From a virus: DNA of 64,000 nt. The position numbers and the translations under genes are program-made. Shown piece after piece: positions 1 to 64,000 of this stretch. Below the pieces are notes generated by a model that did not search any database, was not told the origin of the DNA, and saw nothing but the letters and a program-made list of their open reading frames with translations. The DNA lies in the IMG/VR virus record IMGVR_UViG_3300046002_005654, positions 1 through 64,000 of that record. One strand, written 5' to 3'. Every line of letters begins with the position of its first letter. Within the stretch, counting starts at the first letter, position 1.

Positions 1-321
1 AAGGTGGTAATTTATGTTTTTAAGTTTCCAGAAGATTATTTAAAAGAATATTATTATTTACAAGATGGTAAATATTCTAAATTTGGAGATGATGCAAAAA
101 AATTAATATTAAAATTCTGGACAGTAATGTACGGAAAAGTTTATGGAGGTATCAATGTTATCTTAACTATTAAACAAAAATTATACAAAGATAAAATACT
201 TAAAGAAAAATTAGAAAAGAGAACAGGAGTTAAGATAGATGATGATGCTGAGTTGGGAGAACACGTGTATAAACACGATGAAACACTTAGAATTGCTGAT
301 GTAATGGCAATGAAATTATAA
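1..321 (+). CDS. Hypothetical protein, probably 5' partial at the window edge
   Basis: The reading frame is open from the first base, so the true start may lie outside the window; the only in-window candidate near the edge is a GTG at position 4. The visible product is about 106 residues, lysine-rich and charged, with a KFPEDYLKEYY segment near the N-terminus and GKYSKF soon after. No enzymatic motif or membrane segment is visible. It ends 9 bases before the reductase gene on the same strand, so the two are probably co-transcribed. I do not recognise a function. Confidence 0.6.
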   Translation, partial: KVVIYVFKFPEDYLKEYYYLQDGKYSKFGDDAKKLILKFWTVMYGKVYGGINVILTIKQKLYKDKILKEKLEKRTGVKIDDDAELGEHVYKHDETLRIADVMAMKL

Positions 322-330
322 AAATAACGA

Positions 331-2196
331 ATGAGTTTAAGTATTGACAAACAGATATTAAGTGATATTACAATATACACAAAATATTCTAAATATATCC
401 CTTCTAAAGAAAGAAGGGAAACCTGGGAAGAATTAGTTGAAAGAAATATGCAAATGCATATTAATCACAAACCTGAGTTAAAAAATAGTATTGAAAAAGT
501 TTATACAGATTTTGTATTAACTAAAAAAGTTTTACCATCAATGCGTAGTTTGCAATTTGGAGGTAAGGCTATAGAAATGAATAATAGTAGAATATATAAT
601 TGCGCATTTTTACCAATAGATAGTATTCATGCTTTTAGTGAAACTATGTTTTTATTATTAGGAGGTACAGGGATAGGATTTAGCGTTCAAAACCATCACA
701 TTGAAAAACTTCCAGAAATTAAAAAACCTAATTATAATAAAACAACTAGGTATTTAGTTCAAGATAGTATTATAGGATGGGCTGATTCAATTAAAATGCT
801 TTTTAAATCATATACAAGTAAATCTAGTAATCATATAAATTTTGATTTATCTGATATTAGAAAAAAAGGAGCTATGTTAGTTACTGCAGGGGGTAAAGCT
901 CCTGGTCCAGAACCATTAAGAATTGCATTAGTAAAAATTGAAGCAATATTAAGAGAAAAAGAAGATGGTTCTAAATTAACAGATCTTGAATGCCATAGAA
1001 TAGAATGTTTTATAGCTGACGCAGTGCTTTCTGGAGGAATTAGAAGAGCTGCTTTAATTAGCCTATTTGATTTAAATAGTAATGAAATGCTTAATTGCAA
1101 ATCTGGTCAATGGTGGGATACAATGCCAGAACTTGGAAGAGCAAATAATTCAGCTGTATTATTAAGACATAAACTTGATAAAAAAACATTTGATAAAGTT
1201 TGGGAAAGAATTGAAGCTTCTGGAAGCGGAGAACCTGGCATTTATTTAACAAATGATAAAGATTGGGGAACTAACCCTTGTTGTGAAATAGCACTTAGAC
1301 CTAATCAATTTTGTAATTTATGCGAAATTAATATGTCTAATATTGAATCACAAGAAGATTTTAATGACAGATCTAGAGCCGCATCGTTTATAGGCACATT
1401 ACAAGCCTCTTATACTGACTTTCACTATCTTCGTGAAGTATGGAGAAAGAATACTGAAAAAGACGCTTTAATAGGCGTTTCTATGACCGGAATAGCTTCT
1501 AAATACAACATGGAATTGAACTATGAAGAAGCTGCGAAAATAGTAGTAGAAGAGAATTTAAAACTTTCAAACGCTTTAGGTATAAATCCAGCTGCAAGAA
1601 CGACAGCTGTTAAGCCAGCAGGAACAACTTCTTTAGTTTTAGGTACTTCATCTGGAATACATGCTTGGCACAATGATTATTATATAAGAAGAATGAGGCT
1701 AGGTAAAAACGAAGCTATATATTCTTATTTAGCTATTAATCACCCTGAACTTCTAGAAGATGAATATTTTAATCCAACTACTCAAGCCATAATTTCAGTT
1801 CCTCAAAAGTCTCCAAAAGGAGCTATAACTAGACACGAATCTACTATAGATGCGCTAGAGAGAGTTAAACTTATTTCTAAAGATTGGGTTAAAACAGGTC
1901 ATAGAAAAGGAGATAATACTCATAATGTATCTTGTACTGTATCAGTACGACCAGAAGAATGGAAAATAGTTGGGGAATGGATGTGGGTAAATAAAGAATA
2001 TTATAATGGATTATCTGTACTTCCTTATAATGGAGGAACTTATAAACAAACTCCATTTGAAGATTGTACTAAAGAAGAATATGAAAGATTAATAGAGACA
2101 TTGAAAGATGTTGATTTATCTAAAGTTATAGAGTTACAAGATAATACAAATTTAACAGACAATGTTGCCTGTGGCGGTGCTGGATGTGAGATTTAA
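331..2196 (+). CDS. nrdJ: Adenosylcobalamin-dependent class II ribonucleoside-triphosphate reductase
   Basis: This enzyme reduces ribonucleotides to deoxyribonucleotides for phage DNA synthesis, using a coenzyme B12-derived radical. The 621 residues match the monomeric RTPR family in length and motifs. N315-P316-C317-x-E319 is the radical-site signature (NxCxE). C91 and one of C328/C331 would form the active-site redox pair, and C614/C619 at the extreme C-terminus (CGGAGC) form the regenerating pair. GGTGIGF (111-117) and KPAGTTS are also typical. No separate small subunit or activase gene is nearby, as expected for class II. Use of AdoCbl makes the phage dependent on host B12 supply; this follows from family knowledge. 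The gene is followed by a structured element ending in a T-run. Confidence 0.93.
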   Translation: MSLSIDKQILSDITIYTKYSKYIPSKERRETWEELVERNMQMHINHKPELKNSIEKVYTDFVLTKKVLPSMRSLQFGGKAIEMNNSRIYNCAFLPIDSIHAFSETMFLLLGGTGIGFSVQNHHIEKLPEIKKPNYNKTTRYLVQDSIIGWADSIKMLFKSYTSKSSNHINFDLSDIRKKGAMLVTAGGKAPGPEPLRIALVKIEAILREKEDGSKLTDLECHRIECFIADAVLSGGIRRAALISLFDLNSNEMLNCKSGQWWDTMPELGRANNSAVLLRHKLDKKTFDKVWERIEASGSGEPGIYLTNDKDWGTNPCCEIALRPNQFCNLCEINMSNIESQEDFNDRSRAASFIGTLQASYTDFHYLREVWRKNTEKDALIGVSMTGIASKYNMELNYEEAAKIVVEENLKLSNALGINPAARTTAVKPAGTTSLVLGTSSGIHAWHNDYYIRRMRLGKNEAIYSYLAINHPELLEDEYFNPTTQAIISVPQKSPKGAITRHESTIDALERVKLISKDWVKTGHRKGDNTHNVSCTVSVRPEEWKIVGEWMWVNKEYYNGLSVLPYNGGTYKQTPFEDCTKEEYERLIETLKDVDLSKVIELQDNTNLTDNVACGGAGCEI

Positions 2197-2201
2197 ATAA
2201 T

Positions 2202-2278
2202 AAACAAGTATAGTATGAATGGTAATATGCCAAGTCTAACAGAAAAGCCAGGTTTAATTCCTGGCTACTTGTTTTTTT
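2202..2278 (+). other. Structured element: terminator or degenerate tRNA-like fold
   Basis: An outer 9-bp stem (2202-2210 with 2266-2274) encloses a strong hairpin (2246-2252 with 2260-2266, 7-base loop TTTAATT) and runs into seven T's (2272-2278). Read as a cloverleaf, there is a perfect 7-bp acceptor (2204-2210/2266-2272), T8-A9 at 2211-2212, a 4-bp D-stem (2213-2216/2227-2230, one G-T pair) with GG in its loop, and a T-arm of 6 bp with a 7-base loop. The 16 bases where the anticodon arm should be (2231-2246) do not pair, and no CCA is encoded. A terminator for the upstream gene is the simplest reading; a decayed tRNA is the alternative. Confidence 0.45.
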
Positions 2279-2315
2279 AAAAAATAAACAGATAAATAAT
2301 AAAATATGAAAAAAA

Positions 2316-2966
2316 ATGGATAGTTATTATATTAATAATCAAATAAGTTTAAATAATACTTGTTTTTCAAGGTTTAATTATGATATAGCACATTCAGGTG
2401 CTAAACAAAAAGTATCTATAATTATAGAAAAAAATAAAATAAACGTTCTTGGAATTGAGAATGTAGATATATTTTTAGAAGAAATAAAAAAAATTGGAGT
2501 TATTGATTTTACTAAAAGAATGGTTCAAGATGATTTATATTTAGATTTAAAATGTAACGAACGTAAATTATCTTATTTAAAATATACTGGAATGATAGTA
2601 AGATGCGTATATGAAGACTCTAAAGATAATTTTTATATAATAGCAAAACACTTTATAGATTTATGCAAATATTTTCCAAAAATAGATAGAGGTTTATTAT
2701 TCACTTTTTCTTGTAATTTATACTGCGTAGATATAAAAACCCATCCAAATGCAAATTTATATGGATTTAATTCAAACCATATATTAATGTTAAAAAATGG
2801 ATGTAAAATTATAACGACTAAAGAAATAAAAAAAATATTAAATAAAGACCAAGAAATAAATTCTACATTTACTGAAACAGTAGATTTTAGTAAATTTATT
2901 GTAGAAAATGAAAAATATAATAAAGAATCTTATTTAAAATTAATTAAGCAAAATGGAATTAAATGA
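2316..2966 (+). CDS. Hypothetical protein (216 aa)
   Basis: The product is a lysine- and isoleucine-rich soluble-looking protein with scattered cysteines (in the DLKCNERK, VRCVYED, DLCKYF, FSCNLYC segments) but no regular CxxC pair. No transmembrane stretch or catalytic signature is visible. The start is the ATG after an A-rich leader; an ATG ten bases upstream opens only a five-codon reading frame. Its end overlaps the helicase start by 14 bases, which suggests translational coupling and a shared function in nucleic-acid processing, but that is inference. I do not recognise the family. Confidence 0.7.
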   Translation: MDSYYINNQISLNNTCFSRFNYDIAHSGAKQKVSIIIEKNKINVLGIENVDIFLEEIKKIGVIDFTKRMVQDDLYLDLKCNERKLSYLKYTGMIVRCVYEDSKDNFYIIAKHFIDLCKYFPKIDRGLLFTFSCNLYCVDIKTHPNANLYGFNSNHILMLKNGCKIITTKEIKKILNKDQEINSTFTETVDFSKFIVENEKYNKESYLKLIKQNGIK

Positions 2967-4221
2967 ACAAAAAAGTAAAATTCAGAATGAAGCTTTAAAC
3001 GCTTGGTTAATAGCTAATAAAAGAGGTACTACTGAAATTATTACAGGATTAGGAAAAACATTTCTTTCTCTTAAAGCATTGTATACAATGCCATTAGATA
3101 AAAGTGTAAAACACTTATTCTTAGCTGAACAAAAAGACAGATTGGTTGACTTTATTAAAGATGTTAAGAAATTTAATACTATTTATAGTTGTAATGTTTT
3201 ACAAGATTATGATATTGAATTTCAATGCTATCAAACTGTAAGAAATTGGACTAATAAAAAATTTGGATTAGTGATTGCTGATGAAATAACTGATTCAATG
3301 TCGCCAATGAATTATAAGTTTTATGTAAATAATCAAGCAGAAGCAATACTTGGATTAACGGCAATGTTTAATGGATCAATATTTTATGCAGTAAATGAAG
3401 ACAGCGCTTTAAGTGATATTTTTGCTTCAGGAATTGTATCTAAAGAACAAATGTTAAATAAGTTTGCGCCTATTTGTTATAAATATAATATTAATCAAGG
3501 ACAAAACGAAGGTACATCTAGAAAATTAAATATTTTTATTGTAGAAAGCTATCTAAACAAAGTAGATAAAAATATAACTGCAGGAAATGCAAAGCACAAA
3601 TTCTATCAAACAGAAGCTTCGGCTTATAAATATGCTGACTCATTATTTAATGAAGTTAGAGATTCTGAGTATGTAGATGAAAGTGTTGATTATTACGATT
3701 GGAATGAAAAAAGAGAGATAGAGTTGGTAAGAACTGCGTCTAGAAGAGCTAGATTAATATATGAACTACCATTAAAAGTAGCTATAGTTAGAAGGCTTCT
3801 AAAAGACATTAAAGAAAAAACAGTTATATTTGGAAATTCTATTAAACAATTAGAGCTAGTAACTCCAAATGTAGTTTCTTCTAAAAATAGCGATGAAAGA
3901 AATAATAGTCTTAGGAGTATGTTTGATAAAGATATGATTAAAACTATAGGCTCTTTTAAAAAGCTTGTTCAAGGAGCTAATTTAGATAAAGCAGGCGCAT
4001 GTATTATAATGTCTTATTATAGTTCTGAAACTGGATTTATACAAAAAATAGGAAGACTTAGGCAAGATGGAGATAAAGATGGAAACATTTTTATACTTCA
4101 TACCTTAGAAACTCAAGAGACTGTATGGTTAAAAAAAATGATGGAAAATGCAGTAGATTACAATATTTTTAAAGGAAATGTTGAAGAATGTATTACTGAA
4201 TATAACAAATTAAATAATTAA
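2953..4221 (+). CDS. Superfamily 2 DNA/RNA helicase
   Basis: This is an ATP-dependent nucleic-acid translocase, probably for replication or recombination. Motif I is TGLGKT (31-36). Motif II is ADEI (109-112), with E111 as the catalytic glutamate but no histidine or aspartate in the fourth place of DExH/D. Motif III is probably LTAMF (near 135), and motif VI is QKIGRLR (364-370), whose two arginines include the expected finger. The 422-residue length fits a compact two-RecA-domain phage helicase of the UvsW/DEAD-like type with little else attached. It starts inside the end of the previous gene. The exact subfamily cannot be set by eye. Confidence 0.85.
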   Translation: MELNEQKSKIQNEALNAWLIANKRGTTEIITGLGKTFLSLKALYTMPLDKSVKHLFLAEQKDRLVDFIKDVKKFNTIYSCNVLQDYDIEFQCYQTVRNWTNKKFGLVIADEITDSMSPMNYKFYVNNQAEAILGLTAMFNGSIFYAVNEDSALSDIFASGIVSKEQMLNKFAPICYKYNINQGQNEGTSRKLNIFIVESYLNKVDKNITAGNAKHKFYQTEASAYKYADSLFNEVRDSEYVDESVDYYDWNEKREIELVRTASRRARLIYELPLKVAIVRRLLKDIKEKTVIFGNSIKQLELVTPNVVSSKNSDERNNSLRSMFDKDMIKTIGSFKKLVQGANLDKAGACIIMSYYSSETGFIQKIGRLRQDGDKDGNIFILHTLETQETVWLKKMMENAVDYNIFKGNVEECITEYNKLNN

Positions 4222-4232
4222 AAAAGAAAAAA

Positions 4233-4895
4233 ATGATATTAGAATGTAAAAACAAAGGTAATAATAAATCTATTACAACTGGAAAAGAATACGAAGTTAT
4301 TAATGAAACTGAAACTAGATACGCTATCTTAAATGATAAGGGAATTCAAGCGAATTATGCTAAAAATTTATTTCAAAATGCAGTAAAAGAAGTTGTTATT
4401 CCTGTTATTGATGGTTTAGACATAGAAACTTCTGTTACTTTAGATAATAATATGCTTAACTTTAAAATTAATGTAAAAATTGAAGGTCAAGATGATTTCG
4501 TATTAAATAGTGGTAGAATTATGAACTTTAATGAATCTCATATAAGTTGCGGAATATACACATTATCTGAATTAAATGCATTAATGACTTTTATGACTAG
4601 ATTTCAACATCAATTTACTAGTTATTTATCATCTAAAATTAATATATTTACAGTTAATGAAGACATTGATTTTGATGAAATATATCAAGAAATCGCTGAT
4701 TCATTAATTCAAGATTTAATTGAATATGCTACTGGAAAATTCTTGTTTTTATTATTATCAACAAATATTAATAACAATCAAGCACATAACCAGCTAATAC
4801 AAAACTCATTAGACAAAGCGTCTGAAGCTGAATTAAGTGGAACTAACCCAAATAGTAATAATAATATTGAATTATGGGTCTTAAAATGTAATTAA
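4233..4895 (+). CDS. Hypothetical protein with an N-terminal SH3-like segment (220 aa)
   Basis: The first 45 residues contain an ITTGKEYEVI motif followed by a short beta-rich segment ending at YAKNLF. This is a pattern I associate with small SH3-like domains widespread in Bacteroidota and phage proteins. The rest is mixed: a stretch rich in asparagine and isoleucine, then an acidic alpha-helical region (about 140-185) and an asparagine-rich tail. It lies 11 bases after the helicase and runs directly into the next gene (stop at 4895, start at 4896), so it belongs to the same operon. Function unknown. Confidence 0.7.
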   Translation: MILECKNKGNNKSITTGKEYEVINETETRYAILNDKGIQANYAKNLFQNAVKEVVIPVIDGLDIETSVTLDNNMLNFKINVKIEGQDDFVLNSGRIMNFNESHISCGIYTLSELNALMTFMTRFQHQFTSYLSSKINIFTVNEDIDFDEIYQEIADSLIQDLIEYATGKFLFLLLSTNINNNQAHNQLIQNSLDKASEAELSGTNPNSNNNIELWVLKCN

Positions 4896-5237
4896 ATGAC
4901 AGAAAAGAATTTTGACTGGGTAGTAGAAAAAACCCTTGAAAGTATTAGAAATATACTCGTAATAAAAGGTAAAGAATATCGTAGATTTAGCAATCCTTTT
5001 CATAATTTTGAAGAGGCTGCTAAAGTTTTAAATACAACTAGAGAAGATGCTTTATGGGGTTTTGCAATGAAACATTATGTATCTATACAAGACATTAAAA
5101 CTGATTTAAGAATAGATGGAAAATTACCTCCTAAAGCTCAAGTTGAAGAAAAATATAATGACTTACTTATATATTTAATATTAGAAAAAGTAAGTTTAAT
5201 AGATAAAATTAATGAAAAAAAAGATTTGGCACATTAG
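4896..5237 (+). CDS. DUF1599 / nucleotide-modification-associated domain 1-like protein
   Basis: This is a small all-helical protein. The spacing of KGKEYRRFSNPFHNFEEAAK (24-43), followed by a tryptophan-glycine segment, MKH (79-81) and a conserved-looking D in KYNDLL, resembles DUF1599 (Nmad1), a family found in phages and near nucleotide metabolism genes. The assignment is by pattern memory only. The start directly follows the previous stop, and the end overlaps the metallophosphoesterase start by 26 bases. A helical, MazG-like nucleotide-binding role would fit the reductase and helicase neighbourhood, but no metal-binding ExxE/ExxD array is clear. Confidence 0.5.
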   Translation: MTEKNFDWVVEKTLESIRNILVIKGKEYRRFSNPFHNFEEAAKVLNTTREDALWGFAMKHYVSIQDIKTDLRIDGKLPPKAQVEEKYNDLLIYLILEKVSLIDKINEKKDLAH

Positions 5238-5898
5238 TGACACGCATTCATATCACAACCTATTAACAATACCTGAAGAAATAGATATCGTCATCCATAG
5301 TGGTGACGAATCTAATTCTAAAGACCAATATAGAAATGAACCAGAATTTAGAGATTTTATAAACTGGTTTGCTTGTTTACCAATTAAACATAAAGTATTT
5401 GTAGCTGGAAATCATAGCTCTTTTGTATATCATAATAAAAAAGAAGTTAACAAGATTTGTAAAGATTTAAATATTATATACTTAGAAGATGATTGGACTT
5501 TAATTGATGGAATATCAATATGGGGAAGCCCAGTTACTCCAAGTTTTGGAAACTGGTGGTTTATGAAAGATAGAAGTAAAATGGATAAACTATATTCATC
5601 TATTCCTGATTGGATAGATGTAGTAGTGTCTCACGGACCTCCTAAAGGAATATTAGATTTATCTTATGACTTAAATAACAAACTTGAATTTTGTGGCTGT
5701 AAAAGTCTTAGAAATCATATGTTAAATAGAGTTAAACCGCAACTATGTTTATTTGGACATATTCATAATACAGATGATATTATAAATGCAGGAACGGTAA
5801 AATTATCTGATTACGATACTATTTTTAGTAATGGATCAGTTGTAACAGATAGAAAATTTGGAAAATTAAGTAGTAATGGTAATATATTTGAAATATGA
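5212..5898 (+). CDS. Calcineurin-like metallophosphoesterase
   Basis: This is a binuclear-metal phosphoesterase of 228 residues. The ordered motifs are all present: D10-x-H12 (SDTH), G31-D32, G66-N67-H68, H141 (SHGPP) and G182-H-x-H185 (GHIH). Its length equals that of stand-alone phage phosphoesterases, and the substrate (nucleotide, nucleic acid end or phosphoprotein) cannot be told from sequence. The ATG at 5212 lies within the last codons of the preceding gene, giving coupled translation. It overlaps the next gene by 4 bases (ATGA). Fold certain; substrate unknown. Confidence 0.92.
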   Translation: MKKKIWHISDTHSYHNLLTIPEEIDIVIHSGDESNSKDQYRNEPEFRDFINWFACLPIKHKVFVAGNHSSFVYHNKKEVNKICKDLNIIYLEDDWTLIDGISIWGSPVTPSFGNWWFMKDRSKMDKLYSSIPDWIDVVVSHGPPKGILDLSYDLNNKLEFCGCKSLRNHMLNRVKPQLCLFGHIHNTDDIINAGTVKLSDYDTIFSNGSVVTDRKFGKLSSNGNIFEI

Positions 5899-6119
5899 TA
5901 ACAGCTAAAGAATTTATAAAAAATAACTCTCCATGTAGTATGGAGGGTTTTATGATTGAATTTGCAAAATTACACGTAGAAAAAGCTTTAAAAGAAGCTA
6001 GCGAAAATTTTACAATGAAGCAAAAAGATAATATGATTGAGCTCGATATGTGTGATGAATGGATGGAAGTTGATAAGAATTCAATTTTAAATGCTTATTC
6101 ATTAGAAAATATTAAATAA
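5895..6119 (+). CDS. Small conserved-looking phage protein (74 aa)
   Basis: The start overlaps the previous stop in an ATGA junction. The sequence consists mostly of a helical region containing FMIEFAKLHVEKALKEASEN (positions 19-38), a segment I recall from many small proteins of Bacteroidota phages, which supports it being a real gene. The C-terminus, NSILNAYSLENIK, is also typical of those proteins. No known function and no metal-binding or membrane features. Confidence 0.75.
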   Translation: MITAKEFIKNNSPCSMEGFMIEFAKLHVEKALKEASENFTMKQKDNMIELDMCDEWMEVDKNSILNAYSLENIK

Positions 6120-6121
6120 TT

Positions 6122-6244
6122 ATGTTTACTAAAATATTAACAAAAACAGAATTTTACTTATATTTTAAAGGCAAACTTATTTATAAGAAATGGTTGAGAA
6201 ATAATACAAGTAAAATATTTCAAGATTATAAAATATGGAAGTAA
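6122..6244 (+). CDS. Putative small basic protein (40 aa)
   Basis: An ATG two bases after the previous stop opens 40 codons ending in TAA. The product begins MFTKILTKTEFY and is rich in lysine and aromatic residues. It exactly fills the space between two accepted genes and overlaps the zinc-ribbon gene start by 10 bases, matching the dense packing of this block. Support is positional only; the product is too short for family recognition. Confidence 0.5.
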   Translation: MFTKILTKTEFYLYFKGKLIYKKWLRNNTSKIFQDYKIWK

Positions 6245-6432
6245 TTTACAAATTCAATAACGGAAACGGAGCTACATTATGTAATGAATGCAGAACAATA
6301 ATGGCTACTGGAAAAAAAGTAGAAAAATTATATTGTGATAAATGTCAAGAAAAAGTAAATAATATAGTTGTTAATTTTTATAAACAAATGGATAACGAAG
6401 TTTTGTTTAATAGAGGAAATTTAAATAAATGA
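6235..6432 (+). CDS. Small zinc-ribbon protein (65 aa)
   Basis: The product carries two CxxC knuckles, CNEC and CDKC, about 16 residues apart, inside a GNGATLCNECRTI context typical of minimal zinc ribbons in Bacteroidota phages. The remainder is a short helix. Such proteins often bind nucleic acid or another protein, but nothing here shows which. It starts within the 40-residue gene and ends with a 4-base ATGA overlap with the next gene. Confidence 0.75.
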   Translation: MEVIYKFNNGNGATLCNECRTIMATGKKVEKLYCDKCQEKVNNIVVNFYKQMDNEVLFNRGNLNK

Positions 6433-7142
6433 AAAAAATAACAGAATTACAAAAAAGAAACGAGCTTGGAGAAGGCAGAGATTTTGGAATAGGATTTTCT
6501 ATATTAAATAAAATTGGAAAAGTATTTGAAACTTATTTGCCTTTTACGGCTTGTAGAGATTACTTAAATGATTTTATATTTGTAGAAGATTGCGGAAAAG
6601 AAATCGGAGAAGCTTACGGATATACACATAAATTACTTAATTGTTTTAAAAAAAAACGTTTCTTTTTCTTAGGCGTAAATACTCTTCATAAAAATAAAGA
6701 TAATGGATTGTGGGATAAAAAAGAAGAAGCTGAATTAATATTAATTAATAATTATAAAAATTTAGAATCTTTTATAAATAAAATTGAATTAGATTTAGGC
6801 CTCAAATCTAAAACTACAATTGAATTAGATGAAGATACTTTAATTTTTAGAATTCCAATTTATTGGAGTAAAAAAACTCCATTAATTAGCGTATATACGT
6901 TACTGATAAGATGTTTTTTTAATATAAAAAATGATTTTGTTGTTACAGAAGATAATTTAAAAAATCACAAAACTTTCATACAAGACGACACTTATTTTTC
7001 AGCAAGTTGTGCTAAATTTTATCAAAATATTGGAAAAGTAAAATACGACAAATTTGATTATAAAGATTATGATGTTGTGTATACTAAATGGAGTACTGTA
7101 CATAATTTTGGAATACAAGGATTTTTAAAAACTATAATATGA
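6429..7142 (+). CDS. Hypothetical protein (237 aa)
   Basis: A lysine- and aromatic-rich protein without recognisable catalytic motifs or membrane segments. The basic patch KKKRFFFLG lies near residue 75. The start overlaps the zinc-ribbon stop and the end overlaps the next start by 4 bases, so it is embedded in the same polycistronic unit. I do not recognise the family. Confidence 0.7.
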   Translation: MKKITELQKRNELGEGRDFGIGFSILNKIGKVFETYLPFTACRDYLNDFIFVEDCGKEIGEAYGYTHKLLNCFKKKRFFFLGVNTLHKNKDNGLWDKKEEAELILINNYKNLESFINKIELDLGLKSKTTIELDEDTLIFRIPIYWSKKTPLISVYTLLIRCFFNIKNDFVVTEDNLKNHKTFIQDDTYFSASCAKFYQNIGKVKYDKFDYKDYDVVYTKWSTVHNFGIQGFLKTII

Positions 7143-7402
7143 AAAAAGTGATTCAATATTACTTAGTACAAGGCGATCATATATTTGCAGTCCCAGAACC
7201 TCATCATTCAGAGTTAATAGAAAATGATGATCCTGTAAAGCTAAGAAAATACATAGAATCTCAAAAAGATTCATATGGATGTTTTTATAAAAAGAAAAAA
7301 TTTACTGGTTTTGGATTAGACTTTGATTACACAAGTAATCAAGGAGCTGTAAAAGTAAAAGATTATGTAGAAGATAAAAAAAAAGTGTTTAAAAAAATAT
7401 AA
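7139..7402 (+). CDS. Hypothetical protein (87 aa)
   Basis: A small mixed-charge protein beginning MKKVIQYYLVQGDHIF, with a histidine-rich VPEPHHSEL segment and a basic C-terminal tail. It overlaps the preceding stop by 4 bases and is followed one base later by another small gene with a similar MKKVI start. No domain recognised. Confidence 0.65.
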   Translation: MKKVIQYYLVQGDHIFAVPEPHHSELIENDDPVKLRKYIESQKDSYGCFYKKKKFTGFGLDFDYTSNQGAVKVKDYVEDKKKVFKKI

Positions 7403-7403
7403 T

Positions 7404-7553
7404 ATGAAAAAAGTAATTTGGACTTTTGAAAACGAAGAAGATTGTGAAGAATTTTCAAAAGAAATGAAAAAAATGCCAATCGAAGCTGGATTTATAGAAA
7501 GTGAAAATGATGATGAAATGGTTATAAAGATAACGCATTTATTTAAAAAATAA
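7404..7553 (+). CDS. Small acidic protein (49 aa), last gene of the rightward block
   Basis: An ATG one base after the previous stop opens 49 codons ending in TAA. The product, starting MKKVIWTFENEE, is acidic (EEDCEEF, ENDDE) and ends ITHLFKK. Its position between a real gene and a strong terminator, with no gap, supports it as coding. Function unknown. Confidence 0.6.
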   Translation: MKKVIWTFENEEDCEEFSKEMKKMPIEAGFIESENDDEMVIKITHLFKK

Positions 7554-7561
7554 TAAAACGC

Positions 7562-7601
7562 AAAATGCCTCTATACTTAATTGTATAGAGGCATTTTTTT
7601 T
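7562..7601. terminator. Intrinsic terminator between convergent transcription blocks
   Basis: A perfect 15-bp stem (7562-7576 with 7583-7597) with loop TTAATT is followed on the plus strand by a run of eight T's. On the minus strand the matching U-tract is only about four bases, so it should work best rightward, but it sits between the stops of convergent genes (7553 and 7608) and may serve both. Confidence 0.9.
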
Positions 7602-7607
7602 GACTTT

Positions 7608-10600
7608 TTATTTATCTATAAGATTGTAGAGTTTTTGATATTCTTTATCCATTTGTGCTGTTAATGGAAATGTTTTTTTAAGATGTTTAACGATTATATT
7701 TTTATGTTTTGCATCTTCACTTAAATAATCAAAAAATACTTCATTATTTTTTGGAGCAAAGTTTAATGGAGAGATAATATCGCTAACAGATGTTAATGCA
7801 TTTTGTATAAATCTATTTGCAGCTACTGGATTTTGGATCATTCTATTAAGCTCTCTAGGATCTCTAAATTGTGAAAGTTCCGATTCTAATCTCCTAAATA
7901 CATATAATGCAAAGAATAATTTATCATCATCATCTCCAGTTTTAGCTAATGCTAATATATAGCCAACTAATGGTAATATAACCATGGTTAAACCAATTTC
8001 TAATGTTGTTTTATTTAAATTAGATTTTTCATAGTCAGACAAGGAATTATAATTGTCTTTCATGTACGATATACTAAGATTTTTTAAAGCAGGAATGACT
8101 CCATTTACAAAAAATCTAGTAAATGAAGTATAAATACCTTCAGTAAATTCTTGTTGAGCATTATTAAAAGAAATATCATCGTCAGTCAATTCGTCTTTAG
8201 ATTTTAAAGAAGAACTTACGCCTTTATATCTATATTCAAGACCAGATAAAAAGAAGTTTTTAAACATCATTATTGTTTTTCCCCACCAAGTTTTAGCTAT
8301 TGAAGCTTTCATTAAAGGGTCGTAAACACCAAAAATATCGTGTCCCTTTTTCTTGATTAAATAATTTATATGAGTTTTTCCTCCTTTATGATATTCAGTG
8401 TCTAAATTCTTTTTAGTATAAACAACTTTATCACTCATTACTAATTTACCATCTGTATTTAAAGAAAGCATGTCAAATAATGAAGCTGATTTTTTTTCAT
8501 CAACAACATTACCATCTTTATCAATAAATTGTCTAGATTTATTCATTACTTTTATATCTCTAAGAATAGCTTCTGTAAGTATTGAGTTCATCATATGCTC
8601 ACCCATTTCATTTAAACCATTCATTGAATGAGTTGAAATTATTTTCTTAGCATAACTATTTCTAATAAATTCTTGGGTAGCTGTATCGAATCCTCCAAAA
8701 ATATCAAACATATCCAGCATTTGATTATGAAATGATTTTTTAACAGGTTGGTTTAAGTCTTCTAAAATACTCATTAAGTTTTTACCATAATTGTATTCAG
8801 CTTTTCTTAAATTTTCTCTATTAAAATATTCTCCACCAACAGCTTCCATAAACATTTGAGTAACTCCGTTAGCAACATTCACAACTCCTGAACCTAAATT
8901 CGCAGTCATTGCTATACTTGCGGCAAAACCATTAACCATTGAAGCGGCTTTAGCAGCTTCAATATTAGTTCCAAATATTTTTTCACCGCTATATGATAAT
9001 ATATCATATAAATGAGTTTCTAGTAAATCTTCTATTTTTTTAAGTTCATTACTATGTTCTCCACTAAATGTTTCTCCAAGCGAATTTTCAGCATATTTAT
9101 TTTGAAGCCATTTTCCAGTAGATTTAGATCTTTGTTTATAATCTTTATCTTTAGCTATATCTACAAATAATTTAAGCTGATTTTCTTTAGATTTCTTTTC
9201 TCTGTAATTTATTGCATTTAAAGCTTCTTTTCTATAAACAGTAAATAAATCTAATGATTGCTCTTTTGCTTCAACTCTAGATCTGTACCCTATTTTTATT
9301 ACATTTTTTTCTTTATTGTTTTCACCTATAGCTTTACCATAATTAATATCATCAGCTTTAGTGTTAGTTAAATCTGTCCATTTGTCTTTGAATTGACCTT
9401 TAACATCTCCTTCAAGTGTTCTTTCTAAGTCGCTTTTTGTTACAGAAGGTAATTTATAATAAACTGCTCCATAAGTCTTTCTTATTAAACTCATCTTACC
9501 GTCATAAGATTCTTTATTATTTTTTTCAGTTTCTGATTTAAAATAATTTAACAGTTCTAATTCTTCTTTAGATAATTCTTTGTTTCTATATTTAATTTTT
9601 GGTTGTGTGGAATTATTTATAATTATAGTATGTTCTTTAAACCAAGCAGCCCTCTTTTTTCTTAAAACTTGATATTCATCATCTTCTCTAAGTTGTTTTC
9701 TAAGTTCTTTTTGGTTTCCAAAAAAACCTTCATGACTAGCAATAGCTTCTTTAATTTCATTTAATATAGGATATAATTCATTTTCTACAGAATCTAAAAA
9801 ATCAGTAGTATATTCACTTTTTAAATAATAAGTTCCATTTTTACTTAATTGAACTATATTACCAAACATTTTAGATTGACTATTTTGACCGTATTTTTTA
9901 GAATATTTATCAAAAATTTTAGACATTTCAAATTGTTTATCATGATATGCTGTTATTATAGAATCTCTAATCTTACCTACTATATTAGACATTAGATTAA
10001 TTAAAGGAGAATTTATATTTAATAAGTCAGAAGCTTTAGATACCATTGAAGATATATCAAAATAAGGATCATATATAACTTTACTTGCGTCTTCTAATAA
10101 TGCATTGTTATAAGCTTCTTTGTATTTTGTAGAAATCATTCTTCCAAAATATGCTTCTTTAGTTTCTGATTTAATTCCTAATTTTGCATATTCTGCATAT
10201 ATTTTATTTTTCCAAATATTAACTATTTTAGTGTTATTTTCTGGTTTTGCAAATAAATTTATCGCATATGCTTTTTTAACATTTAAAAATCCAGCAACAA
10301 GAGTTTTATGATTTTTTTCTAAACCATTTAAAACGTTTTTTATTTCTTCTATTTGAATTTTTCCTTTTCTATCTAAAGTAGAATCATTTTGACTTCTTTT
10401 TATTAAGGAATTTATTTCATCTAAAAGGTCGTATGCTGAAAGATATTCATCATATGCATTCACAGTTTCTAGCATTTCTTGAGTTCCTATATCTTTATTA
10501 GATTTATTATCTAATATATCATATAGATCATCATTAATATCTAAAAGGTTTTTTTCTACTAATTGCTTAACACTATCGAAATCTTTATATTTTTCATAAA

Positions 10601-12101
10601 GATCTTCTGCTATAACATATTTTTGAGAATCACCAGTTGGTTTAAACATTTCATTTTCTGAAAAAGAATATGTAATATTATTATGAACTACAGATGCGGT
10701 TCTAAATGATTTTCTTAAATTGTTATTTAAATTATTAACAGCGCCACTGAATGATTTAGTGTATAAAGTAATAGCCTTCCATTGATTGTTTTTTTCTAGA
10801 TTTTTAATTTCATTCAATAAATCTTCAAATCCTTTTATAAATTTATCTTTTTCTTCTTTATTTTTTGTATTTATAGACGACTTGGTTCTTGTTATAAGTT
10901 GAGTTATTCTATCTATTGTTTGATCTATAGTGTGTTGTAATTGTTTAGCTATAGTATCTAATTCTATATTTTTATTGTCAATTTTTTGCTCAGATATTAA
11001 ATTATCAGAAACATCAACACCTACATAATTTCTTCTATCAGCTTCTACAAAATCAATTATAGATTCTATTAAATTATTAGCTTCTTTTGATTTAGCCATT
11101 CCAATTAACCTTCTAAAACTATTGATAAAATTAATCCAAAAACTAGTTTCATGTTCAGAATCTAAATCTTTTAATTCTTGTCTAAAATCAGGATTTGAAT
11201 ATATTTCAGCAATAAATTCTAATTCATTTTCAAAACCATAAGATTGGTTTTCTTTTGAATAACCCCCAGTCTTTCTAACGCTTTTATCTACCTGCTTATT
11301 AAAGTATTTATTAAACTGACTTTTTATTAAAGAACTAAATTCTCTTTCTTCAAAAGTAACTGGGTTTTTTATAGCTTGTATTGATTGAGCATGAGATATT
11401 TCATGTAAAATAGATTTGATTATCTCTCTCGGGCTATGATTTTTAATCCTATTCTTACTTATTTCAATCGTATTTGTCTTATTTTTTATTTGCATTAAAG
11501 TATCTAGGTTTTTCATATCTTCATCAGATACAAATTTAAATCTAGCTCCAGTCTTTCCAAATAACCTTCTTGATTTTTGAATCAATTCTTTTCCAATAGG
11601 ACTTAAATCATTAAAATTTTTAAGTATATTTTCAAGTATCTCATCTATAGTTAAATTTTCTTCTTTACCTCCAAATATAATTCTTTCATGCTCATGCGTA
11701 TAGTCTTTTTTAAAACTATTAACTTTTTCTTCTATAAAATTAACGCCTTTTAAAAGCATATCTTTCATTTCTAATGTGTCATCTACAAATTCAGAAAAAT
11801 TTTTTTTAGATGCAAAATCTCTATTTTTATTTTCAGACAATTTTAATAAATTAACATTTATTTCATTATTATTATTAGATATAAATTCATTTTCATTTAT
11901 ACTATCAATAAATTCATCTTGTCTTATTTTTTGCTTAGTTCCTTCTTTACTAAAATTATATTGTTTATTTTTATTTAAGGTAAATAGCTTAGAGTTTTTA
12001 ATTGCCTTCCAAGTTTCTATTCCTTTTTCATTTAACCTATCAGCTTCTTCAGGATTTTTTTCTCTTAAAGCTTTTTCAACATATTGAAAAGTACAACTCA
12101 T
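7608..12101 (-). CDS. Giant virion cargo protein with metalloprotease (HEISH) domain
   Basis: A 1497-residue protein, the most distal gene of the leftward structural block. Residues H233-E234-x-x-H237 (LHEISHA) match the zincin HExxH signature, followed by an acidic helical segment FENELEFIAEIYSN whose glutamates could give the third zinc ligand. Further hydrophobic stretches lie around the GFAASIAMTANLGSG segment, and there is one clear membrane-like segment about 110 residues from the C-terminus (VILPLVGYILALA). The arrangement resembles the large cargo or ejection proteins of crAss-like phages. Inference: it is packaged and ejected, and the protease may process cargo or host proteins. A non-virion role is possible. 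Confidence 0.75.
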   Translation of the reverse strand: MSCTFQYVEKALREKNPEEADRLNEKGIETWKAIKNSKLFTLNKNKQYNFSKEGTKQKIRQDEFIDSINENEFISNNNNEINVNLLKLSENKNRDFASKKNFSEFVDDTLEMKDMLLKGVNFIEEKVNSFKKDYTHEHERIIFGGKEENLTIDEILENILKNFNDLSPIGKELIQKSRRLFGKTGARFKFVSDEDMKNLDTLMQIKNKTNTIEISKNRIKNHSPREIIKSILHEISHAQSIQAIKNPVTFEEREFSSLIKSQFNKYFNKQVDKSVRKTGGYSKENQSYGFENELEFIAEIYSNPDFRQELKDLDSEHETSFWINFINSFRRLIGMAKSKEANNLIESIIDFVEADRRNYVGVDVSDNLISEQKIDNKNIELDTIAKQLQHTIDQTIDRITQLITRTKSSINTKNKEEKDKFIKGFEDLLNEIKNLEKNNQWKAITLYTKSFSGAVNNLNNNLRKSFRTASVVHNNITYSFSENEMFKPTGDSQKYVIAEDLYEKYKDFDSVKQLVEKNLLDINDDLYDILDNKSNKDIGTQEMLETVNAYDEYLSAYDLLDEINSLIKRSQNDSTLDRKGKIQIEEIKNVLNGLEKNHKTLVAGFLNVKKAYAINLFAKPENNTKIVNIWKNKIYAEYAKLGIKSETKEAYFGRMISTKYKEAYNNALLEDASKVIYDPYFDISSMVSKASDLLNINSPLINLMSNIVGKIRDSIITAYHDKQFEMSKIFDKYSKKYGQNSQSKMFGNIVQLSKNGTYYLKSEYTTDFLDSVENELYPILNEIKEAIASHEGFFGNQKELRKQLREDDEYQVLRKKRAAWFKEHTIIINNSTQPKIKYRNKELSKEELELLNYFKSETEKNNKESYDGKMSLIRKTYGAVYYKLPSVTKSDLERTLEGDVKGQFKDKWTDLTNTKADDINYGKAIGENNKEKNVIKIGYRSRVEAKEQSLDLFTVYRKEALNAINYREKKSKENQLKLFVDIAKDKDYKQRSKSTGKWLQNKYAENSLGETFSGEHSNELKKIEDLLETHLYDILSYSGEKIFGTNIEAAKAASMVNGFAASIAMTANLGSGVVNVANGVTQMFMEAVGGEYFNRENLRKAEYNYGKNLMSILEDLNQPVKKSFHNQMLDMFDIFGGFDTATQEFIRNSYAKKIISTHSMNGLNEMGEHMMNSILTEAILRDIKVMNKSRQFIDKDGNVVDEKKSASLFDMLSLNTDGKLVMSDKVVYTKKNLDTEYHKGGKTHINYLIKKKGHDIFGVYDPLMKASIAKTWWGKTIMMFKNFFLSGLEYRYKGVSSSLKSKDELTDDDISFNNAQQEFTEGIYTSFTRFFVNGVIPALKNLSISYMKDNYNSLSDYEKSNLNKTTLEIGLTMVILPLVGYILALAKTGDDDDKLFFALYVFRRLESELSQFRDPRELNRMIQNPVAANRFIQNALTSVSDIISPLNFAPKNNEVFFDYLSEDAKHKNIIVKHLKKTFPLTAQMDKEYQKLYNLIDK

Positions 12102-12115
12102 ATATTATATATTTA

Positions 12116-12135
12116 AAGGGGTTTTTAAGCCCCTT
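12116..12135 (-). terminator. Weak hairpin between ferritin and giant protein genes
   Basis: A 6-bp GC-rich stem (12116-12121 with 12130-12135, 8-base loop) lies in the 41-base gap after the ferritin gene. On the minus strand it is followed by TAAATATATAAT rather than a real U-tract, so termination would be partial at best. It could also act as an RNA-stabilising or start-region structure. Confidence 0.35.
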
Positions 12136-12142
12136 GTTTAAA

Positions 12143-12625
12143 TTAAAAATTATCTCCGATATATTTATCAAGAATTAAATTATCATTGCTTAAATTAGAT
12201 ATATCTACTAAGTTGTAAACCTCATCCATTTCTACTCTTTGAATTTCATTGTATTTTTGACCAAGAGCGAATAATGTCCAGTCTTTCCATTCTAATGCTT
12301 TATTAGTAATATCTAAGCATTGAGTAGTAATTAAAACTTCATGGTCAAATGTTTTCTGTATAATATCTTTTAAATCTTTAAAGTTATTTACCGGCTCTTC
12401 AATCACCATTAGTTCTGGCATTATATTAAATGACAAAAGGTAATCTTTAGCTATTTCGGAATGTTCTAATTCTTCAGAAGAAAATTTAGACCAAACTTTA
12501 GCACAATTAAGAAATGAAGCATTTTGAAGCCAAGCAGCCATTTGTTCGTAAACTTTAGAACTGTATTGTTCTTGTTGAATTCTGTAATTAAGTAAATCAA
12601 TTACTTCTTGTGTTATAAATTTCAT
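12143..12625 (-). CDS. ftnA: Bacterial-type non-haem ferritin
   Basis: A 160-residue four-helix iron-storage protein. By alignment from memory with E. coli FtnA, every ferroxidase ligand is present at a constant offset of two: E19, E52, H55, E96, Q129 and E132 (FtnA E17, E50, H53, E94, Q127, E130). The N-terminal QEQYSSKVYEQMAAW and the EELEHSEIAKDYL helix are characteristic. It would oxidise Fe(II) and store it in a 24-subunit shell. It sits 18 bases after the RNA-polymerase gene and upstream of the 1497-residue gene, within the virion cargo operon, which is an unusual place for an iron protein. Fold certain; role in the virion or in the infected cell unknown. Confidence 0.9.
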   Translation of the reverse strand: MKFITQEVIDLLNYRIQQEQYSSKVYEQMAAWLQNASFLNCAKVWSKFSSEELEHSEIAKDYLLSFNIMPELMVIEEPVNNFKDLKDIIQKTFDHEVLITTQCLDITNKALEWKDWTLFALGQKYNEIQRVEMDEVYNLVDISNLSNDNLILDKYIGDNF

Positions 12626-12643
12626 ATTTTTTATTTTATTTTA

Positions 12644-15600
12644 TTAAATACAATCCATATCAGGATTTCCATAATCTATTGAGCCTAAATCAAAATCTTC
12701 ATCAATTATTGTTTCTGCATTTTCATTATCAAACCTAATTTCTATTTGATTTTCGTTATAAGAAAAATCTTCAGTAGTTTCAGATAGTTTATTTTGAATT
12801 TTAGGAGTTTCTCCAGTATTGTCTATACCTATTTCAGAAAGTTTTTCATTAAGATAGTTCCAAATTTTAGGAGCACTGTCTTTCATATTAGAAATAGCTC
12901 CTTTTCCAAACGGCATTTCTGCTCCAAATTTAATTCCCTTGTAATTAGAAACAGCTTCTTTAATGGTGTTTATTTCATCGTCGATAATCTCTTTATATTT
13001 TTCAAAATTATTATCATTCCACTGAGTTCTTTTATCGTCTACCATTGTAGTAATTGGATAAACATTTTCAAGTCCTCTTGCGACGGCTTGAGTTTTACTT
13101 GCGTATTTTTTATCTGTTCCATACTTTTTAGCATACCAACTACCAGGATCAATAGTCCCAGAACCAGATGTTCTTCCTGCATTATCTGTAAATAAATATA
13201 AATAATCACTATCTTTTTCTGCTGATTCTCTTGTAAATCTTTGTGATTCAGTTAATGGAATTAATTCATTAGATCTAATTTTTTTATTATCAACTAAATT
13301 TTCTTTAGATAAATTTTTAGTTACATCATTAATTTCACTTTCTAACTTATCAACGTTTATTAAACCCTCTACTTCATAATAAATATTTGCAGTTACTAAA
13401 TTTCCTGTATTAGTTTCAAATTCAACTTGATATTTAATATCTTCTTTTTTACCATCAACTTCTCTCCATACAATAGGTATTGCATTACCAGTAACCGTGG
13501 CTGAAAAAGAAGTTTTATATTTATCATACTTAATAGTAACTTTTCTTCCTTTATTATCTTTAGCTAAATCACTTAAATCGTACTTTCTGGTAGAATCACT
13601 TTTTTCTAAAGCAACAGATTCCATTATTTTTGGTAATAATGTTTCATTAGATTGAATAATAGTAGTCTTTTGCCTATCGCTAACTACTAAACTTTGTAAC
13701 CTAAGAGATTCGTCTGTAACTAATTCATTAGCGTCAGTATAGTTGTTTAAATTCTTTTTATTAAGTTTGTAAGAAACCTCGTCAATTCTTTTATAAATAC
13801 CTCTTTCTTCTATATCATAACCTATTAATTTATAATATTTAGGTTTTGGAGTTACATTATTTTCAAATTGTTCTTGAGATTGTGAAGTAGGTATTTCTAC
13901 ATAATAACCAGTTTTTCCAGGCTCTAAAACTATAAATCCATTATTTAAATTATATTTTTCAATACCATTTTTATCTTTGTAAGCTGTAAAAGGATTAAAT
14001 AAATTGTTTTCAAAAACATTTTTTACTAATTTTTTATCAGTTAAATTATTTAAATAAAACTTATCTAAAAAATCTTGTTGATTACCTTGTATAAATTTAT
14101 TAACTAAATTATTAATATCTTTTTGTATAAAATATTCAGAAGGTATATATGTAAAAAATTGACTAGTATTCATTTGAAAACCAGAAGTGGCAAATGAGTA
14201 TTTAATTAAGTCTTCAGCTAATTTTGGATTATCAATAATTAAATCTTTCCAAGAATTCGTAAATAAAGTTTCGTAAGAAGATGATTTTTTTCTATTATTT
14301 AAAAATATACTAGAATCATAAGCTTTTGAATTACTTACTTTAACATTTAATTCATCTAATATAAAATATTTATCTTTATTAGCTTCTGTAAATTTCTTTA
14401 ATCTTAACGGAAGGTCTTTTAACAAATCAGTAGTTTCTTCGCTTGATAAATCAAAGAATTTACTTAATGCATAAGTATTATATTCTTTAGACAACTTAGT
14501 TATTAACTCTTCATTAGTTAATTTATTTCCATATAAATCTTTAGAAACTTCATTAAAAATATCTTGAACTTGATCGGTTCCTGTTGGAAATAACAAAGGA
14601 TTATTCTGTACTACATTTTTAACCCATTCCAAGCTATTTAAATAAGCTTCTAATGTTGTGCCTTGAAATTTAGTTTCAAAGCCTTTAATGGAGCCTTTAA
14701 CACCATTTTCAACCTTACCTAAAATTTGTTCTTTTAAATTAAATATAGAGAATAAATCATTATGACTTTTACCCATTCCGTCAGTATCTAATTTAGATAC
14801 CATTACATTTTCTCTCACATTCTTACTATACTCTTGCATTTCTTTAAAAGTATTAAGTAAATTTATTTGAAAATTAATATCTGGAGTTTTAGTTTTAATT
14901 TGATTTCTAAAATATTCTAAATTTAATAAATATTCATTCCATTGTAAATTTTTATTATCAAATATATTTAATTTATTAGGAGCAAAAGCTATCTCGTGCT
15001 GTTTTTTCATATTATCTACAATACTATTCAAAACATCATCAGATACCTTTAGTTTTTTAACTAATGATTGAAAAGTTTTCTCAAATAAAGTATTTATTTC
15101 TGATGTTTTAGTAGTAAATTCGTCTATAGATATTTCATTATGATCATATAGTTGTTGTAATCTAGTTTTTTTATAATCTACATTAAGTTTATTAAAGTAA
15201 TCTTTATATAATTGACCTAGATCTAAATTATAATCTTTAACTTGGCTTAAAGCATCTATTACAATTTGTTTTTTAAATTTCTCAATACTATCTCCAGTAT
15301 CAGTCCCTTCTGTTAAACTTTCTTTAGATTTTTGAAAATCTACATGTTGTTTAATTATTGGATTTGCTAAGAAATTTATAACATATAATGGATGCGCACC
15401 TAATCTTAGAAGCATATTACCTACATTTGTAGTAGACAGCGTCCAATTACCTTTAGAGATATATGGATCTTTTGCTATATCTACAAAAGCATTAAGTATA
15501 GCTGTTAAAGAATCTCCAATTTTAACTTCTTTTAATGTTTTTTTAAGAGCGTCTTTTTGTTCTTGAGAAGTTCCTTTTTTAACCATGTCATTTACATAAT

Positions 15601-18600
15601 AATCCAAATCTTCTTCAGATAATTCTTTAGAATACTCTCTATCAAATTCAGCATCTCCAGATTCATTTTTCCATCCCCATAATATATCTTTAACGTTATA
15701 AAGAGATAAATCACCTTCTCTGCTTATATCAACTAAGGCATTAGCTTCTTGTCCTACACCAGCTTTACCACCTAAAAATGAATATCTAAGTTTAGTATCT
15801 ACTTCTGGGTCAAAAGCATTCATAAATATTGTTGATTTTTCAGGATACAAAGCATTAAGTTCTTTTTCCATGAAATCTATATCAATAGGCTTCATTACTT
15901 CTTTATGGACATCTGTATTAGTAAGAACTGATTTGTATAATTCAATTAATCTATTTTGAAGACCTTTTTTAGTTATATTATTTTCATCATAATCAACATA
16001 TTCTAAAAGTTTACTATTTTCCTTTCTTATTACAGCAGGAAACATTATATACATTTTATCAACATCAAAATCAGAACCAGTTTTAGTAGTTATACCAGTA
16101 TAAGCTACTATTGTATCTCCAGAAGATTCTGGCAAAATTCCAACAATTCTTAAAGCGTCATTAGAAGCTAATCCTTGGTTAGGAATACGATATCCAATAA
16201 TATTTTCTTGTATTTTTTTACTAATGATTGGCTCACCACCATTATAACTTACAAATAATTCCTCGTTTGTAAATTTATGACCATCTTTATCTTCTTTATT
16301 CCAACCAGGAATATATTTAGATAAAAACGCTCCAGAGATTAATACTCCTCCAGGTTTAACTGTAGGCCTTAATGTTTCTGGATGAATGTAAATATATGGT
16401 TCATTAGTAGTTTCATCCGCTAACGGAGACCATCTAACTCCTTTTCCTTCAGCCTCAGTTTTATTCATTCCAAAATTAGACATTTGGATAAATGAACCTC
16501 CATTAGTTTTTATTTTAACCAATCTACTATTCATTACAGCGGCAAATATATTAAATAATTTACTAGAAGATTGTGGTATGCCTATGATTGTAGTTTGAGC
16601 TTTCAAGGCCTTTATAACATTATCAGAACCACCTCTTTTTTTCAATTCATCTATTAATGTATTGTAAAATCCAGAAATGTCTCCAATTTTAAAATCATCA
16701 CTTATTTTAAACTCTTCTTTTAATGATTTAAGTCCATTATTTGTTAAACCAGTAACTGTTTCTACAATCTTATCTATTATATTTCTACCAGTATATAACT
16801 GTCCATCTAATTCAAAATTACTAAGTTCTTGATTATGTAATAATCCTGCAAATATATTTTTTTGAATTTGAGAGCCTACGGCTGTATCTTTAAATGTTTT
16901 AGTTGGCAAGTCTTGTTGAAGCTTCCAACCTCTATTATACAAAGTTTGTGTATTTAACTGAAAATCTTCTTTTATGTTACCGTCTTCATCGTGAATTTTA
17001 GTTGGTTCAATAGACCCTACTTTAACTCCGTCAAATGTAATAACTTCGTCAATTTGTTCAGATGTCATTTTATTTAACAATCTTTCTAAATCAGAACCTT
17101 TAACTAAAGCATGAGACATTACTGCTTGTGAATACTTTAAATAAACTGGCTTACCTTGTTTATCTCTATAAAAATAAACGCCTTTTAAAGGCTGTGCTGC
17201 AAGTTTTAATTCTTTTTGACTATATATAACACCTTCTTCAGAATCATCCATCATTTTACGATAAACTGATTCATGACTATCTTTACCAGTAGTCCATTTA
17301 CCTAAAGATTTAATTAAAAACTTCCATCTTTTAGGAGTTATCCAAGCCTGCGCATCAGCACTATTAATTTTTTCATAAGGTTTTGCGCCAACTTCACCTA
17401 AATCTTCTACTAATTTATCGTAAAAAGGAGAACTTCTCATTACGCTTTGGATAGTGGCTATTTTAAATGTTTCATTCCATTCATTAACCCTTAATTGCAA
17501 TCCATCAGTATATGTTGCCGGTACACGTTTTTTATAATCAATCATATTCTTATAAAAAGCAACATCGCCAGTAAACATTTTTGAGTACTCTATATTTTGA
17601 ATAAGCCCATTAACCATGAAGTCAGATGCAACAGCATAAGCTTTTTGTAATTCACTTATGTTTTTATACTGATTATATAATATTTTAGAATCTATTTTAT
17701 TGGGAACTAAATTACCTTCTTCATTTCTAACTAAAATATCAGAACTTTGTAAATAAGCTATTGTTTGACCAAATCTATTATCTAAATTTTCTTCCAAATA
17801 TTGATCAAATAAATTATCTAAATCTACATTAGAACCTCTTTCTATTTTTTGAAAATTTAAATTTCCATCAGTATATAATAGGTCTGTTATAGATTTTTCT
17901 AAATCAGTTTGATCTTTAGAATTTTTTGATAATTTTTCAAAATATTGAGATTTAAAAGCATTACCTGATTTATCATAAATATTTGGATTTATAATTAAAT
18001 TACCTTCCTTATCTTTTATTTGATATTGATAATGATAATGAGGAGTTAACTTCAAACTTCCATCTAACATCGCATCTTCAACTTCTTTATTAGCTTCAAG
18101 CATTCTATGATATTCAGAAGCAAAATATTCAAAAAATATTTTTTTAGTTTTTTTAGTTAAAGTTAAACTTCCATTTTTTATACCATTATAAGAAGAAACT
18201 GGTAAATTAAATTTAATCTGCAGTTCTGTTGTTTTATCAGCCTGTGTTGTTGTTCTTGTAAAATCTCCTGAAATTACCTTATTTATATAATCTGTTAAAT
18301 AATCTTTATAAGCTAAATCTGTAGTTTTTTTATAATCAGATTCAGTACTCATTTGATTCATTACTCCTAAATCAATTTTATCTAAAAGTTTTCTAGAAAC
18401 TTCTATTTGCTCTTCTTTATTGTTATATTGAAGTTTATCTCCATTACTATTAATAGTTCCTGATAATACGCCCATGTAATAAGAGCCTAATTGATATTGA
18501 CCAGATTTATATAATCTAATTAACATTTCAGGTTTCTTTTTCCACTGTTTAATAGTGCTTGATAAATAAGATGGGTATGAGTAAATCCATTTCTGATTAC

Positions 18601-20170
18601 CACCTGTAAAGATAGTTGCATCAGATCCTTCAGACATCATAAAAGCTTCAGCAGACGCTAATTTACTTAATGTTTGAGATAGTCCAATAAATGTACTATA
18701 ATTAGTTGATGTAGAAGAATATTTATCTTTTATGCCTTTTAATACATATTCCGTTTGTTCTACAAGAGTTTGCAAATTATTTGTCATAGAAGGTAAAGAA
18801 ATGTCTTTGCCAAAATTATCTAAATATATTTGAAGACCGTCTTCTGAAGTCTCTACTCCTATTACTTTTAATATTTTTGTAATATCATTTACAAATCCTT
18901 CAAACTTAATTTCGCTTTCTTTTAAATTTTCATTAGAAACATCTTTTAAAGACTTTTTAAAAGATTCTATTTTTTTAGACAATTCTTTAACAACTACTAA
19001 TCCTTTAGATAATCTATCGTTAGAGCCGTCTTTTAATTTATTAGTTACTCCTAAAAAGTTTTTCTGAAAATTTTCATCCCATTGCTCTTTTATCTGAGTA
19101 GTTTTTGAGCCAGTATCGGATATTTGAATAACACTATGAGAAACTGTTTTATCTTTATTAATAGTAAACTGTGTTACTATATGATTATTTTTAATTAAAT
19201 TAAATGCTTGACTAAATTCACTTTTTTGATTCTCTGTTATATCAGGATTGTTTAAATATCCATGTAATTCAGTTAAAAAAGGTTTCTTTGCTAATATGCG
19301 ATTTAAAGCATCTTTATGAAGGTTAAATATATCTTCACCAGGTAATGCAATTTCGTCGCTTAAAACTCCTTGTAATGCAGAGTAAACCATATCTCTGCTT
19401 AAAAAAGTAGGTTCATTCCATATAGGATCTAAGTTTTCATTATCTTTAAGTAAACTAAGTCTTAATTTAACATTAGTACTTACACTTTTCTTCGTACTTC
19501 TTTCAGCTGAATCTTGATTAAACACGGGATCCTTACCTTCATCTTCACTTTCTAATACAACACCATTAGCATCATCTTCAACTAACTCAATGTTCATTTC
19601 TTTAAAGAAATTTGTTACATTATCAGACAATTCATCTATATGATTTAAAGCCTCTTCTAAACTTAATGCTGCAAAATATTCCCCTTCTTCTTCTAAACTA
19701 GCAATTTTTTCTTTAATTTCTTTAGTTATAAATTGACTAATTCTTGGAAGAGATTCCATTTCACTAAAATCAATATTATTAAAATCTAATTTAGCACTTG
19801 ACTTAGTAAAATAAGCTAATGCTAATCTAGATTTAATTTTATTAATTTGATCGTATGACCATATAGCGCGTAACCCTCTATCAACTAGAGGGAAATACAC
19901 CTGTTCTTTATCTTTATTTAAATAATAATGTTTTTTAGCGGTTTCGTTATAAAATAACTTAGGCTCACCATTTTCATCTGTTCTATCTGAAATAACATTG
20001 TTATTATAATCTTCTACAAAATCTCCAAAATCTTTTTTAAATATTTCGCTTTTAAAATGACTAAACATTTTATCCGCCAATTCTTCGTTTGATTCTGCTA
20101 TTTTACTATAAATATCATTAAATAATAATGATTCAGATTTACCTGTTATTGCTATTCTTGTACACGCCAT
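12644..20170 (-). CDS. Virion-packaged single-chain RNA polymerase (crAss-like)
   Basis: A 2508-residue giant. The decisive motif is GSDFDVDKMY, with D1367, D1369 and D1371 (codons at 16058-16072), the DxDxD metal-binding triad of two-barrel RNA polymerases. In crAss-like phages such proteins (phi14:2 gp66 is the characterised case) are packaged, injected and transcribe early phage genes. Length and position within the cargo module fit, with further long N- and C-terminal regions. No other transcription enzyme is in the window. It has its own promoter at 20186-20217 and starts at an ATG preceded by an A/T-rich leader. I could not place the second barrel by eye. Confidence 0.85.
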   Translation of the reverse strand: MACTRIAITGKSESLLFNDIYSKIAESNEELADKMFSHFKSEIFKKDFGDFVEDYNNNVISDRTDENGEPKLFYNETAKKHYYLNKDKEQVYFPLVDRGLRAIWSYDQINKIKSRLALAYFTKSSAKLDFNNIDFSEMESLPRISQFITKEIKEKIASLEEEGEYFAALSLEEALNHIDELSDNVTNFFKEMNIELVEDDANGVVLESEDEGKDPVFNQDSAERSTKKSVSTNVKLRLSLLKDNENLDPIWNEPTFLSRDMVYSALQGVLSDEIALPGEDIFNLHKDALNRILAKKPFLTELHGYLNNPDITENQKSEFSQAFNLIKNNHIVTQFTINKDKTVSHSVIQISDTGSKTTQIKEQWDENFQKNFLGVTNKLKDGSNDRLSKGLVVVKELSKKIESFKKSLKDVSNENLKESEIKFEGFVNDITKILKVIGVETSEDGLQIYLDNFGKDISLPSMTNNLQTLVEQTEYVLKGIKDKYSSTSTNYSTFIGLSQTLSKLASAEAFMMSEGSDATIFTGGNQKWIYSYPSYLSSTIKQWKKKPEMLIRLYKSGQYQLGSYYMGVLSGTINSNGDKLQYNNKEEQIEVSRKLLDKIDLGVMNQMSTESDYKKTTDLAYKDYLTDYINKVISGDFTRTTTQADKTTELQIKFNLPVSSYNGIKNGSLTLTKKTKKIFFEYFASEYHRMLEANKEVEDAMLDGSLKLTPHYHYQYQIKDKEGNLIINPNIYDKSGNAFKSQYFEKLSKNSKDQTDLEKSITDLLYTDGNLNFQKIERGSNVDLDNLFDQYLEENLDNRFGQTIAYLQSSDILVRNEEGNLVPNKIDSKILYNQYKNISELQKAYAVASDFMVNGLIQNIEYSKMFTGDVAFYKNMIDYKKRVPATYTDGLQLRVNEWNETFKIATIQSVMRSSPFYDKLVEDLGEVGAKPYEKINSADAQAWITPKRWKFLIKSLGKWTTGKDSHESVYRKMMDDSEEGVIYSQKELKLAAQPLKGVYFYRDKQGKPVYLKYSQAVMSHALVKGSDLERLLNKMTSEQIDEVITFDGVKVGSIEPTKIHDEDGNIKEDFQLNTQTLYNRGWKLQQDLPTKTFKDTAVGSQIQKNIFAGLLHNQELSNFELDGQLYTGRNIIDKIVETVTGLTNNGLKSLKEEFKISDDFKIGDISGFYNTLIDELKKRGGSDNVIKALKAQTTIIGIPQSSSKLFNIFAAVMNSRLVKIKTNGGSFIQMSNFGMNKTEAEGKGVRWSPLADETTNEPYIYIHPETLRPTVKPGGVLISGAFLSKYIPGWNKEDKDGHKFTNEELFVSYNGGEPIISKKIQENIIGYRIPNQGLASNDALRIVGILPESSGDTIVAYTGITTKTGSDFDVDKMYIMFPAVIRKENSKLLEYVDYDENNITKKGLQNRLIELYKSVLTNTDVHKEVMKPIDIDFMEKELNALYPEKSTIFMNAFDPEVDTKLRYSFLGGKAGVGQEANALVDISREGDLSLYNVKDILWGWKNESGDAEFDREYSKELSEEDLDYYVNDMVKKGTSQEQKDALKKTLKEVKIGDSLTAILNAFVDIAKDPYISKGNWTLSTTNVGNMLLRLGAHPLYVINFLANPIIKQHVDFQKSKESLTEGTDTGDSIEKFKKQIVIDALSQVKDYNLDLGQLYKDYFNKLNVDYKKTRLQQLYDHNEISIDEFTTKTSEINTLFEKTFQSLVKKLKVSDDVLNSIVDNMKKQHEIAFAPNKLNIFDNKNLQWNEYLLNLEYFRNQIKTKTPDINFQINLLNTFKEMQEYSKNVRENVMVSKLDTDGMGKSHNDLFSIFNLKEQILGKVENGVKGSIKGFETKFQGTTLEAYLNSLEWVKNVVQNNPLLFPTGTDQVQDIFNEVSKDLYGNKLTNEELITKLSKEYNTYALSKFFDLSSEETTDLLKDLPLRLKKFTEANKDKYFILDELNVKVSNSKAYDSSIFLNNRKKSSSYETLFTNSWKDLIIDNPKLAEDLIKYSFATSGFQMNTSQFFTYIPSEYFIQKDINNLVNKFIQGNQQDFLDKFYLNNLTDKKLVKNVFENNLFNPFTAYKDKNGIEKYNLNNGFIVLEPGKTGYYVEIPTSQSQEQFENNVTPKPKYYKLIGYDIEERGIYKRIDEVSYKLNKKNLNNYTDANELVTDESLRLQSLVVSDRQKTTIIQSNETLLPKIMESVALEKSDSTRKYDLSDLAKDNKGRKVTIKYDKYKTSFSATVTGNAIPIVWREVDGKKEDIKYQVEFETNTGNLVTANIYYEVEGLINVDKLESEINDVTKNLSKENLVDNKKIRSNELIPLTESQRFTRESAEKDSDYLYLFTDNAGRTSGSGTIDPGSWYAKKYGTDKKYASKTQAVARGLENVYPITTMVDDKRTQWNDNNFEKYKEIIDDEINTIKEAVSNYKGIKFGAEMPFGKGAISNMKDSAPKIWNYLNEKLSEIGIDNTGETPKIQNKLSETTEDFSYNENQIEIRFDNENAETIIDEDFDLGSIDYGNPDMDCI

Positions 20171-20185
20171 ATTTTATAATTTATA

Positions 20186-20217
20186 CAAATATACGAAACT
20201 AATTTCATAATTCCTAA
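20186..20217 (-). promoter_or_regulatory. Promoter for the RNA-polymerase/ferritin/giant-protein operon
   Basis: The minus strand reads TATATTTG (20186-20193), a match to the Bacteroidota -7 consensus TAnnTTTG. A nine-base element TTAGGAATT (20209-20217) lies 15 bases upstream and supplies a TTA in the -33 position (21-base spacing). The identical element with identical spacing precedes the exonuclease gene. The predicted start of transcription leaves a leader of under 20 bases before the ATG at 20170. Confidence 0.7.
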
Positions 20218-23200
20218 TTAAATCCCACATATTTTTTCAATTTCTTTTTCTAAAGACTCATTATCTTTAAGATTACTATATAATTCATTAAAACTAGAGT
20301 TCATATCTTTAGGATTAACTTTGTCCATTAAACCTAATTGCTTAGCTATAACAGTTACTATTTTAGCTTTAGTTTTAGCGTCTGCAGATTTAAATACTTC
20401 TTGAAGATTGTTAGATTTTATAGTTTTAACTTCTGCGGTTGTAATGCCCTTTAAAGCATTTATTTGATTATCATATCTAGCATTAATTATAGAAGGTAAT
20501 TTTTTCCATTCTTCTATTTTTCTATCATTTTCAGCAGCTTCTTTAGGATATTGTTCTGGATTTTCAGATGCAGATAAATCTAATACAGGTAATTTTATTT
20601 TAGAAGTTCTAAGCTCTTTTTGTCTTTCAACCTCTAATTCAGCTATTTGTTTATCAATACTAGGAGCAACTACATCCTCTACTAGAGAAGAATCTTTTAT
20701 ATATCTATCTATTAAATTACTAAACTCACCTCTTATTATCCATTTTTTTAATCCATATTCTTGTTTTAAATCTTCAATTGGAATATAGCTTTCAACAAAA
20801 GGAATGCTTAATATTATTGGTTTTATTTCATTAAATAATAATAATGATTTAGAAGGATCGTTTTCTACTAATAATTGTTTTAATAATTCTTTAGCCCTTA
20901 AACCTTTTTTATAATTATCATCTATTACTACATCTTCTACTGGAGATGATTGTTTATTTTTTTGTATTTCTATAGATTTTATTCTGTTTTTATATTCTTC
21001 AAGAGTAGATATTCTTTCAATTAATTTATCTCCCGATTCAAAAAAAGTAGTCGCTAATCCTCTATCTCTTATTTTTCCGAAAAAATCATCTTTTGTGAAA
21101 AAATTTCCACCCCCATCAAAAACCTCATTATAATAATCAACGAACGCTTGTGGTATATCTCCTTTTTCTAAATTAGCAGTTTTACCTTTTAAATTAGATT
21201 CAATTTCTTGAATTTTTGTTATAGTATTTTTGCTTTTAGTATTTTCTACTGGAGATACTTCTTGGGGTTTAGGAGTTTCTTTGGGTTTGAAGAAAACTTC
21301 GTATTTTTCATTCCAAAGGTCTCCATTTTCTTGACTTCCTCCCCATATTTCAACTGTTCCTACAACTTGTCCATTTTGATTTTTACCTCTATTATCTAAT
21401 AATACCACTTTATTAATTTCTGTACCAAAAGAATCTTCATCTAATTGTGATTTTTCTAAATCTATATCTGAAAATGAAATAATAGGAGCTTCGCTAATTC
21501 TATATTTTTTAACGGTATTGAAAACGTCATTTTCTACCTTCTCGCCTTCGGACGGTTTTTGTACTGTAATTGTTTCAGTTTCAATACCTCCATAATTTCC
21601 AGTTAATGAAGCTAGTAAATCTTCAGGATTATCTAAATCAACTTCTTCAGTTTCTTCAGAAGGAACTGCTTTTTTAGCATTTTTATCAACAACTGCTTGA
21701 TTTAAATAGATATTTGAATAACCTTGAAATGTAGGCTCATTAACAACTGCGTTAGTTGTTAATATAGCGTAATCACTATTTATACCTAACAAGTAATTAA
21801 TATAGTCATCGTTATTAAAAGTCGCAGTATCGTCTTTGGTTATTAAAACATTATGTCTTTTATATTCAAAATATTTAACTAAAGCAGCTCTTTCGCCATC
21901 AGATAAATTATTTAACTTATCAGTAGTGTAAGTATACCCTTTACTCCCTTCAATTCCTAAAACATTATTAACCTTTTGTATCAGCTCTCCAACAGTAAAA
22001 GAACCGTCTTTGTTAAGCATCAACTTAGTCTTAGCATTTGTGTTTTGAGAGAAAATTATAAAGTTAATAAGTCTATCTAGGTTTACATCTATAGAGTCGT
22101 TGTTTCTTTTTATAAATTCAAATTCATTTTTAACAAATGGTAAATCATTATCTATGTATTCTTGTAAATCTTCAAATGTAAATTCTTTTTTCTCTTTTAT
22201 AAGATTAGATTTTAAAGCTATAAGACTCAATACGTCTTGAGCTTTTTCTTCGCTTAAACGAGCTGTATTTAGCTTTAAATAGAATGGTTTGCCATTAAGC
22301 ATAGGTATTTTTAAGAACACCTCTCCTTTATTACTAGAAGATAAAGATGTAGTTTCATCAGTTAATCCACTTGCGCAATATTTAATTTCACCTTTGTTAC
22401 TAACATAAACTGTATTCTTTTTAAAATATTGAATCTTTTCTTCAGGAGTCATTCTTTTAAAAACATCTAATTCTAATACATTTGAATTTTGCTCACCTAG
22501 TTTTAAAGTGCCTGTAAATTGCTTTGCAACTTTACCTTCTATAGATTTAAAATCTCCTTTATTAGCGATTAAAGCTTTTACTATTGATTTTCTTAAAGGT
22601 AGTGTTTCAACTTCTACTATTTTATTAGATTTAGAAGCCATTGAGTCTATAAAAGAACTTGCAGAATCTTTACCATTGGTTATTGTAATTTTAATTGGCA
22701 AATAATTAGCTAAATAATTTATTTCGTCTTCGGTTATAGCTTCTCCTTTTTTAACTCTTTCTAATATTGCATTAGCTGTAAAAGTTTGGTCTTTAGGATT
22801 TATATCTCCAACTTCAAACGTGACTTTATCATTAGTTTTATCTCTTGGAATTTTTTCAAATTCTACAAAAGCTTTTAGACTTGGGTACAAAGGCTCACCT
22901 GTTTGTTGATTAGTGCTAATAATTCTAGCGGCTCCTTGGTTTTTAGCTACTTTTAAAGGATTAGTTGAGTCATCTAAGTTATTTTCTTTAGACGGATCTT
23001 TATCAAATTTTTCATCATTTTCATCTACTTCTTTATTATCAGAAGTTTGAGAAGTTTCTAATCCGTTATTAATATCTTTATCAATAACAGTTTCAGTTGT
23101 TTCAGGCGTAGTTTCTGTTTCTATATATTTATCAGCTTCAAATTTATCTTCGTCAGCTTCTAATTCTTCAACTCTTTTTAAATCTTCTCTTACTTTGTCT

Positions 23201-25818
23201 TGTTCCCCTATATATGAAAATCTATCTTGAAAAACTCCTTGTATAAAATCATTATCTCTAAATTTTTTATCAAGACCTTTAAGATAATCAACTAAAGATG
23301 GTTTATCTTCAAAAGAATTTATAGTATCTATAACGCTTTGATGATCTTCTAAACTTGCTTCGTTAGTTTCTTCTTCAACTTCTAAATAATCTCCAACAAA
23401 ATCTTTAAACGATTTATCAACAATATTTCCTTTCCAAACTTCAGATATATCTTTATTATTTTTTTCTATATCTTTAGAAACTTTATTATATTCTTCTTCT
23501 ACTTGTTTTACTAATTCGTTATTATCAATAGTTTCTTTTGTTTTTTTAGCTCTTGTGTCTATATCTTCATTAGAAACAATTCCGCTTTTCATTTTTATTA
23601 AAGGAGATTCAGATTCTGACATATATAAAGGGTCTATTCCAAGCTCTTCAAAAATATCATTTCTTTTTTTATTTAATTTTTCTAATTTAGCTTTATTAAA
23701 TCTAAGTTTATTTTGAACATTTAAATACCTACTATTAAGTTCGTTTAAGAATGCGGTTCTATATATTTTAGCTTTAGATGGATCATCTAATCTTTTATCA
23801 TTTAGTTTAATAATGGTGCTACTAAAATCTTGAAACTTATCATTTTGTTTTTGTAAAAATTTAGCAGTTTCCATAGTTTCATCAACTATTTGTTTATAAG
23901 TTTTTTTACTGCCATCATTATTTTTATCTCTTTCTTGAATATCAGTTAGTTGACTATTAGCATCTAATTGTTCTTTAAGTAAAGATAATCCTTTTTCTCC
24001 ATTATAAGCAGCTGTTTTAGCTAATTGAAATATAGCATTGCTTTGTTGTTCATCTAAATAACTATTATCTCCATTATCTACTGCATTTTTATATTTACTT
24101 AATTTATCATCAGTAAGTATTAAACTTCTTAGTATTTCTTGAGATTTAATTAAATCAGTTTCAGGTTCAGTAGTTGGATTTCCTTGCGAATCTTTTTTAT
24201 AAATTATAGCTCCATTTTCATCTTTTTTATATATATCATTAATATTGAATATATTATTAAGATTGTTCATTGGAATAGATAATCTATTTGTTATTTCATT
24301 TTTAATTTTAGCTTCTTGCTTAGCTTGTCCGTGAGCTGTTATACTTGTCATTCCTGTTCCTAGAACACCTCCAAGCATTATAGATACTTTTCCTTCAGTA
24401 GTACCAAGCATTTTAGCATATTCAGTAAATGTATCAGGAATTGTATCTTCAAATCCAACTTCTTCAGCTCTATTTTCAGCTACATATTTTTTAAATTGAT
24501 TAGCTGTTGACGTTTGTAATCCTTCTTCAAAAAAACCTTCAGATAATGTGTTTTTAACAACTCTTTCTCCAAATTTAGTAACTCCTTTTCCTATTGAGCT
24601 ATTAAGTATTTTAGAGACTTTGCCAACAGTTTTAAGACCTTCAACTGATCCTTTTTCAGCTATTTTTTCAGCAGTTCTGCCAACTCTTCCAAATAATTGC
24701 ATATGCATTAATGTATTTGGCCCTAAAAGTATCGCTACATTTCTTCCAAATATACCAGCTTCCATTGAAGTAACTTCATTTTCAAATCTTTGATGAAGTA
24801 CAGCTTCTTGAACTTTTAATGGATCTGCAGTTAATTGATTTTGTTGTTCTGCTGTTATAGTACCATTTCTTCTTTTAACATCTAAACTTTCTAAATATTT
24901 CTTAGCTTCTATTTGATATTCAGGAGTATCTAAATATCCAGAAGATTTCCATCCATTTATAATTTTTCCTTTATTAGCCCTAGTCTCAGTACCAGCTTGA
25001 GTAGCTTCAGCACCAGCCTCAGCTGCTGTATTATATCCAATAGAAATTGCGCTATCTATATTTCTTGCAGTTTGACCAATCTTATTAGAAGCCGCTACGA
25101 ATTGCTCGGCTCTACTAGCTCCTGCAAATAATTCTCTAGCTTTATCTATCCTATTTGCCGCACCTATCATTTTGGCTCCAAGACCTAATTTACCAAGCAT
25201 AGCTCCAGGAAGTATCATTCCTAATGCAAATCCTGCCCCATCAGCTCCATCAGTAGCCCAAAATGCAGAAGACATAATTTTATCTCCTAAATCGCCATCT
25301 TGTACAGCTTTTTTAACATATACTGGAAGATATTCGCTTTTTATTTCTTCATTAATAGAATCTAAGCCTTTTATCCATCCATTATTAAAAACAGTGTCTA
25401 TAAAATTTGTATTATCTTCACCTGTACTAGCGTCGTTTATTTGTCCAGCAATACCAATACCTAGCCCTCCTATAATTCCAGGCAACTTAGCTGTTTCGGT
25501 AGCGGCTTTTACAGCTGTTCTTCCAAGTCCGGCACCTAACTGATCCCATGCAGATTGTTTTTGAGCTCTGTATTCATTTATTGAATTTTTAGAATCTTCT
25601 TCATCAACGTGTGAATACCAGTTTAAATCTTTATCATATTTAGAATCTCCTAAACCAGTGTTAGTACCTAATAAAGGTGTTTTAGATTCTGCATTATAAA
25701 CAGTCTCCATATTACTTGGAGCATTGTTTACAAATTTATTTTCAGATAAAAATCTATTTATAATTTCAGATTCTTTAAATTGACTTTCGTAAGGATTATT
25801 CTTTCTTTTTAGACTCAT
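20218..25818 (-). CDS. Giant virion cargo/ejection protein (1866 aa)
   Basis: The N-terminal region carries glycine-rich hydrophobic segments at about 112-125 (PGIIGGLGIGIAGQ) and 194-220 (GFALGMILPGAMLGKLG), and another lies near GGVLGTGMTSI. This is the kind of sequence expected of proteins that form or line a channel during DNA ejection. The middle is strongly charged and coiled-coil-like with acidic low-complexity linkers. The C-terminal half contains folded segments I do not recognise. Its start overlaps the 611-residue gene stop by 23 bases. Family resemblance is to crAss-like cargo proteins by size, position and composition; no enzyme motif was found. Confidence 0.72.
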   Translation of the reverse strand: MSLKRKNNPYESQFKESEIINRFLSENKFVNNAPSNMETVYNAESKTPLLGTNTGLGDSKYDKDLNWYSHVDEEDSKNSINEYRAQKQSAWDQLGAGLGRTAVKAATETAKLPGIIGGLGIGIAGQINDASTGEDNTNFIDTVFNNGWIKGLDSINEEIKSEYLPVYVKKAVQDGDLGDKIMSSAFWATDGADGAGFALGMILPGAMLGKLGLGAKMIGAANRIDKARELFAGASRAEQFVAASNKIGQTARNIDSAISIGYNTAAEAGAEATQAGTETRANKGKIINGWKSSGYLDTPEYQIEAKKYLESLDVKRRNGTITAEQQNQLTADPLKVQEAVLHQRFENEVTSMEAGIFGRNVAILLGPNTLMHMQLFGRVGRTAEKIAEKGSVEGLKTVGKVSKILNSSIGKGVTKFGERVVKNTLSEGFFEEGLQTSTANQFKKYVAENRAEEVGFEDTIPDTFTEYAKMLGTTEGKVSIMLGGVLGTGMTSITAHGQAKQEAKIKNEITNRLSIPMNNLNNIFNINDIYKKDENGAIIYKKDSQGNPTTEPETDLIKSQEILRSLILTDDKLSKYKNAVDNGDNSYLDEQQSNAIFQLAKTAAYNGEKGLSLLKEQLDANSQLTDIQERDKNNDGSKKTYKQIVDETMETAKFLQKQNDKFQDFSSTIIKLNDKRLDDPSKAKIYRTAFLNELNSRYLNVQNKLRFNKAKLEKLNKKRNDIFEELGIDPLYMSESESPLIKMKSGIVSNEDIDTRAKKTKETIDNNELVKQVEEEYNKVSKDIEKNNKDISEVWKGNIVDKSFKDFVGDYLEVEEETNEASLEDHQSVIDTINSFEDKPSLVDYLKGLDKKFRDNDFIQGVFQDRFSYIGEQDKVREDLKRVEELEADEDKFEADKYIETETTPETTETVIDKDINNGLETSQTSDNKEVDENDEKFDKDPSKENNLDDSTNPLKVAKNQGAARIISTNQQTGEPLYPSLKAFVEFEKIPRDKTNDKVTFEVGDINPKDQTFTANAILERVKKGEAITEDEINYLANYLPIKITITNGKDSASSFIDSMASKSNKIVEVETLPLRKSIVKALIANKGDFKSIEGKVAKQFTGTLKLGEQNSNVLELDVFKRMTPEEKIQYFKKNTVYVSNKGEIKYCASGLTDETTSLSSSNKGEVFLKIPMLNGKPFYLKLNTARLSEEKAQDVLSLIALKSNLIKEKKEFTFEDLQEYIDNDLPFVKNEFEFIKRNNDSIDVNLDRLINFIIFSQNTNAKTKLMLNKDGSFTVGELIQKVNNVLGIEGSKGYTYTTDKLNNLSDGERAALVKYFEYKRHNVLITKDDTATFNNDDYINYLLGINSDYAILTTNAVVNEPTFQGYSNIYLNQAVVDKNAKKAVPSEETEEVDLDNPEDLLASLTGNYGGIETETITVQKPSEGEKVENDVFNTVKKYRISEAPIISFSDIDLEKSQLDEDSFGTEINKVVLLDNRGKNQNGQVVGTVEIWGGSQENGDLWNEKYEVFFKPKETPKPQEVSPVENTKSKNTITKIQEIESNLKGKTANLEKGDIPQAFVDYYNEVFDGGGNFFTKDDFFGKIRDRGLATTFFESGDKLIERISTLEEYKNRIKSIEIQKNKQSSPVEDVVIDDNYKKGLRAKELLKQLLVENDPSKSLLLFNEIKPIILSIPFVESYIPIEDLKQEYGLKKWIIRGEFSNLIDRYIKDSSLVEDVVAPSIDKQIAELEVERQKELRTSKIKLPVLDLSASENPEQYPKEAAENDRKIEEWKKLPSIINARYDNQINALKGITTAEVKTIKSNNLQEVFKSADAKTKAKIVTVIAKQLGLMDKVNPKDMNSSFNELYSNLKDNESLEKEIEKICGI

Positions 25819-27631
25819 CTTGTATTTGTTTTTCAGTCATTGCTTTATCCATAATATATTCATATTCAGGGCCAGTAGCATCTTCATATAAATTTCCATT
25901 ATAAATAATATCAAACGATCCGTTTTCTTTGAATTTAATTTTTGTATCATCAGCAGCTCTTGGGGTAACCCAATCGCCAAATTTTTCAACCGCATTTCTG
26001 TATACTTGACTTATTTGGTATGATTTTTTAAACTCAGGAGTATCCATTTCTTGTTTACTTCTTGTCATAGGAGCTTGTCCTAATGAATTCCCTTTATCAT
26101 CAATAATTTCTACTTTATGTGTTAATACAGTTTGTTTTTTTCCATTGCTGCCTTTAAAATTATATCCATTATAACTCAAGTGACTATCATAACCTATATA
26201 TTTAACTTTATATCCTTTTGCTCTAAACTCATCAGGAGTTAGTTCTTGTTTAGTTACAGGGTCTATAATGCTTCTGTACCCATTATTTAAATCTCTTTGA
26301 GCTTCTGCATCTCTTTGAGCTCCAGGTTTTTTATCAAATTGACCCATGAATTGTTGAGAATTAGTAGCACTATCTGGAAGAATTACATCATTAGCTATAG
26401 TCGGTATTTTAGCGTATTTGTTCATATAAAAACCAACAACTTTAGCTGTATTAATATCATTTATATCTTGACCTTTTGGTATTTTACCGTTAGCTATAAG
26501 TTTTTCGTAAGATTTTTTATATATCTGTTGTTGTATAGGGTCTTTAATAATATCTTTATATGTGTTTTTTCCAGCAGGGACACTTTTAAATCTTGGGGCA
26601 TCATTATAGCCTTGAAATGTTTTTCTTTCTGAAAATTTAGTAGTATCTCTATTAGTTCCAATAGAATTAAAATCTATTTTTTTAATGGATTCGCCAACTG
26701 TTTTTTGCGTACTTGGATCGTATATAGTTGTAGGTACTATTGGTTGTGTTGGATTTTTTCCAGGAGTTTGACCTGACAATACATCATAATTTTCAGTTCT
26801 ATTGTCAACATTAGAAATTTCTTTCATAGCATTGAAATCCTGATTAATTCTATAATTAGTATGACTTGGATCCCATCCAGCAGCATCTGCCCATTTGCGA
26901 CCTTCTCCAGCTTCACTAACCCATTTATCTTTCATTCCTTTCATTGCGTTATTTAAAGCATCAATATTATCTGAATGAACTACGTTCCCTCCTCTATTAA
27001 CCATCATCATTAATCCTGTAGTTGGATCGGTAACTATACCGTGTCCGCTAGCTCTTGCAGAACCAGTTACTTTACCTAATAAAGCATGATATTGATTTCT
27101 ATCAGTTTCGTAATCTTGATAAGCAGGAGAACCTAAAGCACCTATATTTGATATTTTTTTACCATCTTCGCTATATCCAGTATATTTATTCTTAGCATAG
27201 TTATTCCAATTCTTTAAAGCTTGTTCTCTTCCTATCTTAGACACTTTTGTAGCGTCATCTAAATAAGTAGCTTTCTCTGTATCATAAGCAGTTTTAGCTG
27301 CGTTAATTTGTCCTAATTCACCTGTTGGAGAAAATTGCTCACGAAGCTCTCTATTAGTTCTAAAAACACCAGATGTTGTGTTTCCATTAAAACCTTCATT
27401 AGCTAATGTTGTAGATTGTGCATCTATTTGTTTTAAAAGGTCAGATTTAATTTTTTGAGCTTTATCATAATGAACATCTAAAGGATTAACTTTATCTAAT
27501 TCAGCTATTTGAGTTTGTAGTTTTTCGTCTGCAGCATTGTGCTGTTGTCTCATAGCAGCGGCAGGTGCCCAAATTTCTTGAGTTGTCATTGGGTGATATG
27601 CTGATACCGATACGTCTGTATATTTATTCAT
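25796..27631 (-). CDS. Virion cargo protein (611 aa)
   Basis: A mainly helical N-terminus (about 1-130) with tandem charged coils starts right after MNKYTDVSVSAYHPMT. A segment rich in glycine and asparagine follows, and the C-terminus is basic and acidic (DESKKKE). No transmembrane segment is visible. It overlaps its upstream neighbour by one base and its downstream neighbour by 23 bases, so the three cargo proteins should be made in fixed proportion. By position it corresponds to one of the smaller cargo proteins of crAss-like virions; the biochemical role is unknown. Confidence 0.68.
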   Translation of the reverse strand: MNKYTDVSVSAYHPMTTQEIWAPAAAMRQQHNAADEKLQTQIAELDKVNPLDVHYDKAQKIKSDLLKQIDAQSTTLANEGFNGNTTSGVFRTNRELREQFSPTGELGQINAAKTAYDTEKATYLDDATKVSKIGREQALKNWNNYAKNKYTGYSEDGKKISNIGALGSPAYQDYETDRNQYHALLGKVTGSARASGHGIVTDPTTGLMMMVNRGGNVVHSDNIDALNNAMKGMKDKWVSEAGEGRKWADAAGWDPSHTNYRINQDFNAMKEISNVDNRTENYDVLSGQTPGKNPTQPIVPTTIYDPSTQKTVGESIKKIDFNSIGTNRDTTKFSERKTFQGYNDAPRFKSVPAGKNTYKDIIKDPIQQQIYKKSYEKLIANGKIPKGQDINDINTAKVVGFYMNKYAKIPTIANDVILPDSATNSQQFMGQFDKKPGAQRDAEAQRDLNNGYRSIIDPVTKQELTPDEFRAKGYKVKYIGYDSHLSYNGYNFKGSNGKKQTVLTHKVEIIDDKGNSLGQAPMTRSKQEMDTPEFKKSYQISQVYRNAVEKFGDWVTPRAADDTKIKFKENGSFDIIYNGNLYEDATGPEYEYIMDKAMTEKQIQDESKKKE

Positions 27632-30600
27632 TATGTAGTTGCTTTTTTATTTTGTTCTGATATGTATGTTGCATAATCAGCCTGTTTTCTAGCTAACACT
27701 TCTGGACTTATTTTATTGCCATTTTTATCTACAACATATTTTCCTTTTCTTGTGTATCCAAACATAGCTATAGCTGCATCAGAAGCGTTCTTTTCTTTTC
27801 CTATATCTCCAATATCAGTTCCTATTGCAGAAATATATTTAGATCTAGCAGCATCATAAGCACCTTCATCAGCTCTTCTTTCATCTATACCTTTATTTCT
27901 TATAGCTACGTTTTGAGAATCAACTCCTAAATTAAATTGTTGAGCTGATGCGTTTTGTGCTCTATTTTGAGCTGCCGCATTAGCATAAGCGTCACTTAAT
28001 CCTTTAGTCTTATTTAAACCCATTGCTAATATAGCGTTACGAGTAGCTCCTTCAGAACCTCCAATTTGACCTAATGCTGACATTTGATTATTTCCTTCTT
28101 GGTCAATAGTACGTTGCATTTGAGCTTCGTCTACATATTGAGGAACATATCTATTATTTAAGGTATCATATTGAAAACCTTTTGGTTTTTGTAATTTAGC
28201 TAATTGATAAGCATTCATAGCTACTGGAGCTAATCTCATTGCATCTCCAGTATTTTCTCCAATAACCTCTCCAGCTCTTCCAAGTCTATTTTTAAGACTA
28301 TATCTATCTTTATCTGTTTCTTTTGAAGTTGCATACAATCCAGGATTTATAGCTTCGTTATTATATGCTGATAATGCAGAACTATTTACAGTTCTATCAT
28401 TTATTCTCATTAAATCTTGAGTGACTTTTGGAGTTAAATTTTGTTTAACTGCAAACAAATCTTTTTGAAAAGGCATCATTCCTCCGACTACATATTGATT
28501 CATATTTCCACCATAAGCAAAAGAACTTTGTTGTTTTAAATCTTTAACTGTCTTTTTTTCAAGACCTAATTGAGTAGGTATTTCTTTAGCAGATGCAGTT
28601 CCTTGCAACTCTTGAAGTCTTTGCGCTGACATAGCATTTTTTCTAGCTAATTGTTCTGGATTTAATCCTCTTAAATTTTCAACATCTGGAGCATATTTTG
28701 CAGCTAAATTTCTATTATATACAGTATTTGCATTTATAGTTCTATCGGCCATTGCTTGATTTTGAGTTATTTGAGATTGTGGAGTTATTGATCCTCCTAC
28801 ACCAGGTCTAACCATTCCGCCAATAGTACCTCTAGTAGCATTTACATTATAAACTTGTGAAGGTATTGGCTCTATAGCTGTATTTGTTTCGTATGTAGGA
28901 GGAATTGACGGCGTAACAACATCAGGTGTTGGATTTACAGCTGGTCTGCCAGGAGTTCCGCTCATCTCTGTTGTGTAGGATTTTCCATTATACATAAAAG
29001 TAGGTTGTCCAGCAGCTCTAGCTGTTGCAAAAGCTTTATTTCTTCCAATATCAGGAGAATTAACTCCAGTAGTCGGTAACACTGCAGGAGATCCAGGAGT
29101 TCCAGGAATTCTAGTTCCAGTAGTCCCAGGAGTTACTTGTCTAGTATTTGTAGTTACATAACTGTAAGATCCGTCAGCATTTCTTATTTTTTTAGGAGGA
29201 TCTCCACCTAATACACCGCCATAAGCATGATTATTATCATACTGTTGATTAGTATTTAATGCGAAATTATTAGTATTTTTAGCTTCAGCTCTTTGATCTT
29301 TTTTAGCTCCAAATAAACCAGCCACACCTGTTACTACAGGTAGTAATGCAGATAAACCGCCAGTAGCAGCTAATGTCGCTGGGTTTAAGCCTATAGCGGC
29401 AGTTGATTGAAACCCTTTCATAGCCCCTCCTCCTAATGTAGAATGTCCAGAAGCGGCTTTACCACTAGTGTCTACTGCGCTTTTACCAAAAGCTGATTGA
29501 CCAGCTTGATATAGTCCAGCAGCAGCTCCAGCAATATCAGCACCACTAACACCTCCAAGTCCAGTAGCTGATGCAGCTGGATTAGCAACGTTCATTTCAC
29601 TATTAGGATTATCTAATCCAGAATATCTATGTTGTTGATAACCACCAAAAGCAGCTATAGGAGATGGTGTTTGAATATTCTCAGCTTGTTCTTCTTGAGG
29701 GTTATTTGCAGCTCCTTCAGCATACTCTTCCATTCCTTCAGGAATTTGACCATTCATCTGATCTGGAATTTGCTGAGAATTAGCTTGCATTGATTGATTA
29801 GCTTGTTCTTCTGTTGATTGCTCTTGTTGTTTAAGATATTCTTGAGCACCAGCTAATCTATCTAATAATGTTTTTTTAGTTTCTTGAGCATATTTATCAG
29901 CTCTATCTTTAAATTTATCATCTATAGCTTTAGACGCGTCAGATACTGATTTACCAGCTACATATCCAGGAAGGTTAAATTGTTTAACTAATCCTTTATC
30001 TAAGGCTATTCTATTTGAATAGATAAAGTTTCCTTTTTTAGATTCACCTTGTTCAACTCTATTTTGTCCTCCGTCAGGAGCTTGTCCTTGAGGTATTCCG
30101 CCTAAAGGAGATGATTCGTGAGTACCGCCCTCATCAAAGCGAGTAAGGTTTCCACCTTGAGCATATTGTCTCATATTTAAGTAATTATTATATTTTGGGT
30201 TTAATTCATTGTTTATGTATCCTCCATCAGCTTTGGCATCTATATTATAAATACCAAATCCAACGTCTTGAGCAAATTGTTCTCCTTGATATTTTCCATA
30301 TTTTTCAGCAAGTTGTCTCATCATAGCTTTTGCTTTTAAACCCTTATCTAAACCTCCTAAAGTTACTAAAGTAGCAGTATCCATTGCTGAACTAAGTCCT
30401 TTTTGATTTACTTCAGACCTAGCTTGCTCATTTCTATATTTATTAACATCTTGAATATCTATTTTGTCGTTTAAATATTTTGCAAATCTTATTGGAGATG
30501 TTGCAATTTGTTCAGCTGACTTTAAAAAATAATTAGATTCATTATTAATATTATCTTCAATTTCATTCCAATATTTTTTAACAGGATTTTTATTTTCTTG

Positions 30601-30711
30601 TTGTTTTAATCTAAAAGCATTATATTTAACTCTTTGAGTATATGATTCATTAGATTCATTTTTTAATCTATTTGGATTTGAGTCTAACTCTTGCCTTCTT
30701 GTTTTTGCCAT
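27631..30711 (-). CDS. Virion cargo protein, glutamine/alanine/glycine-rich (1026 aa)
   Basis: First gene of the cargo operon. The N-terminus is basic and helical. The middle (about 290-345) is glutamine-rich, and a hydrophobic small-residue region (about 380-475) includes GLGGVSGADIAGAAAGLYQ and GGLSALLPVVTGVAGLFGA, which could insert in membranes. Low-complexity Pro/Thr/Gly stretches follow, and the C-terminal 200 residues are Ala/Gln-rich helix. Short YAxGGxM-type repeats occur several times (YADGGYI-like, YGGVLGG, YGGNMNQ, VVGGMMP). Such composition is common in ejection proteins. The gene is preceded by an operator-like palindrome, a promoter and a hairpin. Confidence 0.7.
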   Translation of the reverse strand: MAKTRRQELDSNPNRLKNESNESYTQRVKYNAFRLKQQENKNPVKKYWNEIEDNINNESNYFLKSAEQIATSPIRFAKYLNDKIDIQDVNKYRNEQARSEVNQKGLSSAMDTATLVTLGGLDKGLKAKAMMRQLAEKYGKYQGEQFAQDVGFGIYNIDAKADGGYINNELNPKYNNYLNMRQYAQGGNLTRFDEGGTHESSPLGGIPQGQAPDGGQNRVEQGESKKGNFIYSNRIALDKGLVKQFNLPGYVAGKSVSDASKAIDDKFKDRADKYAQETKKTLLDRLAGAQEYLKQQEQSTEEQANQSMQANSQQIPDQMNGQIPEGMEEYAEGAANNPQEEQAENIQTPSPIAAFGGYQQHRYSGLDNPNSEMNVANPAASATGLGGVSGADIAGAAAGLYQAGQSAFGKSAVDTSGKAASGHSTLGGGAMKGFQSTAAIGLNPATLAATGGLSALLPVVTGVAGLFGAKKDQRAEAKNTNNFALNTNQQYDNNHAYGGVLGGDPPKKIRNADGSYSYVTTNTRQVTPGTTGTRIPGTPGSPAVLPTTGVNSPDIGRNKAFATARAAGQPTFMYNGKSYTTEMSGTPGRPAVNPTPDVVTPSIPPTYETNTAIEPIPSQVYNVNATRGTIGGMVRPGVGGSITPQSQITQNQAMADRTINANTVYNRNLAAKYAPDVENLRGLNPEQLARKNAMSAQRLQELQGTASAKEIPTQLGLEKKTVKDLKQQSSFAYGGNMNQYVVGGMMPFQKDLFAVKQNLTPKVTQDLMRINDRTVNSSALSAYNNEAINPGLYATSKETDKDRYSLKNRLGRAGEVIGENTGDAMRLAPVAMNAYQLAKLQKPKGFQYDTLNNRYVPQYVDEAQMQRTIDQEGNNQMSALGQIGGSEGATRNAILAMGLNKTKGLSDAYANAAAQNRAQNASAQQFNLGVDSQNVAIRNKGIDERRADEGAYDAARSKYISAIGTDIGDIGKEKNASDAAIAMFGYTRKGKYVVDKNGNKISPEVLARKQADYATYISEQNKKATT

Positions 30712-30723
30712 ATTTTTTTATAT

Positions 30724-30757
30724 AAAAAAAGGGATGAATTTTTTACGTTCATCCCTT
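30724..30757 (-). terminator. Intrinsic terminator or leader hairpin before the cargo operon
   Basis: On the minus strand a perfect 10-bp stem (30748-30757 with 30729-30738, 9-base loop) is followed by a seven-U run (30724-30730). It lies 13 bases upstream of the 1026-residue gene and downstream of a good promoter (30785-30815). It can therefore end transcripts from the tail-tip gene, but it also stands in the path of the promoter's own transcript. Confidence 0.85.
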
Positions 30758-30769
30758 ATTAGTTGTTGG

Positions 30770-30815
30770 ATATTTGTAATTCTACAAATATAACATTTAT
30801 TTTATTGCCACGCAA
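30770..30815 (-). promoter_or_regulatory. Promoter with overlapping 22-bp palindrome
   Basis: The minus strand reads TTG (30813-30815), 20 bases, TATATTTG (30785-30792), a strong match to the Bacteroidota promoter consensus. A perfect inverted repeat, ATATTTGTA-ATTC-TACAAATAT (30770-30791), covers most of the -7 box and the likely start of transcription. It could be an operator for a dimeric repressor or a 5'-end hairpin. The gap from 30712 to 30847 holds only this and the hairpin. Confidence 0.75.
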
Positions 30816-30847
30816 GTTTTAAACTATATATTTTATAATATTTTAAA

Positions 30848-33800
30848 TTATACAGTGTAATAAACTCCAACGTCATGGAGTATAAATTTATAATTATTAG
30901 AAGGCTGGTTAAATTCTAACTTCAATTTTATAAATGGAGCTCTTATTCTATTTCTACCAGCTCTTGGTATTAAAGCGTTCCAATCTCTAAATTTACGTCT
31001 AAGATTATTATTTCTACCTAATACTAATGGCACTAATGTTGAATCTTGATAATCATTATAAGCTTTAATATGACTAATTGTTTTATCTACAACATCTACA
31101 TTATTAAGATATACTTCAGATTTAAAATTAATATTATCAAATACACAATCTTGAGTAGCTTCTGGGTTAACATTAAAAGTTATAGAAGATGGATAATATA
31201 CTCCATAAAAAGTATTATAATTTCCAGCATATTGTCTATATATACTTTTAACATCAGGAGAGGTTGTTATAAAATAATCTCCTCTACTCATATACATACT
31301 TGGTTTATAATCATAAAAAGATATAAATTTATCTTTAATTTCATTATAAGATAATGTAAAAGATTCTTTAAGACTTTGTTTAAAAGTCATAAACACATCA
31401 TTATTTATATAATCAAATCCAGATGATATACCAGTACCTATTAATGGATTATCTATTTTAAGCTCATCTGAGCTAATGTTATTTATAAAATAAGCATGCA
31501 TACCATAATTATTAGAAAGTCCTTCTAATTGGCCTTTAAATAACATATAAGCTTTATTTATTAAATCAAAGTAATAAATTCCTTTAGATGTGTTTAATAC
31601 ACTCCACTTATTTACGGTTCCTGAAATTGTAGTTGCATATTTATATCTATCTAATACATTTCCAGTTCCTAACTGTATAGATAAACCATCACTTCCTTGA
31701 GTTTGTACTCTAGGATTGATAGATATGTAAGCAATCGCCCTATCTTGTAAAGCATATACTTCGTCATTAAAGCTAATTAAAGAGTTTATACTACCGTGCT
31801 TTCCATCTAAGGTCATTACTTCATTTAATTGAACATCAGTCCAATTATCTATTATTTCTCCACCAGACTTTAATTTAGTTGAAACTATATTTGTATCATA
31901 ATTAACTAGCCTTTTAGTAGTATAATTTAAATTTCTTCTTTTTATTAAAGTTGGTAATTGAGAATATACCTTATTATATTTATGAAATTCAGCATCTGTT
32001 GGTGAAAATTTTGTATCCCAAACATTTAAGCTTATATCATTTCTATTTTTTAAATCAATAGAGGTTTCTGTTACAAATTCAACTATTTCTTCTAATTGAT
32101 ACACTCCTATAGAGTTTATTTCAACATCAGTTTTTACTATTCTAGCAAATTTAAATGGATGAACAAATGTATCTCCTGGAGATTTTATAAATACAGTTGG
32201 ATATAATTGATTAATTTCTTTATAATCTCCTATTTCAATATAATTACTTCTAGTTTTATCTTCATAACTATTACCTCCATATATATTTCCTAAATATATT
32301 TCATTGTCAGATTTAATTAATTCTCCTATTAACGCATTATTATCACCTGTTAATCCAGTAGACGTAAATATTGATTCTAATTTTGGTCTATCCCAACTAT
32401 TTGTTGATATATCATTGTTTCCAGTAACTAAAGTAACACATCTATTTCCGTAACTATTTATAGAAATTATTCTTCTATTGAATGGCCCATTTTTGTTATA
32501 GGTAGCACTATCTCCATCTGAATAAAAACTTTTTAATGAATTTGAATACCTAAATTTATAGTCATTATTATATAAAGTACTATCTTGACCTTTTTCAGTT
32601 ATTTCTGGAAGACCATATATGTCGACTAAAGTATTATTTGGAGAAGGAGTATAATAACTTGTTATTGGAACTACAGGAATTCCAATAGTAAATGGATTTG
32701 AAGTTGTTTTTCTTTCTATATATGTTGGAGAAGCTAAAGGGCCTTGAGAAGCCGTTACAGTTATAGTTCCAGTTACCTCAGCTGATGATGTAATTTTTAA
32801 AAAATAAACATTATTTGGATTTATTAAAAATGAAGTTTCAGTTTTAAATACTGTATTAGTTCCAATAACTCCAGTTAATATTGTTCCTGAAATTGGATTA
32901 TTTCCTTCTACATCATAACATATACTAACATCATATGGTACAGTTGTAAAACCTACAGAAGGAGTTATTAAATAAGAAACTGTGCTTTCATTATAATTAA
33001 TAGGGTCTAAAGTTGTATTTATTCCTTTTTGGCCATCACTATAAAATATTAAGTTATCTACATCGACTACGGTTCCTGTATCTACTAAATCATTAACAAA
33101 TGTAAATGTGTTTCCATTTACATTACTTGTGTTAGACAATTCTCCATAACCTCTATAAAACATTGAATGAGTTACTCTTTCAGGTATTGAATCAGCTGGA
33201 TGGCTTATTAACCCTCTGTTTAAAGGATGAAAAACATTTCCTATAATTGATTCAACTGAACTTGAATATTGCGGAGATAGTCCATCAATTGCTTTACCTT
33301 CATGAACAGCAACATATGCAGCTTGAGTTAAATCTAATTCTCTAACCCATGAATTGTTTACTGAATTTTTTAAAGCTCCTTTAATTCTTAATTTTAATCC
33401 ACTTGATAGTGGAATTGTTCCTCCAAATAAAACTTCAGGAGAATACATTTGCAACATTGAATTATATTGATATAGTGTTCCAGCCCTATCAACTACTTTA
33501 TTCGCTAAGTGAACTTCAGTTTCTGGCCCGCTATTGTAGTTATTCATTACATCTAAATGACTTGCCTTTCTTAATGGCTTAACATTTCCATATAATGATG
33601 TTTGATTGCAATTTCTTTGCAATATGTTTGGCATTTTTAAAATAGAATCTGACTGAGTTTTTATATTGTCATATATTTGAGCTCCTTTTGAAGACTTTTC
33701 ATCTATCATCATTCCATTAAGAATTCCATTAGCTACTATAGTTCTATCATTTAAAGTTCTTTCAGCGACAACTATCTTATATCCAACAGGTTTATCGTAA

Positions 33801-35356
33801 TCACTTAATCCAGAAGTACTTAACCATATAAAAAAATCTGATTTTAAAGTAACGCTTAATGTATTAAAATTACCTTCTAAATTACCTGAAAGAGATTTAA
33901 AATCAGCTATCCAGTTTGGAAGAGAAAATTGTCCATAAATATTAAAAAATTCAATACCTATCCTATATATTTCTTCATCTTTAAAATATTTATTGTCTGG
34001 ATTGGTATCTGTTGTTTTTGTAAGTTCATATCTTAAATATTTTCCATCCCCTCCAAATGTATATCCATTTTCTTGAAATTTATATGTATTATAATTTAAA
34101 TTTACAGAATCATTTTTTATAAGCGTTAAATTTGAATAATCTGGAACTCCAGACACAGCGCTTAATGTAAATGGATCTCCCGTAGGAACTCCGCCAGACA
34201 ATCTTAAATTATCATATATTGTAGATGATTTTGCACTATTAAAAGAATATGCTCTACAGTCTAAATCAACTGTAAAATTTATTTCTTTATAATTTGACAA
34301 AAATAATCTATTAAATTTTGAAACTATATGTTTTGGAATTATGATATCAGAGCCTAGAAATAAAAATTCTTCTAGAGATACGGTGCTGATTATGGTTCCA
34401 TCATCATAAATATTAATACTTTTAGTAGAAGGTATTTCTCTATCATCTATTATTGATATAGAAGGAACTTCATTATATGATGTATATTTTATTGCATAAG
34501 TTTTTATATTTGTGTATGCTGGATCAATATTAGATATTGTTATACTAGTAGTAGCTCCAACAACTTCGTTTAAAGCTCCTCCACCCAAAGCTCCCTTATC
34601 TAAAGGAATCATTTCACTTAATGGAGATATCTTTGTTTGAGAAGAGTTTACTCTGTATAAATTATAAGCATACTGTATCATTCCAGCAGTATGACTTCCA
34701 CCAACTGAAACTGAATCTATAATTGGTTGCGTAAGTTTGTATTTACCAACCATATCTACCACGTTTACAGGAACATCTATTAAGTTTTCTAAATCTTTAT
34801 TTAATATAGAATGCTCTATATTTAAAAACTTAAGTTGATTATTTCCATCAACCCAATATATTTTATCTATATTTTTATTTTCAAAATTATTGATAGCTTG
34901 TATTGGTGTGTTTTTAGAAAAATTCATATCTCTTAAATACAATAATGTAATATCATAATTATCATATCTCATCTTCCAAACACAATCAAATCCATTATCA
35001 TCTGTAGTAAATAATAATAAATACGTTCTGCTATTTGCATGACCAATTATTACTTGATCTCCACTAGTAGAAGATCCGTAATTTATTTCAGTATTTTTAT
35101 ATACAATATCATCACCTCCAACATATCTAATTATTTTTTCAGTAATACCATCTGTAATTCTAGTTGTTATTACTGGAGTTGGTATTTTAAATATTAATGA
35201 ATTACCTTTTTCATTTGTAAGAGAACCAGTTGATTGAGAATCAGTAGCTATTACCCTTACGTTTTTACCTTCAAAGTAAAATTGGTTTGGATATTTACTT
35301 TTAGATATATCCTGCATCATACCGTCGTAAGAATGCGTTATTTGTTTATTTGCCAT
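30848..35356 (-). CDS. Large tail-tip ('muzzle'/stabilisation) protein
   Basis: A 1502-residue beta-rich protein. The N-terminal pattern HSYDGMMQDISKSKYPN, then FYFEGKNVRV and SLTNEKGN, is the signature I associate with the proteins annotated as 'stabilisation protein' in crAss-like phages, which form the distal end of the short tail. The rest is a long succession of Thr/Ser/Asn/Tyr-rich beta strands without enzyme motifs. I chose the ATG at 35356 (MANKQ); the longer frame would need a TTG start two codons upstream. It follows the ring-protein genes and precedes the cargo module, as in other crAss-like genomes. Muzzle identity is inferred from size and order. Confidence 0.75.
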   Translation of the reverse strand: MANKQITHSYDGMMQDISKSKYPNQFYFEGKNVRVIATDSQSTGSLTNEKGNSLIFKIPTPVITTRITDGITEKIIRYVGGDDIVYKNTEINYGSSTSGDQVIIGHANSRTYLLLFTTDDNGFDCVWKMRYDNYDITLLYLRDMNFSKNTPIQAINNFENKNIDKIYWVDGNNQLKFLNIEHSILNKDLENLIDVPVNVVDMVGKYKLTQPIIDSVSVGGSHTAGMIQYAYNLYRVNSSQTKISPLSEMIPLDKGALGGGALNEVVGATTSITISNIDPAYTNIKTYAIKYTSYNEVPSISIIDDREIPSTKSINIYDDGTIISTVSLEEFLFLGSDIIIPKHIVSKFNRLFLSNYKEINFTVDLDCRAYSFNSAKSSTIYDNLRLSGGVPTGDPFTLSAVSGVPDYSNLTLIKNDSVNLNYNTYKFQENGYTFGGDGKYLRYELTKTTDTNPDNKYFKDEEIYRIGIEFFNIYGQFSLPNWIADFKSLSGNLEGNFNTLSVTLKSDFFIWLSTSGLSDYDKPVGYKIVVAERTLNDRTIVANGILNGMMIDEKSSKGAQIYDNIKTQSDSILKMPNILQRNCNQTSLYGNVKPLRKASHLDVMNNYNSGPETEVHLANKVVDRAGTLYQYNSMLQMYSPEVLFGGTIPLSSGLKLRIKGALKNSVNNSWVRELDLTQAAYVAVHEGKAIDGLSPQYSSSVESIIGNVFHPLNRGLISHPADSIPERVTHSMFYRGYGELSNTSNVNGNTFTFVNDLVDTGTVVDVDNLIFYSDGQKGINTTLDPINYNESTVSYLITPSVGFTTVPYDVSICYDVEGNNPISGTILTGVIGTNTVFKTETSFLINPNNVYFLKITSSAEVTGTITVTASQGPLASPTYIERKTTSNPFTIGIPVVPITSYYTPSPNNTLVDIYGLPEITEKGQDSTLYNNDYKFRYSNSLKSFYSDGDSATYNKNGPFNRRIISINSYGNRCVTLVTGNNDISTNSWDRPKLESIFTSTGLTGDNNALIGELIKSDNEIYLGNIYGGNSYEDKTRSNYIEIGDYKEINQLYPTVFIKSPGDTFVHPFKFARIVKTDVEINSIGVYQLEEIVEFVTETSIDLKNRNDISLNVWDTKFSPTDAEFHKYNKVYSQLPTLIKRRNLNYTTKRLVNYDTNIVSTKLKSGGEIIDNWTDVQLNEVMTLDGKHGSINSLISFNDEVYALQDRAIAYISINPRVQTQGSDGLSIQLGTGNVLDRYKYATTISGTVNKWSVLNTSKGIYYFDLINKAYMLFKGQLEGLSNNYGMHAYFINNISSDELKIDNPLIGTGISSGFDYINNDVFMTFKQSLKESFTLSYNEIKDKFISFYDYKPSMYMSRGDYFITTSPDVKSIYRQYAGNYNTFYGVYYPSSITFNVNPEATQDCVFDNINFKSEVYLNNVDVVDKTISHIKAYNDYQDSTLVPLVLGRNNNLRRKFRDWNALIPRAGRNRIRAPFIKLKLEFNQPSNNYKFILHDVGVYYTV

Positions 35357-35379
35357 CTTCAAAATGTCTTTTTAAGTTA

Positions 35380-36138
35380 TTAACGGAATTTTCTCAATCT
35401 TTCTTTTTCGCCAGATTTCTTGAAGAAACTTTCGTGACTTGTATTTGATAGTATCAATCTATTTATAGAATTCATAACAGATTCCATTCCATCTACGCTT
35501 GGCATTTGCAATGCTGTAAAAGCACTTGGCATATAGAAATATCTTTTTTGTTGAATATATTCAAAAGCTTTATCTGTTATCTTGCCCATTAAATACATAG
35601 GCTCTAAATAACGACTTAAAATATAATATTCCATACCAAGTAACACTTTTTCATTATCTGGTATTAAAGGATACCCATCGTCATCTGTAGCTATGCCTCT
35701 ATATGCAACTTGAACTTCTCCATCTCGTATAGAAGAAAATAAGACTCCTTTTTGTACAGAATATGTATATTCATTTCTTCTGTGATTACCTCTTAATTCA
35801 AAATCTGTGTTTCCTTGATTTTCAAATTCATTTGGATCAAAATGATAAATATTTGTAGACTCTCTCATTGCTACTGGGTGATTTAGAACTCCATCTTCAT
35901 CAGCATCCATATACCTAACTCCGCTTAATGTCAAAATATCACAAGGCAATTCAGCTTTGTGATTTTGAAGTACTAAATTAGGAGATATTTTATCAATATA
36001 TATTACTGGAGCTCCAAGCAATCTTATAAACTCTAAAGCGTATTCAGCTGCTTCTTCATAGTTTAATTCAGAAGCTAATGGATTACGAAGTATTCTCCAT
36101 AAAACAGTCCCTAAAGACTTATAATTAATTACTTTCAT
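35380..36138 (-). CDS. Tail ring/adaptor protein (252 aa)
   Basis: The N-terminal helix NYKSLGTVLWRILRNPLASELNYEEAAEYALEFIRLLG and the following beta segments resemble T7 gp11/P22 gp4-like tail adaptors that build rings under the portal. The conserved-looking VAYRGIATDDDGYPLIPDNEK motif (around 165-185) is typical of those proteins in Bacteroidota podoviruses. It overlaps the previous gene by 14 bases and lies just upstream of the tail-tip gene, supporting a place in the tail stack. Assignment to a specific ring is not possible from sequence. Confidence 0.68.
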   Translation of the reverse strand: MKVINYKSLGTVLWRILRNPLASELNYEEAAEYALEFIRLLGAPVIYIDKISPNLVLQNHKAELPCDILTLSGVRYMDADEDGVLNHPVAMRESTNIYHFDPNEFENQGNTDFELRGNHRRNEYTYSVQKGVLFSSIRDGEVQVAYRGIATDDDGYPLIPDNEKVLLGMEYYILSRYLEPMYLMGKITDKAFEYIQQKRYFYMPSAFTALQMPSVDGMESVMNSINRLILSNTSHESFFKKSGEKERLRKFR

Positions 36139-36709
36139 TGTTTATTGTTGTTTTATTATATAATAAATACGAATCAAATTTTTCTTTATCCTCATCGTTT
36201 ATTCTTTTTCCAAGTAATCTACTAAATGTTCTGTTAACTTTAAAAGAAAATAACTTTTTATTCATAAATACTAAGTTATATTTTTTAAAATATATTCTAA
36301 ACACGTATTTAGATGTATGATTATTTAAGTATCTTACTAGAAGTTTTTTAGATTTAGACTCTTCGTCTTCTAACCATAGTTTATTAGTGGCTACCCAGTC
36401 TACTGGAGCTGGATTATAAAGCTTTCCATTAACTATTCTAGGAACTCTTTTGTCTTTTCTTATACATAAAGTAGACCCTATATATGGAATAGTATATTCT
36501 AAGCCGTCTTCAATTATTAAATTTATTAATCCTTTATTAAATTCAGATATTATATCTTTATATTGTTTTCCAGTTATACTTATATCTATATTATTTTTAG
36601 TAAAATATTTATAATAATTATTTATACCATAATCAGTATTTATTTTACCTTCCGTTCTGTTGTTCTTGACCAGCACTGTTTGAGTCATTTTCTTTATCTT
36701 CTTTAACAT
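36125..36709 (-). CDS. Conserved tail/connector-region protein (194 aa)
   Basis: A basic protein with NNYYKYFTKNN and a YTIPYIGSTLCIRKDKR segment (near 72-90), a pattern I recall from conserved Bacteroidota phage proteins encoded among tail genes. No catalytic motif. Two ATG starts are plausible, 36709 and 36688 (MTQTVL); both lie inside the upstream ring-protein gene, so expression is probably coupled. Function in assembly is inferred from neighbours only. Confidence 0.6.
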   Translation of the reverse strand: MLKKIKKMTQTVLVKNNRTEGKINTDYGINNYYKYFTKNNIDISITGKQYKDIISEFNKGLINLIIEDGLEYTIPYIGSTLCIRKDKRVPRIVNGKLYNPAPVDWVATNKLWLEDEESKSKKLLVRYLNNHTSKYVFRIYFKKYNLVFMNKKLFSFKVNRTFSRLLGKRINDEDKEKFDSYLLYNKTTINNESN

Positions 36710-37352
36710 TCATTTTAATAGCTAGTTCACTAACTATTTCAGCTTTAATTAAATCTACGTAATGAGGTTGTAATGGGTATTCTGTTGTATCTTCATCAAA
36801 ACAAGATGGAGCATCCGTACAATCACAACAATTTGTATAATTAAGTAAATCTAATGGATCTTCAAACACTCCTGTTATAGTTATACATTCTAATAAATCT
36901 AATGTATTCATTTCACTTAACAAGTAAATATGTTTATCATTATCTAGAAACGCAAATATAGCATTATTATATGGAGAATATTTACTATAAATAGCTTTTT
37001 CTTTTGTAGTAAAATTAAATGGTATTGCTATTCTATTTGTAGGTCTTACATTTGTAACAGCTGTTTTAACGTGTAATTCTATTGGTTGAGGAATAGGACG
37101 CTTAGTTCTTAAAATAGTGTCACATTCAAGCGTTAAGCCGCATTGGTTAGCAGATACAATCTCTAAACCTAAACATAATGTCTGAGTTATAGAAATATCT
37201 GTAGTATGTTGAAAATTATTAAGATCTTGTCTTAAATATTTACTTCTTTTTAAACCAAGTAGATATGTTATGTATCTATTTGATATTTCTCCATCGTCTG
37301 TATAAAGCTTTAAGCTTTCACGAACGTCATATATTATCTTATTTAGCTTCAT
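36645..37352 (-). CDS. Tail ring/connector protein with cysteine cluster (235 aa)
   Basis: The N-terminus, MKLNKIIYDVRESLKLYTDD, and the following ISNRYITYLLGLKRSKYLRQ segment match the type of ring proteins encoded near the crAss-like tail genes. A CCDCTD-PSC cluster (around residues 178-187) suggests disulphide or metal binding. The C-terminus is acidic and then Asn/Gln-rich. It is the first gene of the ring/tail-tip run and follows a strong terminator. No promoter is evident directly before it, so it may depend on readthrough. Confidence 0.62.
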   Translation of the reverse strand: MKLNKIIYDVRESLKLYTDDGEISNRYITYLLGLKRSKYLRQDLNNFQHTTDISITQTLCLGLEIVSANQCGLTLECDTILRTKRPIPQPIELHVKTAVTNVRPTNRIAIPFNFTTKEKAIYSKYSPYNNAIFAFLDNDKHIYLLSEMNTLDLLECITITGVFEDPLDLLNYTNCCDCTDAPSCFDEDTTEYPLQPHYVDLIKAEIVSELAIKMNVKEDKENDSNSAGQEQQNGR

Positions 37353-37360
37353 ATGTTATT

Positions 37361-37403
37361 AAATAAAAACGCCCTCAAACTACTTATTGAGATTGAGGGC
37401 GTT
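37361..37403 (-). terminator. Intrinsic terminator after the exonuclease gene
   Basis: A perfect 11-bp GC-rich stem (37393-37403 with 37368-37378) is followed on the minus strand by TTTATTT. It begins 6 bases after the exonuclease stop and ends 9 bases before the start of the next gene, so it isolates the exonuclease transcript. Confidence 0.85.
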
Positions 37404-37408
37404 CTGTG

Positions 37409-38344
37409 TTATTGTTTAAGTTCTTTAAATTTTAAATAATTTGTATTACTCATTTCAAAGAACCTTCCAGATTCATTGTCTTTCATAATATGTTTAATTG
37501 TTCCTCTGTTAGAGCAAACCTCTTTAATATGTTCTATATCGAAAGAACCATTAATAGGTGATGTTTGTTTAACTTTTCCATTAGCGACACCTGCATGAGT
37601 ATATGGATTTTCAAGAAACTTGATTTCGTTGTAAACATTTTCTAATTGTCTTACATCTTCATCGCAATAGTCAAGCATTTTTTGTAATGCATCTCTATCA
37701 TTTTTGAATACGATGTCCATCCATAATCCAATTTCTGTTTTAATCTTTCCTTCAAATCCTAAGAATTTAGATATATAGTCTAATTTATTTGAATTCAAAT
37801 ACAATTTAGATCTTGCAATTTTTAATGTATCAAACTGTCTATAACTTGGTAGCATTTTTAATCTGTGATATAATGCTCTAGTTCTTAACCATTTAAGGTC
37901 AAAGTTATCTCCATTATGCGCTACAATTAAATCTGCTTCGTTTAATGTTTCTATAAATTGTTCTACTAAAAAGTAATCTGATTGATCTTTATCCCAATTA
38001 AGGTTGTATACTTCGTCTTCACCAAGCCATTTATATGATACACATATAATAGCTCTTTCCTTTATAATTTGCTCAGGAGATACATTTTGTTTAAATCCAG
38101 CTCTCCAGAACCAACCAATATTTGGTGATGTTTCAATATCATATACTAATATTTTAGCTTTTACAGAAGATAATCTACTAATAGATTCTCTATTTTCTTG
38201 ATTTACTTCTCTTAAAGCTGTTTTACAATTACCTATAGTTGTTTCAAATCCTTTTAATCTAAGATGATTTCTTAATCTTTTAGAACCTTCTTTTAAATAA
38301 CCAGTTTTACTTCTTAAAAATTCTTTAATTTCAATTAACTCCAT
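37409..38344 (-). CDS. DEDDy-type 3'-5' exonuclease (RNase H-like fold)
   Basis: Numbering from the ATG at 38344, exonuclease motif I is VYDIET with D69 and E71, motif II is AHNGDNFD with D149, and motif III is Y226-x-x-x-D230 (YCDEDV). These are the four carboxylates and tyrosine of DEDDy nucleases, closest in look to the stand-alone RNase H-like family. The first 60 residues form a basic helical region that may bind nucleic acid. An in-frame ATG at 38371 exists, but the promoter's -7 box (38369-38376) covers it, so 38344 is the likelier start. A nuclease among virion genes could degrade host DNA, process ends, or be packaged. Confidence 0.85.
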   Translation of the reverse strand: MELIEIKEFLRSKTGYLKEGSKRLRNHLRLKGFETTIGNCKTALREVNQENRESISRLSSVKAKILVYDIETSPNIGWFWRAGFKQNVSPEQIIKERAIICVSYKWLGEDEVYNLNWDKDQSDYFLVEQFIETLNEADLIVAHNGDNFDLKWLRTRALYHRLKMLPSYRQFDTLKIARSKLYLNSNKLDYISKFLGFEGKIKTEIGLWMDIVFKNDRDALQKMLDYCDEDVRQLENVYNEIKFLENPYTHAGVANGKVKQTSPINGSFDIEHIKEVCSNRGTIKHIMKDNESGRFFEMSNTNYLKFKELKQ

Positions 38345-38368
38345 ATGTTGTTTTTTTTTAAACTTATA

Positions 38369-38400
38369 CAAAGTTATAACAAATAAATGACAATTCCTAA
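38369..38400 (-). promoter_or_regulatory. Promoter for the exonuclease gene
   Basis: The minus strand reads TAACTTTG (38369-38376), matching TAnnTTTG, with TTAGGAATT (38392-38400) 15 bases upstream. Both the element and the spacing equal those before the RNA-polymerase gene, and both sites continue as TTTGTATAA. A second possible -33 TTG lies only 14 bases upstream, which is too close. Confidence 0.68.
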
Positions 38401-38423
38401 TTTTTTAGCAATTATTTTATAAT

Positions 38424-39056
38424 TTATTTCTTAATATTAATTAATCTTAACTTATAACCTATAAATATATTCTTATTAGTATCGAATCCAGCAGAATATA
38501 TATCGCCTCTTCTATTTTGTATTCCTAAATCAACTTTAACTACAAAATTAGATAATGATGCATTATTATATGTTTCTACTCCTGTATATAAAGCAAATAC
38601 AGTTTGTTTAACAGGTACTGAAACTTCTACTTTTTTTTCTTTTATAGTATAAGTTGGTTTTATATAATTAATAGTTCCAACTGATTCAGCTTCTACGGTT
38701 AAATTTATATCTTTATTATCAAAGTTTTGACTGTATTTATTTATCTTAACGGCATTCATAAATAAATGTAATTTCTGAATACTATCTTTAGCTTTTAAAT
38801 AATCAACAACTAATTGTTTGTCTAATGGATTTACAATAGTTATTTTCTTATCTTTAAAGACAATACTATCTTTAATGATAGTATCATGTACCTTTATTGG
38901 TTTTAATGCATTAAACGAGCCGTGTTGAGCTGGTATTATAACCTCAGTATTTTGAACAGAAGGTAAAACTTTATTACTGCAACTTCTTTGTATAAATATA
39001 ACAAACAATAATACTATTATAATTATTTGATATATAAACTTTTTAATATCTATCAT
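38424..39056 (-). CDS. Membrane-anchored protein of the lysis cassette (210 aa)
   Basis: An N-terminal hydrophobic helix (about 9-23, YQIIIIVLLFVIFIQ) is followed by a short RSCSN segment and a periplasm-sized soluble domain with many Val/Ile-rich beta stretches. The start overlaps the endolysin stop by 4 bases. Position after the endolysin and topology suggest an inner-membrane spanin-like or envelope protein. The cysteine right after the helix is not in a clear lipobox, and no outer-membrane partner was found. Could also be a conserved membrane protein unrelated to lysis. Confidence 0.6.
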   Translation of the reverse strand: MIDIKKFIYQIIIIVLLFVIFIQRSCSNKVLPSVQNTEVIIPAQHGSFNALKPIKVHDTIIKDSIVFKDKKITIVNPLDKQLVVDYLKAKDSIQKLHLFMNAVKINKYSQNFDNKDINLTVEAESVGTINYIKPTYTIKEKKVEVSVPVKQTVFALYTGVETYNNASLSNFVVKVDLGIQNRRGDIYSAGFDTNKNIFIGYKLRLINIKK

Positions 39057-39628
39057 TGTAAATATTTTTTAAACAACCAATAATAACCAGCTATTAAATT
39101 AGCTTTATCAGTTCCGTTTATAATTCTTCTAGCTCCAATTGGATCTTCTGTTTTTTCATTAAAATACATTTCTAAGCATTTACCTGTAAAATCACCAACA
39201 TTAGAACTTCCTTTCAACATTCCTTCAAACATTACTTTTGTAGCAACGTCTAAAGTTAAACATAGTTCTGGATTACTAAGTAAATTTAACTTTAATAATC
39301 TACTTAATAACTCATAATTTTCATACCAAGTAAGTTGAACAAATCCTCTTCCGTAATATATTTTATCAGGAGTATTATAAGCCACTCCAGAATGCTTTAA
39401 TTTCTTTCCGTAAGGCCTTGTTTTACCCTTACCATATTCTTCTATAGGTCTTATGGTTTTTGCAGTTTCATGGTAAGTGGTGGCTAACATGTAAGCTAGC
39501 CACCTAATATCATTTAAACCTTTACTATCCCATTCATTAAATATTGCTTCAAATCCACTAACTTGTGATTGTGATAATTTACCAAAATTTAATCTATAGT
39601 TATTATAAAAATTTAATCTATTTATCAT
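39053..39628 (-). CDS. Endolysin, glycoside hydrolase family 19-like
   Basis: This is a 191-residue cell-wall hydrolase. LAYMLATTYHET (45-55) with E54, a second acid E64 in IEEYGKG, and YYGRGFVQLTWYENY (91-105) reproduce the catalytic-domain pattern of GH19 phage muramidases/chitinases. No cell-wall-binding domain or signal peptide is present, so export would rely on the holin. It lies 6 bases after the XhlA-like gene and overlaps the membrane-protein gene by 4 bases, giving a compact lysis operon. Confidence 0.85.
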   Translation of the reverse strand: MINRLNFYNNYRLNFGKLSQSQVSGFEAIFNEWDSKGLNDIRWLAYMLATTYHETAKTIRPIEEYGKGKTRPYGKKLKHSGVAYNTPDKIYYGRGFVQLTWYENYELLSRLLKLNLLSNPELCLTLDVATKVMFEGMLKGSSNVGDFTGKCLEMYFNEKTEDPIGARRIINGTDKANLIAGYYWLFKKYLQ

Positions 39629-39634
39629 ATTTTT

Positions 39635-39961
39635 TTATTTAGTCATTAACCATAAAAGATAAGAAAATACTATTCCAATTAAACCTCTTTGAAACCATTT
39701 CAAAGTATCTAATTTATCTGCATCTAATATTTGTTTATCTTCTAAAGCTTGAACTCTTTTGTCTAAAGAATCTAGTAACGAAACCATTCCCTTATGACCA
39801 TTTAACGAAGAACCTATTAAGGCTGATTCTATATTTCTAACACTATCTTTTACATCTACCATATCAGATTTATAAACCTTAAAATGATTTTCTAAACGAT
39901 CTATTTTTTCCTCCATTATGCTTTTTTTTCTATTTCTTACTACTTCTCTTTCTTCGTTCAT
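39635..39961 (-). CDS. XhlA-like coiled-coil protein with C-terminal membrane anchor
   Basis: The product is 108 residues. A charged coiled coil (about 15-85, with ENHFKVYKSDMVDVKDSV and DSLDKRVQALEDK) leads into a single C-terminal hydrophobic helix, GLIGIVFSYLLWLM. This layout matches haemolysin XhlA-like cell-surface proteins that accompany phage holins. It sits between the holin-like gene and the endolysin. It may modulate lysis; direct evidence is topology and context. Confidence 0.65.
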   Translation of the reverse strand: MNEEREVVRNRKKSIMEEKIDRLENHFKVYKSDMVDVKDSVRNIESALIGSSLNGHKGMVSLLDSLDKRVQALEDKQILDADKLDTLKWFQRGLIGIVFSYLLWLMTK

Positions 39962-39974
39962 TTTTTTTTGATAG

Positions 39975-40166
39975 TTACATTTTATCTTTTAGCTTTAATA
40001 TAGTTTCAGTTACTTTTGTACTTCCTAAATATACTGTAGCAATTATGATCCATTGAGAACCATTTAATTTTCCAAAGTATAAGTATAATGTAGCTATTAT
40101 AAATACTGTAAATGTTTTACTTATAGCCTTACCTATATATTTATCTACAAATTCTTGTCTACTCAT
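39975..40166 (-). CDS. Small holin-like membrane protein (63 aa)
   Basis: Two hydrophobic helices, TFTVFIIATLYLYFG and WIIIATVYLGS, are separated by a short GKLNGSQ turn. The N-terminus is charged and the C-terminus basic (KLKDKM). This is the typical size and layout of a two-helix holin, directly upstream of the XhlA-like and endolysin genes. The 42-base gap before it is A/T-rich with only a weak promoter-like TAAATTTG at 40187-40194. Confidence 0.68.
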   Translation of the reverse strand: MSRQEFVDKYIGKAISKTFTVFIIATLYLYFGKLNGSQWIIIATVYLGSTKVTETILKLKDKM

Positions 40167-40208
40167 TTTTCATATTATTTAATTTACAAATTTATTAAAA
40201 CTAATTAA

Positions 40209-40511
40209 CTATTCTCTTTCAATGCCTAAATATATTAAAACTATATCTTCTATATAAGCATTATCTGCAGCCCATTCAGTATATTGATCGTCATTTATTG
40301 GAACATTTCCTGTAGCTACAATAGTAAAAATAGTATTTGTTGTATCAAATTCTCCTTCTATTAAACTTGGATTAATTACTATTTCTTCAGAAATAACTTC
40401 GTAATAAGTATTACAAGAAGTATCTGTAGTACTATTTATTATAGGTCTAACTAAAAGTTTATTAGCTATTTTTGCAGGTAATCCTACTAGAATTGGTTTA
40501 ATGTTTATCAT
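40209..40511 (-). CDS. Small tail-region protein (100 aa)
   Basis: A beta-rich protein beginning MINIKPILVGLPAKIANKLLVRPI, with a single cysteine at about residue 33, ending in an acidic YIEDIVLIYLGIERE. It follows the large fibre gene by 7 bases and precedes the lysis genes. Length and position suggest a fibre-associated or structural protein; no family recognised. Confidence 0.6.
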   Translation of the reverse strand: MINIKPILVGLPAKIANKLLVRPIINSTTDTSCNTYYEVISEEIVINPSLIEGEFDTTNTIFTIVATGNVPINDDQYTEWAADNAYIEDIVLIYLGIERE

Positions 40512-40518
40512 AATGTTA

Positions 40519-43500
40519 TTAATTATCAGTTTCTACATATATTTTTTTCATACGTATATTTCTAGCTGTTGTTGTTAATGTCGCTAATTGAAAACCAGCT
40601 CTCATTTGTGCTGTTGATAATGGTAATGTTGATGTAGTAGTTCCTTCAGTAGAAGTACTATCTGTTAAATTATCAATTCTCCAATGAATAGTACTTGTAG
40701 CCGTATTATAAAATAAGAAAAAATCATATAATTTATTTACTGCAAAAGCAACTCCTGTACTTACTCTTGTTTCAGTAGTTCCGTTTTTTGTTGTAAGCAT
40801 AAAGTTAGTGTCTGACAAAGCTGTACTATAAGCAATTCCAGCTCTATTTCCAGTTGCGTTTTCAGTAGCCACTACCGTTGCCATTGCTTGGTCAGCTACT
40901 CCTACAAAAAACCTACTACCAGTTGCTCCTGTTCCATAATTTGCATCTGGAAACCATAATCTATACACTGCAAAAAATCCGCCATTAGAAGCAATTCCTG
41001 ATGATGTGTTTAAAGGCGATAAAGCTTGGCTTGTTCCACAAGTTGCATTAGCAGTCGCTGCACTAACAATATTAGTACAAACTCCATAAGAAGTGCTACT
41101 TGGGTTTGGCGTTGAAATAGTACCAACTGACGTAACAGCACCTCCTATAGCGCTTATTGAACTTGTTGTATTTGGACTTACTAAAAATATTGAATTTTGA
41201 TAAATTGCATTTTGTAAAGGAGTATCTAATCCAGATGCTCCTTTGGTTTTTAATGCGAATCTTCCAGCCACATATTTTCCATAATAAGAACCGTATCCAG
41301 AAGCAGGCGTAGGTGGCTCTGTAGTAATACCATGAACATTTATTACTGAATCATCTGTAATTGTTAGTTCAGTAAAACCGTTTTTTGTTATTGTAAGTGG
41401 AGTACCTGTTGCTGTTGTTGAATTATTTATAATTAAAGCTCTACCTGTAGAATTGTTATGCACATAGACTCCAGATGAAGTAGATTGATTACTAACAAGT
41501 AATCCATATCCAATACCTGAATTATTTACTGAAACAATACCAGAGCCTGTAGTAGAAAGGTTACTTGAATATATTCCATTGCCACTAGTAGATTGATTAT
41601 CAGAATATATACCATTTCCAGAAGACGTAGATAAATTATATGAATATATACCATTACCTGCATTACTTGAAGCATTATTTATAGAATACATACCATAGCC
41701 AGTAGAATTATTAGATACTTTTAATACGTTTGCAGATGATGTGCTTCCGTTGTTAACTAAATTTAATCCAACTGTTTGAGTAGAAGTTGAGTTTGTAAAA
41801 GTTTTTAATGATGTTACTGTTTGGTCAGTAGCTAATATCATATCTCCACCACCTGCAATTGTTGCCCAAGTATTATCTCCTCTTAAGTACGTAGTAGCGC
41901 TTGGAGTTCCTGTAGCGGTTAAATTGGAAATATCTACTGATGTTAAATAAGTAGAAGAGTCAACTGTACCGTTAGCTTTCAAGAAACCTGTTGCTAATCC
42001 ACTCGGAACCCTATAACCTGTAGCTATAGAATATCCTGATATTTGAAGTTGGTTAGCTACATCATCAACACTTGTTCCTAACAATAACCTACCATACCAT
42101 CTACCAAAGACAGTTGACGCGTTTCCTATTACAGTTGTATTACTTCCTAGACCAATAGCGTTTAAACCAATGACTATCTGATTAGTTTGATTATCTACTA
42201 AAGACCTAGTTCCGCTACCTATAAATACAGAATTAGAAAGTAACGTATTTAATGTTATTCCATCCGCGATAAATCTTCCACTATCGTAACCTAAAAGCGT
42301 ATTTGAACCTCCTGTAGTTATATTTAATCCTGCATTACCACCTACTATAACGTTTAAATTTCCATCAACTAAAGCTAATCCCGCTCCGTAACCACCAAGA
42401 ATGGTGTTTCCTGTACCTTTAGCATAAAATCCCGCACTTACCCCAACATATAAATTATTATTCCCAATAATATTACCATTCCCTGCGTTACTTCCAATGA
42501 AAGTATTTGTAGTTCCAATAGTATTGTTTGCCCCTGCTCCTGACCCTAAAAGCGTAATGTTACTACCTGTTATATTTCTTACACCCGCGCCTTTACCAAT
42601 AAGAGTATTTGTAGTTATATTCGATGCTCTAAATTCATTAGATATGTTTCCACCACTATTTAAAAGTGTCGTTGTCGCAGAAGAAGTACCAATAGTTTTA
42701 ACTGATACTAAAACAGTACCACTAAACGCGACGTCAGGGGTTACGGTTAAAACAGCAGTAGTAGTGGCTAAAATAGTGTTAGTTCCGGCAAATGAAATTA
42801 ACGAACCTCCACCAAAAGTAGTAGTAAAAGTTCCGCTACCTCCTCCGCTTATAACTATTTGATAATAAGTACCAATTGATGCTGCTAACGTTCCTACTAA
42901 AGCACTTGAGTTTCCGGCTGTGTGTGCGTATCCCAATACAAAACTTGTGCCTGACCATCCCGCTCCTGAGCCTGTTGCTGATATTTCAGCGCCTAATGGA
43001 GCAGTATCACTAGCTGTTGTACCTTTAAAAGATTTTGTTCCTGTAATAGTTTCAGTACCTGTTATATGTACAGTATTTGTGTCATTTGAAGGAGTATACC
43101 CTAATGCAGTAGCAACTGTTTTAGGTTTCCATAATAATGTTGCTGTATCATAAGCTAAAACCTCGTTATTATTTGGAGCAATAGCTGACACATTATGTAA
43201 TTCTTCTAACTCATATCCATTTTGAACTTTTACAAATATTGTTCCGTTAACACCGTGAGCATATAAAACATACCCAATTGTAACAAGGTGTAATGGTGCA
43301 ATAGGTTTTATATTAGTTATTTGTCCAGCAACTGTTCCGCTTAGATATAAAACATCACCGTCAGCCCAAGTTTCACCTTGTAAACTACCAGTAGTATTAA
43401 TTCCTCTTACTGTTCCACTTGTATTAATATAACCTTCTTGGTTTATTAATATTGTTTCTGTTACAATACCTATAGTTGTTCCACTAGTTATTTCGCTATC

Positions 43501-43797
43501 AGCTTTTGCTAAATCAACTTTAGGTCTTTGTCCTTGTGCTCCAGTGATTATGACAGCTTGATAATTAGCTTCAGATAATGTTATGTTTGTTGCTGTTTTA
43601 TTAACTATTCTAAGTACAGTTTCTTGTCCAATTTGTAAAGTTACGTTTCCGCCTTTAAGACCTAAATCTAATGTACCGTCAGTATCATTCCATTTTAATT
43701 TGCCAACTGCACTTGTTTGGGTTATAGCTGTATTAAATTGTTTGTAATTAGCTGTTACTCCCCCAGTAACAGCTAAATCATCTAGTATTTTAGACAT
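40519..43797 (-). CDS. Tail fibre / receptor-binding protein with beta-roll repeats (1092 aa)
   Basis: This is the larger of two fibre proteins. The N-terminal part is a Val/Thr/Ile-rich shaft. Residues about 392-516 contain repeating GxNNTxIGxxAG-like motifs (NTLIGKGAG, NTFIGSNAG, NNLYVGVSAG, NTILGGYGAG, NTLLGYDSG), a left-handed beta-roll as in YadA heads. A YLRGDNTWAT linker follows, then a run of GNGIYS repeats (about 692-766) and a C-terminal beta domain. Trimeric host-binding fibre is the natural reading. The gene is visibly less AT-rich than its neighbours, which fits exchange or different selection. Confidence 0.82.
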   Translation of the reverse strand: MSKILDDLAVTGGVTANYKQFNTAITQTSAVGKLKWNDTDGTLDLGLKGGNVTLQIGQETVLRIVNKTATNITLSEANYQAVIITGAQGQRPKVDLAKADSEITSGTTIGIVTETILINQEGYINTSGTVRGINTTGSLQGETWADGDVLYLSGTVAGQITNIKPIAPLHLVTIGYVLYAHGVNGTIFVKVQNGYELEELHNVSAIAPNNNEVLAYDTATLLWKPKTVATALGYTPSNDTNTVHITGTETITGTKSFKGTTASDTAPLGAEISATGSGAGWSGTSFVLGYAHTAGNSSALVGTLAASIGTYYQIVISGGGSGTFTTTFGGGSLISFAGTNTILATTTAVLTVTPDVAFSGTVLVSVKTIGTSSATTTLLNSGGNISNEFRASNITTNTLIGKGAGVRNITGSNITLLGSGAGANNTIGTTNTFIGSNAGNGNIIGNNNLYVGVSAGFYAKGTGNTILGGYGAGLALVDGNLNVIVGGNAGLNITTGGSNTLLGYDSGRFIADGITLNTLLSNSVFIGSGTRSLVDNQTNQIVIGLNAIGLGSNTTVIGNASTVFGRWYGRLLLGTSVDDVANQLQISGYSIATGYRVPSGLATGFLKANGTVDSSTYLTSVDISNLTATGTPSATTYLRGDNTWATIAGGGDMILATDQTVTSLKTFTNSTSTQTVGLNLVNNGSTSSANVLKVSNNSTGYGMYSINNASSNAGNGIYSYNLSTSSGNGIYSDNQSTSGNGIYSSNLSTTGSGIVSVNNSGIGYGLLVSNQSTSSGVYVHNNSTGRALIINNSTTATGTPLTITKNGFTELTITDDSVINVHGITTEPPTPASGYGSYYGKYVAGRFALKTKGASGLDTPLQNAIYQNSIFLVSPNTTSSISAIGGAVTSVGTISTPNPSSTSYGVCTNIVSAATANATCGTSQALSPLNTSSGIASNGGFFAVYRLWFPDANYGTGATGSRFFVGVADQAMATVVATENATGNRAGIAYSTALSDTNFMLTTKNGTTETRVSTGVAFAVNKLYDFFLFYNTATSTIHWRIDNLTDSTSTEGTTTSTLPLSTAQMRAGFQLATLTTTARNIRMKKIYVETDN
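41503..41718 (-). repeat. Tandem repeats inside the fibre gene
   Basis: Imperfect units of about 16-18 codons encode (G)NGIYSxNxSTS-like motifs in a row (GNGIYSYNLSTS, GNGIYSDNQSTS, GNGIYSSNLSTT, then GSGIVSVNNSG). Nucleotide identity between units is high around GGAATATATTC. Such repeats can change number by recombination and lengthen or shorten a fibre. Confidence 0.75.
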
Positions 43798-43803
43798 AAA
43801 TTA

Positions 43804-45972
43804 TTATTTTTTAATTACCACTGTGTATAATCCTGAAGTAGGAGCTACATTGAATGTAAGCGTAACTACTGTAGAACTTGTTACCACGACTTTTGTATTA
43901 ACTATTTCTTTTGTTGCTGTGTCAAATATTGTAACTGTTGGATATAATGATCCTCCAACTAATCCATGTGTTAATGGAATATCTGTTAAAACTCCATTTC
44001 CAAAAGCAGAATTTACATAAACCCAATTAGCTCCAGTAAGTTCTGTTCTTAATTTTAAAGGAGTAACTGCAAATCCATCATTAGTACCTGTAGTAACTTC
44101 TGCTTGTGTTGCTATTTCTACAGTACCAGTAACTGTCTCTGTAGCTACTGTAATATTTTTATTAACTGAAGTCCAGTTTGCGTCTGCTATTGGATTTGTA
44201 ATTTCAGCTATAATCATATCGCCAATTTCCAATGTAGTTCCAAAGAATCCAGCTCCATTTCCAGCCACAGTAACTGTATATGTATATCCTTTTAATATAC
44301 CAGCGCCAGTAGGTGGTGCTACAGAGGCGTCATAAGCACCCATATAAGTTAATGCTCCAGTTAATGCAGATGTAATATCTGAAGTTAAAGCAATAGTACC
44401 AGTTGCGGCTGGAAATGTAATTGTATTAGCTCCAGCTGTTGATGGAGCATTTAATGTTATAGTTCCTGAAGCTGAGCCATTAAATTTAATAGCTCCAGTA
44501 TCAAAAGATTTAACACCAGCTACTGGTATAGTTGCCGCTATTCCAACTGCTAATAACGTACTTGTTGCAGAAGGAAATGTATAAGTTTGAGCCGCAGTAC
44601 CTGTAAAAGTAGATGACCCAGAAGTAAAAGTATGCCCATTAACTGTTGTTGGAGTAATAGCTCCAAGCGTAATGGTTAAGCTAGGCGTAGTGCCTCCTGA
44701 TGAAGTTCCTGACACTCCATTAGCTGTAGTAACACCTATTGCAGTTACAGTTCCTGTTCCATATACAGTTGTATCTAAAGAAAATGTTCCAGCGGCAGTC
44801 ATTTTTACAAACGGAGTGCCTGAAACATAAGTAGGATAAGCTAATGCTCCCCAAGTTCCTATATTAGAAGTAAGAGCAAGTGTACCAGTTGTTGCTGGTA
44901 GTGTTAAAATCGTAGCTGTTCCAGCAACTGCGCTTGGTTGAATAGTAGCATCTCCTGAAGTATTTCCAAAGAATTTAATCTTACCAATAGTTGTTGTATT
45001 AACTCCTAAATTTATAACAGAAGCTCCGTCAGTTGTTATTCCAGCAACTACTTTAGTATCTGTAGTTCCAGCGCCTAATACCAATGAATTTGCTGTTAAA
45101 GCACCTCCAGTAGCAGTTACTGTTCCACCTCCAGATGTTGCTATAGTAACAATAGCATCAAGTCCAGTTCCAGTTGTTGTTAAGCTTATGTTTGAACCTT
45201 CTACTAATTTAAGACTTCCTCCAGAAGCTGATAATGTAGTTGTATGAGAAGTTGCGTCTGAAGTTCCAGCTAGAGTTTGATTACCAGTATTTGTTCCTGA
45301 GTTTGTTCCTGTAATATCAGATGTTAAAGCCAAAGTTCCAGTAGCAGTTGGTAATGTAACTGTATAATTTGTAGCTGATGCATTAGCTGAGGCTATTGCT
45401 GTTGTTCCAGTACTTGATCCTTTAACAGCTAATTTAATAGTATCAAAAGTTTTTAATCCAGTAACTGATTGAATTCCAGCAAGAACCATATCTCCAGATC
45501 CAGCAGGAGTAGCCCAAGAACCATCTCCTCTTAAAAATGTAGTTGTGCTTCCTCCGCTAGATCCAGGAACAAGTCCTTTTAATGTAGATGTAAATACATC
45601 TAACTCAGCTGTTAATTGAGTTGCTGTTAAATCTAAAGGATCAGCTAAAGAAGCTGTGTTGTTTCCTTTAAATGTATGTGCGGCCATTTTTGCTAATTTA
45701 GCATTAGTTACCGCATTAGCTGTAATAGTTTGAGTTCCATCACCAAGAGATGTTACTTCTCCTGTATGGTTAGGGTGTGCGTATGTAAGCGACGACCAAG
45801 TTGCTCCATTCCAAGAATATGCTTTTAAATCAGTTGTGTTCCAATAAGTAAATCCTAAATTTATACCAGCCCATGTAGTTGTTACTGGATGAGATGCTAA
45901 ATTTTGTAACTTCATATTCAACATTTGATTTTTACTTAAATCAATGTCTACTAAAAAAGGAATATTTGCCAT
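43804..45972 (-). CDS. Tail fibre protein (722 aa)
   Basis: The product is made of repeated fibre elements: [11 protein letters not shown] near residue 150, several [22 protein letters not shown] segments, and glycine/threonine-rich strands. An [17 protein letters not shown] segment (about 600-620) is a familiar tail-fibre linker with trimer-forming repeats. The C-terminal 75 residues form a compact beta domain with [18 protein letters not shown], resembling the C-terminus of the next protein (105 aa). It is separated from its neighbours by only 6 bases on each side. A structural fibre with a terminal binding domain is likely. Confidence 0.8.
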
Positions 45973-45978
45973 AATTTT

Positions 45979-46296
45979 TTAATTTAATGTTGCTTTGCCA
46001 GAAAATGCGGCGCTAAATGTTAATGTTATATTATTTATATTTTGATAGTTAATTTCACCTATAACAACAGTGCCAGCACTATCCATCACCATTACTGATG
46101 GAAATTTATTCAACATGTGAGAAATTGTCCATACTGTTGAAGGTATGTTCTGAGTATATACAAAATTTTTATCAACATTTAAAATATCTAAAGCCGTTAT
46201 AAATGGATTTATACCATCAGCGCCATCATTAATAAGTTGCGATGTATTTGATACGGATGATGAACTTGATGGTATTGATGTTATTATTTTTGCCAT
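45979..46296 (-). CDS. Small fibre-tip protein (105 aa)
   Basis: After a Ser-rich N-terminus, the protein has the pattern VWTISHMLNKFPSVMVMDSAG, then GEINYQNINNITLTFSAAFSGKATL, a beta sandwich common at phage fibre ends. The same pattern is visible at the C-terminus of the 722-residue fibre, so the two may be related modules. It abuts its upstream neighbour (one-base overlap). Likely a fibre-tip or adaptor subunit. Confidence 0.68.
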   Translation of the reverse strand: MAKIITSIPSSSSSVSNTSQLINDGADGINPFITALDILNVDKNFVYTQNIPSTVWTISHMLNKFPSVMVMDSAGTVVIGEINYQNINNITLTFSAAFSGKATLN

Positions 46297-46682
46297 TATA
46301 CTGTTTCTATTAAATATTCTACTGATACCTTACTTCCTGCCTTAACAGTAAATGTAATAGGCGTTTGATTAAGCGTTGTTACTTCTATATTCTGAGTTGT
46401 TCCAGCTGGGAATGTAAAAGTGTTATATAATATACTTCCACTTAAAACTATTATAGTTATTGAATGAAATGTATTAATTGGATATAACACAACTTCGTCT
46501 GTTATTGGTTCAAATGAATCCGTAATTAACGTATTATAATTTGGACCGCCATTAGCACAAGTGTTTACCGCTGAAACTAAATTAACTAATTTCCTTAAGT
46601 CTGAATTTAATATTTTCTTACAGTCTTGAAAAGATATTAGTAGTTCGTTTATTGTTTGATTTATTTCATTGCACTCTATCAT
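46296..46682 (-). CDS. Fibre-region structural protein (128 aa)
   Basis: A helical N-terminus with two cysteines (CNEINQTINELLISFQDC) is followed by a beta-rich domain with VLYPINTFHSITIIVLSGS and a Thr-rich C-terminus. No enzyme motif. It lies in the tightly packed fibre run, overlapping the next gene by one base. Probably an adaptor or minor fibre component; family unrecognised. Confidence 0.6.
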   Translation of the reverse strand: MIECNEINQTINELLISFQDCKKILNSDLRKLVNLVSAVNTCANGGPNYNTLITDSFEPITDEVVLYPINTFHSITIIVLSGSILYNTFTFPAGTTQNIEVTTLNQTPITFTVKAGSKVSVEYLIETV

Positions 46683-46697
46683 AATTATATTTTATTT

Positions 46698-47252
46698 TTA
46701 AACACATGTGTTTATTTCTGCTATTTTTCCGTCATTATCTATTCTAAATGAATTTCCATCTATTCCTTCTTTATACCATAAATTTCCAGAACCAACAGGA
46801 GTTGATAAACTAGGAGATAGATACATTTGAACTCCAATATCAAGTACACTTACTGATGTATATAAAGTTAAATCAAAAGAAGTCATTGGACATGTTAATG
46901 AAAACGACTCTCTTCCTGGATTTGTAAAGAACCAAGAATATGAAACTGCACAATTTTGTATTTCAGCAATTTGTCCTGATGAATTAATTCTATATGAAAA
47001 TCCATCATATTCATATTTATACCATAAATTACCATAAGATACTATATTTGTTAATAATGTATCAGTATATAGTTGAGTACCTACGGTTAGCGGACTTGTG
47101 CTTGAATAAAAAGTTATATCATAAAGAGTTGCTAAACAAGAAGTTGTGTAGACAGAAGCTCCTGGACTTGAAAAGTTATATGAATAATAAGATGGAGGAG
47201 CAATTACTATTCCATCTGATTGTCTATATATATTTTTTTTAAATTCATTCAT
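46698..47252 (-). CDS. Fibre-region protein made of two homologous domains (184 aa)
   Basis: Two tandem units of about 65 residues are clear: DITFYSSTSPLTVGTQLYTD...GNLWYKYEYDGFSYRI...GQIAEIQNC and DLTLYTSVSVLDIGVQMYLS...GNLWYKEGIDGNSFRI...GKIAEINTC. Each starts after a cysteine (CLATLYD, CPMTSFD) and ends with one. The shared elements are LYT, VG-Q-Y, GNLWYK, DG-S-RI and G-IAEI. The repeated beta unit with a cysteine pair suggests a binding module. Start and stop abut its neighbours. Confidence 0.68.
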   Translation of the reverse strand: MNEFKKNIYRQSDGIVIAPPSYYSYNFSSPGASVYTTSCLATLYDITFYSSTSPLTVGTQLYTDTLLTNIVSYGNLWYKYEYDGFSYRINSSGQIAEIQNCAVSYSWFFTNPGRESFSLTCPMTSFDLTLYTSVSVLDIGVQMYLSPSLSTPVGSGNLWYKEGIDGNSFRIDNDGKIAEINTCV

Positions 47253-48502
47253 TATACTTTTGTATTACCTAGTAAATAAAATGTATTAGTAGTTCCTTCT
47301 TGATCTATTGAAGTATTATAATATTGTCCTTTAGATTTTAATCCGGTAGGATTATATATAGTTGTTCCAGAAGCCACAAATGTAACATCAGCAGTTCCCT
47401 TTTGAATAAATCCAACAAATATATTTACCAATAATCCAGTAGGTATTGTTATATTTATTGGAGTAGTTCCATTATTAATTATTATAGTATAGTTATTGTC
47501 AGCACTTGTTAACACATAAGATGCTGTTATAATTTTTTGTAAATTTGTTGGAATTTTAGATTCCAAATATTCTCTAGTCACAACAGCCTTACCTGTTGAT
47601 TCAGATGTTATTAAAGCATTTGTTACAGAAGGTAAAGTTGCTACTCCATTCATTCTTACAATAAGCGCATCGCTTCTTGAAAATACTGGATATGTGTCAT
47701 CATTATCTGTTATAACCCCATTACCAACTACAAATATTGCTTTTGTTGATTCGTTATTTGTTAATAATGAGCCTACTATTGTATTAGCCGCTTGCCCAAC
47801 TACAGTTACTATTTGACCTGTAACATTATGGCCAACACCTAGTAGGCTAACTATTTGACCAGCTGACGTTAAATTTACACCAGTTGCAAATCCATATTCG
47901 CTAGAATTATTAATTAAACTTCCTATAGTTCCGCTAGCAAATCCAGATGTTATTACGTCATCTCCTATAGATATTGAATTAGTTCCTGTAGTTCCTCTTA
48001 TAGTTGATATGCCTGTAGATGTACTAAAATCAACAGAGTCTAATCCTATTGGTCCAAAATTTAATGGATTTCTTCCTCTTATTATAAAACCTACTCCGCT
48101 TCCTTCGTCAATAGCTTGAAAAGGAGGTAATATAATTGTAGGCTTATTTAATATTTCAGAAACTCCTGAAGTAGCATTCCAATCAGATTTAACCTGACTA
48201 GTTACAGTTGTTGGAAAAAAGTTATAAACCTTGTTTGAATATGTTATTCCAAAAGCAACTATTCCATTTGGATATGTGTAGTTTGTAGTTCTTAATCCAA
48301 TCTCGCCTCCAACTACCTCTCTCCATTCGTATCTAGTACCTTCTTGTATACAATAAAACGTACATCCTTGAACATACGTAAACGCTAGATTGTCACTTAA
48401 TCCAAGATCCTTTAATGCAGCTTCGTTCTGAATATATGTCTTAACGTCTAAAGGAATTTGTGTTGTTATTTTTAACCCTAAAGGTATATTTGAATAATCC
48501 AT
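47252..48502 (-). CDS. Fibre / host-attachment protein with beta-roll-like segment (416 aa)
   Basis: The N-terminal 100 residues are globular with Trp/Tyr-rich segments and an FYCIQEGTRYEW motif. Residues about 160-265 are Gly/Thr/Ile/Val-rich repeats (TNSISIGDDVI, FATGVNLTSAG, GHNVTGQIV) like a parallel beta structure. The C-terminus, with ADVTFVASGTTIYNPTGL and KGQYYNT, is a small beta domain common in phage fibre tips. It sits in the fibre operon overlapping its neighbours by one base. Confidence 0.7.
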   Translation of the reverse strand: MDYSNIPLGLKITTQIPLDVKTYIQNEAALKDLGLSDNLAFTYVQGCTFYCIQEGTRYEWREVVGGEIGLRTTNYTYPNGIVAFGITYSNKVYNFFPTTVTSQVKSDWNATSGVSEILNKPTIILPPFQAIDEGSGVGFIIRGRNPLNFGPIGLDSVDFSTSTGISTIRGTTGTNSISIGDDVITSGFASGTIGSLINNSSEYGFATGVNLTSAGQIVSLLGVGHNVTGQIVTVVGQAANTIVGSLLTNNESTKAIFVVGNGVITDNDDTYPVFSRSDALIVRMNGVATLPSVTNALITSESTGKAVVTREYLESKIPTNLQKIITASYVLTSADNNYTIIINNGTTPINITIPTGLLVNIFVGFIQKGTADVTFVASGTTIYNPTGLKSKGQYYNTSIDQEGTTNTFYLLGNTKV

Positions 48503-49155
48503 TACGTAAGTTTTTGTATTATGAATTTAATATCTCCATACGAATAAACATTAGTAGATACAAATAAAGTTGTGTTTATACTATCTATAAAAGTTTTTGT
48601 AAACCCAGAAGTAACATCAATATTTAAAGCATTTAATATTTTAAATGTTGATGTTGTTTTTGTATCTGTTATTGCAAAACATATTCTACCTATTGTTGTA
48701 TATGGTATTGTTTTTCCAGAAGCAAATACAGTTAATGTATCACTTTGTTTTGATTGTAAAAATCCTTTGTCATCTACTTTTAAAACAACATCAGCATTTG
48801 TTACATAATAATCAGCCTCTTGCCAATAAAATATTTCTTGAAATGATTGGTATGTATTACAATCTAAAAATTCAGCTTGAATAAATACTGGTTTTGGGCT
48901 TCTTTTATCTTGAGGCAAAACCATTGGCATACATGTATTTTTAGATGTAGTAAGTATTCTATTATAAAGATTTGTTAATGTTCTTCTATTAGGTTGTGAT
49001 AAAGACGTATAACACGCTCCTAACAGCTTATATATAGCTTCTAGTATATATGGATCACTTGAGTTTAGTTTGCCTGTTAAACGAGCTTTTCTATATGTTT
49101 TTTCAAGAGAGCCTATTATAACTGAAACATGTCCTTTTTCATTTATTTCTGCCAT
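48502..49155 (-). CDS. Fibre-region structural protein (217 aa)
   Basis: A helical N-terminus (EKTYRKARLTGKLNSSDPYI, EAIYKLLGACYTSL) is followed by a beta-rich C-terminal two-thirds. No catalytic motif. It is situated between the cysteine-rich 192-residue protein and the 416-residue fibre. The helical start may connect fibres to the tail. Family not recognised. Confidence 0.6.
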   Translation of the reverse strand: MAEINEKGHVSVIIGSLEKTYRKARLTGKLNSSDPYILEAIYKLLGACYTSLSQPNRRTLTNLYNRILTTSKNTCMPMVLPQDKRSPKPVFIQAEFLDCNTYQSFQEIFYWQEADYYVTNADVVLKVDDKGFLQSKQSDTLTVFASGKTIPYTTIGRICFAITDTKTTSTFKILNALNIDVTSGFTKTFIDSINTTLFVSTNVYSYGDIKFIIQKLT

Positions 49156-49160
49156 TTGTA

Positions 49161-49739
49161 TTAAGCTTGTATATATCCACTACAAGTAGTGCAATCTATA
49201 GGTATGCAATCAGTACATGGAGTAAGAGTACAAAGTTTTTGCAACTTAGTTACCATTTGAGATGCTTGAGTATAGTATCCTATTTGTAGTGCTTTAATAA
49301 CACTATCAATTAACATATTAATAGTTATTACCATTTGATTAGATTTATTTTTATCGCAATCCACACAATTAGTTATCTCTAATTCTAAAAGAAAACTAAG
49401 TAAGCAGTAGTAGTATGGTGTTAGATTATATGTAACCCCAGTTACTGGAGATTGACAATCTTGACATCCAGGAGTATCAATATATGTGCTTTCTACTTCC
49501 ATATAAACAATATCTTTAAATATTGTTAATCCAACATCAGTAGCGTTTATAATCAAAACTTCTCTTTCATTAACTTTTAATAAGTTAGATGTTAAATCTA
49601 TAGCTAAAGAATAATCTTTATAGTCTAACATAGTCCATACCAAAAGCGTAGAAATATTATAAGTTAAGTTTGTTTGAACATCAATAGCTAGTTGCGTACC
49701 ATTAGTTATTATTTCAAAATTATTGATGGTTATAGCCAT
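49161..49739 (-). CDS. Cysteine-rich fibre-region protein (192 aa)
   Basis: The N-terminal half is beta-rich. The C-terminal half contains CQDC, CVDC, CTDC and CTTC motifs with helices between, so up to four CxxC pairs could form zinc knuckles or disulphides. It is the first gene after a strong terminator that follows the 335-residue structural gene, and no promoter was found in the 102-base gap, so it probably depends on readthrough. A structural or assembly role is inferred from context. Confidence 0.62.
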   Translation of the reverse strand: MAITINNFEIITNGTQLAIDVQTNLTYNISTLLVWTMLDYKDYSLAIDLTSNLLKVNEREVLIINATDVGLTIFKDIVYMEVESTYIDTPGCQDCQSPVTGVTYNLTPYYYCLLSFLLELEITNCVDCDKNKSNQMVITINMLIDSVIKALQIGYYTQASQMVTKLQKLCTLTPCTDCIPIDCTTCSGYIQA

Positions 49740-49782
49740 ATCATTATATTTAAATTATTATTTAAGTATTTCATGTTTATGC

Positions 49783-49817
49783 AAAAAAAAAGGAAAGAAG
49801 ATTTGTTCTTCTTCCCT
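49783..49817 (-). terminator. Intrinsic terminator after the 335-aa structural gene
   Basis: On the minus strand an 11-bp purine/pyrimidine stem (49807-49817 with 49791-49801, one G-U pair) with a 5-base loop is followed by nine U's (49783-49791). It stands 25 bases after the structural gene stop and 44 bases before the fibre run. Confidence 0.85.
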
Positions 49818-49841
49818 TTTTAGGTATTATTTAATTAATTA

Positions 49842-50849
49842 CTATACTACAGCTAAGTCAGCTGGAACGGCTACTCTAGAACCTACAGATGTACGTAGAT
49901 TTGCAAGAACTGTATTTGTAGCAGCATTGTTTGCTGGCAAATTAGTTACTTTGTCTACAAGTATTGTAAGTACTTTATATTGACGTTCAACAGATGTTTC
50001 TTTTCTTGTTGAATAATGTTTAATTTGAATTGTATTATAGAATCCTGTTGGAGATGCGTAGTATGGAGTTCCAAAGTCAGCAGGATAACCTGTTTGACGA
50101 TAAACTTCATACTTCATACCTTTAACAAACCATTCAAAGTTAACTGCAAATTTTCCAGTTCCTGAACCAGGAGAGGCTTGATTAGTTACTACAGGAACAA
50201 CAAGACCACTATTAGTAGCTGGTTGAGTAGTGTCATATGCATTTAAGAATGATTTACCAAGAACATCAAATTCAATTTGTTTTCCGATAAGTTTACCAGC
50301 AGAGAATTTTTGTACTTTACTAGTAATAGTAAATGTAGCAGCTCCAGTAGAAACAACAGCTAATTCAAAGTTACCTCTTTTAATAAGATTTTTTTGAAGA
50401 GACAAAAGTAATCCGTCTTTAATAGCAGTAGTTGTTTCAGCAGAAACACCAGTTACATAGAACCCTTGAACTATTGCAAAATTTTCAGGAGATAAAGATC
50501 CACCATCATTGTAAATTCTACATTCAATTTCATATGTAGTAGCAGCAGTAGCTGTACCAACTGTAACAGTAACTAATTTTTGAACTTCAGCAGCGTATTC
50601 TTTAAGTGTAATTTTTTCAATTAAAGAAGGATCAACAACATCTGAAAACTCATAATCTAATCCTTTAGAAGCATCTCCACTAGTTTTTTGTAAATAGCTA
50701 AATGGAAGTCCATCAGCAATAATAACTCCTTGACTAGATACTGCTTTGATTTCTTTATCAGAGGCTGAAGCAATAAATGTTTTTGTAGTAGTTTCTGTGG
50801 CGACAGCATTTCCTATAATTAATTCACCAACTTGATTTGGTCCGTACAT
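49842..50849 (-). CDS. Abundant structural protein of the head or tail (335 aa)
   Basis: A Val/Thr/Ala-rich beta protein beginning MYGPNQVGELIIGNAV. Features include a TPYYASPTGFYNTIQIKHYSTRKETSVERQYKV-type segment near the C-terminus (about 265-297) and an acidic N-terminal third. Position three genes after the capsid protein and ahead of a strong terminator suggests high expression, as for a head auxiliary or tail component. I could not decide between head decoration and tail protein. No enzyme motif. Confidence 0.62.
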   Translation of the reverse strand: MYGPNQVGELIIGNAVATETTTKTFIASASDKEIKAVSSQGVIIADGLPFSYLQKTSGDASKGLDYEFSDVVDPSLIEKITLKEYAAEVQKLVTVTVGTATAATTYEIECRIYNDGGSLSPENFAIVQGFYVTGVSAETTTAIKDGLLLSLQKNLIKRGNFELAVVSTGAATFTITSKVQKFSAGKLIGKQIEFDVLGKSFLNAYDTTQPATNSGLVVPVVTNQASPGSGTGKFAVNFEWFVKGMKYEVYRQTGYPADFGTPYYASPTGFYNTIQIKHYSTRKETSVERQYKVLTILVDKVTNLPANNAATNTVLANLRTSVGSRVAVPADLAVV

Positions 50850-50869
50850 ATTTTATGTTTTATTTATTA

Positions 50870-51607
50870 TTATTCATTTCTTTGATCTATCTGAACTTTA
50901 CTTTCTAGTCCAGATGGTTTGTAATCTCTTAATGCTAATTCAACAGCTCTATCAATTATTTCTCTTTGAAATTCATCAGATAATATGCAAGTTTGCATAG
51001 CGGTAACTCCATCAATACTTAATCCTTCACCAGGAAAAGTAGTTGCTAGATTGGATAATACTATTGGAGGAGGAAACATTATATATCTTAAATGATACTC
51101 AGATATAGTATATGGGCTTATGAGCTCAACAACTTTATCATTTCCTATTTTTGACATATCCATTCTCCACACAGCAGAACTATCTGGTTTTTTAAAAGGA
51201 TTACTTATTTGTATTGTAAACTCGTCATGCGTCTTTACTATTACATTTAAGGTGTTACCATTGTAACAATCTGTAGTAGATATTTTAGCATCTTCATATA
51301 CAATAAGAAAAACGTCATTTGGTATTTTGAAAAATTTTGAATCAGAATGTAGATGCGACGTTGAAGTTACAATTTGTGTAGACTTATAATCTTTAATAAG
51401 TTCCTTTAAATCAACTCTTCTTTTTTCTGAATTCTCAAATCCTTCTCTATACTTATTGCCGTTTGGATTATAATTATTTTTAACTAATTCTAATTGTGCT
51501 TTTGTAAGATAAACAGATAATTCATAATCATCAATGTTCGGAGCAGACATAGTCGCAATTGCATTATAATGAATTTGAAATTCGTTTTTTATCTCGGTTG
51601 TAGTCAT
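50870..51607 (-). CDS. Connector / ring protein near the portal (245 aa)
   Basis: The N-terminus (MTTTEIKNEFQIHYNAIATMSAPNID, then LSVYLTKAQLELVKNNYNP) and the central beta segments are of the type seen in crAss-like head-to-tail connector proteins encoded just after the capsid gene. A FPPPIVLS turn (about 185) and a helical C-terminus (EFQREIIDRAVELALRDYK) fit an adaptor. It lies 2 bases after the previous gene. Identity as a connector is from pattern and gene order. Confidence 0.66.
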   Translation of the reverse strand: MTTTEIKNEFQIHYNAIATMSAPNIDDYELSVYLTKAQLELVKNNYNPNGNKYREGFENSEKRRVDLKELIKDYKSTQIVTSTSHLHSDSKFFKIPNDVFLIVYEDAKISTTDCYNGNTLNVIVKTHDEFTIQISNPFKKPDSSAVWRMDMSKIGNDKVVELISPYTISEYHLRYIMFPPPIVLSNLATTFPGEGLSIDGVTAMQTCILSDEFQREIIDRAVELALRDYKPSGLESKVQIDQRNE

Positions 51608-51609
51608 AA

Positions 51610-52461
51610 TTATTTTTTATTACCAAGTAACTTAGCTTCTATAAAAGATCTAACGTCTTGATGTTTTGGATTATCTATATAGGCAATTGTATTTTCAAAT
51701 GTTGGTATTTGACTGTTTTCACATAAATCTAATCCATCATTAGTAGAATATTTATTACCTGTTTTAATTATAATTCCTTTTTCAATTGCATCGTTAATTA
51801 AGAACTTAGTATCTAAAGTTTTATCTTTCATTAGCAAAACAAATGATTCTGGTTTTTCATCAATAAATTGTTCTACCTTAGCTTGAACCCATTTCAATGT
51901 AGTTTCTTTTGAAATTGGTTTATTAGTAAGTATTGCTAGAATTTTTATTAATTTATCTTTGTCGTCTTCGATTTTTCCATAAAGCTTGAAAGCTTCTTTT
52001 TTATTATCGAATCCAATTTTCTTTTCAGTTAACTCTTCATCAGCAGAAGTAATAACAAACTGATATGTTTGTTTTAAGTTTCTTTCTGCCCAAGTAGGAG
52101 CTATATCATTTTTTAAATATGTAAGAATCTTATATGATATATAATCAATAGGATTGCTTAGCTGTAATAAATTATCATCTTTATATAATGAAACTTGGTG
52201 ATCATACCAAAAATCTCCATATACTGATAAATCTAATCCAGTTAAAGCTTCTAAATATTCTTTTTCTTCTTTAGTCAATACATTGGCTATAGAATTATTT
52301 TTTAGTAATGGAGCTTGAAATTTCTTCACTGAACCATTAAGCATCCCTCCAGATATAACGTGATCTTCACCAACGTTAGATGCCATACCTTTTTTTCTTT
52401 TAATATACTTTACCGTGATAGTTGTATCAGGTAATGTAAACGTACTTTCTTTTACTTCCAT
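51610..52461 (-). CDS. Structural protein following the capsid gene (283 aa)
   Basis: I set the start at 52461 (MEVKESTF), because the longer frame begins inside the terminator hairpin and the ATG is preceded by GGGAGAATTATA, a rare Shine-Dalgarno-like leader for this genome. The protein has a beta-rich N-terminus with a basic YIKRKKG, a tryptophan-containing middle (DFWYDHQ), and a helical C-terminus. Gene order suggests a conserved crAss-like head or connector accessory protein. No domain recognised. Confidence 0.65.
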   Translation of the reverse strand: MEVKESTFTLPDTTITVKYIKRKKGMASNVGEDHVISGGMLNGSVKKFQAPLLKNNSIANVLTKEEKEYLEALTGLDLSVYGDFWYDHQVSLYKDDNLLQLSNPIDYISYKILTYLKNDIAPTWAERNLKQTYQFVITSADEELTEKKIGFDNKKEAFKLYGKIEDDKDKLIKILAILTNKPISKETTLKWVQAKVEQFIDEKPESFVLLMKDKTLDTKFLINDAIEKGIIIKTGNKYSTNDGLDLCENSQIPTFENTIAYIDNPKHQDVRSFIEAKLLGNKK

Positions 52462-52482
52462 TATAATTCTCCCTTTTAGTTT

Positions 52483-52515
52483 AAAAAAAAGGGGATGTAT
52501 TTGTAGCACATCCCC
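52483..52515 (-). terminator. Intrinsic terminator after the major capsid gene
   Basis: On the minus strand an 8-bp stem GGGGATGT/ACATCCCC (52508-52515 with 52491-52498) with a 9-base loop is followed by eight U's (52483-52490). It lies 19 bases after the capsid stop and would end most capsid transcripts. Confidence 0.88.
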
Positions 52516-52534
52516 AATAAGCTATTATTTAATA

Positions 52535-54040
52535 TTATCCTAGTAATGCAGGAATTAATGAAGCTGTACGAGAAGGATCTTTTACCATCGCTCCTGTTCC
52601 GCACATAGCAGTCATTGTAGCTGAATCTTCCATCAACTGCATGATACCACCTCTACGCCCAGAGAATGGATCACGAATACCTGCCATATAACCTCTTAAC
52701 TCATCATCACCACGAACTTTGATTTTTTGGATGTTTGGTTCTTCCATAGATCCGATATATAAGATATCATATCTGTAAGACTCAGCAACCCCACCATCTG
52801 GGTGAAGAATTTTGTTACGAACTTTATCATCATACATTGGATCAACTTCCAACATAATATGAATGTTATTAGGCGCTCTCCATTCTGTGAATTGGAAACC
52901 TCCTTGAAATGAATTATCATGGAATTTAGAAGAAACTCCTTTAATTGCATTTTGGTTGGTGTTATCAAACATTGATTTCCATCCTGATGCAGCAGCAGTT
53001 GCAGCTCTGTTAAATTGAGCAGCTCCTCTTTCTCCTGTACGTAACATGAATTTTCTTTCGTCAAAATCCAATTTACCTTCTGATAATTCAGAAAGAACAT
53101 CTTCTAAAAGACGCATTGAGAAACGGTTATAAGAAATAGTATTAGACACTTCCATTTGCTCACGAATACCAGAACCAGCTTTAATTTCAATATTAGAAGC
53201 TCCTTTATTCAAGAAACGACCATTTTCATCACGGTTAGTTTTTCCGAACATGATGGTACGAGATTTAATACGTGACAATGCTTTTTCAAACTGCCAGTAA
53301 ACCTCTTGCATCCAAGTTGTTGATTTATGTACTTTTCCTGTATTAGGATCACGAGTTTCGATACCTGCAAAATATACTGGCTCTACTTTAACATCAATCA
53401 TAGCTCCAGAAACTTTATGTTCCATACGAAGTGTAGAGATTGAATTTCTCATTAAATAAGGAGAAGTAAATTGAATACCAGCACCTCTTGTAGAAAGCTC
53501 GTCTTCTGTGTAAGCAGACTCAATACTGAATCTGTTTCCAGGTAAAAGTTCATCTCCAGGAATACCAGCTAGTGATTCTTGACCACCCCAAGCTTCGCAA
53601 GGATAAACATAATTTGAACCTTCTTCAAACGGCTCATCAGTAATTCTAATTTGATATACGTCTGGACGTGGTCCAGCAATAACATGCATTGCGGTAAACC
53701 ATTTTTCAGCAAATACCAATTCAAATTTACTACGAGCAATACCAACACCTACTGTATTAGTATCTACAACTCCACCAAAAGCACGTGCTTCAACAAGAGG
53801 AATATTTCTCTCGTCAGAACCAACAACTTTCCATACGAAGTCATCTGCTGTATTTAATACTTTCTCAGGGAATAAAGACAAAGTTGTATCTAAGTTTTTC
53901 ATTCCTGAACTTTGAAGTAACACAGTAGTTAACGGTGATACTAATTGTGGTTGAGATCCGAAGATAGCACCGATGTGATTTTTTAGCGTCAAGCCAGACC
54001 AAGCTTTACCTTTGGTCATTACAAACTTCCCTAAAGACAT
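52535..54040 (-). CDS. Major capsid protein
   Basis: The 501-residue length, position after scaffold and portal, and strong terminator identify it as the major capsid protein of crAss-like phages (HK97 fold by family knowledge). Residues 1-60 read MSLGKFVMTKGKAWSGLTL, then FGSQPQLVSPLTTVLLQSSG. The central region contains IAGPRPDVYQIRITDEPFEEGSNYVYP, and the C-terminus has DPFSGRRGGIMQL. CGT arginine codons are frequent here while AGA dominates the giant genes, as expected for very high expression. The leader is A-rich without a Shine-Dalgarno sequence. Confidence 0.85.
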   Translation of the reverse strand: MSLGKFVMTKGKAWSGLTLKNHIGAIFGSQPQLVSPLTTVLLQSSGMKNLDTTLSLFPEKVLNTADDFVWKVVGSDERNIPLVEARAFGGVVDTNTVGVGIARSKFELVFAEKWFTAMHVIAGPRPDVYQIRITDEPFEEGSNYVYPCEAWGGQESLAGIPGDELLPGNRFSIESAYTEDELSTRGAGIQFTSPYLMRNSISTLRMEHKVSGAMIDVKVEPVYFAGIETRDPNTGKVHKSTTWMQEVYWQFEKALSRIKSRTIMFGKTNRDENGRFLNKGASNIEIKAGSGIREQMEVSNTISYNRFSMRLLEDVLSELSEGKLDFDERKFMLRTGERGAAQFNRAATAAASGWKSMFDNTNQNAIKGVSSKFHDNSFQGGFQFTEWRAPNNIHIMLEVDPMYDDKVRNKILHPDGGVAESYRYDILYIGSMEEPNIQKIKVRGDDELRGYMAGIRDPFSGRRGGIMQLMEDSATMTAMCGTGAMVKDPSRTASLIPALLG

Positions 54041-54075
54041 AGTTTTTTTGTTTTAATTATTAATATTGTTTTTGT

Positions 54076-55152
54076 TTAGAAGACAAGTTCTGATCCAATT
54101 CCGCCATAGCTTGGTGGATCTTGAAGATAATCAGGAGTTCCGTTATCCTCGAATCTAGTTCTTCTAAGCACTTTTTCTAAATTTTTTACAGCTTTAGAAG
54201 TTACTGTTTTTGATATGCTAGATAAATCTGAAAAACCATTTGTTAATTCATAAAGGTAATACATTTTTGTGTCAAACTCAATAGGATTAACGGCTCTGTT
54301 TTGCATAAACTTATTTTGCATTTCGCCAGTAGTTGGATTTTTTGAAACAACTTCTGTCATACTTTTAAATACTCTATCCTGTAGAGCTTTAGTATTTGGT
54401 AAACCAGTGATGACTTCTTTAGAACTATATATAGTATTTTTAATTGCGTTATTAATACTTTCTTGTTCTGCAGCTTGCTCGGCTAGTTGTTGTGTATATC
54501 TGACTCTTTCTTGTTGTTCTGATCTAGCTTCAAATTCTTTTAAACTTTGAGCTGACTCAAGAGCATCTTCAATAACCATATCTTCGCCTAAGTCAATTGT
54601 CTTCCTTAGTAATTTTGTAGCTCTTTCTTCTGAAAGACCTTGATTGATATAATCTCTAAAAATAATATCCTTAGCTACATCAAGATTATCTTTTAAATAA
54701 TCTTCATCTATATTAGATAACTCTAATTGAGTTTTTCTAGATACAGCAATCTTATTAAGGTCTAAGTTTTGTAGATACTCTTCAAGTCGTTGTTCTGCCT
54801 GCAGATCAATTTCTTTTTTAAGTGCTCCTACAAAATCTTCAGAAGTCTTAATATTTTCAGAAGACTCTAACGAAGGGATGATTCCTTGTTCAAATAGAAC
54901 GTTTGAGATGGAAGAATACAGGTTGGGAGAAGAATCTACATCGGATTCATCCTCTTCGTTGTTTTCGTCTTCTTCCCCACCTACGCTCTCTGGATTTTCT
55001 TCCTCGACAGGGTTATTATTTATTTCGTCTTCTTCACTTTCGATACTACTATCTGAAGGCTCGTCATCGAAATTTTCTTCATAGTTATTATAGTCTAAAT
55101 TCAGTTCCATTCCAGAACCGAAGATATCCATTGATTCATTTTCTACTTCCAT
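54076..55152 (-). CDS. Head scaffolding protein
   Basis: The 358-residue product has a long highly acidic N-terminus (about 25-80, mostly Glu/Asp/Asn/Ser), then coiled-coil-prone helices (EEYLQNLDLNKIAVSRKTQLEL, ARSEQQERVRYTQQLAEQAAEQ) and a short basic region near the C-terminus (KNLEKVLRRTRF). It sits between portal and capsid genes, the standard place of scaffolds, and such composition fits a protein that is removed during head maturation. The ATG is preceded by GGGAGAATA and by a promoter at 55180-55210. No protease domain seen. Confidence 0.75.
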   Translation of the reverse strand: MEVENESMDIFGSGMELNLDYNNYEENFDDEPSDSSIESEEDEINNNPVEEENPESVGGEEDENNEEDESDVDSSPNLYSSISNVLFEQGIIPSLESSENIKTSEDFVGALKKEIDLQAEQRLEEYLQNLDLNKIAVSRKTQLELSNIDEDYLKDNLDVAKDIIFRDYINQGLSEERATKLLRKTIDLGEDMVIEDALESAQSLKEFEARSEQQERVRYTQQLAEQAAEQESINNAIKNTIYSSKEVITGLPNTKALQDRVFKSMTEVVSKNPTTGEMQNKFMQNRAVNPIEFDTKMYYLYELTNGFSDLSSISKTVTSKAVKNLEKVLRRTRFEDNGTPDYLQDPPSYGGIGSELVF

Positions 55153-55179
55153 TATTCTCCCATTTTAATTTATAAAGTG

Positions 55180-55210
55180 CAAATATAATCTTTTTATATA
55201 TTAAATACAA
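55180..55210 (-). promoter_or_regulatory. Promoter for the scaffold/capsid operon
   Basis: The minus strand reads TTG (55208-55210), 20 bases, TATATTTG (55180-55187). It lies in the 115-base gap between the portal stop and the scaffold start and gives the capsid genes their own supply of transcript. Confidence 0.78.
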
Positions 55211-55267
55211 TAAAAAGTTAATTTATTTTTAATTATTTCATATTACGTAATAGCATTTTATTGCTTT

Positions 55268-57673
55268 TTACACTGATTTCTTTTTAATTCTAGCTATAGA
55301 TTGATCTACTGTTTTTGCTTTCATTTGATCATTGTGTTTAATCATATCTTGATCTAATGACTTCATTTTAGCTATTTGATCAGCTTTTGCTTTCTCTATG
55401 TCTAAATTAAACTTATCTCTTTCTAATGGACTTTCTATTCCGTCTTCAGAATCAATAGTATCAGTTTCTCCTACAGCTTTAGTTAATTCTGCAATATATC
55501 GTTTAGTGGCATCTTCTCTTTGAGAGATAGTATCTTCTAATTGAAGTTTTTGCATTTCTAATTGTTGCGCTGCTTGATTAGCTGCTTGTTGAGTTTCATT
55601 AGCTTGTTGAGATGATTCTTGTTGACGTTGATGCATTTGCTCTTCTCCGTCTTCTAATCTTCTTCTCATATCAGATAATGAAGGACTAAAGTAAATATCC
55701 ATTATAGTTGATAATGAACCACCATTTTGAATAAATGCTTGAGCATTAGATTTAATCATCTGTTCTAACTCAGCTGTTTTAGAACTAGAAGTTATAACTA
55801 ATCCGTAATCATTTTCAGAAAAAGTTTCACCATCTACGTTAAGTATTTCTATTGATTGGTCATCAAGTATATTTTGTACTTTAAGGTTTTTACCTTTTAA
55901 AGCAACTTTAGCAGTTTCTAAGAAGCATTCAAGAACTCGTATCTTACATTGCTCATGTTGCATAAACCAATACTCAGTTATATGAGATGATTGATTGACA
56001 GATCTTTCAACACCACCAACAGTTTCTCTATTTTCTATTTGACCTTGACGCTGAGCAGATACTCCTGCTATTTCGCCCATTTCCATTTTAATAAATTCAA
56101 GTAATTGTATGTGTTGTTGAATATAAGAGCCAGTCTCCATATCCATAACACGTCCGCCTTGAGTATTCATTGAGCCAGCTAGCTTACCAGTAGAAGCTCC
56201 TTGATTACCTTCTTTAAACGAATCTATTACAGCTATCTTATTAACAACAGCAAAGTGCATCCATTTCTCAACTTCCCAGTTTTCAGGTATCTTAGCTATG
56301 TCTAATTCAAATATTTTACCGTAATTAGTTGCAATAGCTTTATTTAATCTATCCCAAATAACATCATACATATATTGATAGTTTTTACATCTATCAACTA
56401 ATGATACTGCTTTAGATTGATTAGTATTATATATTTGACCTATAATACCAGCGTGACAATAAGATGGATTGTATATTTTATTATATTGAATTTTGCGTGG
56501 ACGTATATTAAGATAAATATCTTTACCTATTTTAACTCCTTCCCAAAATTCATTAACCCACATACTTTTAATCTCTTCTCCTCTATCTTTATCCGCTATG
56601 TATTCTTCAGAAGCAATTTTATATTGTTCCTCACCCATTTCATCATAATACTTAACTTGTTTTATTAATTTAATAGATTTCCAAAATAATTTAAATACTC
56701 TAATATTACCAGTATCGTCTGTATAATTAGAACCAAAGAAATGTCCATTCAACTCAGCTAAGTTGAAGATTGTATCATACATGCCTTCAACACCTGTATT
56801 CAGCGCGTCCCTAAGTAATACGTGGTTATTTTGATCATCTGAATAAGAACCTTTTGAAGACGTTGTACTATATTCCATTATATAGTCTATATCTTCTGGT
56901 TTTAATTCATCGTGATATACATCAATAATTTTGTTTGGAGACCAGTGATCTTGTATAATTATAATAGATGAATCTTCTATTCTATCTGAATTACCAGATT
57001 TTACAGAATGAACCTTCAATGAGTTTAATTTAAACATCACTGGTTCATCATTTACAATATCGCATTGATATATTTCTTCTCCAAAGATTAAAGCGTCTTT
57101 AAATCCTTCAGAGAATGTTTTGTCAAATCTTTGTTCTTGAGTATAATGTTTAAGTATTTGATTAGCCATCTTTTCTCTAAGATCTTGCCAATTGTATTTC
57201 ATATACTTTTCAAGATCTTTAAGTTTTTGCTCAAGTTCTTTGTCAGCATAATTTCCACTATACATTTCGCTAAGTTTTTCAAATAAGAATTTCTTCTTAT
57301 CTTCTTCCTTCATTGTTATTGCATCTGGATTAGTAACTATACACGACCAATCAAATCTACGTTTAATTTCTTCACCAACTAATAGATCTATTTTAGGAAC
57401 CATTATTGGGTGATGAGGTAGATTGTCAGGAACAAAACTTGCATCTATTTGATTTGGGTTAACAACATTAGTTAAATCTCTAATATCTACAACTCCATTG
57501 TATAGGTTTAAGTTTATAATCTTATTCTGTAGACTTTTTCTAACTCTTTCGTTATTATAAAAAGAGTGTCTATCTCCATAGTTTACATTATCCTCTCTCC
57601 ATTGTTTATCCTTTTTATTGTAAGGTAATCTTTGTCTTGGCAGTACTAGATTATTAATTCTTGGACCTTCCAT
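55268..57673 (-). CDS. Portal protein
   Basis: An 801-residue protein directly after the large terminase, as in crAss-like phages. The N-terminal 330 residues hold a mixed fold with LPHHPIMVPKIDLLVGEE and a tryptophan (DWSCIV). The middle has EFWEGVKIGKDIYLNIRP and QRQGQIENRETVGGVERSVNQS (about 548-569), a loop-like motif typical of this portal family. The C-terminus is a Gln/Ala/Glu-rich coiled coil (about 690-780). It would form the dodecameric DNA channel. It has its own promoter at 57711-57740. Confidence 0.82.
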   Translation of the reverse strand: MEGPRINNLVLPRQRLPYNKKDKQWREDNVNYGDRHSFYNNERVRKSLQNKIINLNLYNGVVDIRDLTNVVNPNQIDASFVPDNLPHHPIMVPKIDLLVGEEIKRRFDWSCIVTNPDAITMKEEDKKKFLFEKLSEMYSGNYADKELEQKLKDLEKYMKYNWQDLREKMANQILKHYTQEQRFDKTFSEGFKDALIFGEEIYQCDIVNDEPVMFKLNSLKVHSVKSGNSDRIEDSSIIIIQDHWSPNKIIDVYHDELKPEDIDYIMEYSTTSSKGSYSDDQNNHVLLRDALNTGVEGMYDTIFNLAELNGHFFGSNYTDDTGNIRVFKLFWKSIKLIKQVKYYDEMGEEQYKIASEEYIADKDRGEEIKSMWVNEFWEGVKIGKDIYLNIRPRKIQYNKIYNPSYCHAGIIGQIYNTNQSKAVSLVDRCKNYQYMYDVIWDRLNKAIATNYGKIFELDIAKIPENWEVEKWMHFAVVNKIAVIDSFKEGNQGASTGKLAGSMNTQGGRVMDMETGSYIQQHIQLLEFIKMEMGEIAGVSAQRQGQIENRETVGGVERSVNQSSHITEYWFMQHEQCKIRVLECFLETAKVALKGKNLKVQNILDDQSIEILNVDGETFSENDYGLVITSSSKTAELEQMIKSNAQAFIQNGGSLSTIMDIYFSPSLSDMRRRLEDGEEQMHQRQQESSQQANETQQAANQAAQQLEMQKLQLEDTISQREDATKRYIAELTKAVGETDTIDSEDGIESPLERDKFNLDIEKAKADQIAKMKSLDQDMIKHNDQMKAKTVDQSIARIKKKSV

Positions 57674-57710
57674 ATTTTGTATATTAAATTATATTTACAT
57701 TGCTAACTAG

Positions 57711-57740
57711 CAAATATACGAATTATAAAACTGTAATCAA
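57711..57740 (-). promoter_or_regulatory. Promoter for the portal gene
   Basis: The minus strand reads TTG (57738-57740), 19 bases, TATATTTG (57711-57718), in the 100-base gap between terminase stop and portal start. This is the best textbook match to the Bacteroidota consensus in the window. Confidence 0.8.
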
Positions 57741-57773
57741 TATAAATATCTAATTATTTTACTTTTTTCTATA

Positions 57774-60050
57774 TTAAGTAATAGCATTTTGTTGCCAATT
57801 ATTGTTTTGTATTGGTTTATAATTTTTATTAAAGAAGTTATCTGCAGACGCATTAGTTATCTTCTTATCTTGATTTCCTTTTGCCACAGCAGTTCTTTTA
57901 ACTCTATCTTCTCTTAATATAAATAACATACCAGCGGCTGAAACTCTATCAAAGTTACCATCACTATTCCAAGCTATACATTCTTCTACATATGGAATAC
58001 TTCTAAGTCTATGCATATTAAGTCTTTCATCTTCGTCATCTCCGTGAGCTTTTGTTTTCATCCACTCAGCTTGTAACATTCTTCCCCAGCTATTTATTTT
58101 TGCATTAGCATGAGTCCCTTTAGCTTTATTACCATATAGATTAGTTGCTTTAACCATATCCATATCTTTTAATATTTGAGGTACATCAGCAAGGTAGTGT
58201 AAACAATTTTTACTATCAAAATAACTAAATAATCCTTTTAAATTTGATTCATAATTAGCTTCTGCATTGTAAAATCTTAAACATCTTAATGCTATTTCAT
58301 AAGCTTCATTTGCTAATCTAGGTCTTCCTGAATATTCAGCAACTATCCTATCTGTAAATAAATCCATTATATGAATACTAAATAATGATCCACCTGTATC
58401 TGAATCAATAGGGTCAATCCCTGCTATATATCTACCTCGTTGAATATCTCCTTGAGCATTCTTTCTTGGCATTTCAAATATTTCAAGACATCCAGTTCTA
58501 TTGTTATCAGACGAATCATAAGCCCTTAATGGACTTAAGTCAGAATTAGGTTTCCATTCAACTTCTCCTAAGTTATTTAAAAGTAATTCACCAACATAGT
58601 GTTCAGCTAAAAACGATTCTTGTTTAGGCGCAATACTTTCAAGATACTCTTTTAAATCAGCCACAGGAAACATAGTTCCTTCAGTTCTCATTACAGCTTC
58701 TTGAGGAGTAATAGGTTCTTCAGCTTTTTTCTGAGTAATAGCTGTAGATTCAGATGAACTATACTTAACATCAAATCTATCTATTAATATCTCAACAAGT
58801 GCTTTAATTACATCTGGTTCTCCATTTGTATCATCATAACATCCATTACGATTTAAATATGCTCCCCAAAAGAAAGAACAAAGACTTTCTCCATTTGTAT
58901 TTTTATCAAATACATTTTTTAAAGCATATATATTATAAGCACCTGGTTTATAAAATAGTTTTTCAGAACCTGCAAATGAAGCTCCCATTGTACCTCCAGT
59001 CCCACCAGCTAGCATAAATCCAAACGCCACATCACCATCCTCAACAGCTTTTCTATTTACATTCCAAGCTTTTTCAAGATTATTAAATAGACCGTCTTCT
59101 TCATAATGAATTAAAGGGCCCCTAATACCCCTGGCTTTATCTGGATTATCCTTTAATGATATACCAAATATAGAGGCTAAGTTTCCTTTACGAGAACCAT
59201 ATTCGTCTAAGTATCCAAGCTGTAATTCCATAGCTTTTTTACCATCGACAATTCTATTCTTAGCTAAAGGAGTGTGTTCTCCAATCCAGTCTAACGTATC
59301 GAGAATCTTACCCCAGATTCCTTTATCACCTGATAGAAACGTTTTATCTGATGCCAAGTGAAAGTTTGGATTACCAGAACCTGGATATACGTACATATTA
59401 CGAGGAGACTCAGAAGCATTTTTAAAACTAAAACCGATTCCCCTAGTTTTGAGAACCTTACCATGTTGACCATTGTCTTTTGCTTGTTGTGTATAGTGAA
59501 AATATAGATAATCTCCAAGCCAAGCTTTAGCAAACTTCTTTACACGCTCTCCTTTTGACTTCTTATTTTCTGATTTTAAACCTACAGTTTCTACTAACCA
59601 TATTGGGCTGTAGTTCCAGTAGAAGTACAATGTTCCAGGAATCCATTCTCCGTCGGATTCCCTGACAACACCGTGCTTCCATTTATATAATTCATCTTTC
59701 CAAAACTGAGCATACTCAGATTTAGGATTTGAATTTCTTGGTATATTAGTATACCTTCCATTTTTTTCAAAGAATATGGCTGCTTGCCTAAAGTAGTCCA
59801 TATCCTCTAGTATATGTGGATTAGTTAAATCTACTTCAACCCTTCCGTCTTTATAAAATTTATCTTCTCGTGGTTTATCTTTACAGAAACCTCTTTCATC
59901 TTCTGATGATATAAGGTTTTGTATAAACTTAACACTTGATATATATTCTAACAGTTGGTCATATACTTCTTTTGGAATCTCTTTATTATCAAGCATTTTT
60001 CTATAATACGATATAGGTGTTTGATAATCATTAAGTCTATTTAAGTCCAT
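57774..60050 (-). CDS. terL: Terminase large subunit
   Basis: A 758-residue DNA-packaging motor. The ATPase motif I is KTRGIGFSF (201-209), the variant Walker A found in several terminases in which the GK step is replaced by GF. Motif II is probably IHYEEDGLF (around 315), with the paired glutamates. The C-terminal nuclease begins at YIAGIDPIDSD (around 555) with the first metal-binding aspartate. Its ATG is embedded in the last codons of the GroEL gene (CAATGGACTTAA), so translation of the two is coupled. Motif assignment is good; the small subunit is not certain. Confidence 0.88.
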   Translation of the reverse strand: MDLNRLNDYQTPISYYRKMLDNKEIPKEVYDQLLEYISSVKFIQNLISSEDERGFCKDKPREDKFYKDGRVEVDLTNPHILEDMDYFRQAAIFFEKNGRYTNIPRNSNPKSEYAQFWKDELYKWKHGVVRESDGEWIPGTLYFYWNYSPIWLVETVGLKSENKKSKGERVKKFAKAWLGDYLYFHYTQQAKDNGQHGKVLKTRGIGFSFKNASESPRNMYVYPGSGNPNFHLASDKTFLSGDKGIWGKILDTLDWIGEHTPLAKNRIVDGKKAMELQLGYLDEYGSRKGNLASIFGISLKDNPDKARGIRGPLIHYEEDGLFNNLEKAWNVNRKAVEDGDVAFGFMLAGGTGGTMGASFAGSEKLFYKPGAYNIYALKNVFDKNTNGESLCSFFWGAYLNRNGCYDDTNGEPDVIKALVEILIDRFDVKYSSSESTAITQKKAEEPITPQEAVMRTEGTMFPVADLKEYLESIAPKQESFLAEHYVGELLLNNLGEVEWKPNSDLSPLRAYDSSDNNRTGCLEIFEMPRKNAQGDIQRGRYIAGIDPIDSDTGGSLFSIHIMDLFTDRIVAEYSGRPRLANEAYEIALRCLRFYNAEANYESNLKGLFSYFDSKNCLHYLADVPQILKDMDMVKATNLYGNKAKGTHANAKINSWGRMLQAEWMKTKAHGDDEDERLNMHRLRSIPYVEECIAWNSDGNFDRVSAAGMLFILREDRVKRTAVAKGNQDKKITNASADNFFNKNYKPIQNNNWQQNAIT

Positions 60051-61501
60051 TGGCGTTCGTTCAATACAACAGTATCTGTTGATAGTATTGTTCTAGCTAC
60101 AGATACTGCATTTTCTAATGCACATCTAGTTACTTTAAGTGGGTCAATTATATTTTTTTCAAACATATCTGTCAACGCAGGAACCCCTATTATATCTATA
60201 GGTTTATTTAAACTAACAAGTATTCCTAATTCTACTGAATTATGAGATAAATCTTTTATTGTTTTAGCTACTATTTGATTTGCATTATATAAAGCTATTC
60301 CTCCTCCTTGAACAATTCCCTCTTCTAATGCACAAGATGTTGCCAGAACTGCATCATCATATCTATCTTTACGTTCTTTCATTTCTATTTCAGAAACTCC
60401 ACCAACTTTGATTATGGATATTTTTCCAGTAAGATTAGTTATTCTTTGTTCTATTAATTCCTTGTCTTGTTTAGTTAATTCTTTAAGTTTAGATAAAGCT
60501 TTTAAATCTTCTATGTATTCTTTAATGTCTACATCAGGATGTTTAACTAATATACTATTACTTTTAGTTACTTTTAAAGACTTTAATTTACCAAATGATG
60601 TTAGACTATATTGTTTAGTAAAATTGTTAATTAAATCAGCTCCTGTGAAGTCAGAGATATCACTAAGTAAGTCTTTTCTATATTGAGAAAATCCTGGAGA
60701 CTTAATAACACATAATTTTAATGATCCACTAAGGACGTTTGACTCTAACAATCTAAGTAGATTTTCAGAAAGACCTTCTGTAATAATTAATAATGATTCG
60801 TTATTTTCTGCTATTTGTTTAATAGGAGTTTCAAATGATTTAAGATTTTCTAACTTACCATCTATTAATAAAACATATGGGTCTTCAAAGTTACATTCAG
60901 CTTTCTTATTTGTATTTATAAAGTGTTTTGAAAAATATGATACTTGTAATGACATACCATCTATTAACTCTAATGAGTCTTCATTATCATTACTTTCTTC
61001 TACTTTAATTATACTTGCGTGATTATAAGCTTGTTGTATAATATCACCTATGTGAGTATCATTATTAGCCGATATGCTTGCAAGATATTTAATATCTTTA
61101 TGTTCTAATTTTCTTGAGTTTAGTTTTAGTTGTTCTAATACTTTTGGTATAATCTCGTCAAACGCTTTATTTATTTCATTAGAATCAAAGTCTTTTAGAT
61201 TCTGTATAAATGAATTAGCTAATACTATAGCCGTTGTAGTTCCATCACCTGCTAAATCAACTTGTAATTCAGCAACTTCTTTTACTATTTTAGCACCAAT
61301 ATTCTCTATAGCATTTCTAAAGTAAATCTCTCTAGCTACTTTAACTCCGTCTTTAGTTATTTCAGGATCTCCATATTGATTAGATATAATTACAGTCTTT
61401 CCATCAGGTCCCATTGTAGAAGCTACAGCTTGCGATAACTTTTCTACGCCACTAAATAATAGGCTTCTAGCTTCGTCTTTAAAATATATTTCTTTATTCA
61501 T
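60041..61501 (-). CDS. groEL: Phage-encoded GroEL-type chaperonin
   Basis: This 486-residue group I chaperonin folds proteins by ATP-driven encapsulation. MGPDGKTV (30-37), D51 in ITKDG, GDGTTTA (85-91; D86 equals GroEL D87), PGF in the apical domain (269-271), RKDRYDD with D383 (GroEL D398), QGGG (398-401) and IDPLKVTR with D453 (GroEL D495) retain the ATPase core. Compared with E. coli GroEL, about 14 residues are missing before D383, about 27 between D383 and D453, and the GGM tail is absent. In the substrate groove, GroEL Y203 is H193. It lies three genes after the GroES-like gene and overlaps the terminase start. Probable clients are capsid or packaging proteins. Confidence 0.95.
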   Translation of the reverse strand: MNKEIYFKDEARSLLFSGVEKLSQAVASTMGPDGKTVIISNQYGDPEITKDGVKVAREIYFRNAIENIGAKIVKEVAELQVDLAGDGTTTAIVLANSFIQNLKDFDSNEINKAFDEIIPKVLEQLKLNSRKLEHKDIKYLASISANNDTHIGDIIQQAYNHASIIKVEESNDNEDSLELIDGMSLQVSYFSKHFINTNKKAECNFEDPYVLLIDGKLENLKSFETPIKQIAENNESLLIITEGLSENLLRLLESNVLSGSLKLCVIKSPGFSQYRKDLLSDISDFTGADLINNFTKQYSLTSFGKLKSLKVTKSNSILVKHPDVDIKEYIEDLKALSKLKELTKQDKELIEQRITNLTGKISIIKVGGVSEIEMKERKDRYDDAVLATSCALEEGIVQGGGIALYNANQIVAKTIKDLSHNSVELGILVSLNKPIDIIGVPALTDMFEKNIIDPLKVTRCALENAVSVARTILSTDTVVLNERQWT

Positions 61502-61749
61502 AATTTATAATGTTCTTGATAATAATTATCAACATTAACTTCTTCAATTTCATCAATTCTTAATGATACTATATCATTATTATCTTGAATAAATTTAAAA
61601 TTTTTTGGAAAAGAACTATTATTTTCTAACATAAATATAAAATCATTTATATTTTGATCTATAATCTTATATGTATTATCTATCCATAATATTCTTCCAC
61701 CTGGATATTTTAATCTTCCTCTGCATTTTATAAATTCTATTTTATTCAT
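61498..61749 (-). CDS. Small hypothetical protein (83 aa)
   Basis: A basic then acidic small protein, MNKIEFIKCRGRLKYPGGRI, with DNTYKIIDQ and a Glu-rich C-terminus, probably a compact beta fold. It overlaps the GroEL start by 4 bases and the previous stop by 8 bases, so it belongs to the chaperonin-terminase unit. No family recognised. Confidence 0.65.
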   Translation of the reverse strand: MNKIEFIKCRGRLKYPGGRILWIDNTYKIIDQNINDFIFMLENNSSFPKNFKFIQDNNDIVSLRIDEIEEVNVDNYYQEHYKL

Positions 61750-62308
61750 AACTTAATCCGTCTTCAAATGCGTTAAGCGTTCTACTCCCTTTATTCCTTC
61801 CATCCATTTCTTTTTGCTCTGTTAAAACTTCCTTATAAGCAGCTTTAAGATTACGCATAATATCTGGTATTCCTTTATTAGCAGCTACAATCATTGGAAG
61901 TGTAGTTACAGTTCCGCCACTGCTAGTTCTTTCATCAAGTAATTCATTTGTTTTTAGAAGGTAATCTGATATATCATCAGCCGACTTTAATGAACTCTTA
62001 TATAGTTTAGCGATTGGACTTATAGACATCTTTTCGTAAAACTTAATAGCTTCACTAATAACAGTATCTATTTTCCAATCAGAATCTAAACCAATATCTT
62101 TTATTATTTCATTACGTCTAATTTCATTATTAGTCATATCTACATAGTCAGATCTAATATCTGAGTAATAATATATAAATAACATCTCTTTAAATGCAGT
62201 TTCTTTTTGTCTAGATTTATCTCTTTTAAGTATTGCCTTAAATGGCAAAACGCCCCAAGCTTCTTCTGAAACCTGGAGCGAGAAATCTACCATTGTAAAT
62301 AATTTCAT
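61742..62308 (-). CDS. Packaging-region protein, possible small terminase (188 aa)
   Basis: A mostly helical protein with LPFKAILKRDKSRQKETAF near the N-terminus and a DDISDYLLKTNELLDE region. I recall such proteins encoded ahead of terminases in Bacteroidota phages. No helix-turn-helix is obvious, so small terminase is only a guess from position. The start at 62308 overlaps the preceding stop by one base (TAATG); an internal ATG five codons later is also possible. Confidence 0.6.
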   Translation of the reverse strand: MKLFTMVDFSLQVSEEAWGVLPFKAILKRDKSRQKETAFKEMLFIYYYSDIRSDYVDMTNNEIRRNEIIKDIGLDSDWKIDTVISEAIKFYEKMSISPIAKLYKSSLKSADDISDYLLKTNELLDERTSSGGTVTTLPMIVAANKGIPDIMRNLKAAYKEVLTEQKEMDGRNKGSRTLNAFEDGLSYE

Positions 62309-62496
62309 TATTTTTTGAGCATAATAGGCTCCGCCTCTACAACTTCTGGTTCTTTTACTGGTTCAAAATGAGCCTTTAAAAGATCTAATGCCTGACTAAC
62401 TACGGCTGAGTCTTTCAGTCCAAACGCACCTTTTGTTGATGCCATATTTAATGCTTGTTCTATTACGCTTACTACTTGTGTCATGTTTGTTTCCAT
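62308..62496 (-). CDS. Small hypothetical protein (62 aa)
   Basis: A short helical protein, METNMTQVVSVIEQALNMAS, with KGAFGLKDSAVVSQALDLL and a Glu/Pro-rich C-terminus. It overlaps both neighbours by one base. The pattern GAFxLxDSxxVxxAL is one I associate with small Bacteroidota phage proteins of unknown function. Confidence 0.6.
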   Translation of the reverse strand: METNMTQVVSVIEQALNMASTKGAFGLKDSAVVSQALDLLKAHFEPVKEPEVVEAEPIMLKK

Positions 62497-62855
62497 TACT
62501 TTAAAAATTTTGCTTTAATAAATCTATCTTCAATTATTGCGAAAGTATTTAGACCTACTTGAATAGGGTCTATCTTAACTTGTTCTCTTACTTCGTAAGC
62601 ATTATTTGATTCTGTTTTAACAGGAACCATCATTTTTTCTATATCTATAAGTACTTCATCTCCAGCGGAAACGGTTATGTCTCTAAAATTTATTGTTCCG
62701 GCAACTATAAACTGCCTGTCTGATAGTACATTTTCTGATAATACTAATTCACCATCTTCCTCTAAGTTATTTAAAGTAATAATTACTTTATTAAATAACG
62801 GTTGTAACGGAAAATCAATTATAACCTCTCCAACCTCTTCTTTACTCAATCTCAT
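62496..62855 (-). CDS. GroES-like co-chaperonin
   Basis: The product is 119 residues. QPLFNKVIITLN (18-29) parallels the N-terminal PLxDRVIV strand of GroES, SAGDEVLIDIEKMM parallels the VGDxVxF strand, and TFAIIEDRFIKAKF matches the last ILAIVE-type strand. Between them is a Gly/Glu/Ser-rich stretch (EEDGELVLSENVLSD) where the mobile loop would be. Length is close to T4 gp31 (111) and a little over GroES (97). The match is weaker than for GroEL, but the GroEL gene is three genes downstream in the same operon. Likely caps the phage or host GroEL ring. Confidence 0.65.
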   Translation of the reverse strand: MRLSKEEVGEVIIDFPLQPLFNKVIITLNNLEEDGELVLSENVLSDRQFIVAGTINFRDITVSAGDEVLIDIEKMMVPVKTESNNAYEVREQVKIDPIQVGLNTFAIIEDRFIKAKFLK

Positions 62856-63150
62856 TCTTGTTTTGTTTTAAATTATGGTATTCTTTTAATTTATCTTTTT
62901 GTTTTAAAAGCTTTTTATATACATTGTATGTTGTATATAGTTTTCCTAGATGTGCAAATATAAAATTAGTTTTTAATTTATTAAATTCAACTTCATTTTC
63001 TATTCCATCTAACTCAATACTCACTATAGTTTCTCTTGCAAATCTATATGGTGAGTTTACTATTTTATTTATAACACTGTCTTGTAGATGATGTTTTAAA
63101 CCAATTTTATGCATTAATAGTTTAACCTTATCACTATCTACTTTATTCAT
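62842..63150 (-). CDS. Small hypothetical protein (102 aa)
   Basis: A helical protein, MNKVDSDKVKLLMHKIGLKHHLQD, with a conserved-looking IVNSPYRFARETI segment and a basic C-terminus (KDKLKEYHNLKQNKNE). The pattern VxxSPFRFxxExI is common to small proteins of Bacteroidota phages encoded near DNA packaging genes. It overlaps both neighbours. Function unknown. Confidence 0.65.
   Translation of the reverse strand: MNKVDSDKVKLLMHKIGLKHHLQDSVINKIVNSPYRFARETIVSIELDGIENEVEFNKLKTNFIFAHLGKLYTTYNVYKKLLKQKDKLKEYHNLKQNKNEIE
62955..62984 (-). promoter_or_regulatory. Possible internal promoter before the GroES-like gene
   Basis: The minus strand reads TATATTTG (62955-62962) with a TTA 19 bases upstream (62982-62984) rather than TTG. 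It lies inside the 102-residue gene, about 100 bases before the GroES-like start, and could give the chaperonin-terminase genes separate transcription. The weak -33 keeps this tentative. Confidence 0.4.
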
Positions 63151-63541
63151 TATCTACTATATTAAAATTAAATATAATTTTAAAGCTCTTACAATTATTT
63201 GTTAATTCAGGAATAAACTTACTAGCTATCTCGCCTTCAATAATAATATTCTTTTTTCTAAGAGTTGTTAGTATGTTGTGAAGACCATTGCTATTCATTT
63301 TCTTTCCTTCAAATAAAGGATCGTCCATTATTTTTATCTTAGTATCATAATCAAATACAACCTTCCATAATATTTTATTATTAGTTATTTCTTTTTTGTA
63401 TTTATAATGATAATATAAAAGTAATGACAATACTTGTTGCTGTTGATTATTAAGTCCGTGAAAGCTGCTTGTGACATCTAACCATTTAAGAAATAAATCT
63501 TTTAACTTAACATTTAAATTAGCTTCTTTAACATTAATCAT
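63143..63541 (-). CDS. Winged-helix-like small protein (132 aa)
   Basis: I place the start at 63541 (MINVKEANL); the longer frame would run 60 bases further into the upstream zinc-ribbon gene. A helical region LNNQQQQVLSLLLYYHYKY is followed by a beta-turn and the helix LHNILTTLRKKNIII with a short hairpin, like a recognition helix and wing of a winged helix-turn-helix. It may be a transcription regulator or a packaging-related DNA binder. Both ends overlap neighbours by 8 bases. Confidence 0.6.
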   Translation of the reverse strand: MINVKEANLNVKLKDLFLKWLDVTSSFHGLNNQQQQVLSLLLYYHYKYKKEITNNKILWKVVFDYDTKIKIMDDPLFEGKKMNSNGLHNILTTLRKKNIIIEGEIASKFIPELTNNCKSFKIIFNFNIVDNE

Positions 63542-63854
63542 TTTTTCTTTTTTGTACGTAATCATTGTATTCATATATGTTTTTAAAATCTCGTAAATCA
63601 TTTACTGATCCACATCTAAAACATACATTATTGTCAATATCATCTACTACAATATGTAAACTATTACAGTGCCTACAAGCCACTACAGGCTCACTATCGT
63701 AGTCTCTTAATTTATTCTCCTTAATCTCCCTAATTTTGTTGTCTAAGTCTTTAATATATTCTGTATCAAATACCGGAAAGGGAGATAATACATTATAGTA
63801 GTGAAGGTGTTTAGATAGCGCTATCAGGTATTCTGTTACCTTCTTGCTTTCCAT
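63534..63854 (-). CDS. Zinc-ribbon protein (106 aa)
   Basis: A helical N-terminal half is followed by CRHC and CFRC, 17 residues apart, in a beta-ribbon context (ACRHCNSLHIVV, NNVCFRCGSVNDL), typical of transcription-factor-like zinc ribbons. It ends with a charged tail. It is coupled to the winged-helix-like gene by an 8-base overlap and its start lies within the next upstream gene. The pair could be regulatory; no direct evidence. Confidence 0.7.
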   Translation of the reverse strand: MESKKVTEYLIALSKHLHYYNVLSPFPVFDTEYIKDLDNKIREIKENKLRDYDSEPVVACRHCNSLHIVVDDIDNNVCFRCGSVNDLRDFKNIYEYNDYVQKRKND

Positions 63855-63999
63855 TTGTTATTTTAATTTTAGCTGACCATAAGTCATTGTTATTATTATC
63901 TAATATTATTTTATAAGAGTAGTTTGAATATGATCTTCTAAACGTTTCCATATTTATTATAAACCTATCTACCTTATCCAATATTTCTTTTATTCCAGT
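63811..63999 (-). CDS. Hypothetical protein, 5' partial at the right edge
   Basis: The minus-strand frame is open from the window edge to a stop at 63811 (62 codons seen). The visible C-terminus is helical and charged (GIKEILDKVDRFIINMETF), then DLWSAKIKI, ending near RIPDSAI. It overlaps the zinc-ribbon start by 44 bases. Codon use and the absence of stops over the edge support coding, but the start and identity are outside the window. Confidence 0.55.
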   Translation of the reverse strand, partial: TGIKEILDKVDRFIINMETFRRSYSNYSYKIILDNNNNDLWSAKIKITNGKQEGNRIPDSAI

Positions 64000-64000
64000 T

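Follow-up and report, generated by a model that had tools for sequence, protein, structure and literature searches.

In E. coli GroEL, ejection of the lid depends on the second ring. Bound by wild-type GroES, a single-ring GroEL stays trapped, and weakening of the mobile-loop contact makes it functional (PMC5575113). Among phages, T4 gp31 and RB49 CocO are highly divergent GroES proteins, likely with a role in capsid-protein folding, and they work on the host GroEL; the T4 capsid protein gp23 requires gp31 (PMC3396610). GroEL proteins are encoded by the giant phages EL, OBP and AR9, whose chaperonins are lidless; those of OBP and AR9 are single rings and that of EL has a remodelled ring-ring face. 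The crAss-like phages cr111_1, cr108_1, phi14:2 and crAss001 (gp15) have a GroES-like gene homologous to the one described here, at the same place upstream of the terminase large subunit gene (terL). The first three have also a GroEL, which is absent from crAss001 and eight other complete genomes. Both genes occur as well in Flavobacterium and Cellulophaga phages (immuto, elemo, Calle_1), which are Bacteroidota phages, as here.

The window, that is the whole 64,000-nucleotide stretch of viral DNA analysed here, carries the Crassvirales markers terminase (PHROG 6681), portal (PHROG 6547) and major head protein (PHROG 11589). A GroES/Cpn10-like co-chaperonin gene (62496..62855; 119 aa, 13.5 kDa), with homologues annotated 'putative 10kDa chaperonin', was located upstream of a GroEL/Cpn60 gene (60041..61501; 486 aa, 54.0 kDa), all genes of the cassette being on the minus strand. 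Between them lie a 62-aa ORF (62308..62496) from a small recurrent family (33 clustered ORFs across related loci), a conserved 188-aa gene (61742..62308; PHROG 16390, unknown function) related to crAss001 gp16 and found between the two chaperonin genes in all complete cassettes, and an 83-aa orphan ORF (61498..61749), seen in the window only, that overlaps both neighbours. The terL gene follows (57774..60050; 758 aa; PHROG 6681, 2.9e-105), and its ATG at 60050 is 10 nt ahead of the GroEL stop at 60041; this overlap (60041..60050) is kept in most related loci. The preliminary description had placed the two chaperonin genes three genes apart, with the terminase ATG inside the last GroEL codons. 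The pair is real according to profiles, PDB matches and AlphaFold2/Foldseek, and the ATG position was read directly from the sequence. In comparison with bacterial GroEL/GroES the two genes are not adjacent, whereas those of immuto, elemo and Calle_1 are adjacent or nearly so; the GroEL of cr111_1, cr108_1 and phi14:2 lies further upstream and is not fused to terL.

The HMM search for Cpn60 that had been proposed for GroEL gave a match to Pfam Cpn60_TCP1 (PF00118, 6.9e-49); the protein also matched PHROG 5725 'chaperonin groEL' (1.4e-118), and every PDB sequence match was a chaperonin. The AlphaFold2 model (pLDDT 90.3) showed the three-domain fold, and the 50 Foldseek matches listed were group I chaperonins, the best all GroEL/Hsp60 with a TM of up to 0.89. 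Sequence comparison located the GDGTTT nucleotide-binding motif at aa 85-90 (61232..61249, minus strand), and the equivalents of D52, D87, D398 and D495 are invariant in 62 of 62 phage GroELs. The domain architecture, the ATP site, the position of the apical groove and an L-V-L-type lid loop are common with bacterial GroEL/GroES. However, the window GroEL has neither inter-ring contact site, no GGM tail and several changed groove residues: in phage GroEL, L234, V263 and V264 are altered, with L237, L259 and F204 retained. Loss of V263 and V264 could weaken client binding too.

The 119-aa protein is a distant yet genuine GroES relative, whose identity is visible through family profiles and structure and not through single-sequence searches. 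As a single sequence it gave no Pfam, PHROG or PDB family match, Pfam Cpn10 did not match the protein itself at E<=1 or at E<=10, and a Cpn10 scan over the whole genome record gave no match. The family profile, however, ranked Cpn10 structures first (E 0.019), and relatives matched PHROG 3188 'co-chaperonin GroES' (1.6e-5) and Pfam Cpn10 (0.0019). Profile-profile comparison with host GroES gave a probability of 92.7% for the family and 74.6% for the window clade alone, with 0.1% for four neighbouring families taken as control, and the first 29 Foldseek PDB matches of the AlphaFold2 model (pLDDT 81.5) were Cpn10/GroES. The Cpn10 assignment made earlier therefore holds by family profile and predicted structure, and fails by single-sequence Pfam.

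The sole segment of this model with a pLDDT below 50 is aa 33-41 (62733..62759, minus strand), the mobile loop, which includes L37-V38-L39. The mobile-loop region is 18 aa long with a net charge of -5 in the window clade, 24 aa and +1 in GroEL-less relatives, and 22 aa and -1 in host GroES; long loops are also found in the three gut/Cellulophaga crAss phages having both genes, and these differences run along clade boundaries, without being independent of one another. The loop is thus shorter and more acidic than in bacterial GroES, and, compared with T4 gp31 and RB49 CocO, is acidic, shorter and not host-compatible. A lid of the gp31 type goes with a host-compatible loop and no phage GroEL; the window phage has its own GroEL.

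We found also that both inter-ring contact sites of GroEL are lost. At the F105/D106 junction (61184..61189, minus strand), sequence comparison showed a deletion of five E. coli GroEL residues (about 107-111, including A108 and A109), and the second site (E461, S463, V464) is deleted within aa 405-448. Among 62 phage GroELs, A108/A109 are deleted in 46, E461 in 54 and S463/V464 in 59, compared with 0 of 30 bacterial GroELs for the same residues. Deletion or replacement has removed the double-ring contact residues (K105/A109/E434; R452/E461/S463/V464) from the window GroEL and from most of its clade. The ring-ring segment (E. coli 446-486) has a median length of 20 aa in the window clade, and of 41 aa both in hosts and in the other phage GroELs; immuto, elemo and Calle_1 retain most of it, and cr111_1, cr108_1 and phi14:2 retain the helix-D end.

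The ring-base segment at aa 405-448 (E. coli about 417-488; 60158..60289, minus strand) is hypervariable, which is surprising in GroEL, one of the most conserved proteins. Its identity is 15-30% between phage GroELs that are 90-98% identical elsewhere, with a median of 26% over 56 phage GroEL pairs more than 83% identical elsewhere; 243 host GroEL pairs gave a median of 69% and a minimum of 54%. Bacterial GroEL lacks this hypervariable base, and so do the close pairs of other phage GroELs tested, one for each group (cr108_1/L234 and Calle_1/phi38:1). Some segment alleles are common to divergent GroEL backbones. A frameshift origin was rejected, no other frame being open in the window or in the L007 locus, and no silent donor copy was found outside GroEL in any of the DNA examined, which took in the complete 95.5-kb record. 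The length differences between alleles make a diversity-generating retroelement unlikely. In the literature searched, we found no description of a hypervariable patch replacing the ring-joining parts of a chaperonin, and none of the papers searched reports, for any chaperonin, a surface that serves in an arms race or in self-recognition.

The co-evolution of GroES with GroEL goes beyond that seen with the neighbouring genes: their distance correlation is 0.86, and 0.62 as a partial correlation after removal of terL and the 188-aa gene, with at most 0.35 for every other gene pair in the cassette. In seven pairwise comparisons, dN was 0.05-0.11 and dS 0.24-0.83 for both chaperonin genes, which are therefore under purifying selection. 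The dedicated phage folding machine suggested by the preliminary description is well supported, both genes being conserved, selected and co-evolving. Possession of a dedicated lid gene that co-evolves with GroEL sets the window phage apart from EL, OBP and AR9.

We lean slightly towards a model in which the products of the two genes would be a phage chaperonin and its cognate lid. The lost inter-ring sites and the shorter acidic loop, as read from the sequences, suggest a machine of one ring whose lid is loosened. GroEL would form a seven-subunit ring, most likely operating as a single ring because both ring-joining sites are gone; apical movement would be driven by ATP as usual, and the ring would be capped by the phage GroES, for which the co-evolution of the two proteins is indirect support. 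The lid would be held more loosely through the short acidic mobile loop and the altered apical groove, so that no second ring would be needed for the cycle to proceed. The folded cargo would probably be mainly the 56-kDa capsid protein. The exposed ring base would carry the hypervariable segment, replaced blockwise between phages, most likely because a base-touching partner (a host factor or the rings of co-infecting phages) selects novelty. The GroEL-less relatives, with their host-like loop, would probably use host GroEL as T4 gp31 does. The window pair, if it is a single-ring chaperonin that brings its own lid, would test in a natural setting the rule drawn from engineered GroEL, namely that a single ring suffices when the lid is loose.

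The lost contacts are no proof of a single ring, since the phage EL chaperonin, which has lost helix Q, is still a double ring, joined by new contacts (PMC7185714). The window GroEL might likewise pair its rings, the segment providing allele-specific contacts so that only rings of the same phage associate; the segment is always present in the window clade (34-61 aa) and retains a weak P...I..NG pattern like E. coli APLRQIVLNCG. A homotypic interface should, however, be conserved or drift slowly, whereas the segment is entirely different in proteins that otherwise share 98% identity, and the other inter-ring contact site is deleted likewise, which makes a double ring unlikely. The two proteins might also be used unpaired: the phage GroES would serve host GroEL, and the phage GroEL would take host GroES as its lid or work lidless. 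Complete Steigviridae genomes have the GroES-like gene in 12/12 cases and GroEL in 3/12, leaving 9/12 with the former only, and the EL, OBP and AR9 chaperonins function lidless; but it is precisely the clade with a neighbouring GroEL that has a loop unlike that of the host, and the GroES/GroEL partial correlation is the strongest of the cassette, so that unpaired use appears quite improbable.

Returning to the preferred cognate pair, its ring base may tentatively be seen, as a real possibility, as a surface for recognition that can be exchanged and on which diversifying selection acts, with a module of 34-61 aa swapped in blocks between near-identical phages. Such swapping may let the rings avoid a base-docking host factor, or pair with their own kind only, and the surface points to some partner or antagonist that phage folding machines meet. 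The segment could instead be a side effect: a ring base that is free would be under relaxed constraint, and recombination or homing endonucleases encoded nearby would exchange its blocks. Of about 50 loci, 14 have GIY-YIG/NUMOD3 endonuclease-type ORFs beside GroEL, and alleles are seen shared by recombination. This explanation is rather doubtful, as relaxed drift would not swap an entire block and leave the rest unchanged, and the sequences flanking the segment and the neighbouring genes remain identical: in the L029/L030 pair terL and the GroES-like protein are 100% identical with a segment identity of 15%. Neither does the endonuclease ORF track the alleles in the pairs examined, L050 and L052 both having the ORF with different alleles, and L028 and L029 a common allele with the ORF in different places.

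The preliminary description took the pair to be exceptional in a crAss-like genome, a view that its own proposed survey of related phages overturned: the pair is routine. Both genes are upstream of terL in 39 of 44 related contigs (those with enough DNA upstream), GenBank already annotates a GroEL/GroES pair in cr111_1 and in non-crAss Bacteroidota phages, and 288 phage records hold a GroEL relative. What is new here is the combination, in the window clade, of a GroEL with all the ATP-site residues checked but no inter-ring sites and a GroES with a shorter, acidic mobile loop, together with the GroES-GroEL co-evolution and the hypervariable ring base. The GroELs of the three gut/Cellulophaga crAss phages gave no firm grouping with the window clade, one origin not being rejected (p-AU 0.28), and a search of viral contigs for relatives of the cr111_1 GroEL found none. 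Because Crassvirales holds both GroES-only and GroES-plus-GroEL members, the step from a borrowed host machine to an owned one is traceable.

The coupling to packaging claimed earlier has weak evidence. Consecutive cassette genes overlap by 1-14 nt, and the first pair by 68 nt, so the GroEL/terL overlap is not special and translational coupling was discarded as particular evidence. The GroEL/GroES cage holds roughly 60 kDa. The terminase (86.7 kDa), the portal (92.9 kDa) and the other large proteins of 1,500-2,500 aa exceed this size and fail as clients; among the clients first suggested (capsid, portal and giant proteins) the capsid alone stays plausible. The likeliest client is this major capsid protein (52535..54040, minus strand; 501 aa, 55.7 kDa; PHROG 11589, 2.3e-145).

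The GroES-like gene (119 aa, 62496-62855) and the GroEL gene (486 aa, 60041-61501) lie on the minus strand of the source record, of whose 95,510 bases the window covers 1-64000. The gene order is zinc-ribbon protein (106 aa), 152 aa, 102 aa, GroES-like, 62 aa, 188 aa, 83 aa, GroEL, terminase (terL, 57774-60050, minus strand) and portal. In most of 72 related loci the GroEL end contained the terL start, 10-22 nt inside. Because consecutive genes overlapped by 1-14 nt throughout the run, with one larger overlap excepted, this arrangement indicates only a tight operon and not the coupling of the pair to packaging read into it by the preliminary description. The 83-aa ORF (61498-61749) overlaps both neighbours and lacked relatives in all the related loci examined; it may have been inserted recently or be wrongly called.

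The GroEL was, as first described, unmistakable in sequence searches. The 119-aa protein searched alone in sequence databases gave zero matches; tblastn led to the 'putative 10kDa chaperonin' of cr116_1 (E 0.03), a gene at the same position upstream of terL in cr116_1 and crAss001. With a profile of nine relatives, Cpn10 chains ranked first among PDB sequences, and profile-profile comparison of the family with GroES proteins encoded next to bacterial groEL genes gave a probability of 92.7% along the whole length, whereas four families of the same cassette, used as controls, gave 0.1%. In an AlphaFold2 model built from 47 homologues, the first 29 PDB fold matches were GroES/Cpn10, and the sole low-confidence segment, residues 33-41, corresponded to the mobile loop with Leu-Val-Leu. 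Since family profile and fold agree, the protein is a GroES relative, without a direct Pfam match, and its proposed identity stands.

We then counted the pair in 80 contigs picked by terminase alone, using the 44 with at least 4.5 kb upstream. Both genes were present in 39/44, the GroES-like gene only in 3/44 and GroEL only in 2/44. The complete Steigviridae genomes of the phage collection carried the GroES-like gene in 12/12 cases and GroEL in 3/12 (phi14:2, cr108_1 and cr111_1). Both genes are annotated in GenBank for cr111_1, and pairs also for the Flavobacterium and Cellulophaga phages immuto, elemo and Calle_1; phages with both genes (some), GroES only (many) or GroEL only (few) have been reported (PMC7185714). 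The supposed rarity of the pair is therefore not upheld: it is a known kind of thing, common in its clade. No paper discussing Crassvirales chaperonins was found in the literature library searched.

Mapping on E. coli GroEL showed that the ATP-site residues were retained in 62/62 Crassvirales GroELs, and that the inter-ring contact residues were deleted in 46/62 (A108 and A109), 54/62 (E461) and 59/62 (S463 and V464). The E. coli 446-486 stretch had a median of 20 residues, the figure being 41 for hosts and likewise for five other phage GroELs. Among the apical-groove positions, L237, L259 and F204 were mostly retained, L234 was charged in most proteins, V263 was Glu in 46/62 and V264 mostly Ser or Thr. 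Both chaperonin genes were under purifying selection.

The GroES mobile-loop region comprised 18 residues with a net charge of -5 in the clade, 22 residues and -1 in hosts, and 24 residues and +1 in relatives where no GroEL was detected, three of them fragments whose lack of GroEL is not proven. The GroES-GroEL tree-distance correlation was the highest of the pairs (0.86) and, given terL and the 188-aa gene, the partial correlation was 0.62, other pairs reaching at most 0.35.

A GroEL engineered as a single ring stays locked to GroES, but works in cells once the mobile-loop contact is weakened (PMC5575113). As the phage pair combines both changes, a removed ring joint and an altered lid contact, we infer a single ring with a loosened lid, in which the cycle would run with the lid held loosely. 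Alternatively, the phage GroEL may assemble as a double ring held by new contacts, as that of phage EL does (PMC7185714). Relatives having the GroES-like gene alone and a host-like loop, in turn, probably work through host GroEL. Portal and giant proteins, among the clients envisaged at first, exceed what a GroEL-type cage can take, and so does terminase. The 55.7-kDa capsid protein is the likely client by analogy with T4 gp23 and gp31, where a phage lid serves capsid protein folding (PMC3396610).

The ring-ring face also contained a hypervariable segment (window GroEL residues 405-448, nt 60158-60289, E. coli about 417-488) that was nearly wholly different between close relatives. Between the window and the related locus L007, it was 11% identical, versus 92% for the rest of GroEL; the boundary in the DNA was abrupt, and the reading frame was not shifted. 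Between loci L029 and L030, whose terL and GroES-like proteins do not differ and whose DNA is 98.7% identical over 8.9 kb, it was 15% identical. In 56 phage pairs with identity above 83% outside the segment, its median identity was 26%, with 91% of pairs below 35%; the same region had a median of 69% and a minimum of 54% when 243 pairs of bacterial GroELs were compared. Three further phage pairs (phi38:1/Calle_1, DAC16/SJC03, cr108_1/L234) showed 82-99%. Some alleles were common to divergent backbones, the window and L022 sharing 70% in the segment and 67% elsewhere, L045 and L035 83% and 67%. We infer that the exposed ring base is under diversifying selection; a neutral or recombination-driven origin is possible. 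No copy of the segment outside GroEL was present in any DNA examined. GIY-YIG/NUMOD3 endonuclease-type genes near GroEL, found in 14 of about 50 loci, could help its exchange, yet leave replacement of the segment alone unexplained. These ORFs form one cluster (166-234 aa) at varying positions between the GroES-like gene, the 188-aa gene and GroEL (L031, L029, L028, L050, L052, L094 and others), the L031 member matching GIY-YIG/NUMOD3 homing endonucleases; the same interval of the window held none. One contig, L049, carried two divergently oriented GroEL/terL sets (4394-6679 and 9983-11464), whose GroELs were 84% identical outside the segment, and probably reflects chimeric or palindromic assembly.

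Judged by the records and papers searched, the combination of a contact-less GroEL, an altered co-evolving lid and a hypervariable ring base is new as a variant, and it is open to direct testing. In the GroEL tree, the terL-fused proteins formed one supported group (33 rows), and phi14:2, cr108_1, cr111_1 and the fragments L123 and L125 were placed elsewhere on long branches; a single origin of all was not rejected (p-AU 0.28). The wider distribution of the GroES-like gene suggests that it predates GroEL in the family. The GroELs of the Crassvirales fragments L123 and L125, not fused to terL, keep much more of the ring-ring segment and group with the Elemovirus GroEL, possibly as a second acquisition. 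In another crAss family, the 'putative chaperonin' gene of cr115_1 (L220, Suoliviridae, 830-1183), which the GroES-like profile did not match, may be an independent Cpn10. Finally, two adjacent ORFs on the strand opposite to the structural genes (G000:C1, about 87000-88390; L015, 3992-5390) resemble by eye gamma-glutamyl-gamma-aminobutyrate hydrolase-like glutamine amidotransferases.
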